A DNA stretch of 64,000 nucleotides from Clostridiales bacterium Firm_08. Its GTDB lineage: Bacteria; Bacillota; Clostridia; Oscillospirales; QAKW01. A model generated the notes under the pieces. It was given only the letters and a program-made list of their open reading frames with translations. It made no database searches and was not told where the DNA came from. This document shows positions 1 to 64,000 of the stretch, piece by piece. How positions within the stretch are numbered: the first letter of the stretch is position 1; each line of letters starts with the position of its first letter. The DNA lies in assembly GCA_001604045.1 (NCBI GenBank), contig LVAN01000002.1:1-64000 (forward strand), given 5' to 3'. The translations under genes were made by a program, and so were the position numbers.

Positions 1-320
1 GGAAAGACGAGATCGTCTACTGGGGGCCGATGGGCTGTCTGACGGGATTTTATCTCATTCTCAAAAACGACCGTCCTTCCCGGGAGATCTATGAACTTGT
101 GCTGAGCGCCTTCCGGTCCGTAAGCGACGCGAAAGAAGTCCCCGGCGCCGCGGCGGTGAACTGCGGACACTATCTTATGCACGATCTTGCCATGGCGAAA
201 TGGTACGCGGCTGAATTTTCCGCCTATCTTGAAGCGAACGCCGGCAACCCCGAAATATTTGAGTATCCGAGGGCGAGACGGCTCATAACGGATGACGGAC
301 GCGAATTCTATGATTCATGA
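1..320 (+). CDS. luxS: S-ribosylhomocysteine lyase LuxS, C-terminal part (5' end outside window)
   Basis: Reading frame is open from base 3 to the stop at 318-320, so only the last ~105 residues are present. LuxS splits S-ribosylhomocysteine into homocysteine and the AI-2 precursor DPD in the activated methyl cycle; it is a cytosolic metal-dependent homodimer. The visible part holds the family signature GPMGCxTGFYL, in which the cysteine is the catalytic residue of known LuxS proteins, and a CGxYLxHDL stretch in the C-terminal domain. Followed directly by a strong terminator. Whether the metal-binding HxxEH in the missing N-terminal part is intact cannot be seen. Confidence 0.93.
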   Translation, partial: KDEIVYWGPMGCLTGFYLILKNDRPSREIYELVLSAFRSVSDAKEVPGAAAVNCGHYLMHDLAMAKWYAAEFSAYLEANAGNPEIFEYPRARRLITDDGREFYDS

Positions 321-324
321 TCCG

Positions 325-357
325 AAAAGCGGGAGATAGCCTCCCGCTTTTATTTTT
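325..357 (+). terminator. Rho-independent terminator of luxS
   Basis: Perfect 11-bp stem (325-335 with 341-351, AAAAGCGGGAG/CTCCCGCTTTT), 5-nt loop, then a T-rich tail. Confidence 0.93.
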
Positions 358-406
358 CCTATAATTTATCGCCCTTTAGAGAGGGAATTTTTATATAATT
401 TGTTGG

Positions 407-435
407 TTGACAAGAAGGGAAAGAATATTTATAAT
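407..435 (+). promoter_or_regulatory. Sigma-A promoter of serC-serA
   Basis: TTGACA (407-412), 17-bp spacer, TATAAT (430-435): both hexamers perfect. The leader to the serC start is only ~30 nt, leaving no room for a T-box or attenuator; serine control, if any, must act elsewhere. Confidence 0.9.
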
Positions 436-471
436 TATAAGGAAATAAAAACACAGAAAGGTGCGAAACAA

Positions 472-1560
472 ATGAGAGTGTATAATTTCAGTGCCGGCCC
501 GTCCATGCTGCCGGAGGAAGTGTTGAAAACCGCCCGCGACGAAATGCTGTGCTACAAAGACAGCGGACAGTCCGTGATGGAGATGAGCCACCGTTCCAAG
601 GAATACGGCGCGATCATCGAGGCGGCGGAAACGCTTCTGCGGCGTGTGATGAACATCCCGGATAACTATAAAGTACTCTTTTTACAGGGCGGCGCGTCCA
701 GCCAGTTCGCCATGGTGCCGCTCAATCTGATGGTGAAAAACAAAAAGGCGGATTTCGTCCTGACCGGCGCGTGGGCCAAAAAGGCGTATAAAGAAGCGCA
801 AAGATACGGTTCCTGCAACGTTATCGCCTCCTCCGAGGACAAAACGTTCAGTTATATCCCGGCGCTGGATCCCGCGACGTTTTCAAAAGACGCGGATTAT
901 TTCCACATCTGTCTGAACAATACCATCTACGGTACCAAGTTCGCCGAACTCCCCGACACCGGTGACGTGCCCCTGGTCGCGGATATGTCCTCCTGCATCC
1001 TGTCCGAGCCGGTAGACGTGTCCAAATTCGGTCTCATCTACGCCGGCGCGCAAAAGAACATGGCGCCCGCGGGACTGACCGTCGTCATCATCCGCGAGGA
1101 TCTTGTCGGCGAGGCGCAGGACATCACCCCGACGATGTTCCGCTACACGACGCATGTCGAGAACGGCTCTATGTTCAACACGCCTCCCTGCTACTGCATC
1201 TATATGCTCAAGCTCGTGCTGGAGTGGCTGGAAAAACTCGGCGGCCTGGAAGCGATGAAAAAGATCAATGAGAAAAAAGCGGCGCTCCTCTACGATTATC
1301 TCGATCAAAGCGAAATGTTCCACGCGACGGTCGCTCCCGGCAGCCGTTCGCTGATGAACATCCCCTTTGTAACAGGCGACGCGGAGCTGGACAAAAAATT
1401 CGTCAGTGAAGCCACCGCCGCGGGTTTCGTCAACCTCAAGGGTCACCGCTCGGTGGGCGGTATGCGCGCCAGCATTTACAACGCCATGCCGACGGAAGGC
1501 GTCGAAAAACTCGTCGCCTTTATGAAGGAATTCGAAAAGAACAACGGAAAGGGTAACTGA
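472..1560 (+). CDS. serC: Phosphoserine aminotransferase SerC
   Basis: 362 residues, the usual SerC length. A PLP enzyme that converts 3-phosphohydroxypyruvate plus glutamate to O-phosphoserine, step two of serine biosynthesis. N-terminus YNFSAGPSMLP is the family hallmark; the PLP lysine is K195 in GAQKNMAPAG; GGASSQF (73-79) is the phosphate/PLP-binding loop. The ATG at 472 is chosen because AAAGGTG (457-463) precedes it at normal distance and because YNFSAGP begins the family's proteins; an in-frame ATG at 400 lies upstream of the promoter -10 box. serA starts 2 bp after the stop, so the two form an operon. No phosphoserine phosphatase gene lies in the window. Confidence 0.97.
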   Translation: MRVYNFSAGPSMLPEEVLKTARDEMLCYKDSGQSVMEMSHRSKEYGAIIEAAETLLRRVMNIPDNYKVLFLQGGASSQFAMVPLNLMVKNKKADFVLTGAWAKKAYKEAQRYGSCNVIASSEDKTFSYIPALDPATFSKDADYFHICLNNTIYGTKFAELPDTGDVPLVADMSSCILSEPVDVSKFGLIYAGAQKNMAPAGLTVVIIREDLVGEAQDITPTMFRYTTHVENGSMFNTPPCYCIYMLKLVLEWLEKLGGLEAMKKINEKKAALLYDYLDQSEMFHATVAPGSRSLMNIPFVTGDAELDKKFVSEATAAGFVNLKGHRSVGGMRASIYNAMPTEGVEKLVAFMKEFEKNNGKGN

Positions 1561-1562
1561 AA

Positions 1563-2711
1563 ATGAAAGTACTTACTCTCAATAAGATCTCCAAAGTCGG
1601 ACTCGCGCACTTTGACGACAGTTACAAAGTCGCCTCGGAGCAAAACGACCCGCAGGCGATCCTTGTCAGAAGCGCCTCGATGCACGACTTTGAGTTCGGC
1701 GCTTCCCTTCTCGCCATCGCGAGAGCGGGCGCGGGCGTCAACAACATTCCCGTGGACGTCTGCGCGGAAAAGGGCATCGTCGTGTTCAACACGCCGGGCG
1801 CCAACGCCAACGCGGTCAAGGAACTTGCCATCGCCTCCCTGCTGCTCGCCTCCCGCGATATCGTGGACGGCATCAACTGGGCGAGAGGACTGACCGGTGA
1901 CGACGTTCCCAAACAGGTCGAAAAAGGAAAGAGCCAGTTTGCCGGTTGTGAGATCAAAGGCAAAAAACTCGGCATCATCGGGCTGGGCGCGATCGGCGTT
2001 CACGTGGCGAATGCCGCGCTGTCCCTCGGTATGAAGGTGTACGGCTACGATCCCTACCTCTCCATCAAATCCGCTTGGAGCCTCTCCCATCACGTGCAGC
2101 ACGCCTCTCTCAATGATATCTATGAAAACTGTGATTTCATCAGCGTGCACGTGCCGCTGACCGACGAGACGAAGGGCTTTATCAACAGAACGAGCATCGC
2201 TCTGATGAAGGACGGCGTCCGCATCCTCAACCTCTCCCGCGGCGGACTTGTCGACGACGACGATCTCAAAGAGGCGCTGGACAGCGGAAAGGTCGCCAAG
2301 TACGTGACCGATTTTCCCGACGCCAAGACCGTCACCTTTAAAAACGCGATCTGCATCCCCCACCTTGGCGCTTCCACGGAGGAAAGCGAAGACAACTGCG
2401 CCGTTATGGCGGTCGAGCAGATCCGCGATTATCTGGAAAACGGAAACATCGTCAATTCCGTCAATTTCCCCGCGGTGGAACTGCCCCGCAACAGTAAGGT
2501 AAGGATCTGCCTCATCCATAAAAACGTTCCGGCGGTCCTTTCGAACGTCTCCTCCACGCTGGCCAGCGGCAACATCAACATCGCCAATATGATCAACAAA
2601 TCCAAGTCAGACTACGCCTACACCATCGTGGACTGCGATAATGACGTCACCGACGAATGCCTGAAAAAACTGCAGGCGATCGACGGCATTATTCGCATTC
2701 GACTGCTGTAA
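1563..2711 (+). CDS. serA: D-3-phosphoglycerate dehydrogenase with ACT domain
   Basis: 382 residues. Oxidises 3-phosphoglycerate with NAD+, the entry step of serine synthesis. Rossmann motif GLGAIG at 140-145, R226 in NLSRGGLVD and H267 in CIPHLGAS mark the active site; an ACT domain (about 313-382, starting VRICLIHKNVPAVL) can bind an amino acid effector, in this family usually serine. It is the shorter type without an intervening ASB domain. Odd point: no glutamate lies between E237 and H267, where the catalytic Glu of the Glu-His pair normally sits; D253 may stand in. Immediately downstream of serC and followed by a strong terminator. Confidence 0.95.
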   Translation: MKVLTLNKISKVGLAHFDDSYKVASEQNDPQAILVRSASMHDFEFGASLLAIARAGAGVNNIPVDVCAEKGIVVFNTPGANANAVKELAIASLLLASRDIVDGINWARGLTGDDVPKQVEKGKSQFAGCEIKGKKLGIIGLGAIGVHVANAALSLGMKVYGYDPYLSIKSAWSLSHHVQHASLNDIYENCDFISVHVPLTDETKGFINRTSIALMKDGVRILNLSRGGLVDDDDLKEALDSGKVAKYVTDFPDAKTVTFKNAICIPHLGASTEESEDNCAVMAVEQIRDYLENGNIVNSVNFPAVELPRNSKVRICLIHKNVPAVLSNVSSTLASGNINIANMINKSKSDYAYTIVDCDNDVTDECLKKLQAIDGIIRIRLL

Positions 2712-2728
2712 AAAACAGAAAAACCTCA

Positions 2729-2766
2729 AGATCCTCCGCGGGCAGATCCGCGGAGGATCTTTTTTG
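2729..2766 (+). terminator. Terminator of serC-serA
   Basis: Perfect 13-bp stem (2729-2741 with 2748-2760, AGATCCTCCGCGG), 6-nt loop, run of six T. Confidence 0.95.
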
Positions 2767-2817
2767 TCACAGCGGAGCGCCTTTGTGTTTATAATAAAAG
2801 GAGAAAGGAGGATGGAT

Positions 2818-3411
2818 ATGAAATTCAAAGTACTGTCCGAAAACTCCGTCAAGGTCCTTGTGGAAACGGAGGACATACGGCGTTTCGATATGCCGCTTTC
2901 GGCGCTGCGCGCCGATGATCCGAAAACGCTTGAATTCATCTATCGCCTTCTTTTTATGGTGCTGGAGGAAACGGACGTCTCCTTTTTGGAGAGCGAGGTG
3001 ACGGTCACGGCGCGCGGCGGGTACGGTGAGGGATATTACATCGTCATCACCCGTGAAAACGGTCCGTCCCGTGACGGCATCCGGTTCGTTATGAGCGGAG
3101 ACGTCCCCGAAAACGCAATGTTTATTTATACTTTTAGAGAATACCGCGACATTTTGGGACTGCGGCACTGTCTGGAACGTTTCCCCGCCTTCGCGCCAAG
3201 GGGCGCCTGCCTGCGCCGGTACGGTGAAACCTACTATATCCTGCTTGAATTCACGCCCGAACAGGTCGCGGACAAAAACTGGACGATATTTGAAAGCGAA
3301 CTTGGCGAATTTTATCGGAAATGCCAAAAACCGTATGATACCGAGGCGTTTCTCGCGGAGCGCGGCACGCTGATATGTCCCGCGCTTTTTGAGAAAATCA
3401 AAAAAGAATAA
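2818..3411 (+). CDS. MecA-like Clp adaptor protein
   Basis: 197 residues. Resembles the MecA/YpbH adaptors that present substrates to ClpC-type ATPases: a short N-terminal domain starting MKFKVLSENSVKVLVET and an acid-rich linker-free C-terminal domain with the pattern YTFREYRDILGL...GETYYILLEF (about 105-150). MecA itself is ~220 residues, so this is slightly short. ATG 2818 is preferred over ATG 2812 because AGGAGG at 2806-2811 touches the latter and sits 6 nt from the former. A candidate partner, a zinc-finger Clp ATPase, is encoded at 26024-28276. Function as a Clp adaptor is inference from the family; its substrates are unknown. Confidence 0.75.
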   Translation: MKFKVLSENSVKVLVETEDIRRFDMPLSALRADDPKTLEFIYRLLFMVLEETDVSFLESEVTVTARGGYGEGYYIVITRENGPSRDGIRFVMSGDVPENAMFIYTFREYRDILGLRHCLERFPAFAPRGACLRRYGETYYILLEFTPEQVADKNWTIFESELGEFYRKCQKPYDTEAFLAERGTLICPALFEKIKKE

Positions 3412-3440
3412 TCCGATCGAAAGCAGATATACTAAAATCA

Positions 3441-3465
3441 GATCGTTTTGCCCAGGCAAACGATC
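3441..3465 (+). other. Hairpin between mecA-like and DUF378 genes
   Basis: GATCGTTTTGCC / GGCAAACGATC can pair over about 10 bp with one bulge. No T-run follows, so it is not a classical terminator; it ends 31 bp before the DUF378 start and could be a leader structure. Confidence 0.4.
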
Positions 3466-3496
3466 CTGAATTTATGATAAAGGAGACAGAAGCAAA

Positions 3497-3718
3497 GTGA
3501 ACAAGACGTCACTGGTACTCATCATTATCGGCGCTCTCAACTGGGGACTTGTCGGTCTGTTCGGCTTCGATCTCGTCGGATTTATTTTCGGCGGATCTGA
3601 CAGCATCCTCAGCCGGATCATATTTACCGTGGTCGGACTGGCGGGCATTTGGGCGATCTCCATTCTGTTCAAAAAGATCGTTCCCGACACCCCGAGGACC
3701 GCAAGAAACGAAGCGTAA
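3497..3718 (+). CDS. DUF378 small membrane protein
   Basis: 73 residues, GTG start 9-10 nt after AAAGGAGAC. Two predicted membrane helices (about 5-27 and 37-58) with the DUF378 signature LIIIGALNWGLVGLFGFDLV and a glycine-rich second helix. DUF378 proteins such as B. subtilis YuzA have no established function. Stands alone between a hairpin and the next promoter. Membership is clear from the motif; role unknown. Confidence 0.85.
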   Translation: MNKTSLVLIIIGALNWGLVGLFGFDLVGFIFGGSDSILSRIIFTVVGLAGIWAISILFKKIVPDTPRTARNEA

Positions 3719-3762
3719 GACAACAAATCGAGCCGATTTCCCCCTGATTTTACAAAAATCTA

Positions 3763-3792
3763 TTGACAACACCTACAAAAGTTTAATATAAT
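3763..3792 (+). promoter_or_regulatory. Sigma-A promoter of the YdbC-like gene
   Basis: TTGACA (3763-3768), 18-bp spacer, TATAAT (3787-3792). Confidence 0.85.
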
Positions 3793-3825
3793 AGATATAT
3801 ATTATAAACAGGGGGGATACATATC

Positions 3826-4047
3826 ATGCCGGAATTCACTTACGAGATCAAAGACACGTTCGGAAAACTTGTAGAAAGTCCCAACGGATGGGCAAAGGAA
3901 CTCAAATTCATCAGCTGGGCGGGGAGAGATCCCAAGTATGACCTTCGCGACTGGTCGCCCGACGGCACGAAAATGAACAAGGGCATCACCTTCACCAAAG
4001 AGGAACTTATCGCCCTGCGGGATCTTCTCAATTCCATCGAACTTTAA
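3826..4047 (+). CDS. YdbC-like PC4-fold nucleic-acid-binding protein
   Basis: 73 residues. Matches the YdbC/PC4-like family (compact beta-sheet plus helix, homodimeric, binds single-stranded DNA in the studied Lactococcus protein): FTYEIKDTFGKL, GWAKELKFISWAGRDPKYDLRDW and a final helix FTKEELIALRDLLNSIEL. Expressed from its own strong promoter with a GGGGGAT ribosome site and closed by a strong terminator, so it is a single-gene unit. A role in transcription or repair is inference only; no phenotype is established for the clostridial proteins. Confidence 0.8.
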   Translation: MPEFTYEIKDTFGKLVESPNGWAKELKFISWAGRDPKYDLRDWSPDGTKMNKGITFTKEELIALRDLLNSIEL

Positions 4048-4058
4048 TCGCTGACAGG

Positions 4059-4098
4059 ATCTGCCGCGTATCTTTTGAGATACGCGGCAGATTTTTTA
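4059..4098 (+). terminator. Terminator of the YdbC-like gene
   Basis: Perfect 15-bp stem (4059-4073 with 4078-4092), TTTG loop, six T. The next promoter's -35 box starts at 4099. Confidence 0.96.
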
Positions 4099-4127
4099 TT
4101 GACAACGCCGGATGACTCTGTTATAAT
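4099..4127 (+). promoter_or_regulatory. Sigma-A promoter of folT
   Basis: TTGACA (4099-4104), 17-bp spacer, TATAAT (4122-4127), perfect match. Transcription should begin near 4133, exactly at the 5' edge of the riboswitch. Confidence 0.92.
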
Positions 4128-4131
4128 CAAT

Positions 4132-4236
4132 GCGGCAGAGTAAAAGGACAAGCGTCAAGTGTTTCCCGAACGGGGAGTTGTCGGGAAAACGAAAAGCGTT
4201 AAAAACGCTTGCGGTTTGTCCTTTGCATCCCGCTGC
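4132..4236 (+). promoter_or_regulatory. Tetrahydrofolate (THF, folT-type) riboswitch
   Basis: The stretch carries the conserved THF aptamer blocks in order: GCAGAGTA (4135-4142), AGCGTCAAGTG (4151-4161), GGGGAGTTGTCGGG, AACGAAAAGCG, CGCTTGCGG and TTTGCATCCCGC (up to 4233). All helices can form: P1 GCAG/CTGC (4135-4138 with 4233-4236), P2 AAGGACAA/TTGTCCTT (4144-4151 with 4216-4223), P3 CCCGA/TCGGG (4165-4169 with 4181-4185) and P4 AAGCG/CGCTT (4194-4198 with 4206-4210). The aptamer class binds reduced folates and controls folate transport genes in Firmicutes. It sits between a perfect promoter and folT, which supports both assignments. Recognised by eye against the known S. mutans folT sequence, not by a covariance search. 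Confidence 0.93.
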
Positions 4237-4257
4237 GTCGTATCGTTTTCATAGTAT

Positions 4258-4290
4258 GATACCTGCAACGGAAAAAACAAAGGAGGTATC
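4258..4290 (+). promoter_or_regulatory. Putative Shine-Dalgarno sequestering hairpin of folT
   Basis: GATACCT (4258-4264) is the exact complement of AGGTATC (4284-4290), which contains part of the AGGAGG ribosome site (4281-4286) of folT. An upstream GTATC (4240-4244) could pair with the same GATAC instead, giving a simple on/off switch downstream of the aptamer. No terminator lies between aptamer and gene, so control at translation initiation is the likely mode. Inference from pairing only. Confidence 0.55.
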
Positions 4291-4294
4291 TGCT

Positions 4295-4852
4295 ATGAAA
4301 ATTTTTTTATCTAAATTCCCGGCTTCCCTGAAAGAATTCAAGGATCTGCGCGTGCTGGTCTCCGACGCGATGCTCACCGCCTTGTATGTTGTGGCGGCGT
4401 TCTTTCTGAACATTTATCTGTCCCCGACCTCACGCATCGGGTTTTCCTTCGTCTTTCTGATGATCGCCGCCAAGGCGTACGGCCCTGTCAGCGCGATGGC
4501 GATCGGCGGCATCGGAGACGTACTGCAGTACGTTCTGGCGCCGCGCGGCAATTTTTCCTTCGGCATCACCCTTTGCACCATCCTGACGGGGCTTGTGTTC
4601 GGGCTGTGGCTGTACAAAGAGAAACCGACCCTGCCCCGCTGCGTCCTCTCCTGTCTGACCGTTTCCCTGTTCATCGACGCGCTGCTCAAAACTTACGTAC
4701 TAAAGTTTATCGCGCACGTCTCGTTCAAGGCGGAGTTTCTGCTTCGCATCGGCGTGGTCGGTTTGATGTTCGTCATTATGACCGTTGTCGGATATCTGGT
4801 CCTGAACGGTCTGGAAAAGATCACAGCAGGGCTTCGTCGTAATGCGCCCTGA
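4295..4852 (+). CDS. folT: Folate ECF transporter substrate-binding (S) component FolT
   Basis: 185 residues with about six membrane helices. S components of group II ECF transporters bind the vitamin and dock onto a shared EcfA1-EcfA2-EcfT module, encoded here at 31658-34173. FolT-type traits: RIGFSFVFL at 50-58, GxxGDxLQYVLAPRG, and FxxGITLCTILTGLVFGLWL. The start at 4295 follows AGGAGG at 8 nt; the first residues form a cytoplasmic helix. The THF riboswitch just upstream independently argues that the substrate is a folate. The 3' end overlaps the convergent DUF436 gene by 32 bp, and no terminator is visible for folT. Confidence 0.9.
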   Translation: MKIFLSKFPASLKEFKDLRVLVSDAMLTALYVVAAFFLNIYLSPTSRIGFSFVFLMIAAKAYGPVSAMAIGGIGDVLQYVLAPRGNFSFGITLCTILTGLVFGLWLYKEKPTLPRCVLSCLTVSLFIDALLKTYVLKFIAHVSFKAEFLLRIGVVGLMFVIMTVVGYLVLNGLEKITAGLRRNAP

Positions 4853-5372
4853 TGCCGCCGATAAACTTCGGGCGGACCCTCGCGCAGACGATGTTCGCTT
4901 CCCCGATCTTTTTGACGGACAGGCGCAGCGGCACGGCGACGTGTTTAAGGTGCATACCGATCAGCGTGTCGCCGATATCCATCCCCGCGTCCGCCCTGAT
5001 GAATTCCACGGCGGCCGGCGCCAAAAACGCGTGATACGCGGCGGTGGCGAAAGAGCCGCCCGCCTTGGGGAAAGGCACGACATTGACTTTTTCAAGCCCC
5101 AGCTCCCGCGCCGTTTCCGCCTCCACGATCAAAGCTCTGTTGAGATGCTCGCAGCACTGCGCCGCGAGCATTATTTTTTTCGCGGCGCAAGCTTTATAAA
5201 TCTCATCGAAAACAACGCGCGCCGTCTCCTCGCTGGAATGAGATCCGATCTTTTCCCCCAGCACCTCGCTGGACGAACAGCCCACGACCAAAACGTCTCC
5301 CGCCGCGAGGTTCGCGCCGTCGATCAGTTCCGCGATCGCGGCGGCCGTCTGTTTGCGGATGATATCTTCCAT
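4821..5372 (-). CDS. DUF436 (TIGR01440, YwlG-like) protein
   Basis: 183 residues. Matches the TIGR01440/YwlG family of unknown function: VLVVGCSSSEVLGEKIGS near residues 29-45, AAQCCEHLNRALIVE (about 70-84) with paired cysteines and a histidine, and PKAGGSFATAAY. ATG 5372 is chosen for its AAAGGA ribosome site 7 nt upstream; an in-frame ATG at 5402 has none. Transcribed divergently from the YlmC-like gene with only 57 bp between starts, and convergent with and overlapping folT. No function is established for the family; the conserved Cys/His residues suggest metal or nucleotide chemistry but this is not shown. Confidence 0.85.
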   Translation of the reverse strand: MEDIIRKQTAAAIAELIDGANLAAGDVLVVGCSSSEVLGEKIGSHSSEETARVVFDEIYKACAAKKIMLAAQCCEHLNRALIVEAETARELGLEKVNVVPFPKAGGSFATAAYHAFLAPAAVEFIRADAGMDIGDTLIGMHLKHVAVPLRLSVKKIGEANIVCARVRPKFIGGIRAHYDEALL

Positions 5373-5429
5373 TTTGTGTTCCTTTCCGTCGTTTCCTTTC
5401 ATAGTATAGTACAGAAAGGAAGGACTTAT

Positions 5430-5660
5430 ATGAATTATACGCTCAGCGAACTTCGCAAAAAAGAGGTCATCGACGTTATAAACGGCGATCGCCTCGGCTT
5501 CCCCTGCGACGTCGTCATCGACGCCTGCGGCAGCGTGCGCTGCGTGCAGTTGTCCCGCGGCGGTTTTCATCTGTTCGGCGGAAATGATCCCAAGGAGATC
5601 CCCTGGAAACATATCGAACGGATCACCGAGGAAACGATATGGGTCAAAAGCAGACTCTGA
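5430..5660 (+). CDS. YlmC/YmxH-family PRC-barrel protein
   Basis: 76 residues. PRC-barrel-like fold of the YlmC/YmxH family, annotated as sporulation-associated in spore formers: LSELRKKEVIDVINGDRLGFPCDVVIDACGSV, then IPWKHIERITEETIWV at the C-terminus. Start follows AGGAAGGA at 8 nt. Its stop (5658-5660) is 5 bp from the convergent LCP gene's stop, leaving no room for a terminator. The exact role of these small barrels is not known; they may bind other proteins or RNA. Confidence 0.78.
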   Translation: MNYTLSELRKKEVIDVINGDRLGFPCDVVIDACGSVRCVQLSRGGFHLFGGNDPKEIPWKHIERITEETIWVKSRL

Positions 5661-5665
5661 AAAAA

Positions 5666-6754
5666 CTACTCAACCTCGTCTGTGATCTTTTGATCCAAAA
5701 AGTCTTTCAGTCGCCCCGCCGCGGCGTCGATATCGTACCGCCAGCACCAGAAACCGGCGTAACTGCCGCCGATCGGGTGATCGTCGTCGCTCGGCACGAC
5801 GTATTCCTTGATCTGCTTATCGCTAAACAGCGCGGCGAAAAAAACGCGAAACAGTCTCGCGCGGGAAACGTTGCTCTCCATCGAGGACAAGGCCTGCCGC
5901 ATCAACGCGGGATACCGCAGCGGCCCCGCCGCGACCGATTTATCGATCAGCGCCTGGATGACGATCCGCTGACGGCGGGTCCGCATCGTTTCACTGTCGA
6001 TCTTGCGGATACGCGCGTAAGCGGTCGCCTGCAGACCGTTCAGATGGACGGTGCCGGTCTCCTCCACGGTCTCGGCGCCGGGCACCATTTCCTCACAGAT
6101 ACGGTTGATCTCTTTGCGTTCTTTTTCAGTAATTTCGAGATCCAGCCCGTCCACGGCGTCTACCATCCGCGCGACGTCCTCATAATCCAGCACGATATAA
6201 TCGGACAGCGCGAGATGAAAATTCTCATTGAGCGTACGCAGCATCAACTCCGCGCCTCCGTAAGCGAACGCGTGCGTCAATTTATCCTTTCCGTGCCCTT
6301 CTATGGGCAGATAGCTGTCCCGCAGGACGCTGACGACCTTGATCTGCCGGTTTTTGCGGTCGACGTTGAGGATCATCGTACAGTCCGAACGTCCTTTTTT
6401 ATCCTCGTAGGAGTCGACGCCGAACACGGCAATCTGTAAGATCGAACCGTTTTTATTCGCCGGATCTATGCCGAGATTTTTCCGGTCGACGGTATTCGTC
6501 GGCTTGTATCCGGAAAAAACGTATTGATATGTGCCAAACGCTGTCACAAAGATGACCGCCAGAAGGATCCACAAAACGGGTTTGACCGGCGAGGAACGTT
6601 TTGCTTTTTTGGCGGACGCTCTGTCGGGGCGTTTGCCTTCTCTTGCCGGATACTCGCCGAGATCCGTTTGCCGCCGGCGTCTTTCGTACGCTTCCCGCTC
6701 GCTGTTCCGCCCTGCGCGCTGTGAACGCTCAGGGCTTTCATTTTGATATTTCAC
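5666..6754 (-). CDS. LytR-CpsA-Psr (LCP) family cell-wall glycopolymer ligase
   Basis: 362 residues from a GTG start preceded by GGGGGGAA. Topology: ~58-residue strongly basic cytoplasmic tail, one membrane helix (about 59-79), then an extracellular LCP domain from about 105. LCP enzymes move undecaprenyl-linked teichoic acid or polysaccharide onto peptidoglycan. Family blocks seen: AVFGVDSYEDKKGRSDCTMIL, VVSVLRDSYLPIEGHGKDKLTHAFAYGGAELMLRTLNE, and ARIRKIDSETMRTRRQRIVI with the arginines that bind the pyrophosphate lipid. Third gene of the galT-lipoprotein-LCP operon (16 bp after the lipoprotein stop). The acceptor polymer is unknown. Confidence 0.92.
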   Translation of the reverse strand: MKYQNESPERSQRAGRNSEREAYERRRRQTDLGEYPAREGKRPDRASAKKAKRSSPVKPVLWILLAVIFVTAFGTYQYVFSGYKPTNTVDRKNLGIDPANKNGSILQIAVFGVDSYEDKKGRSDCTMILNVDRKNRQIKVVSVLRDSYLPIEGHGKDKLTHAFAYGGAELMLRTLNENFHLALSDYIVLDYEDVARMVDAVDGLDLEITEKERKEINRICEEMVPGAETVEETGTVHLNGLQATAYARIRKIDSETMRTRRQRIVIQALIDKSVAAGPLRYPALMRQALSSMESNVSRARLFRVFFAALFSDKQIKEYVVPSDDDHPIGGSYAGFWCWRYDIDAAAGRLKDFLDQKITDEVE

Positions 6755-6770
6755 ACCGTTCCCCCCGCTA

Positions 6771-7361
6771 TCAGTAGGCGCAGACGTAATCCGCCGGGGA
6801 GTTTTCCGGCTCGGCGTTCCAGAAAAACGTATAGTGATACGCGCCGATCCCGGCGGTGAGCGACCATTCCTCCGTCTCCTCATCCTGTACGGGTTCAGAT
6901 ATGGTCTCAAAATGCTGTTTGAGTTCCGCGAACGTCGCGTTGACTTTCAAATTGCTCAGGATATTGCCGTCATAGAGCAGTACGTCCACGATCGTGTTGC
7001 CCTCCGTCACAAATCCATCCTCGCTCGCCATCAGAAACGCGGCGTTTTTCTCCTCATAGAGCATGCCGGTCAGCCCTTTGTACTGCATTGTCTCAAAGGT
7101 CTCGCCGTATTTTTGCTGCACCTCTCCCGCCGTTTTGCCGATATAAATAAGATGCTCGTTGAGATAAGACGTTTCCGCCTGTGTTTCCTTTGGCGGCGTT
7201 TCATCTTTTGTCTCCGGCTCTGTCTTCTGTCCGCTTTCCGGCTCACTCTGTGAGGAAGGCGTTTTCGTCGTTTCCCCGGGATCCGTCTTCTCCCGTTTGC
7301 CGCAGGCGGCAAAGCAGACAAGCATCAAAAGAATACAAAAAACCGCTGTGATCCTTCTCAT
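6771..7361 (-). CDS. Secreted lipoprotein of unknown function
   Basis: 196 residues. Lipoprotein signal peptide with lipobox FAAC (C20), followed by a Glu/Thr/Pro/Lys-rich linker (about 21-65) and a small globular domain (about 70-196). The domain has two similar halves beginning YIGKTAGEVQQKYGETF and NATFAELKQHFETI, hinting at a repeated SmpA/PepSY-like small fold, but I do not recognise a named family. Starts within the last four bases of galT (ATGA overlap) and precedes the LCP gene, so a cell-envelope role is plausible by context only. Confidence 0.8.
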   Translation of the reverse strand: MRRITAVFCILLMLVCFAACGKREKTDPGETTKTPSSQSEPESGQKTEPETKDETPPKETQAETSYLNEHLIYIGKTAGEVQQKYGETFETMQYKGLTGMLYEEKNAAFLMASEDGFVTEGNTIVDVLLYDGNILSNLKVNATFAELKQHFETISEPVQDEETEEWSLTAGIGAYHYTFFWNAEPENSPADYVCAY

Positions 7362-8857
7362 AAAACATCCTCTCCTTTCCCGTTCACTTCGTCGATAAAA
7401 CGCATAAAAGCCTGCTCGTTTTTATAGACGCCGGCGTGTTCCAGCACTTTGCAGAACACCTGACCCACCTCTTCTTTCAGAACAGTTTCCGCGTTGTCGG
7501 CGGTGACCGCGCGGCGGGACAGGATATCCTCCGCCCAGTCGGCGTGCTTGGCGAGTTGCTCATCGGCTCGCGGATCCTCTCCGCGCACCATCACGCCCGC
7601 GAGTTTTTCCATCTCTTTTTTGAGCCGCGCCGGCAGGACGGCAAGTCCCATCACCTCGATGAGTCCGATGTTCTCTTTTTTGATATGGTGGAGTTCCGCG
7701 TGGGGATGGTACACACCGAGCGGATGCTCCGGCGTCGTAAGATTGTTGCGAAGGACAAGGTCGATCTCAAACGCCTCTCCCCTGCGGCGCGCGATGGGCG
7801 TTATCGTGTTGTGCGGCGTGCCGTCCGTCTCGGCGAAAACGAACGCGTCGGGGTCGCTGTACCCCCGCCAGGCGGCAAGGATCCTGACCGAAAGGTCGAC
7901 CAGTCTTTCTTTGTCCCGGCAGCGCAAACGGATGACGCTGAGCGGCCATTTGACGATGCCGGCGGCAACGTCCTCGTATCCTTTAAAAACGATCTTGCGA
8001 ACGATCTCCGCCCGCTCCATCGGAAACGTGTAATGTCCGCCCTGAAAATGGTCGTGCGTCAGAATGGAGCCGCCGACGATGGGCAGGTCGGCGTTGGAGC
8101 CGAGAAAATAGTGCGGGATATGCTCCACAAAGCCGAGCAGCCTTTCAAAAGTCCTGCGGCTGAGCCGCATCGGCGTATGTTTGCCGGATAAAACGATGCA
8201 GTGTTCGTTATAATACACATAAGGAGAATACTGAAAATACCATTCCTCCCCCGCAAGCGTCATCGGAATGATACGGTGGTTCTGCCGCGCGGCGGCGTCC
8301 ATCCGTCCGGCGTATCCTTCGTTTTCCCTGCAAAGAGCGCAGGACGGGTAGCCGTCGTTTTTCTTGTGCAGCGCCGCGGCGATCGCCTTGGGATCCTTTT
8401 CGGGCTTGGAAAGATTGATGGTGATATCGAGCGTACCGTACGGGGTCTCCGCCGACCATTTCACATCCTTTTCAATGCGGTCGCGGCGGATATAATTGGT
8501 GTCGCCGCTGAATTTATAGTATTCATCCGTCGCCCTGCGCGGCGAGATCTTATAGTTATCCCGGAACCGGCGGATGACCTCGCCCGGACGGGGCGTCAAA
8601 AGCCCCATCAGACGGGTATCGAACAGGTCGCGCTCCGTAACGCTTTCCCCGTCGATCAGCCCCGCTCCGGCCGCTTTGTCACAGAGTTCCGCAAGGATGT
8701 CGCTCAGCGGGCGCTTTCGCGGCGCGCGGTCAGGAGCAAAAGATGTTTTATGAAACGCGTCGATGAGCGCGTTATGCGTGAAAACACGGTCTTCCTCCGT
8801 GATAAGTCCTTTTTCGACGGCGTACTCCGTCAGATCCGATATCGCGTTATCCGGCAT
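7358..8857 (-). CDS. galT: Galactose-1-phosphate (hexose-1-phosphate) uridylyltransferase, Firmicute type
   Basis: 499 residues, the size of the GalT type 2 family of Gram-positives (the classical E. coli type is ~350). Transfers UMP between UDP-glucose and galactose-1-phosphate in the Leloir pathway. Seen: CALC (173-176), RIIPMTLAGEEWYFQYSPYVYYNEHCIVL, and the catalytic-region motif HDHFQGG (268-274). ATG 8857 is chosen for GGGGAGA 7 nt upstream; an in-frame ATG 60 bp upstream lies in the AT-rich promoter DNA. No galK or galE is in the window. Operon partner lipoprotein and LCP genes suggest use of UDP-galactose in surface polymers, which is inference. Confidence 0.95.
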   Translation of the reverse strand: MPDNAISDLTEYAVEKGLITEEDRVFTHNALIDAFHKTSFAPDRAPRKRPLSDILAELCDKAAGAGLIDGESVTERDLFDTRLMGLLTPRPGEVIRRFRDNYKISPRRATDEYYKFSGDTNYIRRDRIEKDVKWSAETPYGTLDITINLSKPEKDPKAIAAALHKKNDGYPSCALCRENEGYAGRMDAAARQNHRIIPMTLAGEEWYFQYSPYVYYNEHCIVLSGKHTPMRLSRRTFERLLGFVEHIPHYFLGSNADLPIVGGSILTHDHFQGGHYTFPMERAEIVRKIVFKGYEDVAAGIVKWPLSVIRLRCRDKERLVDLSVRILAAWRGYSDPDAFVFAETDGTPHNTITPIARRRGEAFEIDLVLRNNLTTPEHPLGVYHPHAELHHIKKENIGLIEVMGLAVLPARLKKEMEKLAGVMVRGEDPRADEQLAKHADWAEDILSRRAVTADNAETVLKEEVGQVFCKVLEHAGVYKNEQAFMRFIDEVNGKGEDVL

Positions 8858-8887
8858 TTTGATTCTCCCCATTATTTTTATATTTAA

Positions 8888-8916
8888 ATTATAACACACC
8901 TTTTTTATTTTTTCCA
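8888..8916 (-). promoter_or_regulatory. Promoter of galT operon
   Basis: Minus strand TGGAAA (8911-8916), 17-bp spacer, TATAAT (8888-8893). Confidence 0.7.
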
Positions 8917-8923
8917 CCGTTTC

Positions 8924-8952
8924 TTGACGAAAATAAAAAGATATGATATCAT
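8924..8952 (+). promoter_or_regulatory. Promoter of the EamA gene
   Basis: TTGACG (8924-8929), 17-bp spacer, TATCAT (8947-8952). Lies back to back with the galT promoter. Confidence 0.75.
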
Positions 8953-8985
8953 CCTATCGTGTAACTAACCGAAAGGAGGGCGTAT

Positions 8986-9885
8986 ATGATGCGATCCGGA
9001 AAAGCAAAAGGCAATCTGATGCTGCTGGTCACCGCGCTGATCTGGGGCACGGCGTTCGCCGCGCAGAGCGGCGCGATGGATCATATCCGTCCGTTCACGT
9101 TTACGGCGCTACGCTCTTTTCTCGGCGGCCTGGTACTGCTGCCCGTCATCGCGCTTTTCCGTCGGGAGCCCGTTAAAAGCCGCAAAACGCTTTTCACCGG
9201 CGGCGCCCTGTGCGGTCTGTGTCTTTTCATCGCTTCCGCCTTTCAGCAGGTCGGTATCGTCTATTCCACCACCGCCAAGGCGGGCTTTATCACCGCGCTT
9301 TACGTCGTATTCGTACCGTTGATCCGTCTGGCGCTGGGCAAACGCCCCTCCCCCATCGTATGGCCCGCCGTCGGGATCAGCGTGATCGGATTTTATCTGC
9401 TCTGTGTGGGCGGCGGCGCGCTGTCCCTGCAAAAAGGGGATCTTTTGCTGCTGTTATGCGCCGTCTGTTTTTCCATTCACATTCTCGTGATCGACCGTTT
9501 TTCCCCGCGAACGGACGGTGTAAAAATGGCCTGTATCCAGTTTTTCGTCTGCGGCGCGCTGTCCCTTATCTGTACGCTCTTTTTTGAAACCCCGGATATG
9601 AAAAGCATTGCCGCCGCCTGGCTGCCGGTAGCATACGCCGGCGTACTGTCCAGCGGTATCGCATACACGATGCAGATCGTGGGGCAGAAATACACCGATC
9701 CGGTGACCGCGAGTCTTATCTGCTCGCTGGAAGCGGTCTTTGCCGCGCTCGCGGGCTACCTGTGCTGGCGGCTGGGATGGATCGGCAACGGCAATATCAC
9801 GCCGCGGGAGATCTTCGGATGCCTGCTCGTTTTCATCGCCGTCATCCTTGTGCAGATCCCGATCCCCCCAAAAAAGAAAGCATAA
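8986..9885 (+). CDS. EamA-family (DMT) transporter, ten membrane helices
   Basis: 299 residues, the standard length of ten-helix drug/metabolite exporters made of two EamA repeats. First repeat opens with NLMLLVTALIWGTAFAAQSGAM and ends near 140; the second repeat starts near 146 and contains YAGVLSSGIAYTMQIVGQKYTDPVTASLICSLEAVFAALAGYL-type sequence typical of the family. Substrate cannot be predicted; relatives export amino acids, nucleotides or drugs. Start at 8986 after GAAAGGAGG; ATG 8989 is equally possible. Monocistronic, divergent from galT. Confidence 0.9.
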   Translation: MMRSGKAKGNLMLLVTALIWGTAFAAQSGAMDHIRPFTFTALRSFLGGLVLLPVIALFRREPVKSRKTLFTGGALCGLCLFIASAFQQVGIVYSTTAKAGFITALYVVFVPLIRLALGKRPSPIVWPAVGISVIGFYLLCVGGGALSLQKGDLLLLLCAVCFSIHILVIDRFSPRTDGVKMACIQFFVCGALSLICTLFFETPDMKSIAAAWLPVAYAGVLSSGIAYTMQIVGQKYTDPVTASLICSLEAVFAALAGYLCWRLGWIGNGNITPREIFGCLLVFIAVILVQIPIPPKKKA

Positions 9886-9916
9886 AAAAACGACTTGCGT
9901 ACAAGTCGTTTTTTAT
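9885..9916. terminator. Bidirectional terminator (EamA gene / V-ATPase operon 1)
   Basis: AAAAAACGACTTG / CAAGTCGTTTTTT, 13-bp stem with CGTA loop (9898-9901); A-run on one side and T-run on the other let it serve both convergent units. The V-ATPase D stop is 2 bp away. Confidence 0.95.
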
Positions 9917-9917
9917 T

Positions 9918-10583
9918 TTATGCCTGTGAGTAGCCATGCGCTTTGTCAAGCATCATATCCTTGACCTTCATAAGTCTCGCGGTGGTGGAACGCTCGTTCT
10001 CGTCCAGTTTCATCGTGATAAAACGGATGGTCTCCTTATAGCGCGGGATCATCACGTGCTCCAGCGCGTTGACGCGCCGCCGCGTGCGTTCGATCTCGTC
10101 CGCCATCAGCTGGCAGGATTTCTCCACCTCGGCAAGGCGGATCATCTTGGGAAAGACGGCGGAAAGCGCCCCCACCGCGTCGTCAAGATCACCGCTCGTA
10201 AAGGCAAAGCCGTAAGGATAGATGTCTCCGGCGTCCGCCGTTTTGAATTTGGCGTCGAACACCGGGATCATCACGCTCATCACGTTTTTTTCGGCCACGG
10301 TGAGGCTTACCTCCTGTTTGGGAAGCATCAGCGCCGTCTCCAGCGCTTCCTTCTGCATCACCGAGCCTGCCACCGCCATATGGGTATCCGCCTCCCGGAT
10401 CGCCGTTTCCACCTCGGCGCGGAGTTTCTCGTTCTCCCGCACGAGGTCGAGAAACTGGCGCATCAGTTCGTCCCGTTTGTCTTTAAGAAGTTTATGTCCC
10501 CGCACCGCCGTCTGAAGTTTGCGCTTCAGATTGGTAAGTTCCATACGGGTCGGGTTTACATTCAGGGTCGCCACGCGCGTCAC
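9918..10583 (-). CDS. ntpD: V-type ATPase subunit D (central stalk), operon 1
   Basis: 221 residues. Subunit D is the rotor shaft, a long antiparallel coiled coil inside the A3B3 head. Family start LNVNPTRMELTNLKRKLQTAVRGHKLLKDKRDELM is present and the C-terminal helix carries RRRVNALEHVMIPRYKETIRFI, the region that contacts the head. GTG start directly after the B-subunit TAG stop (bases adjoin); a second in-frame GTG three codons later (10574) is an alternative. Last gene of the nine-gene operon, followed by a bidirectional terminator. Confidence 0.95.
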   Translation of the reverse strand: MTRVATLNVNPTRMELTNLKRKLQTAVRGHKLLKDKRDELMRQFLDLVRENEKLRAEVETAIREADTHMAVAGSVMQKEALETALMLPKQEVSLTVAEKNVMSVMIPVFDAKFKTADAGDIYPYGFAFTSGDLDDAVGALSAVFPKMIRLAEVEKSCQLMADEIERTRRRVNALEHVMIPRYKETIRFITMKLDENERSTTARLMKVKDMMLDKAHGYSQA

Positions 10584-11957
10584 CTACTTCTGTTCATAGT
10601 ACTTGTCCAGCATCTCGTCGCTGATCCGTTTGAGCTCGCTTCTCGGCAGGATCCGCAGCAGTTCCCATCCGATGGAAAGCGTCTCCTCGATATCCCGGTC
10701 GGCGTCATACCCTTGGGAAACGTAACGGTTTTCAAATTCGTCCGCGAATTTCGCGTACAGTTTGTCGATATCGGTCAGCGCGCTCTCGCCCAGGATGACC
10801 ATCAGTTCTTTGGCGTCCTTGCCGCGGGCGTACGCGGAAAAGAGCTGGTTCATCGTGCCGGAATGATCGGCGCGGGTCTTGCCCTCGCCGATGCCCTTGT
10901 CTTTGAGCCGCGACAAAGAGGGCAGCACATCGATGGGCGGCGTAACGCCTTTACGATACAGCTCGCGGGACAGGATGATCTGCCCCTCGGTGATATACCC
11001 GGTAAGGTCGGGGATGGGATGTGTTTTGTCGTCCTCCGGCATGGTGAGGATGGGGATCATCGTGATACTGCCGGGCACGCCCCGCTTTCTGCCGGCGCGC
11101 TCGTAGATCGCCGCGAGGTCGGTATACATATATCCGGGATAGCCGCGCCGTCCCGGCACTTCCTTCCGCGCGGCGGATACCTCGCGCAGCGCGTCGGCGT
11201 AGTTGGTGATATCCGTCAGGATGACCAGTACGTGCATCCCCTTTTCAAACGCCAGATATTCCGCGGCGGTCAGCGCCATTTTCGGCGTGGCGATGCGTTC
11301 GATCGCGGGATCGTTGGCAAGGTTTACAAAAAGGACCGTCCGATCCAGCGCCCCGGTCTCCCGGAAACTGCTGACGAAAAAGTCGGATTCCTCAAACGTG
11401 ATGCCCATCGCCGCGAAAACGACGGCGAAGTTCTCGTCGGTGCCGCGCACTTTCGCCTGCCTCGCGATCTGCGCCGCGAGATTGGCGTGCGGCAGACCGC
11501 TGGCGGAAAAGATGGGAAGTTTCTGTCCGCGGACCAGTGTGTTCAGTCCGTCGATCGCGGAGATCCCGGTCTGAATGAATTCCTCCGGATATTGTCTGGC
11601 CGCCGGGTTCATCGGCGTACCGTTGACGTCCATCCGTTTGTCGGGGATGATCTCAGGACCGTCGTCGATCGGTCTGCCGAGCCCGTCAAACACGCGTCCC
11701 AGCATATCCTCCGAGACGCCGAGTTCCATCTGCCGTCCCGTAAAACGCACCTTACTGTTGGAAAGATTGATCCCGGTGGAACTTTCAAAAAGTTGTACCA
11801 GCGCGTTGCTGCCGTCGATCTCGAGCACCCGGCAGCGGCGTTTCTCACCGTTTTCAAGCTCGATCTCGCCCAGTTCATTGTAATGGACGCCCTCGACCTT
11901 GCGCACGAGCATCAGAGGTCCCGCCACTTCTTCAATGGTTCGATATTCTCTCGGCAT
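10584..11957 (-). CDS. ntpB: V-type ATPase subunit B (regulatory nucleotide-binding), operon 1
   Basis: 457 residues. Non-catalytic partner of subunit A in the A3B3 hexamer: beta-barrel (about 1-75), nucleotide-binding domain, and C-terminal helical domain. Typical B features: lacks a classical P-loop, has [43 protein letters not shown] and [23 protein letters not shown]. Starts 3 bp after the A stop. A second B subunit of operon 2 begins at 63028. Confidence 0.97.
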
Positions 11958-11960
11958 TTT

Positions 11961-13718
11961 TTACTCCTCCCTCGCGCTGTGTACTTCACTGTATATCTGA
12001 TCCAGCACGGCGTTATACTGCCCGTCGATATCACTTTCCGGCGTGTATTTGAACCGTCCGATCTTCTCGCGGACCGGCAGGGCGACGATCTTTTCGATAC
12101 TGCCGCCGTTTTCCAGCATTTCTTTCGCCGTATCGTAATACGCCAGGATCAGTTTCATCATATAAAGTTGTTTTTGCAGACTGGTGTATGTGTCGACCTC
12201 GTGGAACGCGAGTTGATGCAGGAAATCCTCGCGGATGGATCTCGCGGTCTCCATTTTGAGCCGGTCGCCGGCGGACAGCGCGTCCATACCGACAAGTTTC
12301 ACGATCTCCTCCAGTTCCGCCTCGTCCTGCAGCAGCGACATCAGTCTGCCGCGCAGCGTCATCCAGTCCGGATCGACGTTTTCTTTATACCAATCCGCCA
12401 GCAGATCGGTGTAAAGGGAATAACTCGTCAGCCAGTTGATCGCCGGGAAGTGGCGTTTGTAGGCAAGCCCGGCGTCCAGACCCCAGAACACCTTGACGAT
12501 CCGAAGCGTCGCCTGACTGACAGGCTCCGAGATATCGCCGCCCGGAGGGGACACGGCGCCGATCACGCTGAGCGCGCCTTCCCTGCCCGTCCGGCCGAGG
12601 GAAAGCACACGCCCCGCGCGTTCATAAAACTGCGCGAGTCTGCTGCCGAGATAGGCGGGATAGCCCTCCTCGCCCGGCATTTCCTCCAGTCTGCCGCTCA
12701 TCTCCCGCAGCGCTTCCGCCCAGCGGGAGGTGGAGTCCGCCATCAGCGCCACCGAATATCCCATATCCCGGAAATACTCCGCGATGGTGATGCCGGTATA
12801 GATAGACGCCTCACGCGCCGCCACCGGCATATCCGAAGTGTTGGCGATCAGCACCGTGCGCTCCATCAGCGATTTGCCGGTGTGGGGATCGATCAGTTCG
12901 GGAAATTCATTGAGAACGTCCGTCATTTCATTGCCGCGCTCTCCGCAGCCGATGTATACGACGATGTCCGCCTCCGCCCACTTGGCGAGCTGATGCTGGG
13001 TCACCGTCTTGCCGCTGCCGAAAGGTCCCGGGATCGCCGCGACCCCGCCCTTGGCGATCGGGAACAGGCAGTCGACGACTCTCTGTCCCGTGATGAGCGG
13101 TTTATCGGGGGAAAGTTTTTTGGCGTACGGTCTGCCGCGGCGTACCGGCCATTTCTGCATCAGCCCTACCGGTGTTTCCCCCTTATCCGTGATGACCGTG
13201 CAAACGGTGTCGGTAATATGGAAACTCCCCGCGGTGATCTCCCCGATCGTTCCGCTGATGCCGAACGGCACCATGATCTTATGCAGTACGACGTCCGTCT
13301 CCTGCACCGTGCCGATCACATCGCCGCCTTCGATTTTATCGCCCGCTTTGACAGTCGGCTGAAAATTCCACACGCGGTCCCGTTTGAGCGCGGGCACCTC
13401 GACGCCGCGCGCGAGATTGCCGCCGCTGATTTTCATAATATCGTCCAGCGGACGCTGGATCCCGTCATATATACTGCCGATCAGACCCGGTCCAAGCTCG
13501 ACGCTCATCGGCATGCCGGTGGACTCCACCGTCTCGCCGGTACCCAGCCCGGACGTCTCCTCATAGACCTGCACGGAAGCCCTGTCCCCGTGCATCTCGA
13601 TGATCTCGCCGATCAGATGCTGATCGCTGACGCGCACCACGTCATACATATTGGCGTCCCGCATCCCCTCGGCGATGACCAGAGGACCGGAAATTTTTCG
13701 TATCGTACCTTTACTCAT
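11961..13718 (-). CDS. ntpA: V-type ATPase subunit A (catalytic), operon 1
   Basis: 585 residues. Catalytic ATPase subunit. P-loop GPFGSGKT at 231-238, catalytic Glu in [13 protein letters not shown], and the bulge-specific V/A-type non-homologous region (about 110-190). [34 protein letters not shown] is the usual signature stretch. ATG 13718 is chosen as [14 protein letters not shown] matches family starts; it follows GAGAGGAAA. Lies 13 bp after subunit F. About the same length as the operon 2 copy at 61253-63013 but clearly diverged. Confidence 0.97.
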
Positions 13719-13731
13719 AAAAGATTTCCTC

Positions 13732-14046
13732 TCAATTTCGTAAGATATCCGAGCCGACGGCTTTTTCCACCGCCTCATGGACGCTTTGCATACCGTGTCC
13801 GGTATTGCCGCGCACACCCGGGATCTCTATGATCGCGGGCAGCCGCTCGCCGCGGCGGCGCGTGATCTCCTCCCGCAGCTCCTCCGCGAGCGCCTCGGTG
13901 ATGAAAACGACGGCAAAGCCGCCGCCGCAAAGACGGGCAAAGGTTTCGGACGCCTGCGCGGCGTCCTCCGCCGGAAACACGGAAAGACCGAGCGAGGCGA
14001 ACCCGCCCACGCTTTCTCTGTCGCCGAGCACCGCGACTTTATACAT
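13732..14046 (-). CDS. ntpG: V-type ATPase subunit F (central stalk), operon 1
   Basis: 104 residues. Small Rossmann-like rotor subunit that binds D (called NtpG in Enterococcus, F elsewhere). Family start [24 protein letters not shown], then [15 protein letters not shown] and [15 protein letters not shown], the usual GxRGxxG loop. ATG lies inside the end of subunit C (8-bp overlap), indicating translational coupling. Confidence 0.93.
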
Positions 14047-15004
14047 ACACTTCACGCATCCTTTCCCGTGTCGTATCATCCGACGCGCCGCAGGCGCGGC
14101 AGACAAGCAGGATCCGCACCGTTTTGATCTCGGCGAGTTTGGCAAGACAATACGCGGCGATCGGATCCGGGCCGAAACTTTTCAGCCGGGCGATCCCGCA
14201 CAGCGCGGTGATCCGGTCGTCCGCCCATTTTTCAAACGCGGACACGGATCGTTTGAGCATTTCCGCGCCCTCCGCCAGCGGACTTTCGGCGAGCATGGCG
14301 AACAGATCGCTCTGTCCCTTCGCCGCCGCGCGGATCAGGCTTTCAGCGTCCAGCAGATCGCTGCCGCAGATAGCGTCCCGCAAAAACTCCTCATCCCTGC
14401 CCGCCGCGCGATACGCCGTTTTGCAATCGGCAACGGCGGCGGTCCACGCCGCGTACCGTTCGATCAGTTCGCTCCCGCTTTTCCCGGCGGCGTCGCGCAG
14501 GGCGACCAGACAGGCGCGATCCAGGATCATTTCCGCCCGCTGACCGTCTCCGGTCGAGGTAAGGATATCATAGCATTGTTCCGCGGCCTCCGCCATGGAA
14601 GGCGGCAGTTCATCGTATCTTTTTTCCGCGAGGATCCCGAACAGCGCGTCAAGATCCAGCGTCGTCGGGCGGACAAAAAAGCGTTCCGCCGTTTCCCCCG
14701 ACACCAGCGCTTTGAGCGCCGCTTTGAGGTCGTGAAAATCGTTGGGGATCAAAAGAGCGTCGAGCAGTCCCGCCTCGGGCAGAAGTTCCTCAACATCCCG
14801 CCATAAGCGCTCGCTTTCCGCGGCGACCAGTCTGTGCGGATCCGATCCGCCCTCCCCGATCTGCCAGCCGTGCGCCCGCAAAAATTCCAGACATTCCCGG
14901 GTGTCCTGCATCCCGAGCATCTGCTCGACCATCGCGGGTGTGAGCAGATCCGCTTCCATCGCGCGGATCCTCGCGTCGGCAAAGGCAAAACGTGTATCGT
15001 TCAT
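14039..15004 (-). CDS. ntpC: V-type ATPase subunit C (rotor-stalk socket), operon 1
   Basis: 321 residues. Helical funnel-shaped subunit (V-type C, eukaryotic d) that seats the central stalk on the membrane rotor. N-terminal FAFADARIRAMEADLLTPAMVEQML and ALLIPNDFHDLKAALKALV are diagnostic; the C-terminus has the repeated AEIKTVRILLVCRACG helix. ATG 15004 is chosen over an upstream ATG because AGGAGG sits 6 nt before it. Starts 10 bp after subunit E. Confidence 0.93.
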   Translation of the reverse strand: MNDTRFAFADARIRAMEADLLTPAMVEQMLGMQDTRECLEFLRAHGWQIGEGGSDPHRLVAAESERLWRDVEELLPEAGLLDALLIPNDFHDLKAALKALVSGETAERFFVRPTTLDLDALFGILAEKRYDELPPSMAEAAEQCYDILTSTGDGQRAEMILDRACLVALRDAAGKSGSELIERYAAWTAAVADCKTAYRAAGRDEEFLRDAICGSDLLDAESLIRAAAKGQSDLFAMLAESPLAEGAEMLKRSVSAFEKWADDRITALCGIARLKSFGPDPIAAYCLAKLAEIKTVRILLVCRACGASDDTTRERMREVYV

Positions 15005-15014
15005 CTTTGCCTCC

Positions 15015-15602
15015 TTATCCGAACAGGCGTTCGGCAACGAGATCGCGCAGTTCGTCGCCGCGCTCCTCCATCACCGCCTCAAAGGTCAGATCGTATTCGA
15101 TATCGCCGTACCGTAAAATCAGACCGTCCGTGATATCCGCCGCCTCGCGGGACAGGGTAAGCCCCGGCGGCGGACAAATCGCCGCCAGACGTTTTTCAAA
15201 ATCTTTCGGCAGACGCTCAAGATCTTTTTTCCCGAACGACACGACGCCTTCTCCTTCCGAGAGGTTTTCGCCGATCCATTTGAGACAGAGCGAAAAATAC
15301 TCCTCCTCCGGCAAAGCGCGCAGCGCGGCAAGCGCCGCGTCGAGAACTTCCCGCACCGCGGTCACTTTATAGCGCAGCATATCACGCGCGGACTCCGCGG
15401 CGGCGCCGCTTTTGGCGGCTTCGATCTGCCGCGCCGCGGACGCTTCCGCTTTTTCCATCGCCTTGTCATACGCCGCCTGTGCCGCCGCCTTGCCGTCCGC
15501 CTCAATGGTCTGCGCCTTGAGATCCGCGTCCCGCAGGATCTTCGCGCTGACCTCGTCGGCGTCCGTAAGGATGCTGTCGATGATCTTATCAAGTCCTGAC
15601 AT
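15015..15602 (-). CDS. ntpE: V-type ATPase subunit E (peripheral stalk), operon 1
   Basis: 195 residues. Forms the peripheral stator stalk with the G/H-type subunit. N-terminal half (about 1-90) is a long Ala/Lys/Glu-rich coiled coil; C-terminal half is globular and contacts the head (KDLERLPKDF, ITDGLILRYGDIEYDLTFEAVMEE). ATG 15602 is chosen over GTG 15611 because that GTG is part of the AAAGGTGA ribosome site. Starts 11 bp after subunit K. Confidence 0.92.
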   Translation of the reverse strand: MSGLDKIIDSILTDADEVSAKILRDADLKAQTIEADGKAAAQAAYDKAMEKAEASAARQIEAAKSGAAAESARDMLRYKVTAVREVLDAALAALRALPEEEYFSLCLKWIGENLSEGEGVVSFGKKDLERLPKDFEKRLAAICPPPGLTLSREAADITDGLILRYGDIEYDLTFEAVMEERGDELRDLVAERLFG

Positions 15603-15613
15603 ATCCGTCACCT

Positions 15614-18038
<2,425 letters not shown>

Positions 18039-18057
18039 TTCCAGTTTTGCCGTAAGA

Positions 18058-18065
18058 TCACCTTC
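18058..18065 (-). promoter_or_regulatory. Ribosome site that argues for a non-standard ntpI start
   Basis: Minus-strand GAAGGTGA, 4 nt before ACG (18053-18051) and too far (about 19 nt) from the first ATG at 18038. Confidence 0.6.
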
Positions 18066-18086
18066 TCCCGCTTTTCCGTCCCGGTA

Positions 18087-18395
18087 TCACCGGATCGCGT
18101 CAAGACACGCCCCGACGGCGTCCTGCTTTTTCCGGGCGGTCTCCTCTTTCATCTCGCGGAGTTTCTGCTCCGTCAAAAGACGCTGTCCCTGATGGATATC
18201 CTCCACCTTATGGCGTGTTTCGATCTGTTTTTCTTTCACAGCGGCGTCCGCCTTTTCCAGCGCGCCGCGCATCTCCCGCTCCGCGGCGGCTTCCGCGGCG
18301 GCGACACGCTCGCTTCCCTGCTGTTCGGCAAGACGAACTTTCTCGTCCGCTTCCTTCTCCGCCGTCAGCACTTTCTCGACCGCTTTTGTTGCCAT
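18087..18395 (-). CDS. V-type ATPase G/H-like peripheral stalk subunit, operon 1
   Basis: 102 residues, nearly all helical, with long Ala/Glu/Lys/Arg runs expected to form a coiled coil (TKAVEKVLTAEKEADEKVRLA onward). By position (first gene, before I) and composition it is the AhaH/NtpF-type partner of subunit E. ATG 18395 follows GGAAGGTGGG at 7 nt; an in-frame GTG at 18407 overlaps that site and is rejected. A similar gene heads operon 2 at 56547. Sequence conservation in this subunit is weak, so the call rests on context. Confidence 0.85.
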   Translation of the reverse strand: MATKAVEKVLTAEKEADEKVRLAEQQGSERVAAAEAAAEREMRGALEKADAAVKEKQIETRHKVEDIHQGQRLLTEQKLREMKEETARKKQDAVGACLDAIR

Positions 18396-18438
18396 TTTAT
18401 ATCCCACCTTCCTTTTTGGTAAGCACTTTTAAAGAGAA

Positions 18439-18470
18439 AAGGGGAACCGATCCTACAGACAGCTCCCCTT
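18439..18470 (-). promoter_or_regulatory. Leader hairpin with T-rich tail in front of V-ATPase operon 1
   Basis: On the minus strand AAGGGGA (18464-18470) pairs with TCCCCTT (18439-18445), 18-nt loop, followed by TTCTCTTT. It lies between the promoter and the first gene, so it could be a weak intrinsic terminator or attenuator, or a stabilising 5' structure. Confidence 0.5.
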
Positions 18471-18498
18471 CGTGTACATATTTGTTTCTATGTTCTGT

Positions 18499-18528
18499 AT
18501 TGTATCACAATCTCTGTCCTGTTGTCAA
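18499..18528 (-). promoter_or_regulatory. Sigma-A promoter of V-ATPase operon 1
   Basis: Minus strand TTGACA (18523-18528), 18-bp spacer, TACAAT (18499-18504). Predicted leader ~95 nt. Confidence 0.82.
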
Positions 18529-18610
18529 GTAAAAAACCTGTAATTTGTGGAGTTTTTTTATAAAATGTTGACTTTTGTCATTTTTTCGCCGGAAAGAGGA
18601 CCCTATTGAC

Positions 18611-18639
18611 TTGAAAATCGCGGTTTGATGCATTATAAT
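18611..18639 (+). promoter_or_regulatory. Promoter of the malic enzyme gene
   Basis: TTGAAA (18611-18616), 17-bp spacer, TATAAT (18634-18639). Confidence 0.82.
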
Positions 18640-18685
18640 AAGGAATATGAACTTTAATAATCATAAATATGGAGGAATGAAATCA

Positions 18686-19864
18686 ATGGATATCTCGCAG
18701 AAATCTCTCGCTCTTCATGAGGAACTCCGCGGAAAGATCGAAGTGGTCTCCCGCGCCAAGGTCCGCAGTTCCGAGGACCTTTCTCTGCTCTACACACCGG
18801 GCGTCGCGCAGGCGTGCAAGGAGATCCAGAAAGACTATGACAAATCCTTTACCCTGACCCGCCGGTGGAACACCGTCGCGGTCATCACCGACGGCACCGC
18901 CATCCTGGGACTGGGCGACATCGGTCCGGAAGCCGGTATGCCGGTCATGGAAGGAAAGTGCATGCTGTTCAAAGAGTTCGCGGACGTTGACGCGTTTCCG
19001 ATCTGCCTGCGGACCAAAGACGTTGACGAACTGGTGCGGACCATCTATCTGATGTCCGGCGGCTTCGGCGGCGTCAACCTGGAGGACATTTCCGCGCCCC
19101 GCTGTTTCGAGGTGGAGAGAAAACTTAAAGAGATCTGCGATATCCCCATTTTCCACGATGATCAGCACGGTACGGCGATCGTCGTCGCCGCGGCGCTTCT
19201 CAACGCGCTGCGCGTTGTCGGCAAAAACATCGGCGACGTCAAAGTCGTCATCAACGGCGCCGGTTCCGCCGGTATCGCCATCGGCAAACATCTGCTCAAT
19301 ATGGGCGTGAAGCACCTGACGATGGTCGACCGCTTCGGCATCATCTGCAAAGGGATGGAGGGGCTCAACCCCGCCCACGAGGAGATCGCCGAGGTCACCA
19401 ACCTTGAACACAAGACGGGCGTTCTCGCCGACGCGATGAAAGGCGCCGACGTCTTCATCGGCGTTTCCGCGCCCAACATCGTAAACGAGGATATGATCAA
19501 GTCGATGGCGGACAAACCGGTCGTATTCCCGATGGCCAACCCCGTACCGGAGATCGACCCCGATCTCGCCAAGGCGGCGGGCGCCGCGGTCGTCGGCACC
19601 GGACGGTCCGATCATCCCAACCAGATCAACAACGTTCTCGCCTTCCCCGGCATCTTCCGCGGCGCGCTGGACTGCCGCGCCTCCTGCATCAATGAGGAGA
19701 TGAAGGTCGCCACTTCCCACGCGCTGGCAGATCTTGTCAGCCAGGAGGAACTGACCGCCGACTATATCCTGCCCCGCGCGTTCGATCCCCGCGTCGGCAA
19801 AGCCGTCGCCGCCGCCGTCATCGAGGCCGCGAAACAGACCGGCGTCGCAAGGATCAAAGCGTAA
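18686..19864 (+). CDS. NAD(P)-dependent malic enzyme (malate dehydrogenase, decarboxylating)
   Basis: 392 residues, the short bacterial malic enzyme type. Converts malate to pyruvate and CO2 with reduction of NAD(P)+. Catalytic Tyr36 and Lys91 (MEGKCMLFKEF), metal ligands E133/D134 in NLEDI and D158/D159 in FHDDQHGT, nucleotide motif GAGSAG at 191-196. ATG 18686 is preferred to ATG 18677 because GGAGG (18671-18675) is correctly spaced only for it. Own promoter and terminator. Cofactor preference is not decided by the residues I can read. Confidence 0.95.
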   Translation: MDISQKSLALHEELRGKIEVVSRAKVRSSEDLSLLYTPGVAQACKEIQKDYDKSFTLTRRWNTVAVITDGTAILGLGDIGPEAGMPVMEGKCMLFKEFADVDAFPICLRTKDVDELVRTIYLMSGGFGGVNLEDISAPRCFEVERKLKEICDIPIFHDDQHGTAIVVAAALLNALRVVGKNIGDVKVVINGAGSAGIAIGKHLLNMGVKHLTMVDRFGIICKGMEGLNPAHEEIAEVTNLEHKTGVLADAMKGADVFIGVSAPNIVNEDMIKSMADKPVVFPMANPVPEIDPDLAKAAGAAVVGTGRSDHPNQINNVLAFPGIFRGALDCRASCINEEMKVATSHALADLVSQEELTADYILPRAFDPRVGKAVAAAVIEAAKQTGVARIKA

Positions 19865-19883
19865 GAACGATCTCCCGCCAATC

Positions 19884-19918
19884 AATAACGACTCGCCCCG
19901 CGCGAGTCGTTATTTATA
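19884..19918 (+). terminator. Probable terminator of malic enzyme gene
   Basis: Perfect 12-bp stem AATAACGACTCG / CGAGTCGTTATT (19884-19895 with 19903-19914), but only an A/T-mixed tail. Confidence 0.8.
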
Positions 19919-19926
19919 TACGTCTA

Positions 19927-19955
19927 TTGACTTCAAACGTAAGTTAATATATTAT
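19927..19955 (+). promoter_or_regulatory. Promoter of the GH39-like gene
   Basis: TTGACT (19927-19932), 17-bp spacer, TATTAT (19950-19955). Confidence 0.7.
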
Positions 19956-19979
19956 TCTTATAAAAGGAGGGTTTCATGT

Positions 19980-21290
19980 ATGGATACACTGAAATTCGAT
20001 CTGTCCCGCCCCGGCGGAAAGTTCAAGATCCTCAACGCCACAAACGGCGGACCCTGGCACAAAAGACACGCAAGCGACCAGTCCCGCAGCAATTTTGACG
20101 CCTACAAAGCCGCCCGGATCCCCTATTCGAGAAATCACGACAGCGCGGACCATTCCGTTTACGGAGGACCGTACAGTCACGATATCACCCGCATTTTCCC
20201 GGATTTTCGCGCTGATCCGAGTGACCCGAACTCCTATGATTTCGCCTGTACGGATGAAGCGATCCTGGTGTGTCTTGAGGCCGGTACCGAAACGTTTTTT
20301 CGTCTCGGGCAAACCATCGAGCATCAAATCAAAAAACACGGCACTCTCCCGCCGCCCGATTTTCACAAATGGGCGGTGATCTGCGAGCATATCATCCGCC
20401 ACTACAATGAAGGCTGGGCAAACGGGTATCAACTCAATATTCAGTACTGGGAGATCTGGAATGAACCGGATCTTGATCCCGATGATTCTCCGAACAAACG
20501 AACCTGGGGCGGAACGAAAGATCAGTTTTTCGATTTATACGAAATTGCCGCGAAGCATCTGAAAAGCTGTTTCCCCCATCTGAAAATAGGCGGTCCGGCG
20601 GTTGCGGGAAACGAAACATGGACGGAAGACTTTTTGAGCGCCATGCGGCAGAGAAACGTTCCCATAGACTTCTTCTCCTGGCACATTTACTGCGTGGATC
20701 CCCAAAAAATGGTCCGCAAAGCCGAAAAAATGCGCGCGTGCCTTGACCGTTACGGTTATACGGAAACTGAAAGCATCCTGAATGAGTGGAACTATGTCAA
20801 GGGGTGGATAGCGGAATTCGTATATTCGATCAAAGCGATCCACGGTATAAAAGGCGCCGCCTTCACCATGTCCTGCATCTGCGCGGCGCAAAGCGCCCCT
20901 GTCGATATGCTGATGTATTATGACACCCGCCCGTCGTGTTTTAACGGAGCGTTCGACCTCTATACCTATGAACCCTTGAAGGGATATTATCCGCTGTACT
21001 GGTACGGTATGTTTTATAATATGGAAAAAGAAATACAGGCAACAAATCAGATCGAAAACGTTTATTCCCTTTGCGGCGTTGACAAAAACGGCAAGGTCTT
21101 ATCCGTGATCGCTTATTATAGCGATCAGGACGACGCGGAGCGCCGGACCGTCTCCCTGGATCTCGGAAAAAAAGGAAATTACGAGATCTGCCTTTTGGAC
21201 GATACGCATGACGGTGAATATCTGAAAACCACGGATCGCCTCACCTTCGATTTGAAAAATTTCAGCGTTTGCCTGATAAAGGAAATCTGA
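19980..21290 (+). CDS. Glycoside hydrolase family 39-like protein (beta-xylosidase type), intracellular
   Basis: 436 residues, no signal peptide. Clan GH-A (beta/alpha)8 enzyme: the acid/base is predicted to be E162 in YWEIWNEPD and the nucleophile E269 in SILNEWNY, the usual spacing for retaining GH39 enzymes; SWHIYCVDP follows strand beta-6. A short C-terminal beta domain (about 365-436, VYSLCGVDKNGKVLSVIAYY) closes the protein. GH39 acts on xylosides or iduronides; the substrate here is not predictable. Codon use is less GC-rich than its neighbours, and no sugar transporter or regulator adjoins it, which may mean acquisition by transfer. Start follows AAAGGAGGG. Confidence 0.85.
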   Translation: MDTLKFDLSRPGGKFKILNATNGGPWHKRHASDQSRSNFDAYKAARIPYSRNHDSADHSVYGGPYSHDITRIFPDFRADPSDPNSYDFACTDEAILVCLEAGTETFFRLGQTIEHQIKKHGTLPPPDFHKWAVICEHIIRHYNEGWANGYQLNIQYWEIWNEPDLDPDDSPNKRTWGGTKDQFFDLYEIAAKHLKSCFPHLKIGGPAVAGNETWTEDFLSAMRQRNVPIDFFSWHIYCVDPQKMVRKAEKMRACLDRYGYTETESILNEWNYVKGWIAEFVYSIKAIHGIKGAAFTMSCICAAQSAPVDMLMYYDTRPSCFNGAFDLYTYEPLKGYYPLYWYGMFYNMEKEIQATNQIENVYSLCGVDKNGKVLSVIAYYSDQDDAERRTVSLDLGKKGNYEICLLDDTHDGEYLKTTDRLTFDLKNFSVCLIKEI

Positions 21291-21298
21291 AAAACGGA

Positions 21299-21335
21299 AC
21301 GCCGCAGGAAAACATCTTGCGGCGTATCGTTTTAT
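21299..21335 (+). terminator. Terminator of the GH39-like gene
   Basis: ACGCCGCA / TGCGGCGT stem (21299-21306 with 21318-21325), 11-nt loop, then ATCGTTTTATTT. Confidence 0.8.
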
Positions 21336-21358
21336 TTGTAAAATTCTTGTGAACTCTA

Positions 21359-21387
21359 TTGACAGTCATATGAACTTATGATATAAT
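21359..21387 (+). promoter_or_regulatory. Sigma-A promoter of DUF1836-SPFH operon
   Basis: TTGACA (21359-21364), 17-bp spacer, TATAAT (21382-21387); both hexamers perfect. Confidence 0.92.
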
Positions 21388-21421
21388 CATACAAACACAA
21401 CAGAAAGGAGGCGTATACGGA

Positions 21422-21955
21422 ATGGCACCTTACATTCCCGGCACGACGGTGCCGTATGACCGTCAAAGCGCGTTCGCGGCGTTCCGTCCGCTGATCGAGG
21501 CGACAGACGGGCTGACGCTCCGCCAGGTATGCGCCGTCACGGGGCTGGAACCCTCCACCATCCAGAACTGGATCAAGCGGGGATTTGTTCCCTCGCCCGT
21601 GCAGAAAAAATACCGGGAGCGGCAACTCGCGCGGATCCTGCTCATCTCCTCGCTCAGAGAGTGTATGAAGATCGACACTGCCGGCGAACTGATGGCGCTG
21701 ATCAACGGCGACACCGAGGACGAGAGCGACGACGTTATCTCCGAGGCGGAACTTTACGACCGCTTCTGCCGCGTCGTCGAGGGAACGGAAGCCGACGGCT
21801 TCTCCCCTGCCAGGGATCTCCCCGGGCGTATACGGCGGGAGGCCGGCGGCGATGAGCGTCTGAACGACGCGCTGACCGTGATGGCGTACGCGTACACCGC
21901 CGCCGCGTATAAAAAAATGGCGGATAAGACATTTTATAAAATGAAGGAGAAATAA
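21422..21955 (+). CDS. DUF1836 protein, putative MerR-like DNA-binding protein
   Basis: 177 residues. The segment LTLRQVCAVTGLEPSTIQNWIKRGFVPSPVQKKY (about 37-70) is a winged-helix/HTH of MerR type and typical of DUF1836, followed by a helical C-terminal domain with YTAAAYKKMADKTFYKMKEK. Family function is unknown; DNA binding is inferred from the HTH. The SPFH gene starts 2 bp after its stop, so the two are co-transcribed from the consensus promoter upstream. AAAGGAGG lies 11 nt before the ATG. Confidence 0.83.
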   Translation: MAPYIPGTTVPYDRQSAFAAFRPLIEATDGLTLRQVCAVTGLEPSTIQNWIKRGFVPSPVQKKYRERQLARILLISSLRECMKIDTAGELMALINGDTEDESDDVISEAELYDRFCRVVEGTEADGFSPARDLPGRIRREAGGDERLNDALTVMAYAYTAAAYKKMADKTFYKMKEK

Positions 21956-21957
21956 AA

Positions 21958-22788
21958 ATGAACGAGAATGTATTTTCCATGAAAGGCGTCAAGAGAGGGC
22001 TCGCCGTCGCGCTGATCGCGCTGATCGCCGTGATCACGCTGCTCAACTGCTTCACCATCGTGGGCGCCGGCCACACCGGCGTCGTCGTAACGCTGGGTAA
22101 GGTCAAAGAGGGCGTTTTGCAGGAGGGCATCCATACCAAGATCCCCTTCGTGCAGAAGGTCGTCAAGATCGACAACCGCATCCGCAAACTGGAGGTCAAC
22201 ACCGAGGCGTTTTCCAAAGACCTGCAAAGCGTCAACACGGTGCTGGCGATCAACTACCGCGTCGATACCGCCAAAAGCAACAGCATCTACAAGAATGTCG
22301 GCGCTGACTATGAAACAGTGTTGGTCGTCCCCGCCGTCAATGAAGTGCTGAAAGCGATCACCGCCACCTACACCGCCGAGCAAAGCGTCACCAACCGCGT
22401 GCTGATCTCGGACGGTCTGATCCAGGGGCTGAACGAAAAACTCAACGCCATCGGGCTGTACGTCACCGACGTCAACATCATAAACTTTGACTTTTCCGAG
22501 GCGTTCATCACCGCCATCGAGGAAAAACAGGTCGCCCAGCAGAAACTGCTCAAAGCGGAGACAGAGAAACAGACCGCCATCACCAACGCCCAGGCGGAAG
22601 CCGAGTCGATGAAGATCAAAGCCACCGGCGAGGCGGAAGCCAACCGCCTGATCAACCAGTCGCTGACCGATAAGGTCATTGAGAACAAAAAGATCGAAAA
22701 GTGGACCGGCGAACTGCCCAAAGTCACCGGCGGCAGCGGCACCATCATCGACGTCGGCGACCTTACGGAAAGCAAGACAGAAAAATAA
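21958..22788 (+). CDS. SPFH/band 7 (prohibitin-like) membrane protein
   Basis: 276 residues. One N-terminal membrane helix (about 13-33), then an SPFH domain (GAGHTGVVVTLGKVKEGVLQEGIHTKIPFVQKV to about 195) and an Ala/Glu/Lys-rich coiled coil (about 195-245). Such prohibitin homologues oligomerise into membrane scaffolds, often with proteases, but this protein's partners are not visible. No NfeD or FtsH gene adjoins it; its only operon mate is DUF1836. Confidence 0.9.
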   Translation: MNENVFSMKGVKRGLAVALIALIAVITLLNCFTIVGAGHTGVVVTLGKVKEGVLQEGIHTKIPFVQKVVKIDNRIRKLEVNTEAFSKDLQSVNTVLAINYRVDTAKSNSIYKNVGADYETVLVVPAVNEVLKAITATYTAEQSVTNRVLISDGLIQGLNEKLNAIGLYVTDVNIINFDFSEAFITAIEEKQVAQQKLLKAETEKQTAITNAQAEAESMKIKATGEAEANRLINQSLTDKVIENKKIEKWTGELPKVTGGSGTIIDVGDLTESKTEK

Positions 22789-22801
22789 ACAAGGTATAAC
22801 A

Positions 22802-22833
22802 AAAAGGGCTTCGAAAGAAGCCCTTTTGTTTTT
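22802..22833 (+). terminator. Terminator of DUF1836-SPFH operon
   Basis: AAAAGGGCTTC / GAAGCCCTTTT, 11-bp perfect stem, GAAA tetraloop, then GTTTTT. Confidence 0.95.
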
Positions 22834-22854
22834 AGGCGATCACAGAACCGTTCC

Positions 22855-23015
22855 CTGATTGCCGAATCACCTGCAAGGGCAAGTGTATGGAACCGATCCG
22901 AAGGATATACACGCTTCGCGTGATGCCATGCGCGCCTATGGCGAGATTACATAGAGTTATATTGCCGCCTTTAAACTGCGCGAAGCGCAATATCACTCGC
23001 GAAGCGAATATAACT
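22855..23015. repeat. Palindrome-rich non-coding stretch
   Basis: No convincing gene. Holds several small hairpins with TTC/GAA loops: CACGC-TTC-GCGTG near 22908-22920, TGCGC-GAA-GCGCA near 22977-22989, TCGC-GAA-GCGA near 22997-23007, all enclosed in part by a 9-bp inverted repeat AGTTATATT (22955-22963) / AATATAACT (23007-23015). Looks like a decayed member of a dispersed intergenic repeat, but only one copy is in the window. Confidence 0.5.
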
Positions 23016-23016
23016 G

Positions 23017-23046
23017 AAAAAGCACTGCTTTCGCAGTGCTTTTTCT
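23017..23046. terminator. Terminator of the tRNA operon
   Basis: AAAAAGCACTGC / GCAGTGCTTTTT, 12-bp perfect stem with TTTC loop, immediately 3' (minus strand) of tRNA-Gln. Confidence 0.88.
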
Positions 23047-23122
23047 GGTTGGGATAGCTGGACTCGAACCAGCGGAATGACGGAGTCAAAGTCCGTTGCC
23101 TTACCGACTTGGCTATATCCCA
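23046..23122 (-). tRNA. tRNA-Gln (anticodon TTG)
   Basis: Minus strand cloverleaf: acceptor TGGGATA/TATCCCA (23116-23122 with 23050-23056), anticodon loop CTTTGAC with TTG, T arm GCTGG-TTCGAGT-CCAGC, encoded CCA at 23046-23048. Confidence 0.95.
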
Positions 23123-23173
23123 GTATCGCAGCGTTCCGGTTTCAGTATGCCCCGGATCCCTTCCTTATATTAT

Positions 23174-23230
23174 AAACGCTGAATGATCGCCGCAGCGTTT
23201 CGATCCGTTTGCCCTGATCATTCAGCGTTT
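23174..23230. repeat. 15-bp perfect inverted repeat between tRNA-His and tRNA-Gln
   Basis: AAACGCTGAATGATC (23174-23188) and GATCATTCAGCGTTT (23216-23230), 27-nt loop. In the tRNA transcript it forms a long hairpin 6 nt after the tRNA-His CCA; could be a processing signal or an internal terminator. Confidence 0.8.
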
Positions 23231-23235
23231 AAGTC

Positions 23236-23313
23236 TGGGGTGGATGATGAGACTCGAACTCACGGCCTCCAGAGCCACAATCTGGCGTTCTAACCAACTG
23301 AACTACACCCACC
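23236..23313 (-). tRNA. tRNA-His (anticodon GTG)
   Basis: Acceptor of 8 bp including the extra G-1:C73 pair characteristic of tRNA-His (GGTGGGTG with CATCCACC), anticodon loop with GTG, T arm TGAG-TTCGAGT-CTCA, encoded CCA at 23236-23238. Confidence 0.95.
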
Positions 23314-23321
23314 GTAAAAAA

Positions 23322-23398
<77 letters not shown>

Positions 23399-23403
23399 AA
23401 ATA

Positions 23404-23477
23404 TGGAGCAGGTGATGGGAATCGAACCCACGTGTCCAGCTTGGAAGGCTAGCGTTCTACCATTGAACTACACCTGC
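23404..23477 (-). tRNA. tRNA-Gly (anticodon TCC)
   Basis: Acceptor GCAGGTG (5' end at 23477) with CACCTGC, anticodon loop CTTCCAA with TCC, T arm GTGGG-TTCGATT-CCCAT, encoded CCA at 23404-23406. First gene of the four-tRNA operon. Confidence 0.95.
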
Positions 23478-23492
23478 GCAAATCGCTAAAAT

Positions 23493-23521
23493 ATAATACC
23501 ACACCGCCCCGATTCTGTCAA
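23493..23521 (-). promoter_or_regulatory. Sigma-A promoter of the tRNA operon
   Basis: Minus strand TTGACA (23516-23521), 17-bp spacer, TATTAT (23493-23498). Confidence 0.9.
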
Positions 23522-23569
23522 GTCCCTTTTTATGAAAACGGCGAATAAAGGCGACAAAGCGGGGCGGTG
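23502..23569. repeat. 10-bp inverted repeat spanning the tRNA promoter and larA 3' end
   Basis: CACCGCCCCG (23502-23511) and CGGGGCGGTG (23560-23569) are perfect complements separated by 48 nt. One arm is inside the spacer of the tRNA promoter, the other 7 bp after the larA stop. Confidence 0.6.
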
Positions 23570-23575
23570 ATCATA

Positions 23576-24850
23576 TTACGCGCGGACGATCACCGCGATG
23601 CCGTCGGGGATGACGGTGACGCGGCTGTCGCTGCCGACGATCTGTTCCGCAAGCCGCATCGCCTCGTCAAGCGTATAGGCGTGCGACATATGCATATCGG
23701 TGAACATTTTCGGATCGCAGTGCTCGCTGACGACGATGACGTGCGCTTTGACAAGGATGCGGGAAAGGATCTGCGCTTCCCACTGGTCAAATTCCGTCTT
23801 TTCGGGCGGCACGCTGTTCAGCGCCTCATACGCCGCCTGCGCGGAAGGCTGGTCGGCGATGAGATGATAGAAAAAATCCCCGCCGTTGCCGTCCGAACAG
23901 GAGGCGGATATGATGATAACGCCGCCCTGCCGGACGCACGCCTCCCCCGCCGTAAGCCCCTTGACCGTCTGATACATATTCTGATCCAGCGGGTAGCCGC
24001 CGTTGGAAGTCACGGCGATATCGGCGGGGATCGCCTTCACCATCGCGAGGGAGGAAACGAACTCACACCCTTTTTCGTGCGCTTTCGTCACGTGACCCGC
24101 GAAGGCGGCGATGACCTTTTTCTCGCTGTTGATGACGACGTTCAGGATAAACGCCAGTCCCGCCGCCTCGGCGGCAAAGACCATATCCCGATGGACGGGG
24201 TTGTCCGCGAGGATGCCCGCCCTCGCGTGCTTGTTCGCCAGAAACAGCGCGTTATGGTTCCAAAGTACCGTTTTTTTAGACGCGATACCGGGCAGGACCG
24301 ACTTCCTGCCGCCGGAAAACCCGGCGAAAAAGTGCGGCTCGATAAATCCTTCCGAAATGAGCAGATCCGCCTCGTCGGCGACGCGGTTGATCCAGCACTC
24401 CCCGCCGGACGGCAAAATGCCCTTAAAGGCCATTTCATCATCCTTGTAGGCGTCGTGGACGATGATCTCCTCTTTTTCAACGATCGCCTCGCCGTATTTG
24501 GCGATCAGCTCCTCCCTTGTCGTCGGGCGGTGCATCCCCGTCGCGATGAGGATGGTAACGCGGCAGTCGGTATTATACCGCCGCACCTCCTCCAAAAGCA
24601 CCGGCATCGTGATATGGCTCGGCACAGGACGGGTGTGATCGCTGGAAATGATGACGATATGTTTTTTCCCCTTTGCCATCTCGCAAAGCGGACGGCTGTC
24701 CACCGGCGCGGCAAGCGCCCGGCGGACAAGTTCCGTTTCACCCGCGTCGGGACGAAAGGTCTCGGATCGGGACGTCAGAACGCCGGCGACGCGTTCCTCC
24801 CCGATCGTAAGTTCTTTATATCCTTTATAATAAGGGATCTCAAATTTCAT
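23576..24850 (-). CDS. larA: LarA-type nickel-pincer racemase/epimerase
   Basis: 424 residues, family length. LarA enzymes interconvert the stereoisomers of lactate or other 2-hydroxyacids by hydride transfer on a nickel-pincer nucleotide. Every functional residue of the Lactiplantibacillus plantarum enzyme is found one position lower: D71 and R74 (SSDHTRP), H107 (GMHRP), H173 (EPHFF), K183 (GGRKS, cofactor attachment) and H199 (WNHN, Ni ligand). ATG 24850 is 4 bp after the ldh2 stop. The cofactor-making larB, larC and larE are not in the window, so they must lie elsewhere. Substrate may be lactate or another 2-hydroxyacid. Confidence 0.92.
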   Translation of the reverse strand: MKFEIPYYKGYKELTIGEERVAGVLTSRSETFRPDAGETELVRRALAAPVDSRPLCEMAKGKKHIVIISSDHTRPVPSHITMPVLLEEVRRYNTDCRVTILIATGMHRPTTREELIAKYGEAIVEKEEIIVHDAYKDDEMAFKGILPSGGECWINRVADEADLLISEGFIEPHFFAGFSGGRKSVLPGIASKKTVLWNHNALFLANKHARAGILADNPVHRDMVFAAEAAGLAFILNVVINSEKKVIAAFAGHVTKAHEKGCEFVSSLAMVKAIPADIAVTSNGGYPLDQNMYQTVKGLTAGEACVRQGGVIIISASCSDGNGGDFFYHLIADQPSAQAAYEALNSVPPEKTEFDQWEAQILSRILVKAHVIVVSEHCDPKMFTDMHMSHAYTLDEAMRLAEQIVGSDSRVTVIPDGIAVIVRA

Positions 24851-24854
24851 AGGA

Positions 24855-25982
24855 TCAATAGTTGCCGGAGAACATCTTGTTTTCTCCCGCCTTGAAATCT
24901 CCGAAATATGCCTCGACATCCATTTTGAGATATTCCGCCATATCCACCATTTCACGAACGGTGTTCTCGTTGACGTCGATGCCGTTTTTCATCCGGTCGA
25001 TCATCGCGAAATGTTCCTTCTCGCCGTGGGTGTAGATGCGCGGCTGACCGTCCGCCTTGGGGGCGTTCCGCAGCGTCTCAAGATAGCCGGAAAGATGCTC
25101 GCGGATCGCGGCGGGATCGCCGAATATCGCGGGATCGATCGCCATAAAGCCGTGGCAGATGCCGCCCTTGTTGTTCTGCATACATTTGTCCGAGGTGGTG
25201 CCGAGAGAAAAGATGGAGCTGAACATCTCGCAGACCATGCCCCAGCCGTATCCCTTGTGACTGCCGAGCTGCTCGCCGGAGCCGCCCAGCGGCACGATGC
25301 CGCCGCCGTTTTTGGCGACGATGTTTTTCAGCACGTCGGAAGCGTCGGTGGAGTCGTGTCCGTTTTTATCCAGCGCCCAGCCCTCCGGCAGCGGTTTATC
25401 CATCTTGTTGTACATTTCCAGTTTGCCGCGCGTGACGACGCAGGTCGCCGCGTCAAAGAAAAACGGATAGGGCTCGGCGGGCGCGGAGATCGCGATGGGG
25501 TTGGAGCCGATCATCGCCATACGGCCGAAAGTCGGCACCATGATGGCCTCGGAGTTGGTGCAGGCAAGACCGACCAGTCCCTCATCGCACGCGAGTTTGG
25601 CATAATACCCGGCGATGCCGAAATGGTTGGAATTGCGCACCGACACGATGCCGACGCCGCTCTTTTTCGCCTTTTCGATCGCCTTTTTCATCGCGTAGTG
25701 ACCGACGAGTTGTCCCATGCCCTCGTTCGCGTCGATGACGGCGGAGACCGGCGTCTCAAAGACGATATCCGGTTTGGCGTCCACCTTGATCATTCCTTTT
25801 TCAATGCCCTTGTGATATCTAACGAGACGCTGCATCCCGTGACTTTCGATGCCGTACAGGTCAGAGAGCATCAGAACGTCGGTGATGATGCGGCTTTCCG
25901 CCTCGGTAAATCCGAATTTTCCGAACGCCTCCATACAGAATTTGTCCAGCAGGTCCACGGGGTAGTTGAGGTATTTTGCCAT
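24855..25982 (-). CDS. Malate/L-lactate dehydrogenase, Ldh2/YlbC-MdhG family
   Basis: 375 residues. NAD(P)-dependent oxidoreductase of the LDH2/MDH2 fold, unrelated to classical LDH; members oxidise L-malate, L-lactate, ureidoglycolate or sulfolactate. Hallmarks: ESHGMQRL (about 46-53) with the catalytic His, VRNSNHFGIAGYYA (about 115-128), GSNPIAISAPA and GSHKGYGWGMVCE. AGGAATG-type ribosome site precedes ATG 25982. Paired with larA, it would let the cell use both stereoisomers of one 2-hydroxyacid. A hairpin (TCGGGA/TCCCGA) without T-run lies in the 41-bp gap after clpE. Confidence 0.92.
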   Translation of the reverse strand: MAKYLNYPVDLLDKFCMEAFGKFGFTEAESRIITDVLMLSDLYGIESHGMQRLVRYHKGIEKGMIKVDAKPDIVFETPVSAVIDANEGMGQLVGHYAMKKAIEKAKKSGVGIVSVRNSNHFGIAGYYAKLACDEGLVGLACTNSEAIMVPTFGRMAMIGSNPIAISAPAEPYPFFFDAATCVVTRGKLEMYNKMDKPLPEGWALDKNGHDSTDASDVLKNIVAKNGGGIVPLGGSGEQLGSHKGYGWGMVCEMFSSIFSLGTTSDKCMQNNKGGICHGFMAIDPAIFGDPAAIREHLSGYLETLRNAPKADGQPRIYTHGEKEHFAMIDRMKNGIDVNENTVREMVDMAEYLKMDVEAYFGDFKAGENKMFSGNY

Positions 25983-26023
25983 AGTGTTTCATTCCTTTCT
26001 TATTATTCGGGATGATCTCCCGA

Positions 26024-28276
26024 TTATTCCTTTATTGCGAGGGCGATATTATCGCCCTCCATCGTCGCGTCGATCCGGCGGATCTCTTTTTCATACCGCG
26101 AGATGACCGTCTCCGCGATCTTGTCCTCCAGTTCCTTCTGAATGGTGCGGCGAAGGCTTCGCGCGCCGAATTTCCGGTCGTAACCGCGGTCGGCCAGCGT
26201 GTCCCGCACCTCTTCGGTATAGGTGAAAGTGATATCCCGCATTTTGAGACTCTCGGCAAGATCCCCCAGCATGATATCCGCGATGGCGCGGACCGTCTCT
26301 TTGGACAGCGGGCGGAAAGTAATGATCTCATCCACGCGGTTGACGAATTCCGGCCGCAGGAAGGTGAGCAGCGCCTTGACGGATTTTTCCTTTTCCAGCG
26401 TTTGCTCATCCCGGTTGAAACCGGTGGTGTTCATCGCGCCGGCGGAGGCGTTGGTCGTCATAACGATGACGGTATTCTCGAAATTGACCGTTCTGCCCTG
26501 CGCGTCGGTGAGTTTTCCATCGTCCAGCATTTGCAGCATGATATTGAGAACGTCGGGATGCGCCTTTTCGATCTCATCGAACAGAATGACGCTGTACGGA
26601 TGACGGCGGATCCGCTCGGTGAGCTGTCCCGCGTCGTCATATCCGACGTATCCCGGCGGCGCGCCGATGAGTTTTGAGACAGAGTGCTTTTCCATATACT
26701 CGCTCATATCGACGCGCACCAGCGCGTCCACACTGTCGAACAGTTGGATGGCGAGCTGACGCACGAGTTCCGTCTTTCCGACGCCGGTCGGCCCCGTGAA
26801 AATAAAGGAAACGGGGCTTCGGTTCAGCCCGATGCCGACCCGACGCCGCTTGATGGCGGCGGCAAGCGCCTCGATCGCCTCGTCCTGCCCGATGATACGT
26901 TCCCTGAGTTTATCCGCGAGTTCGCCGAGTTTTATAAACTCCTGCTGTTTGATCTTGGAGGCGGGGATGCCCGTCCACAACTCCAGCACGTACGCCACGT
27001 GATCAAAGGTCAGTTCCGTCACGTCGGAGACGTCTTTATAACTTTCCAGCTGTTCCTCAAGTTTGCATTTTTCCGATTTGAGCGCCGCCAGTTCCTCGAA
27101 CATCTGTTCGCTGTTTTCCTCGGAAAAGTTTTCGATCTTTTCATTCAGTTCGGCGATATCATGGGTCAGCTTGAATTTCTGATTTTGCGCCACGTTCTCG
27201 ATCGCCGCGCCGGAGGACGCCTCGTCGATCAGGTCGATGGCTTTGTCCGGCAGAAAGCGGTCGGTGATATACCGTTTGCTCATCATCGCCGCCTGGGTAA
27301 GCAGGGCGTCGCTGATATGAACGTGATGGTAGGCGCCGTAGACGTCACGCAGTCCTTTAAGGATCTCCACCGTCTCCTCGACAGACGGTTCCCCAACAAG
27401 GATGGGCTGGAACCGGCGTTCCAGCGCCGCGTCCTTTTCGATATATTTGCGGTATTCGGCAAGCGTTGTCGCGCCGATGACCTGGATCTCCCCGTTGGCA
27501 AGCGCCGGTTTCAGGATATTGGCGGCGTTCATCGACCCCTCGGCGTCGCCCGTGCCGACCAGATTGTGCACCTCGTCGATGACAAGGATGATATTGCCGA
27601 GCGTCGTCACCTCGCTGATCAACCCTTTGATGCGGCTTTCGAACTGCCCGCGGAACTGCGTGCCCGCGACCAGCGCCGTAAGATCCAGCAGGTAGACCTC
27701 TTTATCAAGCAGTTTGGCAGGCACGTCTCCCGCCACGATCTTATGCGCCAGCGCGTTGGCGACGGCGGTCTTGCCGACGCCGGGTTCACCGATCAGGCAG
27801 GGATTGTTCTTGGTGCGGCGGTTGAGGATCCTGAGCATACGCTCGATCTCCGTCTGCCGGCCGATCACCGGATCGAGTTTGCCGTCGATCGCCCTGCGAT
27901 TGAGGTTTGTGGCGTACTGATCGAGAAATTTCCGTTTTTTCGCCGCGGATTTTTTGTCTTTGGTCTCGGGCTTTTTGGGCGCCTCCGGCGCCTGCTCCTT
28001 GCCCCCCAGCATCCCGCCGAAAATGGGCGGGAAAGTCGGTGTGGTGGAAAATTCATCCCCCGTCACGCCGAGCTGTTCCCCGATGCTCTCCATCTGATCG
28101 CTCATCAGATCCAGATCCTCATCGCTGAGTCCCATATTCTTGATGATCTGATCCACCTGGGCGATGCCCAGTTCCTTGGCGCATTTGATGCAGTAGCCTT
28201 CGTTGATCTGCTTATCGCTTTCCAGCCTGGAAACGAATACCACTGCCATTCTTTTATTACATCTTTTACAAAGCAT
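26024..28276 (-). CDS. clpE: Zinc-finger Clp ATPase (ClpE/ClpC type), protease regulatory subunit
   Basis: 750 residues. Two AAA+ rings: P-loops GEPGVGKT at 163-170 and GPTGVGKT at 495-502, with a coiled middle domain (about 375-415). Instead of the ClpC N-domain it has a zinc finger C3-x2-C6...C29-x2-C32, the ClpE hallmark, then a charged linker (about 95-115). It unfolds proteins for ClpP. Odd: the ClpP-docking loop, usually a hydrophobic residue then G-F, reads TGF (NTTGFN). A MecA-like adaptor is encoded at 2818-3411. Follows pgsA by 24 bp. No clpP or ctsR is present. Confidence 0.9.
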
Positions 28277-28300
28277 ACTTTTGCTCCCTTTGTTTGCTGT

Positions 28301-28864
28301 TTATTTTCCGATCTTCTTGCGCTCCCGATCCTCTTTGATATTCAGATACATCTGAAAATAGTTGAACAGCGCAAGCAGTGAGAACACCACGCAGAGGATC
28401 ATCATAACGGTCGCGACGCGTTTCGGTATCTTTTCAAATACCATAATGACGACGATCATCACGAACAGCACGACCGTGGCGATCTTGCCGCTCCGTTTGG
28501 AATAGACGACGAACTTATGTTTTTTGAGGATCTCAAATCCGCCGAATATCATCAGGACCTCCTTCGCGACGAACACGTAAAAGATCCACGCGGCAAAACG
28601 TCCGTTATACGTAAGACATCCCACGGCGGCGATCTGCATCAGTTTGTCCGCCAACGGGTCCGCGAGTTTTCCGAAATCGGTGATCTGGTTGAACTTGCGG
28701 GCGATGTAGCCGTCCAGCACATCGGTGATCGCCGCCAGCACAAAGATACCCGCCGCGATCCATATGCCGTGTGTGATCTCCCCGTCCGCGCCTTTGAGAT
28801 AAAAGAACATAAAGGCGGGCACGAAAAGCAGTCGAAGTGTTGTCAACGCGTTTGGCACATTCAT
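28301..28864 (-). CDS. pgsA: CDP-diacylglycerol-glycerol-3-phosphate 3-phosphatidyltransferase
   Basis: 187 residues, several membrane helices. Makes phosphatidylglycerol phosphate, the committed step to anionic lipids. The CDP-alcohol phosphotransferase motif D-x2-D-G-x2-A-R-x8-G-x3-D-x3-D is complete in DVLDGYIARKFNQITDFGKLAD (about 49-70, continued by PLADK). N-terminus NVPNALTTLRLLFVPAFMF is typical PgsA. The alternative, cardiolipin synthase of the same fold, is less likely given this N-terminus. Phosphatidylglycerol also feeds the LTA-synthase-like enzyme at 43403-45493. Confidence 0.94.
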   Translation of the reverse strand: MNVPNALTTLRLLFVPAFMFFYLKGADGEITHGIWIAAGIFVLAAITDVLDGYIARKFNQITDFGKLADPLADKLMQIAAVGCLTYNGRFAAWIFYVFVAKEVLMIFGGFEILKKHKFVVYSKRSGKIATVVLFVMIVVIMVFEKIPKRVATVMMILCVVFSLLALFNYFQMYLNIKEDRERKKIGK

Positions 28865-28875
28865 TTTATTGTCTC

Positions 28876-29598
28876 CTATTTTATCAGTTCCGATGCGGGT
28901 GTTATGGAAACGATCTGTTTCATCACAACGGTCTTTTTGACGGTGGAAACAGAAAGCACACTGTCCTTCGGCGGATTTGCCGACGCGGCGATCACTGTAA
29001 TGATAACGGAAAACACCAGCGCGATCAGCGCGCCTTTTATCAATCCGATCAGCGCCCCGCCGACCTGATTGACCTTTTTGCCGAGCGGCAGAAGCTTGAC
29101 GACCATTGTCAGCAGTTTTGCCGCCAGTACACAGAGAAGGCTCAACACGATGAACAGCGCGATAAACGCGATCGCTTTGCTGATCGCCGCGCTGATCGGG
29201 TCAGTGATCCGCGCGACGACGTCCTTTTTGGCCGCCGCGGCGCCCGCTTTCACATCAGACAAAAGTTTTTCCGCGTCCACGCCCGCCATTTTGAGCAGCT
29301 GCTCCACCTGCGGCGACATGTCCCCGAACGTTTTCTGCAGGTCGATGGAAGCGAGTTTTTGTTCCTTTTCCCCCGCCTTGCTGCCGGCAAGAGTATTGAT
29401 GACAAGCGTTTCCACCCGGTCATGCGTAAACGTTTTATCAATGTACTCTCCCACAGGCGACATCAAGGACAGCGACAAAACAAAAGCCAGAATGACGCCC
29501 ACCATGCCGAAAAGCGTCGCCACCAGCCCTTTGCGATAGCCGATGACGGCAAATACCGCCAGGATCCCGACGATCAGAGCGTCCCAAATGATAAACAT
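28876..29598 (-). CDS. CvpA family membrane protein
   Basis: 240 residues. CvpA-domain proteins have four membrane helices; two at the N-terminus (about 5-47) and two near 140-205 are visible, separated by a ~90-residue soluble insert. IIWDALIVGILAVFAVIGYRKGLVATLFGMVG is the family start. CvpA was named for colicin V production and homologues affect purine synthesis control or envelope integrity; the clostridial role is unknown. Lies 16 bp after DUF5711 and 11 bp before pgsA. Confidence 0.85.
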   Translation of the reverse strand: MFIIWDALIVGILAVFAVIGYRKGLVATLFGMVGVILAFVLSLSLMSPVGEYIDKTFTHDRVETLVINTLAGSKAGEKEQKLASIDLQKTFGDMSPQVEQLLKMAGVDAEKLLSDVKAGAAAAKKDVVARITDPISAAISKAIAFIALFIVLSLLCVLAAKLLTMVVKLLPLGKKVNQVGGALIGLIKGALIALVFSVIITVIAASANPPKDSVLSVSTVKKTVVMKQIVSITPASELIK

Positions 29599-29614
29599 CC
29601 GTTTTTCCTCCTAC

Positions 29615-30895
29615 TCATTCAATACTATTATATACGGCTTGCGTCGTATAAATATCAAACAAAACGTTCCCGCGGCCCAGCGCGACCTTGCGGACGTTGC
29701 CTTCATTTTCAAGCCTGGAGCGCACGCTCAGAGAGGAAAGCGACAGAATGAGCGTCTCGCTCTCCCCCAGCAGCGCGACCTTGTCCTCCCGCACGTCAAG
29801 ATCGCTCACCAGCGTTTCCGCCTCGAATTTCTGCGTCTGTTTGCCCCTGTTGTTCACGTTATATACGGTTGATTGCCCCAAACGGCTGTCCGAAAGGACC
29901 AGCACGCTTTGATGCGCGGGGGACAGATCGAATTTCTGTATGAAATTATGGGCAAGCGTCCAAACATGTTCCTCTTTTCCCTTGCCGTCATAAAACGCGA
30001 GTTTATCGGAATACAAGGCGGCGAGCGTTACGCCGTCTTTATAGCAAACGGCAAGCGGCAGAGCGGACACCGGCGTTTCCCAATAGATCTCGTCCTTGCC
30101 CAGCCGTACGCAGACGATCTCCGCGTGATCGGCGGCGTCCGCCGTATTGTAGCAGATCAGCGCGACGCGGTCGCCGCCGGCGGAAATCGCGGCGTTCAAA
30201 AGGTAGCGTTCCGAACTCTGCCAGGTGAATACCTCGTCAAAACGCGTATCAAACACCCGCAGGGTGTTTTTGTGACGGTCTCCCGTCGTGATGACGGCGA
30301 TATACCCCTTTTCGTTGGCGGTCACCGTCAGGATCGGTTCCTCTGTCTTTTCCTCAAATACGACGGAAAAGGAGTTTGTGACGATCAGGCGGTTGCCGCC
30401 GCAGTCATAGGCGATGACAAATCTTCCTGTCGTCAGCAGCTGCGGCGATGTAAAGCCGGTATCCGTCGTGAAAAACTCGGCGCCACGGCTGTCCATAATG
30501 GTCAGTCTTGACGGTGTGAGACGGACCAGTCCGTCCTTATACGTCTTTACGATCGCGTCAGCGTCATAATCAAAGGTGATCGGCTCGTCCGTCCCTCCGG
30601 AGGAGGTGACGTTGACGTCGATCTTGGCGATCAGACGGCGCAGATTGTCCATACTGATATTGTCACGGTTGACGACAAGAAACCCGACCAGAAAGGCCGC
30701 CAGAACGATAAGCAGCGCGTATCTGCCGAACCGCAGCGCGAAATGAGATCGTTTGAGGAATTTTTTGCTGACCGCGCGTTCCTCTCCGTCCGCGTATATT
30801 TCATCTTCCTCGTCTTCTGCCTCATCGTACGCGTCGTCAAATTCGTCATCATATTCTTCGTAGTTTTCGTTTTTTCTTTTTTTCAGATCAGCCAC
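29615..30895 (-). CDS. DUF5711 membrane-anchored beta-propeller-like protein
   Basis: 426 residues. Highly acidic N-terminal tail (about 12-38, Glu/Asp/Tyr-rich), basic patch, one membrane helix (about 60-78), then a long extracellular part of repeating beta-strands of WD/PQQ-like character (for example TFDTDTG-, GGDRVALICYN-, KLAFYDGKG-type segments). Matches DUF5711 as known from Clostridia. Its start overlaps the end of truA by 13 bp. Function unknown. Confidence 0.78.
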   Translation of the reverse strand: MADLKKRKNENYEEYDDEFDDAYDEAEDEEDEIYADGEERAVSKKFLKRSHFALRFGRYALLIVLAAFLVGFLVVNRDNISMDNLRRLIAKIDVNVTSSGGTDEPITFDYDADAIVKTYKDGLVRLTPSRLTIMDSRGAEFFTTDTGFTSPQLLTTGRFVIAYDCGGNRLIVTNSFSVVFEEKTEEPILTVTANEKGYIAVITTGDRHKNTLRVFDTRFDEVFTWQSSERYLLNAAISAGGDRVALICYNTADAADHAEIVCVRLGKDEIYWETPVSALPLAVCYKDGVTLAALYSDKLAFYDGKGKEEHVWTLAHNFIQKFDLSPAHQSVLVLSDSRLGQSTVYNVNNRGKQTQKFEAETLVSDLDVREDKVALLGESETLILSLSSLSVRSRLENEGNVRKVALGRGNVLFDIYTTQAVYNSIE

Positions 30896-31656
30896 GGTCC
30901 ATCCTCCTTTCCGATCTCATCGTAAAATACACGATGCAGGTACAGCCCGTGCGCCGGCGCGGTCGGTCCCGCCGCCGCGCGGTCCCGCGCGGCGATGATC
31001 CCGGCGACGGCGTCGGGATCCAGCGCGCCCGCGCCGATCCTGACAAGCGTTCCCGCGATGATCCGCACCATATTGTAAAGAAATCCGTCGCCGCACACCC
31101 GCAAAGCGATCCGTCTGCCCTGCCGGGAGACGTCCGCCCAATACAGCGTGCGCACGGTATCTGTTATTTTAGAGCCCTCCGACATAAAAGAACGGAAATC
31201 CTGCCGTCCCTCGAACGCCGCGGCGGCCCGCCTCATTTTTTCGACGTCCAGGCGGCCCTTCCAATGATACGCTCTGTCCTTGAGAAAGGGATCCCGCGCC
31301 GCGCCGTCATAGATAAGGTACACGTATTCTTTGGCTCTGGCGGAGTAGCGCGGATGAAAGTCCTCATCCACCTCCCGGCAGCCGATGACGGCGATGCCGT
31401 CCGGCAGCGCCGCGTTCAGCGCGAGCGGAACGCGGATACATTCCATATCGGTATCGACGGAAAAACACATACGGTATCCCGTCGCGTGTACGCCGCTGTC
31501 GGTGCGGCTGCACCCGGTGACGTCCGCGCGGACGCCGAATATCTCCTCGATGGCGTCCTGCATACAGGTCTGCACGGCGTATCCGTTTTTCTGCACCTGC
31601 CATCCGACAAAACCCGTGCCGACAAACGAGATCGTAAGCAAAAACTTTCTCGTCAT
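30883..31656 (-). CDS. truA: tRNA pseudouridine(38-40) synthase TruA
   Basis: 257 residues. Makes pseudouridine at positions 38-40 of the anticodon arm. Catalytic D53 in GCSRTDSGVHATG; FVGWQVQKNGYAVQTCMQ near the N-terminus and GDGFLYNMVRIIAGTLVRIG near the C-terminus are family motifs. One base separates its ATG from the ecfT stop. TruA after ecfA1-ecfA2-ecfT is a conserved order in Firmicutes. Confidence 0.96.
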   Translation of the reverse strand: MTRKFLLTISFVGTGFVGWQVQKNGYAVQTCMQDAIEEIFGVRADVTGCSRTDSGVHATGYRMCFSVDTDMECIRVPLALNAALPDGIAVIGCREVDEDFHPRYSARAKEYVYLIYDGAARDPFLKDRAYHWKGRLDVEKMRRAAAAFEGRQDFRSFMSEGSKITDTVRTLYWADVSRQGRRIALRVCGDGFLYNMVRIIAGTLVRIGAGALDPDAVAGIIAARDRAAAGPTAPAHGLYLHRVFYDEIGKEDGPWLI

Positions 31657-31657
31657 A

Positions 31658-32473
31658 TCAGGTCACCACATTGAGAAAGATGATCAGCGCGAGCTGCCCC
31701 GTCATCACGAGCGCCGCGAGCGCGTCCCGCGCCGCGAAATGAAACACTTTATATCTTGTCCGGTCGTTGCCGCCGTGATAACAGCGGCATTCCATCGCGT
31801 CCGCGAGTTCCTCCGCGCGGCGGAACGCCGAAATGATCAGCGGGATCAGGATGGGCACCAGCGCTTTCGCGCGGCGAAAGATGTTGCCCGTCTCAAAGTC
31901 CGCGCCCCGCGCCTTCTGCGCGCTGATGATCTTATCCGTCTCATCCACCAGCGTCGGGATGAAACGCAGCGCGATGGTCATCATCATAGACAGTTCGTGG
32001 ACCGGCACTTTTACCCATTTGAGCGGCGCGAGAAGACTTTCCATCGCGCCGGTCAGCATAATGGGTGAAGTCGTGTACGTCATAAAAGACGTGCCGATCA
32101 CCAGCAGTATGATGCGCACCGCCATAAAAACAGCGTTGCGCAGACCGTTCCAGGTCAGCCATCCGAGCCATGACACGTCCTCAAAGATCGGCGTGCCGGT
32201 ACCGTAGATCAGATTGAATGTCGCCGTAAAAAGAAGTACGAACAAAATGGGTTTTATGCCGCGCAGCACCACCCCGAACGGGATGCGGGAAAGGGCGATG
32301 ATGACGAACATCATCGCGGCGCTTACAAAGTAGCCCCAGCCGCCGCGGATGACGAACAGTGAAACGATATAAAGGATGGTCAGCAGCACCTTGGTGCGCG
32401 GATCGAGTTTATGGATGGGCGAGGCGCCGGGGAAATACTGCCCGAGCGTGATATCCTTAATCACGGGACGCAC
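31658..32473 (-). CDS. ecfT: ECF transporter transmembrane protein EcfT
   Basis: 271 residues. Couples the two ATPases to exchangeable S components of group II ECF vitamin transporters. About six membrane helices; the first coupling motif is QKARGADF (about 187-194) and the second AMECRCYHGG (about 227-236). IHKLDPRTKVLL near the N-terminus is a conserved EcfT start. Starts inside the end of ecfA2 (17-bp overlap). FolT at 4295 is the only S component in the window. Confidence 0.95.
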   Translation of the reverse strand: MRPVIKDITLGQYFPGASPIHKLDPRTKVLLTILYIVSLFVIRGGWGYFVSAAMMFVIIALSRIPFGVVLRGIKPILFVLLFTATFNLIYGTGTPIFEDVSWLGWLTWNGLRNAVFMAVRIILLVIGTSFMTYTTSPIMLTGAMESLLAPLKWVKVPVHELSMMMTIALRFIPTLVDETDKIISAQKARGADFETGNIFRRAKALVPILIPLIISAFRRAEELADAMECRCYHGGNDRTRYKVFHFAARDALAALVMTGQLALIIFLNVVT

Positions 32474-33326
32474 CTCCCGTCAGTTTGGAGAGGATCTCCC
32501 GTTTCGCCGTTTCAATGGTGTAGATATCGGTACGAACGTCATATCCCTTTTCCCTCAGGTCGATAAAGACCTTGGTGATCTGCGGGATATCCAGTCCCAT
32601 CGCGATCAGCTCATCCGCCCGCTCGAACACGGCGTCCACCGTCTCGTGCATCCGCACCCTGCCGCCTTCCATCACGATGATGCTGTCGGCGTTGTTGGCG
32701 ATGTCCTCCATCGAGTGAGACACCAGAAGGACGGTGCTGCCCGTCTCTTTGTGATAGTCCCGGATGCGGGACAATATCTCGTCCCGCCCTTTGGGATCCA
32801 GACCCGCGGCGGGCTCATCCAAAATCAGCACTTTCGGTTCCAGCGCCATCACGCCCGCGATGGCGATCCTCCGTTTCTGCCCGCCGGACAGATCGAAAGG
32901 CGATTTATCGAGGCAGTCCTCCCCCATCCCGACGAACCGCAGGCTCTCCCGCACGCGGCGGTCGATCTCCGCCTCGTCGAGTTTCATATTTTTCGGTCCG
33001 AAAGCGATATCTTTATAGACCGTTTCCTCGAACAACTGATACTCGGGATACTGGAACACCAGTCCGACCTTGAAGCGCGTTTCGATCCGGCGCGCCTTGT
33101 TTTCGCTCCAAAGATCCGCGCCGTCCACGAACACCTTGCCCTCGGTAGGCTTCAATATGGCGTTGAGATGGGAGATGAGCGTGCTTTTGCCCGAACCGGT
33201 CTGTCCGATGACGCCGACGTATTCTCCCTCGCGCACGCTGATATTGACCCCGTCCAGCGCCGTTTTTTCAAACGGCGTGCCGATGCCGTATCTATGCGTC
33301 AAATTTTCGGTCCGAATAATCTCCAA
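32457..33326 (-). CDS. ecfA2: ECF transporter ATPase EcfA2
   Basis: 289 residues. ABC ATPase of the shared module. Walker A GQTGSGKST at 41-49, signature LSGGQKRRIAIAG, Walker B LILDEPAAGLDP, switch His in LVSHSMED. The C-terminal extension (about 235-289) is typical of Ecf ATPases. Overlaps ecfA1 by 35 bp and ecfT by 17 bp, implying coupled translation and a fixed subunit ratio. Confidence 0.95.
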   Translation of the reverse strand: MEIIRTENLTHRYGIGTPFEKTALDGVNISVREGEYVGVIGQTGSGKSTLISHLNAILKPTEGKVFVDGADLWSENKARRIETRFKVGLVFQYPEYQLFEETVYKDIAFGPKNMKLDEAEIDRRVRESLRFVGMGEDCLDKSPFDLSGGQKRRIAIAGVMALEPKVLILDEPAAGLDPKGRDEILSRIRDYHKETGSTVLLVSHSMEDIANNADSIIVMEGGRVRMHETVDAVFERADELIAMGLDIPQITKVFIDLREKGYDVRTDIYTIETAKREILSKLTGGASRD

Positions 33327-34173
33327 ACTTGCCCTCCAGCAGGTCGATCAGGACCTGCGTACATTCCATATCATCCAGTATCGAGATCGGTACTTTGATG
33401 TCGTATTGCCGCAGCGCGAACATCAGATCCGCCGACTGCGGGACGTCCAGCGCCACACTCTGCAACAGCCCGACGTTCGCGAACACCTCGCGCGGCGTGC
33501 CGTCCAGCAGGATCTTGCCCTCGTTCATCACAAGGATCCTGTCCGCCTGCACCGCTTCATCCATATAATGCGTGATAAGCAGTACGGTCACGCCCTCCTC
33601 GCGGTTGAGACGGCGGATGGTGCGCATCACTTCCCGTCTCCCCTTGGGATCCAGCATGGCGGTCGGCTCATCCAAAATAATACATTTCGGCTTCATCGCC
33701 AGGATCCCCGCCACCGCGACGCGCTGTTTCTGTCCGCCGGACAGGCGGTGCGGCGCGTGCTTGCGGAAAGGAAGCATATCGACGATCTCCAGCGCCTCGG
33801 TCACGCGGCGTTCCATCTCGTCGTGGGGAACGCTCAGATTTTCCAGCGCGAACGCGACGTCTTCCTCCACCACCGTGGCGATAAGTTGATTGTCCGGATT
33901 TTGAAAGACCATCCCGACGTTTTTGCGGATGTCCAGCAGATTGTTTTCATCCGCCGTATCCATCCCCAGCGCCGTTACGGTCCCGCCGGTGGGTTTCAGG
34001 ATGCCGTTGAACAGTTTCGCGAGCGTGCTTTTGCCGCAGCCGTTATGCCCGAGGACGGCGACGAAAGAGCCTTCCTCCACGGCAAGGTCGATGTTTTTCA
34101 GGACGGGGACCGGCTCCCTGCCCTCCCCGCCGGGATATGAAAAACTCAGATTGTGGGTTTCCAGTATATTCAT
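33292..34173 (-). CDS. ecfA1: ECF transporter ATPase EcfA1
   Basis: 293 residues. Walker A GHNGCGKST at 42-50, Q-loop VFQNPDNQLIA, signature LSGGQKQRVAVAG, Walker B IILDEPTAMLDP, His in ITHYMDEA. VFQNPDNQ and the MLDP variant identify the EcfA1 rather than EcfA2 type. Begins within the last four bases of the upstream methyltransferase gene. Confidence 0.95.
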   Translation of the reverse strand: MNILETHNLSFSYPGGEGREPVPVLKNIDLAVEEGSFVAVLGHNGCGKSTLAKLFNGILKPTGGTVTALGMDTADENNLLDIRKNVGMVFQNPDNQLIATVVEEDVAFALENLSVPHDEMERRVTEALEIVDMLPFRKHAPHRLSGGQKQRVAVAGILAMKPKCIILDEPTAMLDPKGRREVMRTIRRLNREEGVTVLLITHYMDEAVQADRILVMNEGKILLDGTPREVFANVGLLQSVALDVPQSADLMFALRQYDIKVPISILDDMECTQVLIDLLEGKFGDYSDRKFDA

Positions 34174-35033
34174 TCTTTACTCCAACGCGCGGTGGCGCCG
34201 GCGGGAAAGCAAAGATCCCTTCCGTCAACGCGCAGTCCGATCTCGTCCGCCGCGACAACGCCGCCGAATACCGGGCGCACCGTCGTTTCCAACATATATT
34301 TCATCACCGACGCGGAAAGTCCGGTCGAATAGGAATTGACCAGGAAAAACAGGGCATTGTCCGACAGCACCTGCCGGCAGAGCGTCAGCAGATCGAAAAG
34401 TTTTTCCTCCAGTTTCCAAACCTCGCCGCCCGGTCCCCTGCCGTAAGAGGGAGGATCCATCACGATGCCGTCGTAGCGGTGCCCGCGGCGGATCTCCCGC
34501 TCAACGAACTTGACGCAGTCATCCACGATATAGCGCACCGGGCGATCGGTCAGCCCGTTGAGCGCGGCGTTTTCCTTCGCCCAGGCTACCATTCCTTTGG
34601 CCGCGTCAACATGTACGACGCTCGCGCCCGCTTTGGCGCAGGCGACCGTCGCGCCGCCGGTATAGGCGAACAGATTGAGAACGCTGACCGGACGGCCGGC
34701 ACCTTCGATCTTTTGCCGCATAAAATCCCAGTTGACCGCCTGTTCGGGAAACAGGCCGGTATGTTTGAAATTCATCGGCTTGACCTGAAATACAAGGTCT
34801 TTATAACACACGCGCCACGCCTCGGGCAGATCCTCAACGTCCCAATGTCCGCCGCCCTCGCGGGAACGGATATAGTGACCCGCCGCCCTGCGCCACGCGG
34901 GATGCTCTCTCGGCGTTTTCCAGATCGCCTGAGGATCCGGCCGGATCAGGATATGACCCTTCCAGTCTTCCAGTTTCTCGCCGTCCGTAGCGTCCAGCAG
35001 TTTATAATCTTTCCACGCGTCCGCGATCCACAT
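34170..35033 (-). CDS. Class I SAM-dependent methyltransferase (COG1092/RlmI-RlmK-like), no PUA domain
   Basis: 287 residues. SAM-binding motif VLNLFAYTGGATVACAKAGA (about 118-137), acidic residue in VVHVDAAKGM, and the catalytic-loop DPPSYGRG of the RlmI/RlmK-like group, many of which methylate 23S rRNA. An N-terminal PUA domain like that of RlmI is missing; instead there is a WxxYKLLDATDGEKLEDW-type region. rRNA is the likely but unproven substrate. Lies between ruvB (12 bp) and ecfA1 (4-bp overlap). Confidence 0.85.
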   Translation of the reverse strand: MWIADAWKDYKLLDATDGEKLEDWKGHILIRPDPQAIWKTPREHPAWRRAAGHYIRSREGGGHWDVEDLPEAWRVCYKDLVFQVKPMNFKHTGLFPEQAVNWDFMRQKIEGAGRPVSVLNLFAYTGGATVACAKAGASVVHVDAAKGMVAWAKENAALNGLTDRPVRYIVDDCVKFVEREIRRGHRYDGIVMDPPSYGRGPGGEVWKLEEKLFDLLTLCRQVLSDNALFFLVNSYSTGLSASVMKYMLETTVRPVFGGVVAADEIGLRVDGRDLCFPAGATARWSKE

Positions 35034-35045
35034 ACCTTTCGCTCC

Positions 35046-36083
35046 TTACAGCGTCATCTGCCCCGAGGCGGGCAGTCCCAAATGCTCGCACGCCTTAGGC
35101 GTTGTCACCCTGCCGCGCGGCGTGCGCGCCAAAAAACCAAGTTGCAGCAGATACGGCTCGTAGACGTCCTCCAGCGTGATCGCTTCCTCGCCGATGGTCG
35201 CGGCGAGCGTTTCCAGCCCCACCGGGCCGCCGCCGAAGTTTTTGATGATAGAAGTCAGCATCAGCCGGTCGATGCGATCCAGTCCCAGCACATCGATATC
35301 CAGTGCTTTCAGCGCCATATCGGCGATCTGCGCGGTGATGACGCCCTCGCCCTTTACCTCGGCGAAGTCCCGCACCCGCCGCAGCAGACGGTTGACGATG
35401 CGCGGCGTGCCGCGGGAACGTTTGGCGATCTCCAGCGCGCCGTGCGGATCGATGGGGATATTCAGGATCCGGGCGCTGCGGTCGGCGATCTCCGCGAGTT
35501 CGTCCGTCGTATAAAGTTCAAGCCGCAGCATAACACCGAAGCGATCCCGCAGCGGCGCGGAGATCTGTCCGGCGCGGGTCGTCGCGCCGATCAGCGTAAA
35601 GCGCGGCAGATCCAAACGGATACTGCGCGCCGACGGTCCTTTGCCGATGATGATATCCACAGCGTAATCCTCCATCGCGGGATAGAGGATCTCCTCCACC
35701 GTGCGGCTGAGCCGGTGGATCTCATCGATAAACAGCACGTCCCCCGGCTGCAGCGACGTAATGATCGCCGCGAGGTCGCCCGGTTTCTCGATCGCCGGTC
35801 CGGAGGTGATGCGGATGTTGACGTTCATTTCCTTTGCGATGATGCCCGCCAGCGTCGTCTTGCCCAGCCCCGGCGGTCCGTACAAAAGACAGTGGTCAAG
35901 GCTCTCTCCCCGCCCTTTGGCGGCGTCGATGAAAACGGCGAGGTTTTCCTTCGCCTTCTGCTGACCGATATAATCCGCGAGACGGTGGGGACGGAGCGTT
36001 TCCTCCGTCTCGGAGTCCTGCGTGACGAGCGTGGCGGATACCACGCGTTCTTCCTGTTCGTTAAATCCCGATTCGATCACCAT
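35046..36083 (-). CDS. ruvB: Holliday junction branch migration ATPase RuvB
   Basis: 345 residues. Hexameric AAA+ motor that drives branch migration with RuvA. Walker A GPPGLGKT at 69-76, Walker B in [12 protein letters not shown], sensor 1 [18 protein letters not shown], arginine finger region and C-terminal winged helix ([10 protein letters not shown]). Starts 1 bp after the ruvA stop. Confidence 0.98.
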
Positions 36084-36084
36084 A

Positions 36085-36687
36085 TCACCCCATCAGTTTT
36101 CCAAGCGCCGCCTTGACGGCCTGTTCGACGTTCAGCGTCGCGATATCAACGCTCGCGACGGCGCGTTTCGCCTCGTGCTGTGTATAGCCCAGCACCATCA
36201 GCGCGCCGATGACCTCGGCGCTCTTGGCGCCCTGCCCCATCTCGACAGGCGCCGTATTTTTACCGGCGAGCAGATCGCCGTGTTCCTTTGACATTTTATC
36301 CTTGAGTTCCAGAACGATGCGCTGCGCGACTTTCGGCCCCACGCCGTTGGCTTTGGTGATGCGGGCGTGGTCGCCCGTCACGACGCTCGCGGCGAGATCG
36401 CCGGGCGACAGTTCGCTCAGCACGCTGAGCGCCACCTTCGGCCCCACACCGTTGACCTCCAAAAGCATTTTGAAGCAGTCCCTTTCCCTGGTATCGGAAA
36501 AGCCGAACAACTCAACGCCGTCCTCTTTCACGTTCATAAAGGTGAACAGCCGCACCGGTTTTCGCAGATCGGGAAGTCCCGAAAGGCACGCCGCCGTGAT
36601 ACTGACCTCATAACCGACGCCGGCGCATTCCACCACCGCCCTGCCGATATCCTTTTCCAGCAGTATCCCGTTCAATGAATAGATCAC
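36085..36687 (-). CDS. ruvA: Holliday junction DNA helicase subunit RuvA
   Basis: 200 residues from a GTG start preceded by GGAGG. Tetrameric junction-binding subunit: OB domain (1-62, starting [19 protein letters not shown]), two helix-hairpin-helix motifs ([21 protein letters not shown] and [19 protein letters not shown]), flexible linker and C-terminal RuvB-binding domain. GTG overlaps the ruvC stop by 4 bp. Confidence 0.96.
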
Positions 36688-37178
36688 TTGTCCTGTTCCT
36701 CCAATAATGAATTTGTACTGTGGGCGAGACAAACGGCGAGCGCCAGCGCGTCCGCCGCGTCATCCGGGCGGGGCATTTTGGAAAGACCCAGCATCGTCTG
36801 CGTCATCTGCATCACCTGATGTTTTTCCGCCCTGCCGTAGCCGACGACCGCCATTTTGACCTGCAGGGGGGTATATTCCCTGTAGGGCACGCCCTTCTGA
36901 CAGGCGGCGAGCAATATCACGCCGCGCGCGTGCGCCACGGCTATGCCGGTCGTGAGATTGGTGTTGAAAAAAAGTTCCTCCACGCTCACGTGATCGGGCC
37001 GGTAGCGGTCGATGAGTTCCCCCATCCCGTCGTAGATCATCAGCAGCCGTTTTTCGAACGGCGCGTCCGCCGGCGTCGTGATCGCGCCGTAATCCAGGAC
37101 CCGGAACCGCCTGCCGTCATATTCGATTACGCCGTACCCCACGGTGGCGTACCCGGGGTCGATGCCGAGGATCCTCAT
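36684..37178 (-). CDS. ruvC: Holliday junction resolvase RuvC
   Basis: 164 residues. Resolves junctions by paired nicks. Catalytic acids D7 (ILGIDPG), E68 (VEELFF), D140 and D143 (RPDDAADALA) are all present. ATG 37178 (MRILGIDPG) gives the usual start; ATG 37184 two codons upstream lies only 4 nt from GGAG and is the alternative. First gene of the long minus-strand series; DNA upstream is very AT-rich (to 37310). Confidence 0.96.
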   Translation of the reverse strand: MRILGIDPGYATVGYGVIEYDGRRFRVLDYGAITTPADAPFEKRLLMIYDGMGELIDRYRPDHVSVEELFFNTNLTTGIAVAHARGVILLAACQKGVPYREYTPLQVKMAVVGYGRAEKHQVMQMTQTMLGLSKMPRPDDAADALALAVCLAHSTNSLLEEQDK

Positions 37179-37310
37179 AATCATACTTCTCCATAATGCA
37201 ATAAAATACTATTTTACAGTATATCATACAACAAACATAAAATAAAGGGGATTTTTCAACTTTTTTGAGTTTTTTTTCGGAGCAATTTTTTGAAAAAAAG
37301 AAAATTTTTA

Positions 37311-37338
37311 TTGACAAACGATAAATTCGTGATACAAT
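37311..37338 (+). promoter_or_regulatory. Promoter of DUF2975-HTH-DUF4173 genes
   Basis: TTGACA (37311-37316), 16-bp spacer, TACAAT (37333-37338). Confidence 0.82.
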
Positions 37339-37373
37339 GAAACTGTAAAACACAGAAACGGAGAAGTTTCGCG

Positions 37374-37817
37374 ATGAAAAAAAGACCCGACATCATTCTG
37401 TCCCTGATCCTCAGCATCATCCTGCTGGCGCTGACGGCGCTGTTCGCCGTGCTTCTGCCGGTACTGCTCGACTGGTACATCCGCTTCCGTTCCATACGGC
37501 AGGCGCTGTACATACCGATGCTCGTCACCGCTTACGGATGTACGGCGGCGGCCGTGACCGCGCTGATCTTCCTGATCCGCCTGCTCGTCCGGATCCGGGA
37601 AGGCTTCCTGTTCGACGCCGACAACATACGCTCCCTTACCGCGCTTTCCCTCTGCTTTCTCGGCGCGACCCTCTGCGCCGCCTGCGGCGGATTTTTCTAC
37701 TTCCCGTTCTGGGCGGCGGCGCTTGCCGGATTATTTATGTTTTTGCTTCTGCGGATCATACGAATGGCGTTCGCGCGCGCCGCGGAGATCAAAAGCGAAA
37801 ACGATATGACGATTTAG
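37374..37817 (+). CDS. DUF2975 membrane protein
   Basis: 147 residues with four membrane helices (about 8-31, 46-70, 85-107, 110-130). Matches DUF2975, a family almost always found next to a small Xre-type HTH protein, as here (10 bp downstream). IREGFLFDADNIRSLTALSL in the central loop is characteristic. Function unknown; a membrane sensor or partner of the HTH protein is a reasonable guess from the constant pairing. Confidence 0.85.
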   Translation: MKKRPDIILSLILSIILLALTALFAVLLPVLLDWYIRFRSIRQALYIPMLVTAYGCTAAAVTALIFLIRLLVRIREGFLFDADNIRSLTALSLCFLGATLCAACGGFFYFPFWAAALAGLFMFLLLRIIRMAFARAAEIKSENDMTI

Positions 37818-37826
37818 GAGGCGGCC

Positions 37827-38033
37827 ATGCATATTGTAATACGACTGGACGTGATGATGGCGCGGCGCAAAATGTCCCTCGGGGAACTTGCCGCCAGGGT
37901 CGGCATCACCCAGGCCAATCTTTCTATTTTGAAAACCGGAAAGGCAAAAGCCGTGCGTTTTTCAACGCTGGAGGCGCTCTGCAGCGCGCTGGACTGCCAG
38001 CCCGGAGATATCATCGAGTACGCGAATGACTGA
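37827..38033 (+). CDS. Small Cro/C1-type HTH regulator (YozG-like)
   Basis: 68 residues, almost all of it one HTH_3 domain: MARRKMSLGELAARVGITQANLSILKTGKAKAVRFSTLEALCSALDC-type sequence, ending QPGDIIEYAND. Typical partner of DUF2975 proteins. Ribosome site AGGAGG precedes the ATG by 5 nt. Probably regulates its own operon; target unproven. Confidence 0.9.
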   Translation: MHIVIRLDVMMARRKMSLGELAARVGITQANLSILKTGKAKAVRFSTLEALCSALDCQPGDIIEYAND

Positions 38034-38069
38034 CAAGTAGTATCGCTTTACACAAAGGAGGTTTTTTAA

Positions 38070-39629
38070 ATGCAAGACACAAACTACACGGCTGTCCCCT
38101 CTTATCAGAATTATTATGTGCCAAAGCCGAAACCCGTCGCGTCGGGGCGCGATAAAGTCTTTGCGATCCTGTTCCTCATCGGTTGTATCTTTACCGCCGA
38201 CCACGGGTTTTTAGGAGGGTTCAACCTCGGGTATACCGTCTGCGCCTCTCTTCTGGCCATATTGTACGTTTTGTACGCCAAAGGCAAAAAGATCACGCTG
38301 TACGGCACGCTCTGCTTCGCGCTTGCCGTTTTATCGACGACAGTATTTTCACTTTACACCGAACCGTTGATGCGTTTCGTTCTTTTCTTTGGCTTTTTCC
38401 TGCTCCTCGCCATCGCGATCTGCGAAATGTACGATATCCGCGTCTTTGCCGCCGGATCCTGGCGCGCCGTCGCGGACTGGTGTTACGTTCTCTTCATCTG
38501 CCCCTTTTCCGGGATCGGCAAAACGCTGCCGGCGCTGTTCCGCAAAAACGGACCCGCCGAAAAGCAACAGGGCAAGGGCGGCAGCGTACTGCTCGGCATT
38601 TTGTGCGCCGTACCGGTGCTGATGATCGTCGTGCCGCTGCTCATACGGGCGGATGAGGCGTTCGCGAAACTTCTCTCTTTCCTTTCTCTGGACAGTATCC
38701 CGCGCATCATTTTCTCCGTCGTTTTCGGATGTGTCCTGTTCATCCTGCTTTTCAGCCACGCCTTTTCCACGACGCGCCGTTTCAACGACCGTCCCGCGAA
38801 GATCCCCGCGCAAAAGGCGTTCCTGCCTGAGGCGCCCCTGCTGTCCTTCACCGGCGCGATCTCATTTTTCTATGTTTTGTATCTCGTCTCGCAGATCACC
38901 TACTTTTTCAGCGCCTTCACCGGCAAAACACCGGGCGACATTTTGCCCGCGAACTACGCCCGCCGCGGGTTCTTTGAGATGGCGATCATCTGCGTGATCA
39001 ACCTGATCATCCTGTTTTTCGTCATTCTTCTGTCCCGCCGGGAAGGCGGCAGGATCAAAAAACCGATCGCCGGCGTGTGCGCCTTTATCGACGTCTTTTC
39101 CCTGCTGCTGATCGCCACGGCGCTTTCTAAAATGATCCTGTACATCAGCCGTTTCGGGATGACCGCGAAACGCGTGACGACCTCCGTCTTTATGATCGCG
39201 CTGGCATTCGTCTTTCTCGCGCTTCTCATCCGTCTGTTCTGCCGGAAATTCCCCTATATGAAATTCATCGTCATAACGACCGCCGTCATCAGCGTTTCCC
39301 TGGGGTTGGCGGATCTTGAGACCACCATCGCCCAGTATAACGTATCCGCCTATCAGAGCGGCGCCCTGTCCCGCGTCGACACCGCGCAGCTCGAGCGGAT
39401 GGGCGGCGCCGCCGTACCGTACATCGAGCGGCTCGTGACGGACAAAGACCCGGAGATCGCCGAATGGGCGAAAGAACAACTGAAAGAGAGAGCGCTGTTC
39501 GATCACGTCAGTTCGGCGCCCGACCACGACGGCGACATCCGTTTCTTCAATGTGACGACCCGCCGCGCGAAAAAGATCCTGGACAAATACCTGCCGGCTG
39601 ACGCGAAAGATCCGCTCACCGACGAGTAA
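38070..39629 (+). CDS. DUF4173/DUF4153-type polytopic membrane protein
   Basis: 519 residues. About 11-12 membrane helices between 28 and 425, then a ~95-residue soluble C-terminal tail (HEAT-like short repeat YIERLVTDKDPEIAEWAKEQLKER). Family DUF4173, unknown function, often near DUF2975/HTH genes in Clostridia. A Tyr/Pro-rich cytoplasmic N-terminus (NYTAVPSYQNYYVPKPKP) precedes the first helix. AAAGGAGG precedes the ATG; 36 bp after the HTH gene, so probably the same transcript. Confidence 0.8.
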   Translation: MQDTNYTAVPSYQNYYVPKPKPVASGRDKVFAILFLIGCIFTADHGFLGGFNLGYTVCASLLAILYVLYAKGKKITLYGTLCFALAVLSTTVFSLYTEPLMRFVLFFGFFLLLAIAICEMYDIRVFAAGSWRAVADWCYVLFICPFSGIGKTLPALFRKNGPAEKQQGKGGSVLLGILCAVPVLMIVVPLLIRADEAFAKLLSFLSLDSIPRIIFSVVFGCVLFILLFSHAFSTTRRFNDRPAKIPAQKAFLPEAPLLSFTGAISFFYVLYLVSQITYFFSAFTGKTPGDILPANYARRGFFEMAIICVINLIILFFVILLSRREGGRIKKPIAGVCAFIDVFSLLLIATALSKMILYISRFGMTAKRVTTSVFMIALAFVFLALLIRLFCRKFPYMKFIVITTAVISVSLGLADLETTIAQYNVSAYQSGALSRVDTAQLERMGGAAVPYIERLVTDKDPEIAEWAKEQLKERALFDHVSSAPDHDGDIRFFNVTTRRAKKILDKYLPADAKDPLTDE

Positions 39630-39636
39630 GTAAAAA

Positions 39637-39670
39637 CACCTGCCTGAAAATCCTGATTTTCGGGCAGGTG
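39637..39670 (+). terminator. Possible terminator after the DUF4173 gene
   Basis: CACCTGCCTGAAAATC pairs with GATTTTCGGGCAGGTG (one G-T pair). Only a short T-run (AATTTT) follows, so strength is uncertain; a second weak stem ACGAAAA/TTTTCGT lies just after. Confidence 0.6.
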
Positions 39671-39702
39671 AAAGAATTTTACGAAAATTTTTCATTTTTT
39701 CG

Positions 39703-39730
39703 TGAGAGTTTTTCTTATTTTACACGTCTA
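39703..39730 (+). promoter_or_regulatory. Probable ECF-sigma-dependent promoter (autoregulatory)
   Basis: TGAGAG-T5 (39703-39713) and CGTCTA (39725-39730) separated by 16 bp from TGAGAG to CGTC. This matches the layout of Bacillus ECF promoters (TGAAAC, N16, CGTC) and sits directly upstream of an ECF sigma gene; no sigma-A promoter is visible there. Confidence 0.65.
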
Positions 39731-39764
39731 ATATATGGAACCCGTAATGGAAAGGAGCGATCGG

Positions 39765-40313
39765 ATGGATGGCGGCGCCCGCAGTTACCGGCGTTTCCTG
39801 CAGGGAGACGACGGTGGCATCGTTGAGATCATCAGGGATTATAAAGACGGTCTCACGCTTTATCTTACCGGATACGTCGGCAACGTCTTTGTCGCTGAAG
39901 AGTTGATGGAAGACGTCTTTTTCAAACTTGTGACCAAAAAGCCGAGATTTTCCGGAAAATGCTCCTTCAAGACCTGGCTGTACACCATCGGACGAAACAC
40001 GGCACTTGACTATCTGCGGCACAGCGCGCGCGCCCCATCCGTTCCGTTTGAAAACGTCGAACAGTCGCTGGCGGAGCAGGCGCAGGTCGAAAGCGTTTAC
40101 ATAAAAGAGGAGGAAAAGATCGCGCTGCACCGGGCGCTGGCGAAACTCCAGCCGAATTACCGCCAGGTGCTCTATCTGCTCTATTTTGAGGATCTTTCCT
40201 ACAAGGAAGCGGCGCATATCATGAAGAAAAACATCCGTCAGATCGAAAATCTCACACATCGCGCAAAAAACTCACTGAAAGCGATCCTGGAAAAGGAGGG
40301 CGTCACGGTATGA
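39765..40313 (+). CDS. ECF-type RNA polymerase sigma factor
   Basis: 182 residues. Sigma-2 region about 25-90 (YLTGYVGNVFVAEELMEDVFFKLV, FKTWLYTIGRNTALDYLR) and sigma-4 region about 120-180 (LQPNYRQVLYLLYFEDLSYKEAAHIM...IENLTHRAKNSLK). No sigma-1 or -3. ATG 39765 is chosen because AAAGGAG lies 8 nt upstream; earlier in-frame ATGs lack a site and fall within the predicted promoter/transcript start. The ATGA overlap with the next gene couples it to a membrane protein that is probably its anti-sigma factor. Inducing signal unknown. Confidence 0.93.
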   Translation: MDGGARSYRRFLQGDDGGIVEIIRDYKDGLTLYLTGYVGNVFVAEELMEDVFFKLVTKKPRFSGKCSFKTWLYTIGRNTALDYLRHSARAPSVPFENVEQSLAEQAQVESVYIKEEEKIALHRALAKLQPNYRQVLYLLYFEDLSYKEAAHIMKKNIRQIENLTHRAKNSLKAILEKEGVTV

Positions 40314-41332
40314 AAACGTATGACGAGATCGCGGCGCGCGTTTTCGCACGGCGCAAGGAATATCTGGATCAGGTCCGCAAAAAGAAAAAAAGGGCGCGGA
40401 TCATCGTCACATCGGCAAGTCTGTGCGCCGCCATCATACTGCTGATCAGCGTGTGGAGCAGCGGGATACTCTCTCCAAAAGAGCCTGTCTCCATGCGCGG
40501 TATGATCCGCAAGGACAACACGCCCACCATCACAAATCCCGCGGACAACGCCCTGCAAGGCTCCGAAAAATCGTCCGGCGAGACAGAGGCAGACAACGCG
40601 GACGGCAAGCAAAACGCCGATACCGGTGAACAAAACGTCCCCGATGGTTCAGACGTTTCATCGTACACCGGGTCGATCCTCGAGATCCCGGCGATCACCG
40701 CCGATGAGATCGACGCGGACCGTTTGGCGGCCGTCCTGTACAACAAGGGCTGCTACACGCAAGCCGCCTGGTACGAGTCCGTATCATTCGCCCCCCTGCG
40801 CGGCAAAAAACTCGGCGACGCCGCCGGAACGCTTGACCCCGCGGAAAAAGTCCTCCTGCCCGCCACCGTCGCGGGAGAGGTCTATGAGGTGAAGGGCTAC
40901 GATAAGGACTTCCGCGTCTGCGTGGTGATCGATGACAGAACGCTTGTCCTCGAACGGCTGAACGGCATACAGCTCTCCCTGGGACGGTCCCTGTTCGAGG
41001 CGCGTCTGCACATAACGGATCTGCTGAAGACCGCCGAATATGAAACGAATGAAAGTTGGAAAAACAATAAAAACGACCGGCGCGTCATCGATGAGAAACT
41101 CCTCGCCGATCTCACGGATATGATGAACGGCGCGCCGTTCATCAAGGCGCCGGACGATATTTACGACACGACGGATCAGATCCATCTGACCTTTGCCATG
41201 AAGGACGGGACCATCCTTTCGATCCGTCTGATCCGGGGCGGATATATCACCTACCCGACCCTTTCCGGATACGCCGTCAAAGCGGATGACAAGACCTTTG
41301 AAAAGATCTTCGAAGCGCTGGCCGGCGCGTAA
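40310..41332 (+). CDS. Membrane-anchored protein, probable anti-sigma factor with a novel outer domain
   Basis: 340 residues. Short cytoplasmic part (1-29, YDEIAARVFARRKEYLDQVRKKKKR), one membrane helix (30-50), a low-complexity Asn/Asp/Glu/Gly-rich linker (about 65-115), and an extracellular domain (about 120-340). The 4-bp overlap with the sigma gene and single-helix topology fit a RsiV/RsiW-like regulator, but the cytoplasmic segment is far too short for a ZAS or typical anti-sigma domain. I do not recognise the outer domain (FTFAMKDGTILSIRLIRGG near the end). Assignment is from context. Confidence 0.7.
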   Translation: MKTYDEIAARVFARRKEYLDQVRKKKKRARIIVTSASLCAAIILLISVWSSGILSPKEPVSMRGMIRKDNTPTITNPADNALQGSEKSSGETEADNADGKQNADTGEQNVPDGSDVSSYTGSILEIPAITADEIDADRLAAVLYNKGCYTQAAWYESVSFAPLRGKKLGDAAGTLDPAEKVLLPATVAGEVYEVKGYDKDFRVCVVIDDRTLVLERLNGIQLSLGRSLFEARLHITDLLKTAEYETNESWKNNKNDRRVIDEKLLADLTDMMNGAPFIKAPDDIYDTTDQIHLTFAMKDGTILSIRLIRGGYITYPTLSGYAVKADDKTFEKIFEALAGA

Positions 41333-41486
41333 CGAAACCTACCTGTTTCTTTTATTTTTGGAGAACGCCCCGGGGCAAGCGGTTGCCTCGGGGCGTTCTC
41401 CATGGCTGACCCACGGTAAGGACAAATCGGTTTTGAAAGGTGAATTTTCCGCCGCCCTTTGCCGCAAAGCCTTGAAAACCCATAAT
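41333..41486. other. Structured intergenic stretch between convergent genes
   Basis: Contains a 20-bp hairpin (41359-41378 with 41383-41402, one G-T pair, GCGG loop) without a T-run on either strand, and a second structure: GGTTTT (41429-41434) with AAAACC (41475-41480) enclosing AAGG/CCTT and CTTTG-CCG-CAAAG (41457-41469). No coding potential that I trust. May act as a terminator for one or both sides or be an intergenic element. Confidence 0.65.
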
Positions 41487-42746
41487 TTATGATCTTGAAA
41501 GCGATAGCACTTTATCCGCCGCGCGCAGGATGCCGACAGACGCGGTCTCAAAGGTCAGTCCGCCCTGCAGAAAAGCGGTATAGGGCGGCTTTACGGGGCC
41601 GTCCGCCGAAAGTTCGATGGAGGAGCCACTCACGAACGAGCCCGCCGCCATGATGACCGGATCCGAATACCCCGGCATATCCCAGGGCACGGGAGTCACG
41701 AAACTGTCGATCGGCGCGCCCGCCTGGATACCCTCGCAAAAGGCGATCATCGGCTCTTTTTCCTCAAACACGATGGTTTGGATGATATCCGCCCGCTCGT
41801 CGTCACAGAAGGGGCGCACGACATATCCCATCAACTCGAACATCGCCGCGGCGAATATCGCCGTTTTCTGCGCCTGCAGTACGATATGCGGCGCGAGGAA
41901 CAGTCCCTGGTAAAAATCAGAAAGCGTATCGAGCGTCGCGCCGCTCTCCCGCCCGACGCCGGGCATCGTCAAGCGGTAGGAGCATTTCTCCACCGCCCAT
42001 TTTTTCCCGACGAGATAGCCGCCGATCTTAGCGAGCCCGCCGCCGGGATTTTTGATGAGAGAACCGACGCAAAGATCCACACCGTAATAGGTCGGTTCAT
42101 GCGGCTCGGTGAACTCCCCGTAACAATTATCCACCATCACGCAAACGTCGGGGCGGCGATCCTTGACAAAGCGGCAGATCTCCCCGATCTGCTCGCTCGT
42201 CAGCGTGACGCGATCCTGATATCCCTTGGATTTTTGGATGAACACGACGGAAACGCTCTCGTCGAGTTTTCTCTCGATGCCGTCATAGTCCACGCTGCCG
42301 TCCTCGGCAAACTCCACGCAGTCAAAGTGAACGCCGAATTGCCCGAGAGAGCCGTCGCCCGCTTTGATCCCGATGACCTCGTCCAGCGTATCATACGGCT
42401 TGCCGGTGACGGAAAGCAGCGTGTGCCCCGGACGGAGCAGGCCAAACAGCGCGACGGTCAGCGCGTGCGTGCCGGAAATAATGTGGGGGCGCACGATCGC
42501 GTCCTCCGCCTCCATCGCCTTGGCGAACACGCGGTCCAGCGTATCCCTGCCGCTGTCGTCATATCCGTATCCGGTACTGCCCCGCAGGTGAGATGCCTGC
42601 ACCTTTTCACTCTGAAACGCCCAAAGCACCCGCTGTGAGGTTTTCTCCGCGACGCTTTCCGCGGCGGCGAACGCTTCCGCGCACCGCTCCAGCGCCTTTT
42701 CCCTCAACGCCTTTATCTCATCCGAGACCGTAAAACAGTCGTCCAT
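41487..42746 (-). CDS. Methionine gamma-lyase family protein (YnbB-like PLP enzyme)
   Basis: 419 residues. PLP fold type I; the Schiff-base lysine is K232 in GSLIKNPGGGLA, and MVDNCYGEFTE supplies the PLP-ring aspartate. Belongs to the family called methionine gamma-lyase or aluminium-resistance protein, of which B. subtilis YnbB is a member; activity of this subgroup is not well established. RPHIISGTHALTVALFGLLRPGHTL and the long LRGSTGYGYDDSGRDTLDRVFA are characteristic. Last gene of the cca operon, 1 bp after rpe. Confidence 0.88.
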   Translation of the reverse strand: MDDCFTVSDEIKALREKALERCAEAFAAAESVAEKTSQRVLWAFQSEKVQASHLRGSTGYGYDDSGRDTLDRVFAKAMEAEDAIVRPHIISGTHALTVALFGLLRPGHTLLSVTGKPYDTLDEVIGIKAGDGSLGQFGVHFDCVEFAEDGSVDYDGIERKLDESVSVVFIQKSKGYQDRVTLTSEQIGEICRFVKDRRPDVCVMVDNCYGEFTEPHEPTYYGVDLCVGSLIKNPGGGLAKIGGYLVGKKWAVEKCSYRLTMPGVGRESGATLDTLSDFYQGLFLAPHIVLQAQKTAIFAAAMFELMGYVVRPFCDDERADIIQTIVFEEKEPMIAFCEGIQAGAPIDSFVTPVPWDMPGYSDPVIMAAGSFVSGSSIELSADGPVKPPYTAFLQGGLTFETASVGILRAADKVLSLSRS

Positions 42747-42747
42747 T

Positions 42748-43401
42748 TCATTCTCCCAATACTTTCATAAATTCGCTCGCGTTTTTCAATGCGTCACCCT
42801 TATAGACGGAACTGCCCGCCACGATGACGTTAACGCCCGCCGCAAGACACTGACGGACATTTCTCATATTGACGCCGCCGTCCACCTCTATATCATAGGC
42901 GTGACCGCCGCGCTCCTTATACGACGCCAAAAAACGCGCTTTCTCCAGCTGTTCCGGCATAAAGGACTGTCCGCCAAATCCCGGTTCCACTGTCATGACG
43001 AGCGCCATATCCACCATGGGAAGGTAGGGCAGGAGCGCCTCGACGGGGGTCGCCGGTTTGAGCGTGATCCCCACCCGCTTTCCGGCGGCGTGGATACGCC
43101 TAATGATCTCGTCGCCGGCGGATGTGCTTTCCACGTGGAAAGTGATAATATCCGCGCCGGCGGCCATAAAATCGTCGAGATATCTCTCCGGACGGTCGAT
43201 CATCAGATGGACGTCCAGCGTCAGATCCGTCGCCCGGCGCAGCGATTTGATGACCGGCGCGCCGAGTGTGATATTGGGCACGAAACTGCCGTCCATCACA
43301 TCAAGGTGCAGCCACCGCGCGCCGCCGTGCGCCACCATATCCGCCGCCTCCGCGAGATGCGCGAAGTCCGCCGCGAGAATAGAAGGAGATAAAATATTCA
43401 T
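42748..43401 (-). CDS. rpe: Ribulose-phosphate 3-epimerase
   Basis: 217 residues. Interconverts ribulose-5-phosphate and xylulose-5-phosphate in the pentose phosphate pathway. TIM barrel with LSPSILAADF start, metal-binding WLHLDVMDGSFVPN (H33, D35), HLMIDRP, TVEPGFGGQSF and EVDGGVN. Separated by one base from the LTA-synthase-like gene upstream, so co-expressed with envelope genes rather than with rsgA/thiN as in many Firmicutes. Confidence 0.96.
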   Translation of the reverse strand: MNILSPSILAADFAHLAEAADMVAHGGARWLHLDVMDGSFVPNITLGAPVIKSLRRATDLTLDVHLMIDRPERYLDDFMAAGADIITFHVESTSAGDEIIRRIHAAGKRVGITLKPATPVEALLPYLPMVDMALVMTVEPGFGGQSFMPEQLEKARFLASYKERGGHAYDIEVDGGVNMRNVRQCLAAGVNVIVAGSSVYKGDALKNASEFMKVLGE

Positions 43402-43402
43402 A

Positions 43403-45493
43403 TCACTTTTTCTCCAGATCTTTCATCAAAAGCTTATTGATGTACCGTTTGCCGCTGAGCGCATCATAACTGACCAGTGTGTGCTGATGCACAACGCTCT
43501 GCGTTTGCGCGGGCAGATCTTCAAGTTCCGTGATCTTTCCGCCGTTGTCGATGGTCAGGAACCGGTTATATACCCGCAACTCCTGCCGCATCTCCTTAAG
43601 AAGGTTCCAATATCCATTGGTCGGCGCCTCGATATATTCCAGCAGGATGGAGGGCAGCATATAGCTGGAATAGTCGCCGATATACTCCTTCTTGTCGTTC
43701 CTGTAATTGGAAAAGATGACGAAGGGCGTGCTGTACATATTGTAGCGGTCCCGCTTTGTCCAGTCGCTGGACCAGCCGGTGGAGATATACCCGATATCCG
43801 CCAGTACCGAGTGGCGCACGCCGAGCGTCGGCATATGATCGCCGAAATACAGCACCACCGTCGGTTTGTCCCGCTTCATAACGTAATCATACAGTTTGCC
43901 CAGCGCGTCGTCCGCGGCGGAAGCGCTCTTGACATAGCAGTTGGCAACGGAAGTGTCGTATTCCGACCACTTGTCGCTGGTCGCCACCACGTCGTACTGC
44001 TCGTATTTATGAACGAACGAGCCGTGGTTTTCCATCGAGATGATGAACATAAACTTGGGATCCGCGTCTTTTTCCAGCTCACTGATCGCGAGATCCATCA
44101 TATAGTTGTCCGTGATATACTGCTTGGTCGAATCGCCCCGCTCGGGATCGGTCATATCCTGCTCGCCGAGGTAAATATCAAATCCCATGCGGTCATAGCA
44201 GCGGTCGCGGTTGTAAAAGGTCTTGTTATAGGTGTGGATCGCCTCGGTGGTATAACCGAGCCCCTTGAAGTAATTGGGCAGATCGTAGACGAGTTCCTTG
44301 CTTTTCGGGACATAGGTGTTGTACGGGATGATGCCCTCTTTCATATCGATAAGATTGATGCCGGTCAGCACCTCGAATTCCGACCGGACGGTGCCGCCGC
44401 CGACGCCGCTCGCCTGCAGCATCGTCCCGCTCATCGTCTCCTGCTGGATGCGGTGGAGATTGGGCAGGGGATCCTTGGAAAACGTGACGTTCGGAAGTTT
44501 TGAAACATCAAAGAAACTCTCTCCCAGCACGATGATAACGTCCGGCTGTTCAAAATCCTTGCCGCCGGGATCGGCCGTATAGTTTTCAATGGTCTCGGTG
44601 ATATAGTTTTTACTGTAATCCTCCGGCGGCGCGACGTATCCCTCTATATTGATGAGAAATCCGCCGATAAAGCCGTGGGTGCTGTATACCGTTTTCTGCA
44701 CGAACTGACGGCTCATCGGGATGGTGTCCGTCATAAACAGACGGTCCTTGACCTTCGGCAGGATGATGCTGACGCTGACCAGCGCCGCGCAGATGACGCC
44801 GACCGCGACGCGAAGCCACGGACATTTCGGCATTTTTTCCCGTCCGAAGAAAAAGATCAGCGAAACGCCGAGCAATAAAATAATGCCCGCCGCGATCTGT
44901 TTCGTGAAGGGCAGCGCGCCCCTGGCAAATCCCGTGATATCTCCGAGGTTCTCCGCGAACGTCAGATCGCTCGGCAAAAACGGTTCGCCGTTGATGCCCA
45001 TTTTCGCCAGGTTGATATATCCCATCACCATAAATACGGCGCTCATCAGTGTGGCGGAGATCCAATAGCGGCGCCATATACTGTTCAGCACCCAAAAGAT
45101 GCCGGTAAGCAGCAGGATGATGAAAACGGACATATAGTAATGTGTGCGGAGCACGAAGTTGACCATACGGGGCAGCGTCGGGCGGTTCATCCATTCCACG
45201 CAAAAGAACAGCAGCGCGGGATACAGGATCACAAGCGCGCGGGAAAACCCTTTGAGCGTCTTACGGACGCCGATGCCGAGCGCCAGCACGACTGCCGCCA
45301 GCGCCTCGATCCAGCAAAGCGTCCATACCATCCCCCAGGCATAGACCGCTTCTTCCGCCGCGCGGGTGATATAGACCTGCTGTCTGAAATACACAAGCAG
45401 AAAAAACGGGATGCCGAGCAGCACCGCCGTCATCACGTGCGGAAAATACTTTGTCGCTCCTATTTTTTTAAATGATCTTATCGCGTTTTCCAT
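43403..45493 (-). CDS. LTA-synthase-like sulfatase-fold membrane enzyme
   Basis: 696 residues. Five or more membrane helices (to about 245) followed by an extracellular alkaline-phosphatase-superfamily domain. Active-site elements: VIIVLGESFFDVSKLP (about 323-338, metal-binding Glu), the nucleophile Thr in GVGGGTVRSEFEVLTG, SMENHGSF, and FGDHMPTLG with the late metal ligands. LtaS polymerises glycerol phosphate from phosphatidylglycerol; related enzymes add phosphoethanolamine or phosphoglycerol to other polymers, so the exact donor and acceptor are open. Unlike LtaS (about 640 residues), it has a ~50-residue C-terminal tail. Follows two small membrane proteins in the operon. Confidence 0.88.
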   Translation of the reverse strand: MENAIRSFKKIGATKYFPHVMTAVLLGIPFFLLVYFRQQVYITRAAEEAVYAWGMVWTLCWIEALAAVVLALGIGVRKTLKGFSRALVILYPALLFFCVEWMNRPTLPRMVNFVLRTHYYMSVFIILLLTGIFWVLNSIWRRYWISATLMSAVFMVMGYINLAKMGINGEPFLPSDLTFAENLGDITGFARGALPFTKQIAAGIILLLGVSLIFFFGREKMPKCPWLRVAVGVICAALVSVSIILPKVKDRLFMTDTIPMSRQFVQKTVYSTHGFIGGFLINIEGYVAPPEDYSKNYITETIENYTADPGGKDFEQPDVIIVLGESFFDVSKLPNVTFSKDPLPNLHRIQQETMSGTMLQASGVGGGTVRSEFEVLTGINLIDMKEGIIPYNTYVPKSKELVYDLPNYFKGLGYTTEAIHTYNKTFYNRDRCYDRMGFDIYLGEQDMTDPERGDSTKQYITDNYMMDLAISELEKDADPKFMFIISMENHGSFVHKYEQYDVVATSDKWSEYDTSVANCYVKSASAADDALGKLYDYVMKRDKPTVVLYFGDHMPTLGVRHSVLADIGYISTGWSSDWTKRDRYNMYSTPFVIFSNYRNDKKEYIGDYSSYMLPSILLEYIEAPTNGYWNLLKEMRQELRVYNRFLTIDNGGKITELEDLPAQTQSVVHQHTLVSYDALSGKRYINKLLMKDLEKK

Positions 45494-45517
45494 ATGATCC
45501 TTCCTCTGAGTATGTGA

Positions 45518-45946
45518 CTATGCTTCAAAAGGCTCCGCCGTGATCCCCTCCGCCGCCAGCATATCGCAGATATGCCGGTTGAGTTTCGCGTTGCCGCGCG
45601 GGTATCCCGACGTATAGACCTTAACGCCCTGCTCTCCGGTATGTTCGTTGATCCACGCCGCCGCTTTGCGCACCGTGGCGTCCATACCGCCTAAAAAGAA
45701 AATATGTTCCGTGGCGATGTCCCGCGCCGTATCCGTCATCGGGTTGGCGCTGATACAGTACCCGAACATCGTATATTCAAGCTGGACGGTACATTCCTGT
45801 TTCTGATCGGTCAACAGCACGGTCTGCGTTTTGACGCTGAACACGATCAAAAGGATCCCGGCGGTGATCAAAAGCACGGAAAAATGCTTTTTCCACCACG
45901 AAACGCCGCCGTCCGTTTTGTTTTTTTGTTTATCAGAGGAGCGCAT
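45518..45946 (-). CDS. Small membrane protein, second of a tandem paralogous pair
   Basis: 142 residues. Cytoplasmic Lys-rich tail, one membrane helix (about 21-38), then an extracellular domain with the motif VQLEYTMFGYCISANPM (about 54-70), repeated in the upstream gene. A further segment GGMDATVRKAAAWI aligns with GMDEVTDTVTERW of the partner. Family not recognised. Start at 45946 follows AAGGGGT; it overlaps the partner gene by 14 bp. Context (LTA-synthase-like gene 24 bp downstream) hints at an envelope role. Confidence 0.75.
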   Translation of the reverse strand: MRSSDKQKNKTDGGVSWWKKHFSVLLITAGILLIVFSVKTQTVLLTDQKQECTVQLEYTMFGYCISANPMTDTARDIATEHIFFLGGMDATVRKAAAWINEHTGEQGVKVYTSGYPRGNAKLNRHICDMLAAEGITAEPFEA

Positions 45947-46388
45947 CTGCTTTGTACCCCTTCGCTTTGATCTTTTCGATAACACCGTCACGGCACGCGA
46001 GGGTGTCCTGCCGGAACCCTTTGGCGCGGATGCCGAATGTCTCCATCGCACCGTAGTAATACGTCCAGCGTTCCGTAACGGTGTCCGTCACCTCATCCAT
46101 ACCGGTGAAAAGAAGCAGTTTGTTCAGATTTTCGGCTTCCTCCACGCTGGCCTGGTACATCGGAAAGACATTGACGCAATATCCGTACAAAGAGTATTCC
46201 ACCCGCACGTACTGGTAGACCTCCTGTCCGCTGTACCGGTAATCGACGCATTCCGCCGGGACGAAAAACGTACAGACGAAAAGCACCGCCAAAAGACAGA
46301 CGATCAGCCGGTGCCGTTTCAAAAACGCGACGATTTTTAGCGTCGTTTGATTGTTCGGTCGCGTTTCCGTTTCATTGGTCCTTTTCAT
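45933..46388 (-). CDS. Small membrane protein, first of a tandem paralogous pair
   Basis: 151 residues. One membrane helix (about 28-45) and an extracellular domain with VRVEYSLYGYCVNVFPM (about 61-77), the same motif as in the next gene. The conserved single Cys and Pro-Met after the aromatic run are shared by both. No known family recognised. Its ATG lies inside the end of cca (17-bp overlap), so it depends on that gene's translation. Confidence 0.75.
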   Translation of the reverse strand: MKRTNETETRPNNQTTLKIVAFLKRHRLIVCLLAVLFVCTFFVPAECVDYRYSGQEVYQYVRVEYSLYGYCVNVFPMYQASVEEAENLNKLLLFTGMDEVTDTVTERWTYYYGAMETFGIRAKGFRQDTLACRDGVIEKIKAKGYKADALL

Positions 46389-47499
46389 TTTGTCGCTCCT
46401 TTATCAACTGTCGTAAACGCTCCGGCGTGTTGTCCTCCGGATGGGACAGCACGTGCTCCGTCAGCCGGGAAAGAGTCTCGCCGATCTGCTTCGGCGGCAC
46501 CCCCGCCGACAGGAGATCAAACCCGTTCAGCGCAAGATCCTCCGGCCGCCAACAGCGCCCGGAACTCAAAAAAGCCCTCAGTTCATCCAGCCGCGCGGGA
46601 TCTTTGATATGCAGGATACGTTCGGTCGTCTCCCTGCCGTACTTCCATAAAAGATGTCCGATATCATCCTCGCGCGCAAGCCCCCGCAACACATCCCGCG
46701 TTCCGTAAACGATCCGGTTGGAACGATGCAGACCGCGTAAAAAAGAGACGGCCGGCGCCTCGTCCTTCCCCGCGCGAAAAAACAACCCCGCCCACCGGCA
46801 GATCAGATCCGGCGGGAGATCGGATAGCGTTCCCTTGGCGGCAAAACCGCCCGGTAACAAGGGGAACACCGCCCGACCGCTTTCCGGCCGCGGCGTAAGC
46901 AGGAGCTTGTCCAGCTCATCTCCGATACGCGGCGCGCCGATCCCGGCAAGCAGCGGCGCCGCGCGCCGGGCGGCGCTTTCCGTTTCCGGATCGACGGTAA
47001 AATCAAGCTGGGCGGCAAAGCGGTACAGCCGCAGGATCCGCAGCGGATCCTCGGCAAACCGCTGCCGCGGATCGCCGACCGTCCGCATCACGCTATCCCG
47101 CAGATCCTTTTGCCCATCCACGAGATCGATCACGCGGTCTCCGTCCCAGCACAGCGCGTTGACCGTGAAATCACGGCGGCGCACGTCCTCAGCGAGAGAA
47201 ACGCCGAAACGCACCTTGTCCGGATGGCGGTGATCCTCATACGATCCGTCAGCGCGGAACGTCGTGACCTCCACCCTGCCCTGCGGCAGGATGACGCACA
47301 CCGTGCCGAACCCGCCGATATCGACTGTTTCCTCAAACAGCGCGCGGATCTCACGCGGCAGAGCGGACGTCGTGATATCATAGTCATGCGGCGTACGCCC
47401 GAGCAGCGCGTCCCGCACGCATCCCCCCACGGCGTACGCTTCAAAGCCATGGCGGTGAAAGCGGCGCAAAACGCTTTCCACCCATTTTTCAAGACGCAC
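46372..47499 (-). CDS. cca: CCA tRNA nucleotidyltransferase
   Basis: 375 residues from a GTG at 47499, preceded by GAAGGAAG 8 nt upstream. Adds or repairs the 3' CCA of tRNAs. Class II nucleotidyltransferase head: GG at 25-26 (AYAVGGCVRDALLGRTPHDYD), metal-binding D39 and D41, RRRDFTVNALCWDG, and RFAEDPLRILRLYRFAAQL. The frame is open far upstream but that part has no homology and contains the promoter. Shorter than forms with an HD phosphohydrolase domain. All four tRNAs in the window already encode CCA, so repair may be its main job. Confidence 0.93.
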   Translation of the reverse strand: MRLEKWVESVLRRFHRHGFEAYAVGGCVRDALLGRTPHDYDITTSALPREIRALFEETVDIGGFGTVCVILPQGRVEVTTFRADGSYEDHRHPDKVRFGVSLAEDVRRRDFTVNALCWDGDRVIDLVDGQKDLRDSVMRTVGDPRQRFAEDPLRILRLYRFAAQLDFTVDPETESAARRAAPLLAGIGAPRIGDELDKLLLTPRPESGRAVFPLLPGGFAAKGTLSDLPPDLICRWAGLFFRAGKDEAPAVSFLRGLHRSNRIVYGTRDVLRGLAREDDIGHLLWKYGRETTERILHIKDPARLDELRAFLSSGRCWRPEDLALNGFDLLSAGVPPKQIGETLSRLTEHVLSHPEDNTPERLRQLIKERQNEKDQ

Positions 47500-47539
47500 G
47501 GGATCACTTCCTTCGTCTCGTCGCTGCAAATACTTTTCT

Positions 47540-47568
47540 ATTATAATATAAAGTAATGGATTTTGCAA
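47540..47568 (-). promoter_or_regulatory. Promoter of the cca operon
   Basis: Minus strand TTGCAA (47563-47568), 17-bp spacer, TATAAT (47540-47545). Confidence 0.78.
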
Positions 47569-47673
47569 TAGTAAAACAGTAAACGATTTTAAAAAATTTT
47601 GATAAAAGTATTTATTTTTCCGGTTTTTTATCATATAATAGTAGGTGACAAAAAACGAAACGGTGATCATTTT

Positions 47674-49041
47674 ATGACAGACAACTTTGAATATTCCGCG
47701 ATCTTTGCCCGCGCCCGGCACGTACATTTTACCGGCATCGGCGGCGTTTCCATGTCCGCGCTCGCGATGATCGCGAAAAGCCAGGGAAAGCAGGTCTCCG
47801 GCTCGGATATCAACGCTTCTCCCGCGACGGAACGGCTGAAAGCGCACGGCATCACCGTGACGATCGGTCACGCGGCGGAGAACGCCGCGGGATGCGATCT
47901 GCTCGTATACACCGCCGCCGTCAAAGACGACAATCCTGAGCTTGTTTACGTCAAGACGCGCGGCGTCCCCCACTGTGAACGCGCGACGCTTCTCGGCATC
48001 CTGATGGCGAATTATCCGTCGTCCGTCGCCGTAAGCGGCACCCACGGCAAGACCACGACGACAAGCATGCTCTCCTGCGTTTTTCTGACAGCGGAAAAAG
48101 ATCCCACCGTCCTGGTGGGCGCGGAACTTTCCGCCATCAGCGGCAACTATCGCATAGGCCGGTCGGACTACGCGGTGTATGAGGCGTGCGAATACTGCAA
48201 CTCCTTCCTGCACTTTTTCCCCCAGACCGCGATCGTCCTCAATATCGATGAGGATCACCTGGATTTCTTCAAGGATCTGGCGGATATCCAGCGTTCTTTT
48301 TCTCTTTTCACGCAAAACATCTCGAAGGGCGGTCTGCTCGTCATCAACGGAGACGATCCGAACTGCGAGCCTGTGACGCGCCAAAGCCCCGTGCCGGTGA
48401 TCCGGTTCGGGCTGGGCGCGGACAATGAATGCCGCGCATCGGATATCCGTTTTGAACAGGGACGCGCCTCCTTTACCGTCATTTACAAAGGCGCGGTGCT
48501 CGGGCGTGTTTCACTGAACGTCAACGGCAGGCACAACGTTTTGAACGCTCTGGCGGCGACCGCCGCCGCCCTGCGTTACGGACTTTCCTTTGAGGATATC
48601 GCCCGGGGGCTTGCCGCGTTCACCGGCGCGGATCGGCGTTTCCAGATCGTCGGCAGTGTCAACGGCGCGGATATCATCGACGATTACGCCCACCACCCCG
48701 CCGAGATCTCCTCGACCATCGCCGCCGCGAAAGACGCGGGCTATAAAAAAACGACAGTCATCTTTCAGCCGCACACCTTCACACGCACCTACTACCTGAT
48801 GGATGATTTCGCCGCCTCCCTGCGGGCGGCGGACAAGGTGGTGCTGACGGATATATACAGTGCCCGTGAGATCAACACCATCGGCGTAAAGATCACCGAT
48901 CTGCGGGATAAGATCGAAGGCAGCGCCTATATCAGCGCCTTTGACGATATCGCCGCCTATATCCTTGATAACGCCTCGCCCGGCGAGTGCTTTATCCTGA
49001 TGGGCGCCGGCAGCGTCAATCAGATCGCGAAACTCTTGTAA
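47674..49041 (+). CDS. murC: UDP-N-acetylmuramate-L-alanine ligase
   Basis: 455 residues. Adds L-alanine to UDP-MurNAc, the first peptide step of peptidoglycan synthesis. Rossmann start HFTGIGGVSMSALA (18-31), P-loop SGTHGKTTTTS at 121-131, NIDEDHLDFF, DDYAHHPAEI. ATG 47674 follows ACGGTGAT; upstream DNA is AT-rich and non-coding. A TATAAT at 47633-47638 lacks a clear -35 partner. Stands alone, ended by a bidirectional terminator shared with uraA. Confidence 0.96.
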   Translation: MTDNFEYSAIFARARHVHFTGIGGVSMSALAMIAKSQGKQVSGSDINASPATERLKAHGITVTIGHAAENAAGCDLLVYTAAVKDDNPELVYVKTRGVPHCERATLLGILMANYPSSVAVSGTHGKTTTTSMLSCVFLTAEKDPTVLVGAELSAISGNYRIGRSDYAVYEACEYCNSFLHFFPQTAIVLNIDEDHLDFFKDLADIQRSFSLFTQNISKGGLLVINGDDPNCEPVTRQSPVPVIRFGLGADNECRASDIRFEQGRASFTVIYKGAVLGRVSLNVNGRHNVLNALAATAAALRYGLSFEDIARGLAAFTGADRRFQIVGSVNGADIIDDYAHHPAEISSTIAAAKDAGYKKTTVIFQPHTFTRTYYLMDDFAASLRAADKVVLTDIYSAREINTIGVKITDLRDKIEGSAYISAFDDIAAYILDNASPGECFILMGAGSVNQIAKLL

Positions 49042-49054
49042 GCCATATAATTTT

Positions 49055-49087
49055 AAAAGGCGTACCGCTTTGACGGTACGCCTTTTT
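49055..49087. terminator. Bidirectional terminator (murC / uraA)
   Basis: AAAAGGCGTACCG / CGGTACGCCTTTT, 13-bp perfect stem, 6-nt loop, T-runs on both strands. Confidence 0.95.
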
Positions 49088-49103
49088 ATGTGTTTTTTCG
49101 CGC

Positions 49104-50483
49104 TTACTCTTCGGTCTTTTCGACTTTTTCAGTCTTTTTGCCGGAGAGCATCACATTGGTGAGGATGCCGAGGATCAGCGCGCAGGCAATGGAGGTGATG
49201 GTCACCTTGCCGAAGGTCAGCGTCAGCCCGCCGATACCGGCGATCAGGATGACGGAGACGACGAACAGGTTATTGTTCTGTTCCAGATCGACTTTCTGTA
49301 CCATCTTGAGACCGGACACCGCGATGAAGCCGTACAGCGCCATACACACGCCGCCCATGACGCAGGACGGGATGGAGTTGACGAACGCGACGAACGGATT
49401 GATGAAGGAGATGAGGATGGCGCCGACCGCCGCCGTGATGATCGTCGCGACGGACGCGTTGCGGGTAATGGCGACACAGCCGATGGACTCACCGTAAGTG
49501 GTGTTCGGGCAGCCGCCGAAGATCGCGCCGACCATGGAACCGACGCCGTCGCCGAGCAGCGTTCTGTGCAGACCCGGCTCTTTCAGCAGATCTCTCTCAA
49601 TGATGGTGGAGATGTTTTTATGATCCGCGATATGCTCCGCGAACACAACGAACGCGACCGGCATATACGCGACGAGGATGGAGATCACATAAGAGGGATT
49701 GATCTCTTTCAGACCTTTCGCGGCGGTGAGGAACGTGAAGTCCGGCACGCTGAAGAAGGTTTTGAGGGTCACGCCGTTTTCCGCCAGAGCGGCAAGCGGA
49801 GCGGTGTTCAGGACTTTCAGCGCGTCAACGCCGGCAGTGTTGCCGATGATGGTGAAGATCAGCGCCGCGGCATAGCCCGCGATGATACCGATGATGAAGG
49901 GGATGAGTCTGGAAAATTTCTTGCCGAAGGTGGCGCACAGCATCGTGACCCCCAGCGTGATCAGACCGCAAAGCACGGCGATCAGCGGAGAGGCAACAGC
50001 GACCTCTTCCACAACGACGCTGCCCTTGGTCAGATCGCCGACCGCGTTGCCGGCGAGCGAAAGACCGATGATGGCGACCGTCGGGCCGATAACGACGGCG
50101 GGCATCAGTTTATTGATCCAGCCGACACCGGCGAATTTGACAATCAGAGCGATGACAACATATACAAGACCCGCGAAGATCGCGCCCATGATCAGGCCGA
50201 CATAGCCAAGCTGCATGGACACGCCGCCCGCGAACGCCGCCGCCATGGAACCGAGAAACGCGAAGGACGATCCGAGGAACACGGGGCTGGACGCTTTGGT
50301 GAACAAAACGTAGATCAGTGTGCCGGCGCCGGCGCCGAACAATGCCGCGGCGGGGCTCATGCCATTCCCGACGATGACGGGAACGACGAGGGTGGCCGCC
50401 ATGATGGCGAGCAGTTGCTGCACGGCGAATACCAGCAGCTGACCGAACTTCGGTCTGTCTTTGATGTCGTAGATGAGTTTCAT
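49104..50483 (-). CDS. uraA: Uracil permease (NCS2/NAT family)
   Basis: 459 residues, about 14 membrane segments. Uracil:proton symporter type: RPKFGQLLVFAVQQLLAIMAATLVVP start, VFAEHIADHKNIS with the conserved Glu of UraA, and GGCPNTTYGESIG near the substrate site. Located 16 bp after pyrR and under its attenuator, which makes uracil the best substrate guess over xanthine. ATG 50483 follows GGAGGAAAG. Charged Lys/Glu C-terminal tail. Confidence 0.94.
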   Translation of the reverse strand: MKLIYDIKDRPKFGQLLVFAVQQLLAIMAATLVVPVIVGNGMSPAAALFGAGAGTLIYVLFTKASSPVFLGSSFAFLGSMAAAFAGGVSMQLGYVGLIMGAIFAGLVYVVIALIVKFAGVGWINKLMPAVVIGPTVAIIGLSLAGNAVGDLTKGSVVVEEVAVASPLIAVLCGLITLGVTMLCATFGKKFSRLIPFIIGIIAGYAAALIFTIIGNTAGVDALKVLNTAPLAALAENGVTLKTFFSVPDFTFLTAAKGLKEINPSYVISILVAYMPVAFVVFAEHIADHKNISTIIERDLLKEPGLHRTLLGDGVGSMVGAIFGGCPNTTYGESIGCVAITRNASVATIITAAVGAILISFINPFVAFVNSIPSCVMGGVCMALYGFIAVSGLKMVQKVDLEQNNNLFVVSVILIAGIGGLTLTFGKVTITSIACALILGILTNVMLSGKKTEKVEKTEE

Positions 50484-50499
50484 TTTCTTTCCTCCATTT

Positions 50500-51042
50500 T
50501 TATTTTTCCTGCTCGTAGAGACAGGTGTCAAGACTGTCGTCTACGGGCGGGATATTTACTTTTACGATCTCCTTGCGGGAGGTGGGGATGTTCTTGCCGA
50601 CATAGTCGCCGCGGATGGGAAACTCCCTGTGCCCCCGATCCACCAGCACGGCAAGCTGTATCTTGGCGGGGCGTCCGAGCGCCACCGTCGCGTCCAGCGC
50701 CGCGCGGGCGGTGCGGCCGGTGAAAATGACGTCGTCCACCAGCACGACGGTACTGCCGACGATATCGAAATCCACGTTGGTGCCGTTGACGTGCGGGGAA
50801 AGGGATCTCCCCGTCAAATCGTCACGATAAAGCGTGATATCGAGGCTGCCGACGTCCACGGTAAGATCGGAAAATTTACGGATATTCTCCGCGATCCGTT
50901 CCGCCAGCGGCACGCCGCGGCGCCGGATGCCGATCAGGCACAGGCGATCACAGTCCGCGTTGTTCTCGATGATCTCATGCGCGATGCGCGCCAGCGCCCG
51001 CTCGATGGCGGCGCCGTCTAAGATCTTTGCCTTGAAAATCAT
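50500..51042 (-). CDS. pyrR: PyrR, pyrimidine operon attenuation protein / uracil phosphoribosyltransferase
   Basis: 180 residues. RNA-binding regulator that, with UMP or UTP bound, promotes termination in pyr leaders; often retains weak UPRTase activity. PRPP loop [16 protein letters not shown] at 99-114, [15 protein letters not shown], and basic surface residues. ATG 51042 after GGGAGAA. A PyrR-binding motif and terminator lie in its own leader (51059-51160), so it is autoregulated together with uraA. No other pyr genes lie next to it. Confidence 0.96.
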
Positions 51043-51058
51043 AGCGTTCTCCCGATAC

Positions 51059-51086
51059 AAAAAAAGATCCTGCCCGCGGCAAGATC
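51059..51086 (-). terminator. Intrinsic terminator of the pyrR leader (attenuator)
   Basis: Minus strand GATCTTGCC pairs with GGCAGGATC (one G-T), 3-nt loop, then seven T. It lies between the promoter and pyrR, about 17 nt before the start codon. Confidence 0.9.
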
Positions 51087-51111
51087 CACTACAACATATA
51101 TAAAATATGCG

Positions 51112-51159
51112 CGGTTTTCCTTGCCGGCGTCACTGCACCGAAATTAAAGTTCAAAACCG
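51112..51159 (-). promoter_or_regulatory. PyrR-binding anti-antiterminator hairpin
   Basis: Minus-strand motif GGTGCAGTGACGCCGGCAAGG (positions 51139-51119; core GCAGTGA...GCAAGG) corresponds to the PyrR-binding loop of known pyr leaders. It is enclosed by CGGTTTT/AAAACCG (51153-51159 with 51112-51118). With PyrR bound, this hairpin holds and the downstream terminator forms. Confidence 0.85.
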
Positions 51160-51164
51160 TTTGT

Positions 51165-51193
51165 ATGATATCACTTTTTCAGGCGTTTGTCAA
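51165..51193 (-). promoter_or_regulatory. Sigma-A promoter of pyrR-uraA
   Basis: Minus strand TTGACA (51188-51193), 17-bp spacer, TATCAT (51165-51170). Confidence 0.88.
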
Positions 51194-51238
51194 TCGGTTT
51201 TTCAAAGTTTTTTACAAACTTTTTTGTCGGCAAGCGTA

Positions 51239-51267
51239 TTGACAACGACCGCCCGATTTGATACACT
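51239..51267 (+). promoter_or_regulatory. Promoter of upp
   Basis: TTGACA (51239-51244), 17-bp spacer, TACACT (51262-51267). Diverges from the pyrR promoter 45 bp away. No attenuator follows. Confidence 0.82.
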
Positions 51268-51306
51268 ATAAACAATACAAAGCCACGAAAAGGAGCGTAA
51301 AAAGAT

Positions 51307-51936
51307 ATGGAAAACGTAACGATTTTCGATCATCCGCTGATCCATCATAAGATGTCCATCCTGCGGGATGTCAACACGTCCTCCAAACAGTTCAGAGAAC
51401 TGGTCGAGGAGATCAGCGCGCTGATGGCATATGAGGCGCTGCGTGACCTTCCCCTCAAGGACGTCACTGTCACCACGCCGATCGCCACCTCTACTTTTAA
51501 AATGATCGCCGGCAAAAAACTCGCCATCGTGCCCATCCTGCGCGCGGGGCTTGGGATGGTCGGCGGTATTTTGTCCCTCGTGCCCTCCGCGAGAGTCGGT
51601 CACATCGGTCTGTACCGTGACCACGAAACGCTGGAACCGCACGAGTATTACTGCAAACTGCCGGAGGATATCGCCAAACGGCAGGTCATCCTGCTCGATC
51701 CGATGCTCGCCACCGGCGGCAGCGCCAGCGCCGCGATCCGTTTCATCAAGGAGAGAGGCTGCACCTCTATCAAACTGATGAACATCATTGCCGCGCCCGA
51801 AGGCATCGCGCGCATCCAGAAAGATCATCCCGATATCGAGCTGTACTGCGGCTGTGTGGATGAGAAACTCAACGAAAACGGGTATATCGTTCCGGGTCTC
51901 GGTGATGCGGGCGACCGCATTTTCGGCACGAAGTAA
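51307..51936 (+). CDS. upp: Uracil phosphoribosyltransferase
   Basis: 209 residues, family length. Joins uracil and PRPP to make UMP. PRPP-binding [15 protein letters not shown] at 129-143, uracil-binding [17 protein letters not shown] at the C-terminus, PILRAGLGM near 76. Start follows AAAAGGAG. Divergent from pyrR-uraA and upstream of prs, so uptake, salvage and co-substrate supply sit together. Confidence 0.98.
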
Positions 51937-51940
51937 ACCT

Positions 51941-51971
51941 AAAGGTAAGGCGCCCGCGCCTTACCTTTTTT
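51941..51971 (+). terminator. Terminator of upp
   Basis: AAAGGTAAGGCG / CGCCTTACCTTT, 12-bp perfect stem, CCCG loop, T-run. Confidence 0.93.
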
Positions 51972-52006
51972 ACCGACCACATATATAAAAACAGGAGGAA
52001 AAAGCT

Positions 52007-53215
52007 TTGGAACAAAACAATTATCACGAGATCTCCATCCCGCTGGGGACATTGGGACTCATCGGTATGCACGGCACGGAGGATATCTCCGCCAGGATCG
52101 ACTACTATCTGACGAACTGGAGAAAAAACCGCCACAATGAGTTTCTCAAAGAGGCGGATTTCATCGGCTACTGCCGCGACAGTTATCAACTCAAGGCGCA
52201 TTGTCCCCGCTTCGGCACGGGAGAGGCGAAAGGCGTCGCGAGCGAGTCGATGCGCGGATACGATCTTTACATTCTGGTGGATACCTTTAACTACGGCGTT
52301 ACCTATAAAATGTACGGCAAGGAAGTGCCGATGAGCCCGGACGATCATTATCAGGATCTCAAACGGGTGATCGCCGCCTGCTCCGGCAAGGCGAAACGCA
52401 TCAACGTCATTATGCCGATGCTGTACGAAGGACGTCAGCACAAGCGTTCCACCCGCGAGTCGCTGGACTGCGCGCTCTGCCTGCAGGAACTCGTCAATAT
52501 GGGCGTGGACAACATCCTCACCTTTGACGCACACGACGCGAGAGTGCAGAACGCTATCCCGCTCAGCAGTTTTGAAAACATCCATCCGACCTATCAGTTC
52601 CTCAAAGCTATGTGCCGCACCATCGCGGATTTCGAGATCGATCGCGACCACCTGATGATCATCTCCCCCGATGAGGGCGCGATGAGCCGCTGCACCTATT
52701 ATTCCTCCGTTCTGGGCGTCGATCTCGGTATGTTCTACAAGCGCAGAGATTACTCTGTCATCGTTGACGGACGCAATCCCATCGTCGCGCACGAATTTCT
52801 CGGCTCCAGCGTTGAGGGCAAGGATCTGGTCATCGTCGACGATATGATCGCGTCGGGCGACTCGGTGCTGGATATCGCCGAGAAACTCAAACAGCAGGGC
52901 GCCCGCAGGATCTTTGTCTGCACGACGTTCGGTCTGTTCACGGCGGGGCTGGACGTCTTTGACAAGGCGTATGCCGACGGTATGATCGAAAGGGTATTTA
53001 CCACCAATCTCATCTACCGCACGCCGGAACTGCTGCAAAGAGAATGGTATACCGAAGTGGATATGTCAAAATACATCGCCTACTTCATCGACACCCTCAA
53101 TCACGATCAGTCCATTTCCGGGCTTCTTAATCCCGTCCACCGCATCAACAACCTGTTGGAGCGCAAGCGCAAGGGAGAGATCGAGGTCCACGATCCCCGC
53201 TACGAAAAGAAATAA
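52007..53215 (+). CDS. prs: Ribose-phosphate pyrophosphokinase, long form
   Basis: 402 residues, against about 315 for standard Prs. Makes PRPP from ribose-5-phosphate and ATP. PRPP loop VIVDDMIASGDS (275-286), DAHDARVQN (174-182, metal-binding His), MPMLYEGRQHKR (ATP loop region), SPDEGAMSRC. The extra length is an N-terminal extension of ~45 residues and a longer C-terminus. TTG start, preceded by AGGAGG 8 nt upstream. No separate promoter is evident after the upp terminator, so read-through or an undetected promoter supplies it. The long form is common in Clostridia. Confidence 0.9.
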   Translation: MEQNNYHEISIPLGTLGLIGMHGTEDISARIDYYLTNWRKNRHNEFLKEADFIGYCRDSYQLKAHCPRFGTGEAKGVASESMRGYDLYILVDTFNYGVTYKMYGKEVPMSPDDHYQDLKRVIAACSGKAKRINVIMPMLYEGRQHKRSTRESLDCALCLQELVNMGVDNILTFDAHDARVQNAIPLSSFENIHPTYQFLKAMCRTIADFEIDRDHLMIISPDEGAMSRCTYYSSVLGVDLGMFYKRRDYSVIVDGRNPIVAHEFLGSSVEGKDLVIVDDMIASGDSVLDIAEKLKQQGARRIFVCTTFGLFTAGLDVFDKAYADGMIERVFTTNLIYRTPELLQREWYTEVDMSKYIAYFIDTLNHDQSISGLLNPVHRINNLLERKRKGEIEVHDPRYEKK

Positions 53216-53226
53216 ACGCCAAACCG

Positions 53227-53260
53227 AAAAAATGCCTGTTTGATGAACAGGCATTTTTTT
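53227..53260. terminator. Bidirectional terminator (prs / spoIIR)
   Basis: AAAAAATGCCTGTT / AACAGGCATTTTTT, 14-bp stem, 5-nt loop. It touches the spoIIR stop codon at 53259-53261. Confidence 0.92.
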
Positions 53261-53861
53261 ATTTTCGGGAGGTCAGGGTGTTCCACCATTCGACGAGACG
53301 GAAACGAAGCGAATAGGGATGGGTGACGAGGTCGATCTCCTCGCCGCCTACTACCTCTCCCAGCAGTTTTGCGTTATCTTTCGTCACCGACGGCACGCAA
53401 AGGGAGGGAAACATCACGCACCAGAAGTTTTTGCCCTCAGCGGCGCCGATATCGATATGGATCGCGTCATAAACGCCCGCGGGAAACGTCACGTTTTCAT
53501 ACCGTTTGGTCGGGAAAAAGGAGCGATCCACCGTTACGCTGACAGCGTCGTCGCTTCCGTTCTGCCGCAGGATCTCCTCCGCCGCGGCGGCAAGGTCTCC
53601 TGTATGTTTCCTCGCGACGGCGATCGCCTCCTCTTTGGTGGCGGCGTCGCGGAACAGCAGATCGGTCATCCCGGCGATACCGTCCCGCACCTTGTATTTG
53701 ATCGCCTGATCCTCCGCGCTGTCCGACGCCGCGACGATGTGGAAGCGCAGCACCGCGTCGGACAGGTTTTTCGCCTGTTTGCCTCCCGTAACGGCAAGAA
53801 CGATCATTATGGTAATGAACGCAAGCCCCATCGCGAGCAGCGCGCTTTTGGTCTTTGACAT
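53259..53861 (-). CDS. spoIIR: Stage II sporulation protein R
   Basis: 200 residues. SpoIIR is secreted from the forespore and triggers processing of pro-sigma-E by SpoIIGA. N-terminal membrane/signal segment (about 8-25), then the diagnostic LRFHIVAASDSAEDQAIKYKVRD (about 38-60) and PAGVYDAIHIDIGAAEGKNFWCVMFPSLCVP. Lies 65 bp after ispE, a neighbour it often has in Clostridia. Presence means the strain is a spore former or descends from one; no typical sigma-F promoter was recognised upstream. Confidence 0.94.
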   Translation of the reverse strand: MSKTKSALLAMGLAFITIMIVLAVTGGKQAKNLSDAVLRFHIVAASDSAEDQAIKYKVRDGIAGMTDLLFRDAATKEEAIAVARKHTGDLAAAAEEILRQNGSDDAVSVTVDRSFFPTKRYENVTFPAGVYDAIHIDIGAAEGKNFWCVMFPSLCVPSVTKDNAKLLGEVVGGEEIDLVTHPYSLRFRLVEWWNTLTSRK

Positions 53862-53926
53862 AAAAATACCTCCGTTCCAAAATGACAGATTTTACCTTCA
53901 TTATGGGACGGAGTTTTCTTTTTTAT

Positions 53927-54763
53927 TCACAGAAAACGGCAGTGAAAGACCGCAAGATCGGGCGCGGCAAGCAGATCCGCGGCGCGGCGCGCCGTTTTTT
54001 CCTCTTTGAATATACCAAACACCGCGCTGCCGGAACCCGTCATCGCGGCGCCGAGCGCGCCGTGACGGATGAGAGCGCCGATCAACGCCTCGACGCGGGG
54101 ATACCGCGCCGCGGCGGGTCGCTGCAAAGAGTTGCCGAGCAGCGCCGCTGTCCGGCGGAGGTCTCCCGACCGGATCGCCGCGCACAAGGCGGGGATGTCC
54201 GGATGTTCTGTTTCCTCCAGCGCGTCATAAGCGGCGAACGCCGCGGGGGTGGAGATGGAAAAAGGCGGTTTGATCACAACAATATGACCATCCAACGGCT
54301 GTAAAGGTGTTATCCTTTCCCCAATCCCCTCGCATAACGCCGTCTGTCCGTATATGAAAAAAGGGATATCCGCGCCGACCGGCGCGGCAATGGCGATCTT
54401 CTCCTCTTCGGTCAGCTGTGTCCCGAAATGCCGGTCCAGCAGTTCAAGCGCCGCAGCGCCGTCACTGCTGCCGCCGCCCAGCCCCGCGCCGCTCGGGATG
54501 TTCTTCCTTATCGTAAAGCAAATTCCCTTTACATCTATACCTGTGTGCCGGGAAAACGCCGAAGCGATCCTGCAGACGATATTGCTCTCATCCGTCGGCA
54601 CGCCGGGCGTATCACAGCGGACGGACAAGCCGTCCCCCCGCTCGGAGAGCGTGACCTCATCCGCCAGACTGATCCGCTGCATCACCGTGGACAGTTCGTG
54701 ATAACCGTCCGGGCGCCTGCCGACAATGTCCAGCGCGAGATTGATCTTAGCGTACGCCTTCAT
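53927..54763 (-). CDS. ispE: 4-diphosphocytidyl-2-C-methyl-D-erythritol kinase
   Basis: 278 residues. GHMP kinase of the non-mevalonate isoprenoid pathway. AYAKINLALDIVGRRPDGYHEL start, ATP loop PSGAGLGGGSSDGAA at 90-104, and MTGSGSAVFGIF near the C-terminus. Its ATG overlaps the aminotransferase stop by 4 bp. Confidence 0.97.
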   Translation of the reverse strand: MKAYAKINLALDIVGRRPDGYHELSTVMQRISLADEVTLSERGDGLSVRCDTPGVPTDESNIVCRIASAFSRHTGIDVKGICFTIRKNIPSGAGLGGGSSDGAAALELLDRHFGTQLTEEEKIAIAAPVGADIPFFIYGQTALCEGIGERITPLQPLDGHIVVIKPPFSISTPAAFAAYDALEETEHPDIPALCAAIRSGDLRRTAALLGNSLQRPAAARYPRVEALIGALIRHGALGAAMTGSGSAVFGIFKEEKTARRAADLLAAPDLAVFHCRFL

Positions 54764-55929
54764 TTTCCGTATTTCTCCGTAAACGCGCCAAGCCGCCTGA
54801 GCGCCTCGGTCAGATTTTCTTTGGAATAGGCGTAGGAAATGCGGATATGCCCTTCCCCGCTCTGTCCGAACGCGTTGCCGGGAACGACAGCCAGCCGCTG
54901 TTCCCGCAGCAGTTTGGTGCAGAACTCATCACTGGTCATTCCGAAATCCTTGATGCTCGGAAAGATATAAAACGCGCCGAAAGGCTCAAAACACGGCATC
55001 CCCAAACGGCGCACGCCCTCCAATATGTACTTGCGGCGGCGGTTGTAATCGGTGCGCATCGCGCGCACGTCCTCATCTCCGTTCGTCATCGCCTCCACCG
55101 CGGCGTACTGGGACGTGGAGGGGGAACTCATAATGGCGAACTGATGGACCTTGAGCATCGCCTTGACAAGCGGCCGCGGGCCCGCCAGAAATCCCAGCCG
55201 CCAGCCCGTCATCGCGAAAGCCTTGGAAAAACCGTTGACGACGATGGTGCGCTCCCGCATCCCCTCGATGGACGCGATGGAAACATGGCGCGCGCCGTAG
55301 GTCAGTTCCGCGTAGATCTCATCGGACAGAACGAAAATGTCCGTATCCCGCAGGACGTCCGCGATAGCCTCCAGATCCTCCCGGCGCATCACGGCGCCTG
55401 TCGGATTGTTGGGATAGGGCAAAATGAGCAGTTTTGTCCCGGGCGTGATCGCCGCTTTGAGCTGTTGCGCCGTCAGGCGGAAATCATCCTCCGCGCGGGT
55501 GACGATGGGAGTCGCCCTGCCGCCCGCCATACGGGTGATGGGATCATAGCAGACAAAGGACGGTTCGGGGATCAGCACCTCGTCGCCGGGGCCGACCAGC
55601 GTGCGGATGGCGATATCGATCGCCTCACTGCCGCCCACGGTCACGATCAGTTCGTCCTCTTCATATTGTAGTTTGAAACGGCGCCGCATATAGTCGCAGA
55701 TCGCCTGCCGCAGCTCGATCAGCCCGGCGTTGGAGGTATAGTGGGTCATCCCCCGCTCCAAAGAGGCGATGCCCGCCTCCCGGATATGCCACGGCGTGAC
55801 AAAATCCGGCTCCCCGATGGACAGCGATATCACGTCGTCCATCTCCGCCGCGATGTCGAAAAACTTGCGGATGCCCGACGGACGGATCTCCCGTACCGCG
55901 CGGGTGACCGCCTTTTCGTAATCAATCAT
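54760..55929 (-). CDS. Class I/II aminotransferase (AspC/PatA type)
   Basis: 389 residues. PLP fold type I; Schiff-base lysine K236 in NGFSKAFAMTGWRLG, PLP contacts N175 in PYPNNPTGAV, D203 and Y206 in LSDEIYAELTY. Substrate not certain: aromatic or aspartate aminotransferases share these features. Starts within the end of the Lrp gene (8-bp overlap), a regulator/aminotransferase pairing seen widely, suggesting an amino acid-responsive unit. Confidence 0.93.
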   Translation of the reverse strand: MIDYEKAVTRAVREIRPSGIRKFFDIAAEMDDVISLSIGEPDFVTPWHIREAGIASLERGMTHYTSNAGLIELRQAICDYMRRRFKLQYEEDELIVTVGGSEAIDIAIRTLVGPGDEVLIPEPSFVCYDPITRMAGGRATPIVTRAEDDFRLTAQQLKAAITPGTKLLILPYPNNPTGAVMRREDLEAIADVLRDTDIFVLSDEIYAELTYGARHVSIASIEGMRERTIVVNGFSKAFAMTGWRLGFLAGPRPLVKAMLKVHQFAIMSSPSTSQYAAVEAMTNGDEDVRAMRTDYNRRRKYILEGVRRLGMPCFEPFGAFYIFPSIKDFGMTSDEFCTKLLREQRLAVVPGNAFGQSGEGHIRISYAYSKENLTEALRRLGAFTEKYGK

Positions 55930-56410
55930 AGGAATAAAGCCTCCGCGTATCCGCCTTGCGTCCGCCGAAGGTGATGCCCTCGTCCTTATATTTCGTCAGA
56001 ACGAAATGGGTGCCGGTGGACTTCACGCCCTCCATCGGCGCGATCTTTTTCGCGACGAACATCGCGACCTCGCGAAGCGATCTGCCCTCGATGAGCATCC
56101 AGATATCATAGCCGCCGCTCATCAGATAAAGACTTTTGATCTCGGGATAATTGACAAGCCTTTCCGCGATCGCGTCAAAACCGTGCCCGCGGGTGGGCTG
56201 GACCTTGAGTTCGATCATGGCGGTCACATATTCCCGCTTGGTCTTTTCCCAGTCCACCTTGGCGTGAACGCCGAGCAGTACGCCGGTTTCCTTGTATTTA
56301 TCGATCTGCGCCGCGACGTCCCGCATATCGGCGCCGAGTTGCTCGGCTATCTCCTCCAGCGTCATATCGCCGTCTTTTTCCAAAAGTTTCAGAAGTTTTT
56401 CCTTATCCAT
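55922..56410 (-). CDS. Lrp/AsnC family transcriptional regulator
   Basis: 162 residues. N-terminal winged HTH (about 1-55, KLLKLLEKDGDMTLEEIAEQLGADMRDVAAQIDKYKETG) and C-terminal RAM/AsnC effector domain (about 65-150, VTAMIELKVQPTRGHGFDAIAERL). Probably senses an amino acid and regulates its operon with the aminotransferase. GGGAGG site 10 nt upstream. Divergent from V-ATPase operon 2; the 136-bp spacer may carry sites for both. Confidence 0.94.
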   Translation of the reverse strand: MDKEKLLKLLEKDGDMTLEEIAEQLGADMRDVAAQIDKYKETGVLLGVHAKVDWEKTKREYVTAMIELKVQPTRGHGFDAIAERLVNYPEIKSLYLMSGGYDIWMLIEGRSLREVAMFVAKKIAPMEGVKSTGTHFVLTKYKDEGITFGGRKADTRRLYSYD

Positions 56411-56449
56411 ATTTCTATCCTCCCGAAGTTATATACTTCCACGATAGTT

Positions 56450-56478
56450 ACTATAACATATTTTTGGGAATTTTGCAA
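56450..56478 (-). promoter_or_regulatory. Promoter of the Lrp-aminotransferase-ispE-spoIIR genes
   Basis: Minus strand TTGCAA (56473-56478), 17-bp spacer, TATAGT (56450-56455). Confidence 0.78.
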
Positions 56479-56485
56479 TATCCCC

Positions 56486-56513
56486 TTGAAATTTTTAAAA
56501 AAAGTGGTATCAT
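56486..56513 (+). promoter_or_regulatory. Promoter of V-ATPase operon 2
   Basis: TTGAAA (56486-56491), 16-bp spacer, TATCAT (56508-56513). Different in sequence from the operon 1 promoter, and with a short leader lacking a hairpin. Confidence 0.72.
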
Positions 56514-56546
56514 ATAGTTTATATTTTAATGAAGGAGAAATCCGTA

Positions 56547-56864
56547 ATGGACAGCATTTTGGACGCCGTCGTCCGCATCGAAAAAGAGGCGAAAGCCATC
56601 GCGGAAAAAGTGGAAGTCCCGCAAAACGGCGCGGACGCCGCGGAGGAAGACCTTCTCAAAATACGGCAGGACGCCGCCGGCAAAGCGGAACAGCAGATCG
56701 ACGCCGTCAAGACCGGCGAGGCGGAACGGCTTACAGCGCAGAGTGCCGGGATCGAGCGGGATCTCGCCGCGCGGCTGCGGGAAATAGAAACGGCATACGA
56801 ACAGCACGGCGGCGAGTGGATCGACGCGCTGTACGCCGACGCCGTCCGGGAATACAAGGAGTGA
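56547..56864 (+). CDS. V-type ATPase G/H-like peripheral stalk subunit, operon 2
   Basis: 105 residues. Ala/Glu-rich helical protein with heptad character (VRIEKEAKAIAEKV, KIRQDAAGKAEQQIDAVKTGEAERL), placed first in the operon like its counterpart in operon 1. ATG 56547 is favoured by AAGGAG 9-10 nt upstream; ATG 56529 precedes that site. Sequence similarity to the operon 1 protein is low, so the call rests on position and composition. Confidence 0.82.
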   Translation: MDSILDAVVRIEKEAKAIAEKVEVPQNGADAAEEDLLKIRQDAAGKAEQQIDAVKTGEAERLTAQSAGIERDLAARLREIETAYEQHGGEWIDALYADAVREYKE

Positions 56865-56868
56865 CGAA

Positions 56869-57915
56869 ATGAGCCGCAGTGAAAGCCCCGTCGTCCACGC
56901 GAAAGTGAGCGCGATGTACGGAAAGCGCCTGAAAAGCGGAGATTACGCCGAACTGCTCGGCAAAAGCAGTCCGGAGGAGGTCGCCGCGGCGCTGAAGGAG
57001 CACCCTGCCTACGGGCAGGTGCTGGCCGACGTCGACGCGGCACTGGTACACCGCGAGCATCTGGAAGCGATCCTCAGAAAAAAGTATTTCCTCGATTTTC
57101 TCAAATTGGTCCACTACCTCGGGAAAGAGAATCGCGCCTTTCTCATGATCCTTATCGAACGCTATGAGATCGAGGAGATCCTCTGGTGCATCGCGCGTCT
57201 GCACGATCTCAGCCCCGAACAGGCGGGATTTATCGACTACAAATACGAATATATCGACCGGTACTCCCGGCTGGATTTTGAAAAACTCTCGGTGCTGAAA
57301 AGCGAGACGGAACTGATCGAGGCGCTTGCCGGTACGCCGTACGGCAGGATCCTCGCCTCGCTGCCGGACAAAACGGGGCGCATTTCCTATCCCGTCGCAG
57401 AGCATAGTCTGCACGCTTATTATTTCAAAGCGCTTTTCGCGAGGATCAAAAAAAGATACGGCAGTAAAAAAGCGCCGCAGATCGAAAAGACGATCGGCAT
57501 CGAGGTGGATACGCTCAACGTACTGCTCATCTACCGGCTTCGGATCCTGTTCGGACTGCCGGAGGAGGAGACGAGGGAATACCTGTTCGACACCGCTTAC
57601 CGGTTGAAACCGGATATGACGGCCTCCCTGCTGCGCGCGCAGACCGAGCAGGCGTTCATAGAGGCGCTGAAAGCGACCCCCTACCGTTTTATCGCGGACG
57701 GGGCGAACGGCACGACCTTTCAGACCGCCGTGCGCGCCTACGCCGATCGCAGCGCGCGGCGTGTCATCCATTTCAGCCGGCATCCCGTCGCGCTGATCCT
57801 TGCCTATCTCGTGCTCAGGGATACCGAACATGACAATCTGAAAACCATCATCGAGGGCTGCCGCTACCGCGCGCCCCGCGAACAGATCATACCCCACCTT
57901 ATCGGTGCGGAATAG
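56869..57915 (+). CDS. atpC: V-type ATPase subunit C (rotor-stalk socket), operon 2
   Basis: 348 residues, 27 longer than its operon 1 counterpart. Helical AC39-type protein: AKVSAMYGKRLKSGDYAELLG start, LHREHLEAILRKKYFLDFLK-like repeats, and a second C-domain DIEKTIGIEVDTLNVLLIYRLRILFG-type segment. Starts 4 bp after the G/H stop. In operon 2, C precedes I, unlike operon 1. Confidence 0.88.
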   Translation: MSRSESPVVHAKVSAMYGKRLKSGDYAELLGKSSPEEVAAALKEHPAYGQVLADVDAALVHREHLEAILRKKYFLDFLKLVHYLGKENRAFLMILIERYEIEEILWCIARLHDLSPEQAGFIDYKYEYIDRYSRLDFEKLSVLKSETELIEALAGTPYGRILASLPDKTGRISYPVAEHSLHAYYFKALFARIKKRYGSKKAPQIEKTIGIEVDTLNVLLIYRLRILFGLPEEETREYLFDTAYRLKPDMTASLLRAQTEQAFIEALKATPYRFIADGANGTTFQTAVRAYADRSARRVIHFSRHPVALILAYLVLRDTEHDNLKTIIEGCRYRAPREQIIPHLIGAE

Positions 57916-57933
57916 AAAGCAGGTGAACCGCAT

Positions 57934-59847
57934 TTGGCGATCGAAAAACAAAAACTGATCATCCTCGTCGGGCAGATCGAGCAGTTCGACACCGTCGCGA
58001 GACTTTGTCTGAAAAGCGGCGTCTTTCAGCCGGAAAACCGCGCGAAGACCGCAGGCAACAAACTGACGCTGACGAATATTGAGGACGCCGACCCCTACGC
58101 CCACACACTGCAGGATCTCCAAAAGGCGCTGGATTTCGCGGGCATCAAGCCGGAATATCGCGATTTTTCGGGTTATTCGGGATCGGAGGAAAGTCTTTCG
58201 GAGTCCCTGCAGGCTTTTGAGGAAGAGATGCTCTCCCTGCAAAAGGAGATCGAGGAAAAAGAAAAGGAGATCGAGCAGGATACATTCATCGTTTCTCAAC
58301 TCTCCCCGCTTAAAGACCTCGACATCCCGCTTGAGGATCTGTTCTCCTTCCGGTATGTGTCCCTGCGCTTCGGCAGGATGCCGCGGGCGTCGTATGACAA
58401 GATCATGAAGCATGGTCTGCCGGAAAACACCTTCCTGCAAACGACGACGGTGGACAAAAAGACAGTCTGGTGCTTTTACTTTTGTCCCCGCGCGCTGCGC
58501 AACCGCATCGACGCGTATTTCAACGCTCTGTTTTTCGAGAGGGAGGAGATCTCCGACACGGCGAAAGGCGTCCCCGGCGCGGTGATCGCTGAGAAAACCC
58601 GCCTCATCGAAAACGCGAACAAAGAACTTTCCGCTCTCTACGAACGGTATGAGACGATCATCAGTTCCCACAAAGAGCATCTTTTGATCGCCTATTCCCG
58701 CTACCGCTTTTTGTCCGACGCGTTCGCCCTGCGAAAATACGCGGGCAGAGACGCCCACCTGTTTTATCTGTACGGCTGGGTCCCGGTGCGGGACGCGCGC
58801 GCGTTCAAAGAGCAGATGCGCGGCGTGGAGAACATCACGGTGCTCTCGGAGGATCCTGTCTACGACAAGTCGCTGCGGCCTCCCACCAAGATCCGCAATC
58901 CCTGGGGCATCAACTTTTTTGAGCAGTTCGTCAATATGTACGGAACGCCGGAGTACAACGAGATCGACCCGACCTTTCTTGTCGCGATCACCTACACGCT
59001 GTTTTTCGGCATTATGTTCGGAGATATCGGACAAGGACTGGTGCTCTGTCTGATCGGACTGTTCGCCTGGTTCAAACTCAAAATGCCGCTGGGGAAGATC
59101 ATGACCGTCATCGGCGTATCCTCCACCTGTTTCGGCTTCTTTTACGGGTCGCTGTTCGGCAATGAGGAGATCGTCAAAGGATTTTCCTATCACGTGCTGG
59201 AGGGCGACAACACGGTGTTCACCCTGCTGTTCGCCGCGGGCGTCGGCATTCTGCTCATCGTCGGCGCGATGCTTCTCAATATCATCAACGGCGTGCGCCA
59301 GCGGGACTTCCAAAAGATCTTTTTCGACACCAACGGACTTGCCGGGCTCGTCCTGTTCGGCGGCAATGTGACGGCGCTTCTTATCACCTTCCTGGCGCAC
59401 AGGCGCGTCTACACGCCGCTGACGGTGATCTTGCTCATAGTCCTGCCCATCCTTATGATCTTTCTGCGGGAACCGCTCGGCAAACTGTGCGCGGGTGATT
59501 CTGACTGGAGACCGGCAAAATTCGGGGAATACTGTATGGAAAATCTCTTTGAACTCATCGAGGTATTCCTCTCTTTCCTCTCCAACACCATTTCCTACGT
59601 CCGTATCGGGGCGTTTGCCGTCAGCCATGCCGGCATGATGCTCGTCGTGGTGTCCATGAGCCGGATGATCGGCGGCGCCGGCGGCGTCGTCGTGATGGTG
59701 CTGGGCAACATCCTTGTCATCGCGCTGGAAGGACTGATCGTCGGTATCCAGGGACTGCGGCTCCAGTTTTATGAGTTCTTCTCCCGCTTTTATAAGGGCG
59801 AAGGCCGGCCGTATACACCGCTTAAAGCAAATTTTGATGAAAAATAA
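57934..59847 (+). CDS. atpI: V-type ATPase subunit I (membrane stator), operon 2
   Basis: 637 residues from a TTG start (AGGTGA 8 nt upstream). Cytoplasmic half to about 320 with coiled coils, then seven or eight membrane helices. The stator arginine is in NTISYVRIGAFAVSHAG, the form typical of archaeal/A-type pumps, whereas operon 1 has SYSRLLALGLATG. IFGDIGQGLVLCLIGL and YVHLQFYEFFSRFYKGEGRPYTP-type ending are family traits. Confidence 0.95.
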   Translation: MAIEKQKLIILVGQIEQFDTVARLCLKSGVFQPENRAKTAGNKLTLTNIEDADPYAHTLQDLQKALDFAGIKPEYRDFSGYSGSEESLSESLQAFEEEMLSLQKEIEEKEKEIEQDTFIVSQLSPLKDLDIPLEDLFSFRYVSLRFGRMPRASYDKIMKHGLPENTFLQTTTVDKKTVWCFYFCPRALRNRIDAYFNALFFEREEISDTAKGVPGAVIAEKTRLIENANKELSALYERYETIISSHKEHLLIAYSRYRFLSDAFALRKYAGRDAHLFYLYGWVPVRDARAFKEQMRGVENITVLSEDPVYDKSLRPPTKIRNPWGINFFEQFVNMYGTPEYNEIDPTFLVAITYTLFFGIMFGDIGQGLVLCLIGLFAWFKLKMPLGKIMTVIGVSSTCFGFFYGSLFGNEEIVKGFSYHVLEGDNTVFTLLFAAGVGILLIVGAMLLNIINGVRQRDFQKIFFDTNGLAGLVLFGGNVTALLITFLAHRRVYTPLTVILLIVLPILMIFLREPLGKLCAGDSDWRPAKFGEYCMENLFELIEVFLSFLSNTISYVRIGAFAVSHAGMMLVVVSMSRMIGGAGGVVVMVLGNILVIALEGLIVGIQGLRLQFYEFFSRFYKGEGRPYTPLKANFDEK

Positions 59848-59865
59848 ATTTCGGAGGAAACAAAA

Positions 59866-60303
59866 ATGTTGATTTCAATTCTGATCGTAACAGTCGCTTT
59901 CGCGCTGATCCTTGTCCCCATCCTGCCGGTCATCGGCGGAAAAACAGACGCCAAAAGCGCGAAAAAACGCCTTTGCCTCAATCTGTCCGGTTTTGGCGTT
60001 ATGATGCTTATCGGCATCCTCGTCCCCATCGCCGCTTTCGCGGCGGCGGAGGGAGACGCGGCGGCGGCGACAGCGGCCGCCGGCATCAGCGATAAGGCGT
60101 TTTACGCCATTTCCGCCGCTGTCGCGGTGGGTCTTGCCGGTATCGGCGGCGGTCTTGCCGTCGGTCCCGCCGCCTCCGCCGCGATCGGCGCGATGGCGGA
60201 GGATCCGTCCACCTTCGGCAAATCCCTGATCTTTGTGGCGCTGGGCGAGGGCATCGCCATCTACGGTCTGCTCGTCGCGTTCCTCATCCTGTTCGTCTTT
60301 TAA
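59866..60303 (+). CDS. atpK: V-type ATPase proteolipid K/c subunit, single-hairpin type, operon 2
   Basis: 145 residues. Two N-terminal hydrophobic segments (about 1-23 and 40-60, the second ending AAFAAAEG like a cleaved leader) precede one c-type hairpin (about 78-145). The ion-carrying carboxylate is E128 in ALGEGIAIYG; helix 1 has GIGGGLAVGPA. Where Na+-binding c subunits have Gln, this has V99, and the E-S/T pair after the carboxylate is E-G, so proton binding is more likely. One site per hairpin gives a higher ion-to-ATP ratio than the operon 1 ring. Similar proteins occur in many Clostridia. Confidence 0.92.
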   Translation: MLISILIVTVAFALILVPILPVIGGKTDAKSAKKRLCLNLSGFGVMMLIGILVPIAAFAAAEGDAAAATAAAGISDKAFYAISAAVAVGLAGIGGGLAVGPAASAAIGAMAEDPSTFGKSLIFVALGEGIAIYGLLVAFLILFVF

Positions 60304-60317
60304 GAGGGCGCCGTCTT

Positions 60318-60626
60318 ATGCAAATGTACGTCATCTCCGACAACAACGACACCTATATGGGGCTTCGTCTGACCGGCGTCGGCGGATGTGTGGTACACAC
60401 CGAAAAGGAACTTTCCCGGGCGCTGGAAAGAGCGCTTGCCGATAAAAACATCGGCATCCTGCTGCTGACTGAAAAACTCGTGGATCTCGCGCCGGAAAAG
60501 ATCAGCCGTCTCAAACAGACGCTGACCACGCCCCTGCTCGTGGTGATCCCCGATCGCCACGGCACCGGCAGGAATGAAAACGCCATCGCGGAGTATATTT
60601 CCCTTGCCATCGGCATCAAGATATGA
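60318..60626 (+). CDS. atpF: V-type ATPase subunit F (central stalk), operon 2
   Basis: 102 residues. MYVISDNNDTYMGLRLTGVGG start and NIGILLLTEKLVDLAPEKI; the GxRGxxG loop of operon 1's copy is replaced by PLLVVIPDRHGTGR. ATG 60318 follows AAGAGGGCG. Followed by an overlapping ribosome site for E. Confidence 0.9.
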   Translation: MQMYVISDNNDTYMGLRLTGVGGCVVHTEKELSRALERALADKNIGILLLTEKLVDLAPEKISRLKQTLTTPLLVVIPDRHGTGRNENAIAEYISLAIGIKI

Positions 60627-60636
60627 GGTGAATGAT

Positions 60637-61239
60637 TTGGAGCAGAATTTACTCGACCCCATGATCGCTTCCTTCCGCGAAACGGTCCTGCGGGACGCCG
60701 CCGCGGAAAGAAAAGAAAGATCCGCCGCCCTTGCCGCGCGCCGCAAAGACGCGCTGCGCCGCGCGAAAAAGGACGCCGCGAAAGAAATGAGAGACCGCGT
60801 AACGGCGCAGACGGCGGAGATCCGAAGCGGGGTCAACCGCGCGCTGGTCGCCAAGCGCTTCGAAGCGAAAAAGACGCTTCTGCGCCGCAGGATGGAGATC
60901 CGCGACGACATCGCGGCGGCTGTGCGGGCGCGCATTCACGACTTTACGGAAACGCCGGAATATATCGACGGCCTGAAACGGATGATCAAATCCGCCAATC
61001 TCGATATGCTCAGCGAAAAGGTCACGGTGTTCCTGCCGGAGCGCGATCACGGAGAAAGGGCGCTGACCGAGCGTTATCTGCCTGAGGCGACCTTCGAGAT
61101 CGACAAAAAGATCGTCCTCGGAGGCTGTAAGGTCAAGGACCGCAAAAAAGAGATCGTCCTGGACTTCACCATCGACCGCGGCTTTGAGACGGCGATGGAA
61201 AAGTTCCTTGAGATCAGCAAACTTTCCGCGGAACTGTAA
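60637..61239 (+). CDS. atpE: V-type ATPase subunit E (peripheral stalk), operon 2
   Basis: 200 residues from a TTG start. Basic, Arg/Lys/Ala-rich coiled coil (about 15-95) then a globular head-binding domain (MLSEKVTVFLPERDHGERALTERYLPEATFEIDKKIVLGGCKV). TTG 60637 is chosen because GAGGTGA (60625-60631) is 5 nt upstream; the in-frame GTG 60628 is part of that site. Confidence 0.85.
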   Translation: MEQNLLDPMIASFRETVLRDAAAERKERSAALAARRKDALRRAKKDAAKEMRDRVTAQTAEIRSGVNRALVAKRFEAKKTLLRRRMEIRDDIAAAVRARIHDFTETPEYIDGLKRMIKSANLDMLSEKVTVFLPERDHGERALTERYLPEATFEIDKKIVLGGCKVKDRKKEIVLDFTIDRGFETAMEKFLEISKLSAEL

Positions 61240-61252
61240 AGAGAGTGTGAGT

Positions 61253-63013
61253 ATGGAAAAGATATACGGTATCAACGGACCGGTCGTAACGGTGCACAGC
61301 GCCAAGTGCTTTCAGATGATGGAAATGGTGTATGTGGGAAACCTGCGGCTGATCGGTGAGGTCATTATGATCTCGGATGAGATCACGACCATCCAGGTGT
61401 ATGAGGACACGTCGGGGCTGAAGATCGGAGAGCCGGTCGAGGGGACCGGCGGACCGCTCTGCGCCCTTTTGGGTCCGGGCATCCTCACCAACATTTTCGA
61501 CGGCATCGAGCGTCCGCTAAAGGATATAGAACGGAAAAGCGGCGCCTTTATCGCGAAAGGCGTTTCCTGCGACAATCTTGATCTCACGAAAAAATGGGAT
61601 GTGACGCTTCTGGTGAAGGCGGGAGACGCCGTCCGTCCCGGACAGATCTTCGCCGAGACGCGGGAAACTTCCCTCATCCTCCATAAAAGTATGATCCCGC
61701 CCGACGCGGAGGGGACCGTCGTATGGGCGGCGGAAAACGGCGCCTATACCGTCGCCGAACCGCTTATCAAGGTGGAGGATAAAGACGGAAACGTACGCGA
61801 TATCGCGCTGGCGCAGCGCTGGCCCATCAAGACGGCGCGCCCCATCCGTCAGCGCCTTGCCGTCGACCGCCCGCTTCTCACCGGACAGCGGATCATCGAC
61901 ACGATGTTCCCCGTAGGCCGCGGCGGCGCCGCCGCCATCCCGGGCGGGTTCGGCACCGGAAAGACGATGACCCAGCATCAGATCGCCAAGTGGTCGGACG
62001 CGGATATCATCGTCTATATCGGATGCGGCGAGCGGGGCAACGAGATGACGCAGGTGCTGGAGGAATTCGGCGAACTCATCGACCCGAAAAGCGGTAAACC
62101 GCTGACCGACCGCACCACCCTCATCGCCAACACCTCCAATATGCCGGTGGCGGCCAGAGAGGCGTCCATCTATACCGGCATCACGCTGGCGGAATATTAC
62201 AGAGATATGGGATATCACGTCGCCATTATGGCGGACTCCACTTCCCGCTGGGCGGAAGCGCTGCGGGAGATCTCCGGAAGGCTGGAGGAAATGCCGGCGG
62301 AGGAAGGCTTCCCCGCCTATCTGCCCAGCCGTCTTTCCCAGTTTTATGAACGCGCCGGGTCGGTCGAAACGCTGAGCGGCAACAACGGCAGCGTCACCAT
62401 CATCGGCGCGGTCAGCCCGCAGGGCGGCGACTTTTCCGAGCCGGTCACGCAGAACACCAAACGATTTATCCGCTGTTTCTGGGCGCTGGACCGTTCGCTC
62501 GCGTACAGCCGCCACTACCCCGCCATACACTGGGTCAACAGTTATACGGAATATCTTGACGACCTCGGCGCCTGGTACGCCGAAAACGTCCGGGAGGACT
62601 TTATGGCAGTGCGGGGCAGGATCCTCGGCATTCTTTTGGAGGAAAGCCATCTGCTGGAGATCGTCAAACTCATCGGCAAGGACGTTCTGCCGGAGGATCA
62701 GAAGCTCAGCCTGGAAACGGCGGCGCTCATCCGCGAGGGATTTTTACAGCAGAACGCCTACCACGCGGTGGACACCTACGTACCCATCGAAAAGCAGTAC
62801 CGGATGATGGAGACTATTCTGTATCTTTACGACAGCGCGCTGCGGCTGGTGAAAAAAAATATCCCGGTCTCGGTCCTGACAGGGCTCGGACTGTTTGAAA
62901 AACTCTCAAAAATGAAATATGATATCCCCAACGATGACGCGACCGCCTTCGACGCCTACCGGCGCGAGATCGATGAGGCGGCCGAAACGTTGCTCACTCA
63001 ATACGAAGGATAG
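61253..63013 (+). CDS. atpA: V-type ATPase subunit A (catalytic), operon 2
   Basis: 586 residues. P-loop GGFGTGKT at 231-238 (GPFGSGKT in operon 1), catalytic Glu in [46 protein letters not shown] signature. ATG 61253 gives the family start [13 protein letters not shown]. Starts 13 bp after subunit E. Confidence 0.97.
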
Positions 63014-63027
63014 GAGGCGGACGCCTG

Positions 63028-64000
63028 ATGAAAATACAATATCTCTCCATCGAGGAGATCCGCGGTCCGCTGATCGTCCTGGAAAACGTGCAGGACGTCT
63101 CCTATGAGGAAACGGTGGACATCCGCCTGGAAAATGGCGACCGCCGCCGCGGAAAGGTCATTATGCTGGAAGGCGACAAAGCTGTCATACAGGTGTTCGA
63201 AGGCACCGGCGGCGTCTCGCTGAAAAACACGGTATCCACCTTTACCGGCCATCCGATGCGGCTGGGACTGAGCGGCGAGATCCTCGGCCGGACGCTGAAC
63301 GGCGCGGGCGCGCCCATCGACGGACTCGGCGCTGTGTACGCCGAACGGTACGAGGACGTCAACGGCGCTTCCATCAATCCCGTTTCCCGCCAATACCCGC
63401 GGGATCTCATCGAAACGGGCATTTCCTCCATCGACACGCTGATGACGCTCATCCGCGGGCAGAAACTGCCCATCTTTTCCGGCAGCGGCATCCCGCACGA
63501 TAAACTTGCCGTCAAGATCGCGACGGGTTCCGGCCTTTCCGGCGGCGAGAGTGGAAAATTCGCCATCGTTTTCGCCGCGATGGGCATCAAAAACGATGTC
63601 GCGGATTATTTCAAACGGGCGTTTGAGGCCAGCGGCGCGATGGATCGGGTCGTCATGTTCCTCAACCTTGCCAACGATCCCATCATCGAGCGTATCATCA
63701 CGCCGCGCTGCGCGCTGACCGCCGCGGAATACCTTGCCTATGAAAAAGGGATGCACGTGCTGGTCATTATGACGGATATGACGTCCTACGCCGAGGCGCT
63801 GCGGGAACTTTCCTCTTCCAAAGGGGAGATCCCCGGCAGAAAGGGGTATCCCGGATACCTCTACTCGGATTTTGCCTCGCTCTACGAGCGGGCGGGCATG
63901 ATCAAAGGAAAAGAGGGCTCTGTCACGCAGATCCCCATCCTCACCATGCCCAACGACGACATCACCCATCCCATCCCCGATCTTACGGGATATATCACCG
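63028..64000 (+). CDS. atpB: V-type ATPase subunit B, operon 2 (3' end outside window)
   Basis: First ~324 residues; the frame is open to the window edge. ATG 63028 follows AGGAGG at about 11 nt. Starts [62 protein letters not shown] and [18 protein letters not shown] identify the B subunit. Subunit D is expected just beyond the edge. 14 bp after the A stop. Confidence 0.96.

Follow-up and report, generated by a model that had tools for sequence, protein, structure and literature searches.

A THF-I Riboswitch Upstream of folT in a Gut Clostridia Genome and Its Probable Action on Translation Initiation

Introduction

The folT gene described here is preceded by RNA resembling a THF aptamer, and the question raised by this locus is how occupation of such an aptamer could be conveyed to expression of the gene. 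The window analysed is a 64,000-nucleotide stretch at the start of contig LVAN01000002.1, and all features below lie on its forward strand unless stated otherwise. An initial annotation had proposed a platform controlling translation initiation. That proposal is right in kind, and the locus is still best read as a THF riboswitch that controls the initiation of folT translation, an interpretation supported by the folding models presented below; the proposal was incomplete in omitting the masking of the start codon, the link to aptamer helix P1 and a T tract downstream. We assign a probability of roughly 0.78 to the reading that the locus is a THF-I OFF riboswitch controlling folT translation initiation.

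The Aptamer and Its Promoter

The RNA at 4134-4237 matches Rfam family RF01831 over its full length (model positions 1-99 of 99) with a score of 91 bits and an E-value of 5.4e-20, well above the gathering cut-off of 36. A search with the Rfam THF model had been suggested in the initial annotation as a check on its near-consensus, four-helix aptamer, and the significant match bears out that description. Helices P1 through P4 are all present in the predicted fold and in the RF01831 alignment, together with the conserved loop and junction nucleotides. P1 is short, comprising just 4 bp (4135-4138 with 4233-4236), with a mismatch at the terminal position G4134-G4237, and one aptamer loop carries a 4-nt insert relative to RF01831. 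No other riboswitch family matched the window, and the match is the sole one to the THF family in the genome assembly (1.72 Mb, 86% complete). On the strength of its sequence, this RNA can be taken as a real THF-I aptamer. Positions 4230-4232 lie in the junction strand that joins the ligand-site pseudoknot in this class; both the aptamer pseudoknot and the ligand lie outside the energy model used for folding.

Directly upstream is a sigma-70-type promoter at 4099-4127 that agrees with the consensus at 12 of 12 positions, consisting of TTGACA (4099-4104), a 17-nt spacer and TATAAT (4122-4127). Since the promoter ends 6 nt 5' of the first aptamer nucleotide, the transcript start (+1) is placed at about 4134, so that the aptamer would begin at or close to the first transcribed nucleotide, in agreement with the start predicted earlier. 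An intrinsic terminator of the upstream unit (4060-4098; a 14-bp hairpin followed by T6, with a fold of -25.3 kcal/mol) insulates folT from that unit. Another perfect promoter, TTGACA-18-TATAAT, is found at window positions 3763-3792, 5' of a gene for a 73-aa protein (3826-4047) with a PC4/p15-like domain (PF02229, 34.5 bits). Elsewhere in the window, Rfam matches mark a cluster of at least four tRNA genes on the reverse strand (23049-23477).

The Regulated Gene and Folate Physiology

The aptamer sits upstream of a folate gene. The open reading frame at 4295-4852, starting with ATG at 4295, encodes a 185-aa protein that matches the folate-family ECF transporter S component (TIGR04518) with 87.7 bits over a cut-off of 60, and its earlier naming as folT holds. 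The 3' ends of folT and of a convergent DUF436 gene (TIGR01440) overlap by approximately 32 nt (4821-4852). An EcfT-type transmembrane protein of the CbiQ family, encoded on the reverse strand at 31757-32425 (PF02361, 155.4 bits, the sole match in the assembly), is a possible energising partner of FolT. The assembly contains a match to folC and none to folP, folK or folE, absences that are provisional at 86% completeness, with control searches positive in 11-13 of 14 genomes. Given folC and this lack of matches to the other three genes, control of folate uptake makes sense, and uptake is probably important to the organism. A folate scavenger that shuts down uptake when folate is plentiful is, provisionally, a coherent picture. 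Among named genomes, the SerC protein is closest to those of gut Clostridia MAGs, including RGIG3704 from goat rumen (80%) and Candidatus Heritagella gallinarum (78%).

A Sequestor Hairpin over the Start Site

The whole leader has a predicted fold of -64.4 kcal/mol (z = -5.23), as good as which none of 200 shuffles folded. Its 3' part is dominated by a 19-bp sequestor hairpin with one bulge at 4245-4302, which has a free energy of -22.8 kcal/mol when folded alone. The Shine-Dalgarno (SD) sequence AAGGAGG (4280-4286) lies 8 nt 5' of the ATG, and the 3' arm of the hairpin (4284-4302) takes in half of it (A4284-G4286) and the entire AUG. The inner 7 bp pair GATACCT (4258-4264) with AGGTATC (4284-4290). 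This is the helix that the initial annotation had described as masking AGGAGG; the pairing exists, although it covers only A4284-G4286 and leaves A4281-G4283 unpaired, and the longer outer helix had gone unnoticed. Its 12 bp cover the AUG wholly and include UUUUCAUAG (4246-4254) on CUAUGAAAA (4293-4301). The AUG is unpaired with a probability of 0.001, compared with an average of 0.345 for AGGAGG, and the predicted masking falls mainly on the start codon and less on the SD. When the linker was shuffled with its dinucleotides preserved, none of 100 versions reached the anti-SD duplex (-19.7 kcal/mol); masking of the ribosome start site at this locus exceeds chance.

An Anti-Sequestor Linked to P1

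A second, alternative hairpin spans 4230-4271 (-12.7 kcal/mol alone) and is built from the pairings CCG/CGG, UGC/GCA and GUAUC/GAUAC. The last of these joins 4240-4244 to 4258-4262, a pairing noted in the initial annotation, where the upstream GTATC was seen as a competitor for the masking strand. The pairing is present, but by itself it makes no contact with the aptamer and is uncoupled from the ligand; GTATC as a lone competitor was rejected, since the extension that invades P1 is required. The nucleotides UGC 4234-4236 are common to the P1 3' strand and the anti-sequestor, and the two structures are consequently mutually exclusive. The cost of opening 4278-4299 is 17.0 kcal/mol when P1 is present and 6.2 kcal/mol with the anti-sequestor. 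In computed structure, the start site lies within a stable hairpin that cannot coexist with a P1-linked anti-sequestor, as expected of a translation-attenuation platform. The same sharing of 4234-4236 argues against an ON switch in which the ligand increases folT translation, as P1 held by ligand frees the sequestor to form; no supporting evidence for such a switch was found, and it can be set aside as extremely improbable.

Fold predictions for RNAs of increasing length suggest an order of events. P1 has a probability of 0.66-0.71 while the RNA 3' end lies between 4237 and 4245, and of 0.26-0.70 up to 4264; at 4271 it is lost (0.001), and the anti-sequestor hairpin has formed (0.96). The anti-sequestor persists at 0.91-0.99 for 3' ends from 4271 to 4290, and at 0.84-0.99 up to 4296. 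The inner helix of the sequestor reaches 0.998 once the 3' end is at 4299 or beyond, and the sequestor as a whole 0.97-0.999 for 3' ends at or beyond 4303. The 9 loop nucleotides of the anti-sequestor (4247-4255) complement 4293-4301, the strand carrying the start codon, and could serve as a toehold that speeds the change to the OFF state.

At equilibrium, the full-length RNA is OFF without ligand (sequestor probability 0.998; ensemble free energy of -70.5 kcal/mol versus -64.4 kcal/mol for the anti-sequestor state), so that switching would require kinetics. For this reason a purely thermodynamic switch was rejected as a proven mechanism. To the elements found by sequence and computation, the model adds ligand binding, a switch direction and a kinetic decision, as follows. 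The aptamer would emerge first, from the transcript start. In ligand-free RNA, once polymerase has exposed nucleotides up to about 4271-4290, the transcript would refold into the anti-sequestor, which ties up both the 3' half of P1 and the sequence that masks the start site, and a ribosome could then bind. With THF or a derivative bound, P1 would be held and the anti-sequestor blocked; the emerging SD and AUG would then be captured by the sequestor, precluding folT translation. P1 is stabilised on ligand binding in the THF class (PMC11477058), and ligand should accordingly give the OFF state. The decision would be taken during transcription, with the ribosome arriving, or the anti-sequestor persisting, before the sequestor wins. 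Secondary loss of transcripts at the downstream T tract may also occur.

Conservation among Relatives

Of 197 genomes sampled from the host's order, 134 gave a THF match, 133 of them above the cut-off, with exactly one match in each of the 12 genomes of the host's family. The survey set comprises the 136 aptamers over the cut-off (L001-L136); G034, at 28.2 bits, fell below it and was left out, and L062, L079 and L101 were dropped as having no start within the stretch. Filters passed 121 of the 136 loci for duplex shuffles, 111 for opening cost and 98 for P1 capture, with start codons picked by a simple script, some of which may be wrong. Two family leaders, L010 and L012, were dropped because the chosen starts lie 212 and 327 nt away; the THF aptamer of L012 (G004, 1501-1634) contains a long insert, and its gene is predicted to start 327 nt 3' of it. 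A perfect promoter with the identical 6-nt gap occurs in 5 of the 12 family members (L001, L003, L004, L005, and L009). L003, L004, L005 and L009 have almost the same sequence from aptamer to SD, including a TTTCAGC able to base-pair with the 3' strand of P1. A search for the THF loop pattern in 80 SerC loci from gut Clostridia and Oscillospiraceae MAGs found no aptamer, and its one pattern match (L148) lies in another context.

The same-genus locus L002 retains both the sequestor and the P1-invading anti-sequestor in clearly different sequence, as judged by comparing folds; a MAFFT alignment of the two platforms ignores the helices and was excluded from pair counts. In the L002 sequestor (-17.2 kcal/mol), an outer helix of 12 bp masks the AUG, one base is bulged and the SD is paired in an inner helix; the L002 anti-sequestor (-12.0 kcal/mol) has the same topology as that in the window, with CCG/CGG and UG/CA from the aptamer 3' end. 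Shuffles of L002 reached the anti-SD duplex in 3 of 100 cases, and the P1-strand duplex in none of 100. Across the order, at least 95 of 100 shuffles were beaten by the anti-SD duplex at 69 of 121 loci, and by the P1-strand duplex at 45 of 121.

The cost of opening the SD-AUG region has a median of 12.6 kcal/mol at 111 THF-preceded starts versus 5.0 kcal/mol at 218 background genes, which were drawn from the window (17) and from SerC neighbourhoods (201). The background 95th percentile is exceeded by 88 of the 111 THF starts, and the 99th by 56. Computed over the identical local span, the locus studied here costs 15.6 kcal/mol, more than any of the 218 background genes (whose maximum is 14.3), and L002 costs 10.5 kcal/mol.

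Each of the 10 family leaders that could be used, out of 12, captures the 3' strand of P1 ahead of SD emergence, with probabilities of 0.66-1.0, and P1 returns above 0.3 at full length in only two of them (L001 and L008). Order-wide, capture above 0.5 was predicted at 82 of 98 loci versus 41% of 588 shuffles. In the window this capture is not above chance, as six of six shuffled linkers also exceed 0.5, probably owing to the weak 4-bp P1; the energy of the P1-strand duplex is equalled by just 3 of 100 linker shuffles.

Termination and Other Explanations

The initial annotation had also stated that no terminator follows the aptamer, and this was too strong. A terminator-like tract of seven T residues (T7, 4302-4308), lying in codons 3-5 of folT, directly follows the sequestor and had been overlooked; with it, the hairpin scores 6.7 (above the threshold of 0) by a d'Aubenton-Carafa type formula. 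The sequestor may thus also act as an intrinsic terminator, ligand-bound RNA being partly terminated in codons 3-5 and the remainder left untranslated. This dual control, which we regard as a tentative possibility, is suggested by the 19-bp stem with T7 immediately 3', and 'dual' platforms are a category described in PMC2258182. As in such platforms, the ribosome binding site falls within the 3' arm (4284-4302) of a hairpin near the start codon, and SD-covering terminator-like hairpins are found at 27 of 111 THF starts versus none of 218 background genes. Other observations speak against termination. The foot of the stem consists largely of A-U pairs and the loop measures about 19 nt, two features that disfavour termination. 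The hairpin was also unlisted by a promoter and terminator scan with a loop limit of 8, and the sister locus L002 has no terminator-like hairpin under the same scoring, with 3 nt separating its hairpin from T6. Positive-scoring terminator hairpins occur at 35 of 133 THF loci, 30 of them with the SD inside, yet only two reach past the AUG. Since L002 has no proper terminator, translation is taken as primary; a terminator-only platform as the primary mechanism was rejected on the same absence and on the scan.

Of 121 THF leaders in the L001-L136 set, 76 have at least T5 in the SD-start spacer. Taken with the 27 SD-covering terminator-like hairpins, these spacers fit the 'dual' platform of PMC2258182 for part of the host's order, which suggests that termination and SD masking are combined there. 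In the 111 THF-preceded genes, the SD and start codon are masked far more strongly than in the background set, and many of these genes carry a T run in this spacer, which suggests that THF switches of the order may often join masking to attenuation. A more elaborate proposal for the window locus is that a single hairpin does three jobs, hiding half the SD, hiding the AUG and terminating at the U tract in codons 3-5, with the anti-sequestor loop as a toehold for invasion by the start-codon strand and for reset; we consider this unlikely.

Less probable again is that a real aptamer is followed by hairpins that never switch, with the start site masked constitutively or opened only by ribosome binding. 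The OFF equilibrium fold of the full RNA regardless of any constraint on P1, and the shuffled linkers that equal P1 capture in the window, are consistent with such a static structure. Recurrence of both alternative helices in L002 with different sequence argues against it, as does the combination of capture above 0.5 with subsequent full-length P1 above 0.3, found at 25 of 98 loci versus 2.7% of 588 shuffles.

Comparison with Known Systems

The folT locus is an ordinary case, in that the switch class and the proposed mode of action are both of known kinds; what it adds is a clear translational folT platform for uncultured gut Clostridia. THF-I riboswitches are associated with folT in Gram-positive Firmicutes, according to PMC9881143, and the window locus resembles the class in its full-length covariance match, conserved nucleotides and position 5' of folT; apart from the loop insert and the terminal P1 mismatch, nothing notable distinguishes its aptamer. 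THF-II (the folE motif) also senses THF and acts on translation, as PMC9881143 also states, but its aptamer is different and simpler, with the RBS in P1, and the window matches RF01831 instead. The dual transcription and translation attenuation platform of PMC2258182 shares with the locus a hairpin whose 3' arm contains the RBS and which precedes a run of U residues; here the hairpin also takes in the AUG, the U tract falls within the coding sequence and terminator quality is doubtful. The locus also resembles the translation-attenuating platform of PMC2258182, in which an anti-sequestor and an RBS-hiding hairpin exclude each other and the outcome is OFF, the difference being that masking at the window locus focuses on the start codon and leaves the SD only half paired.
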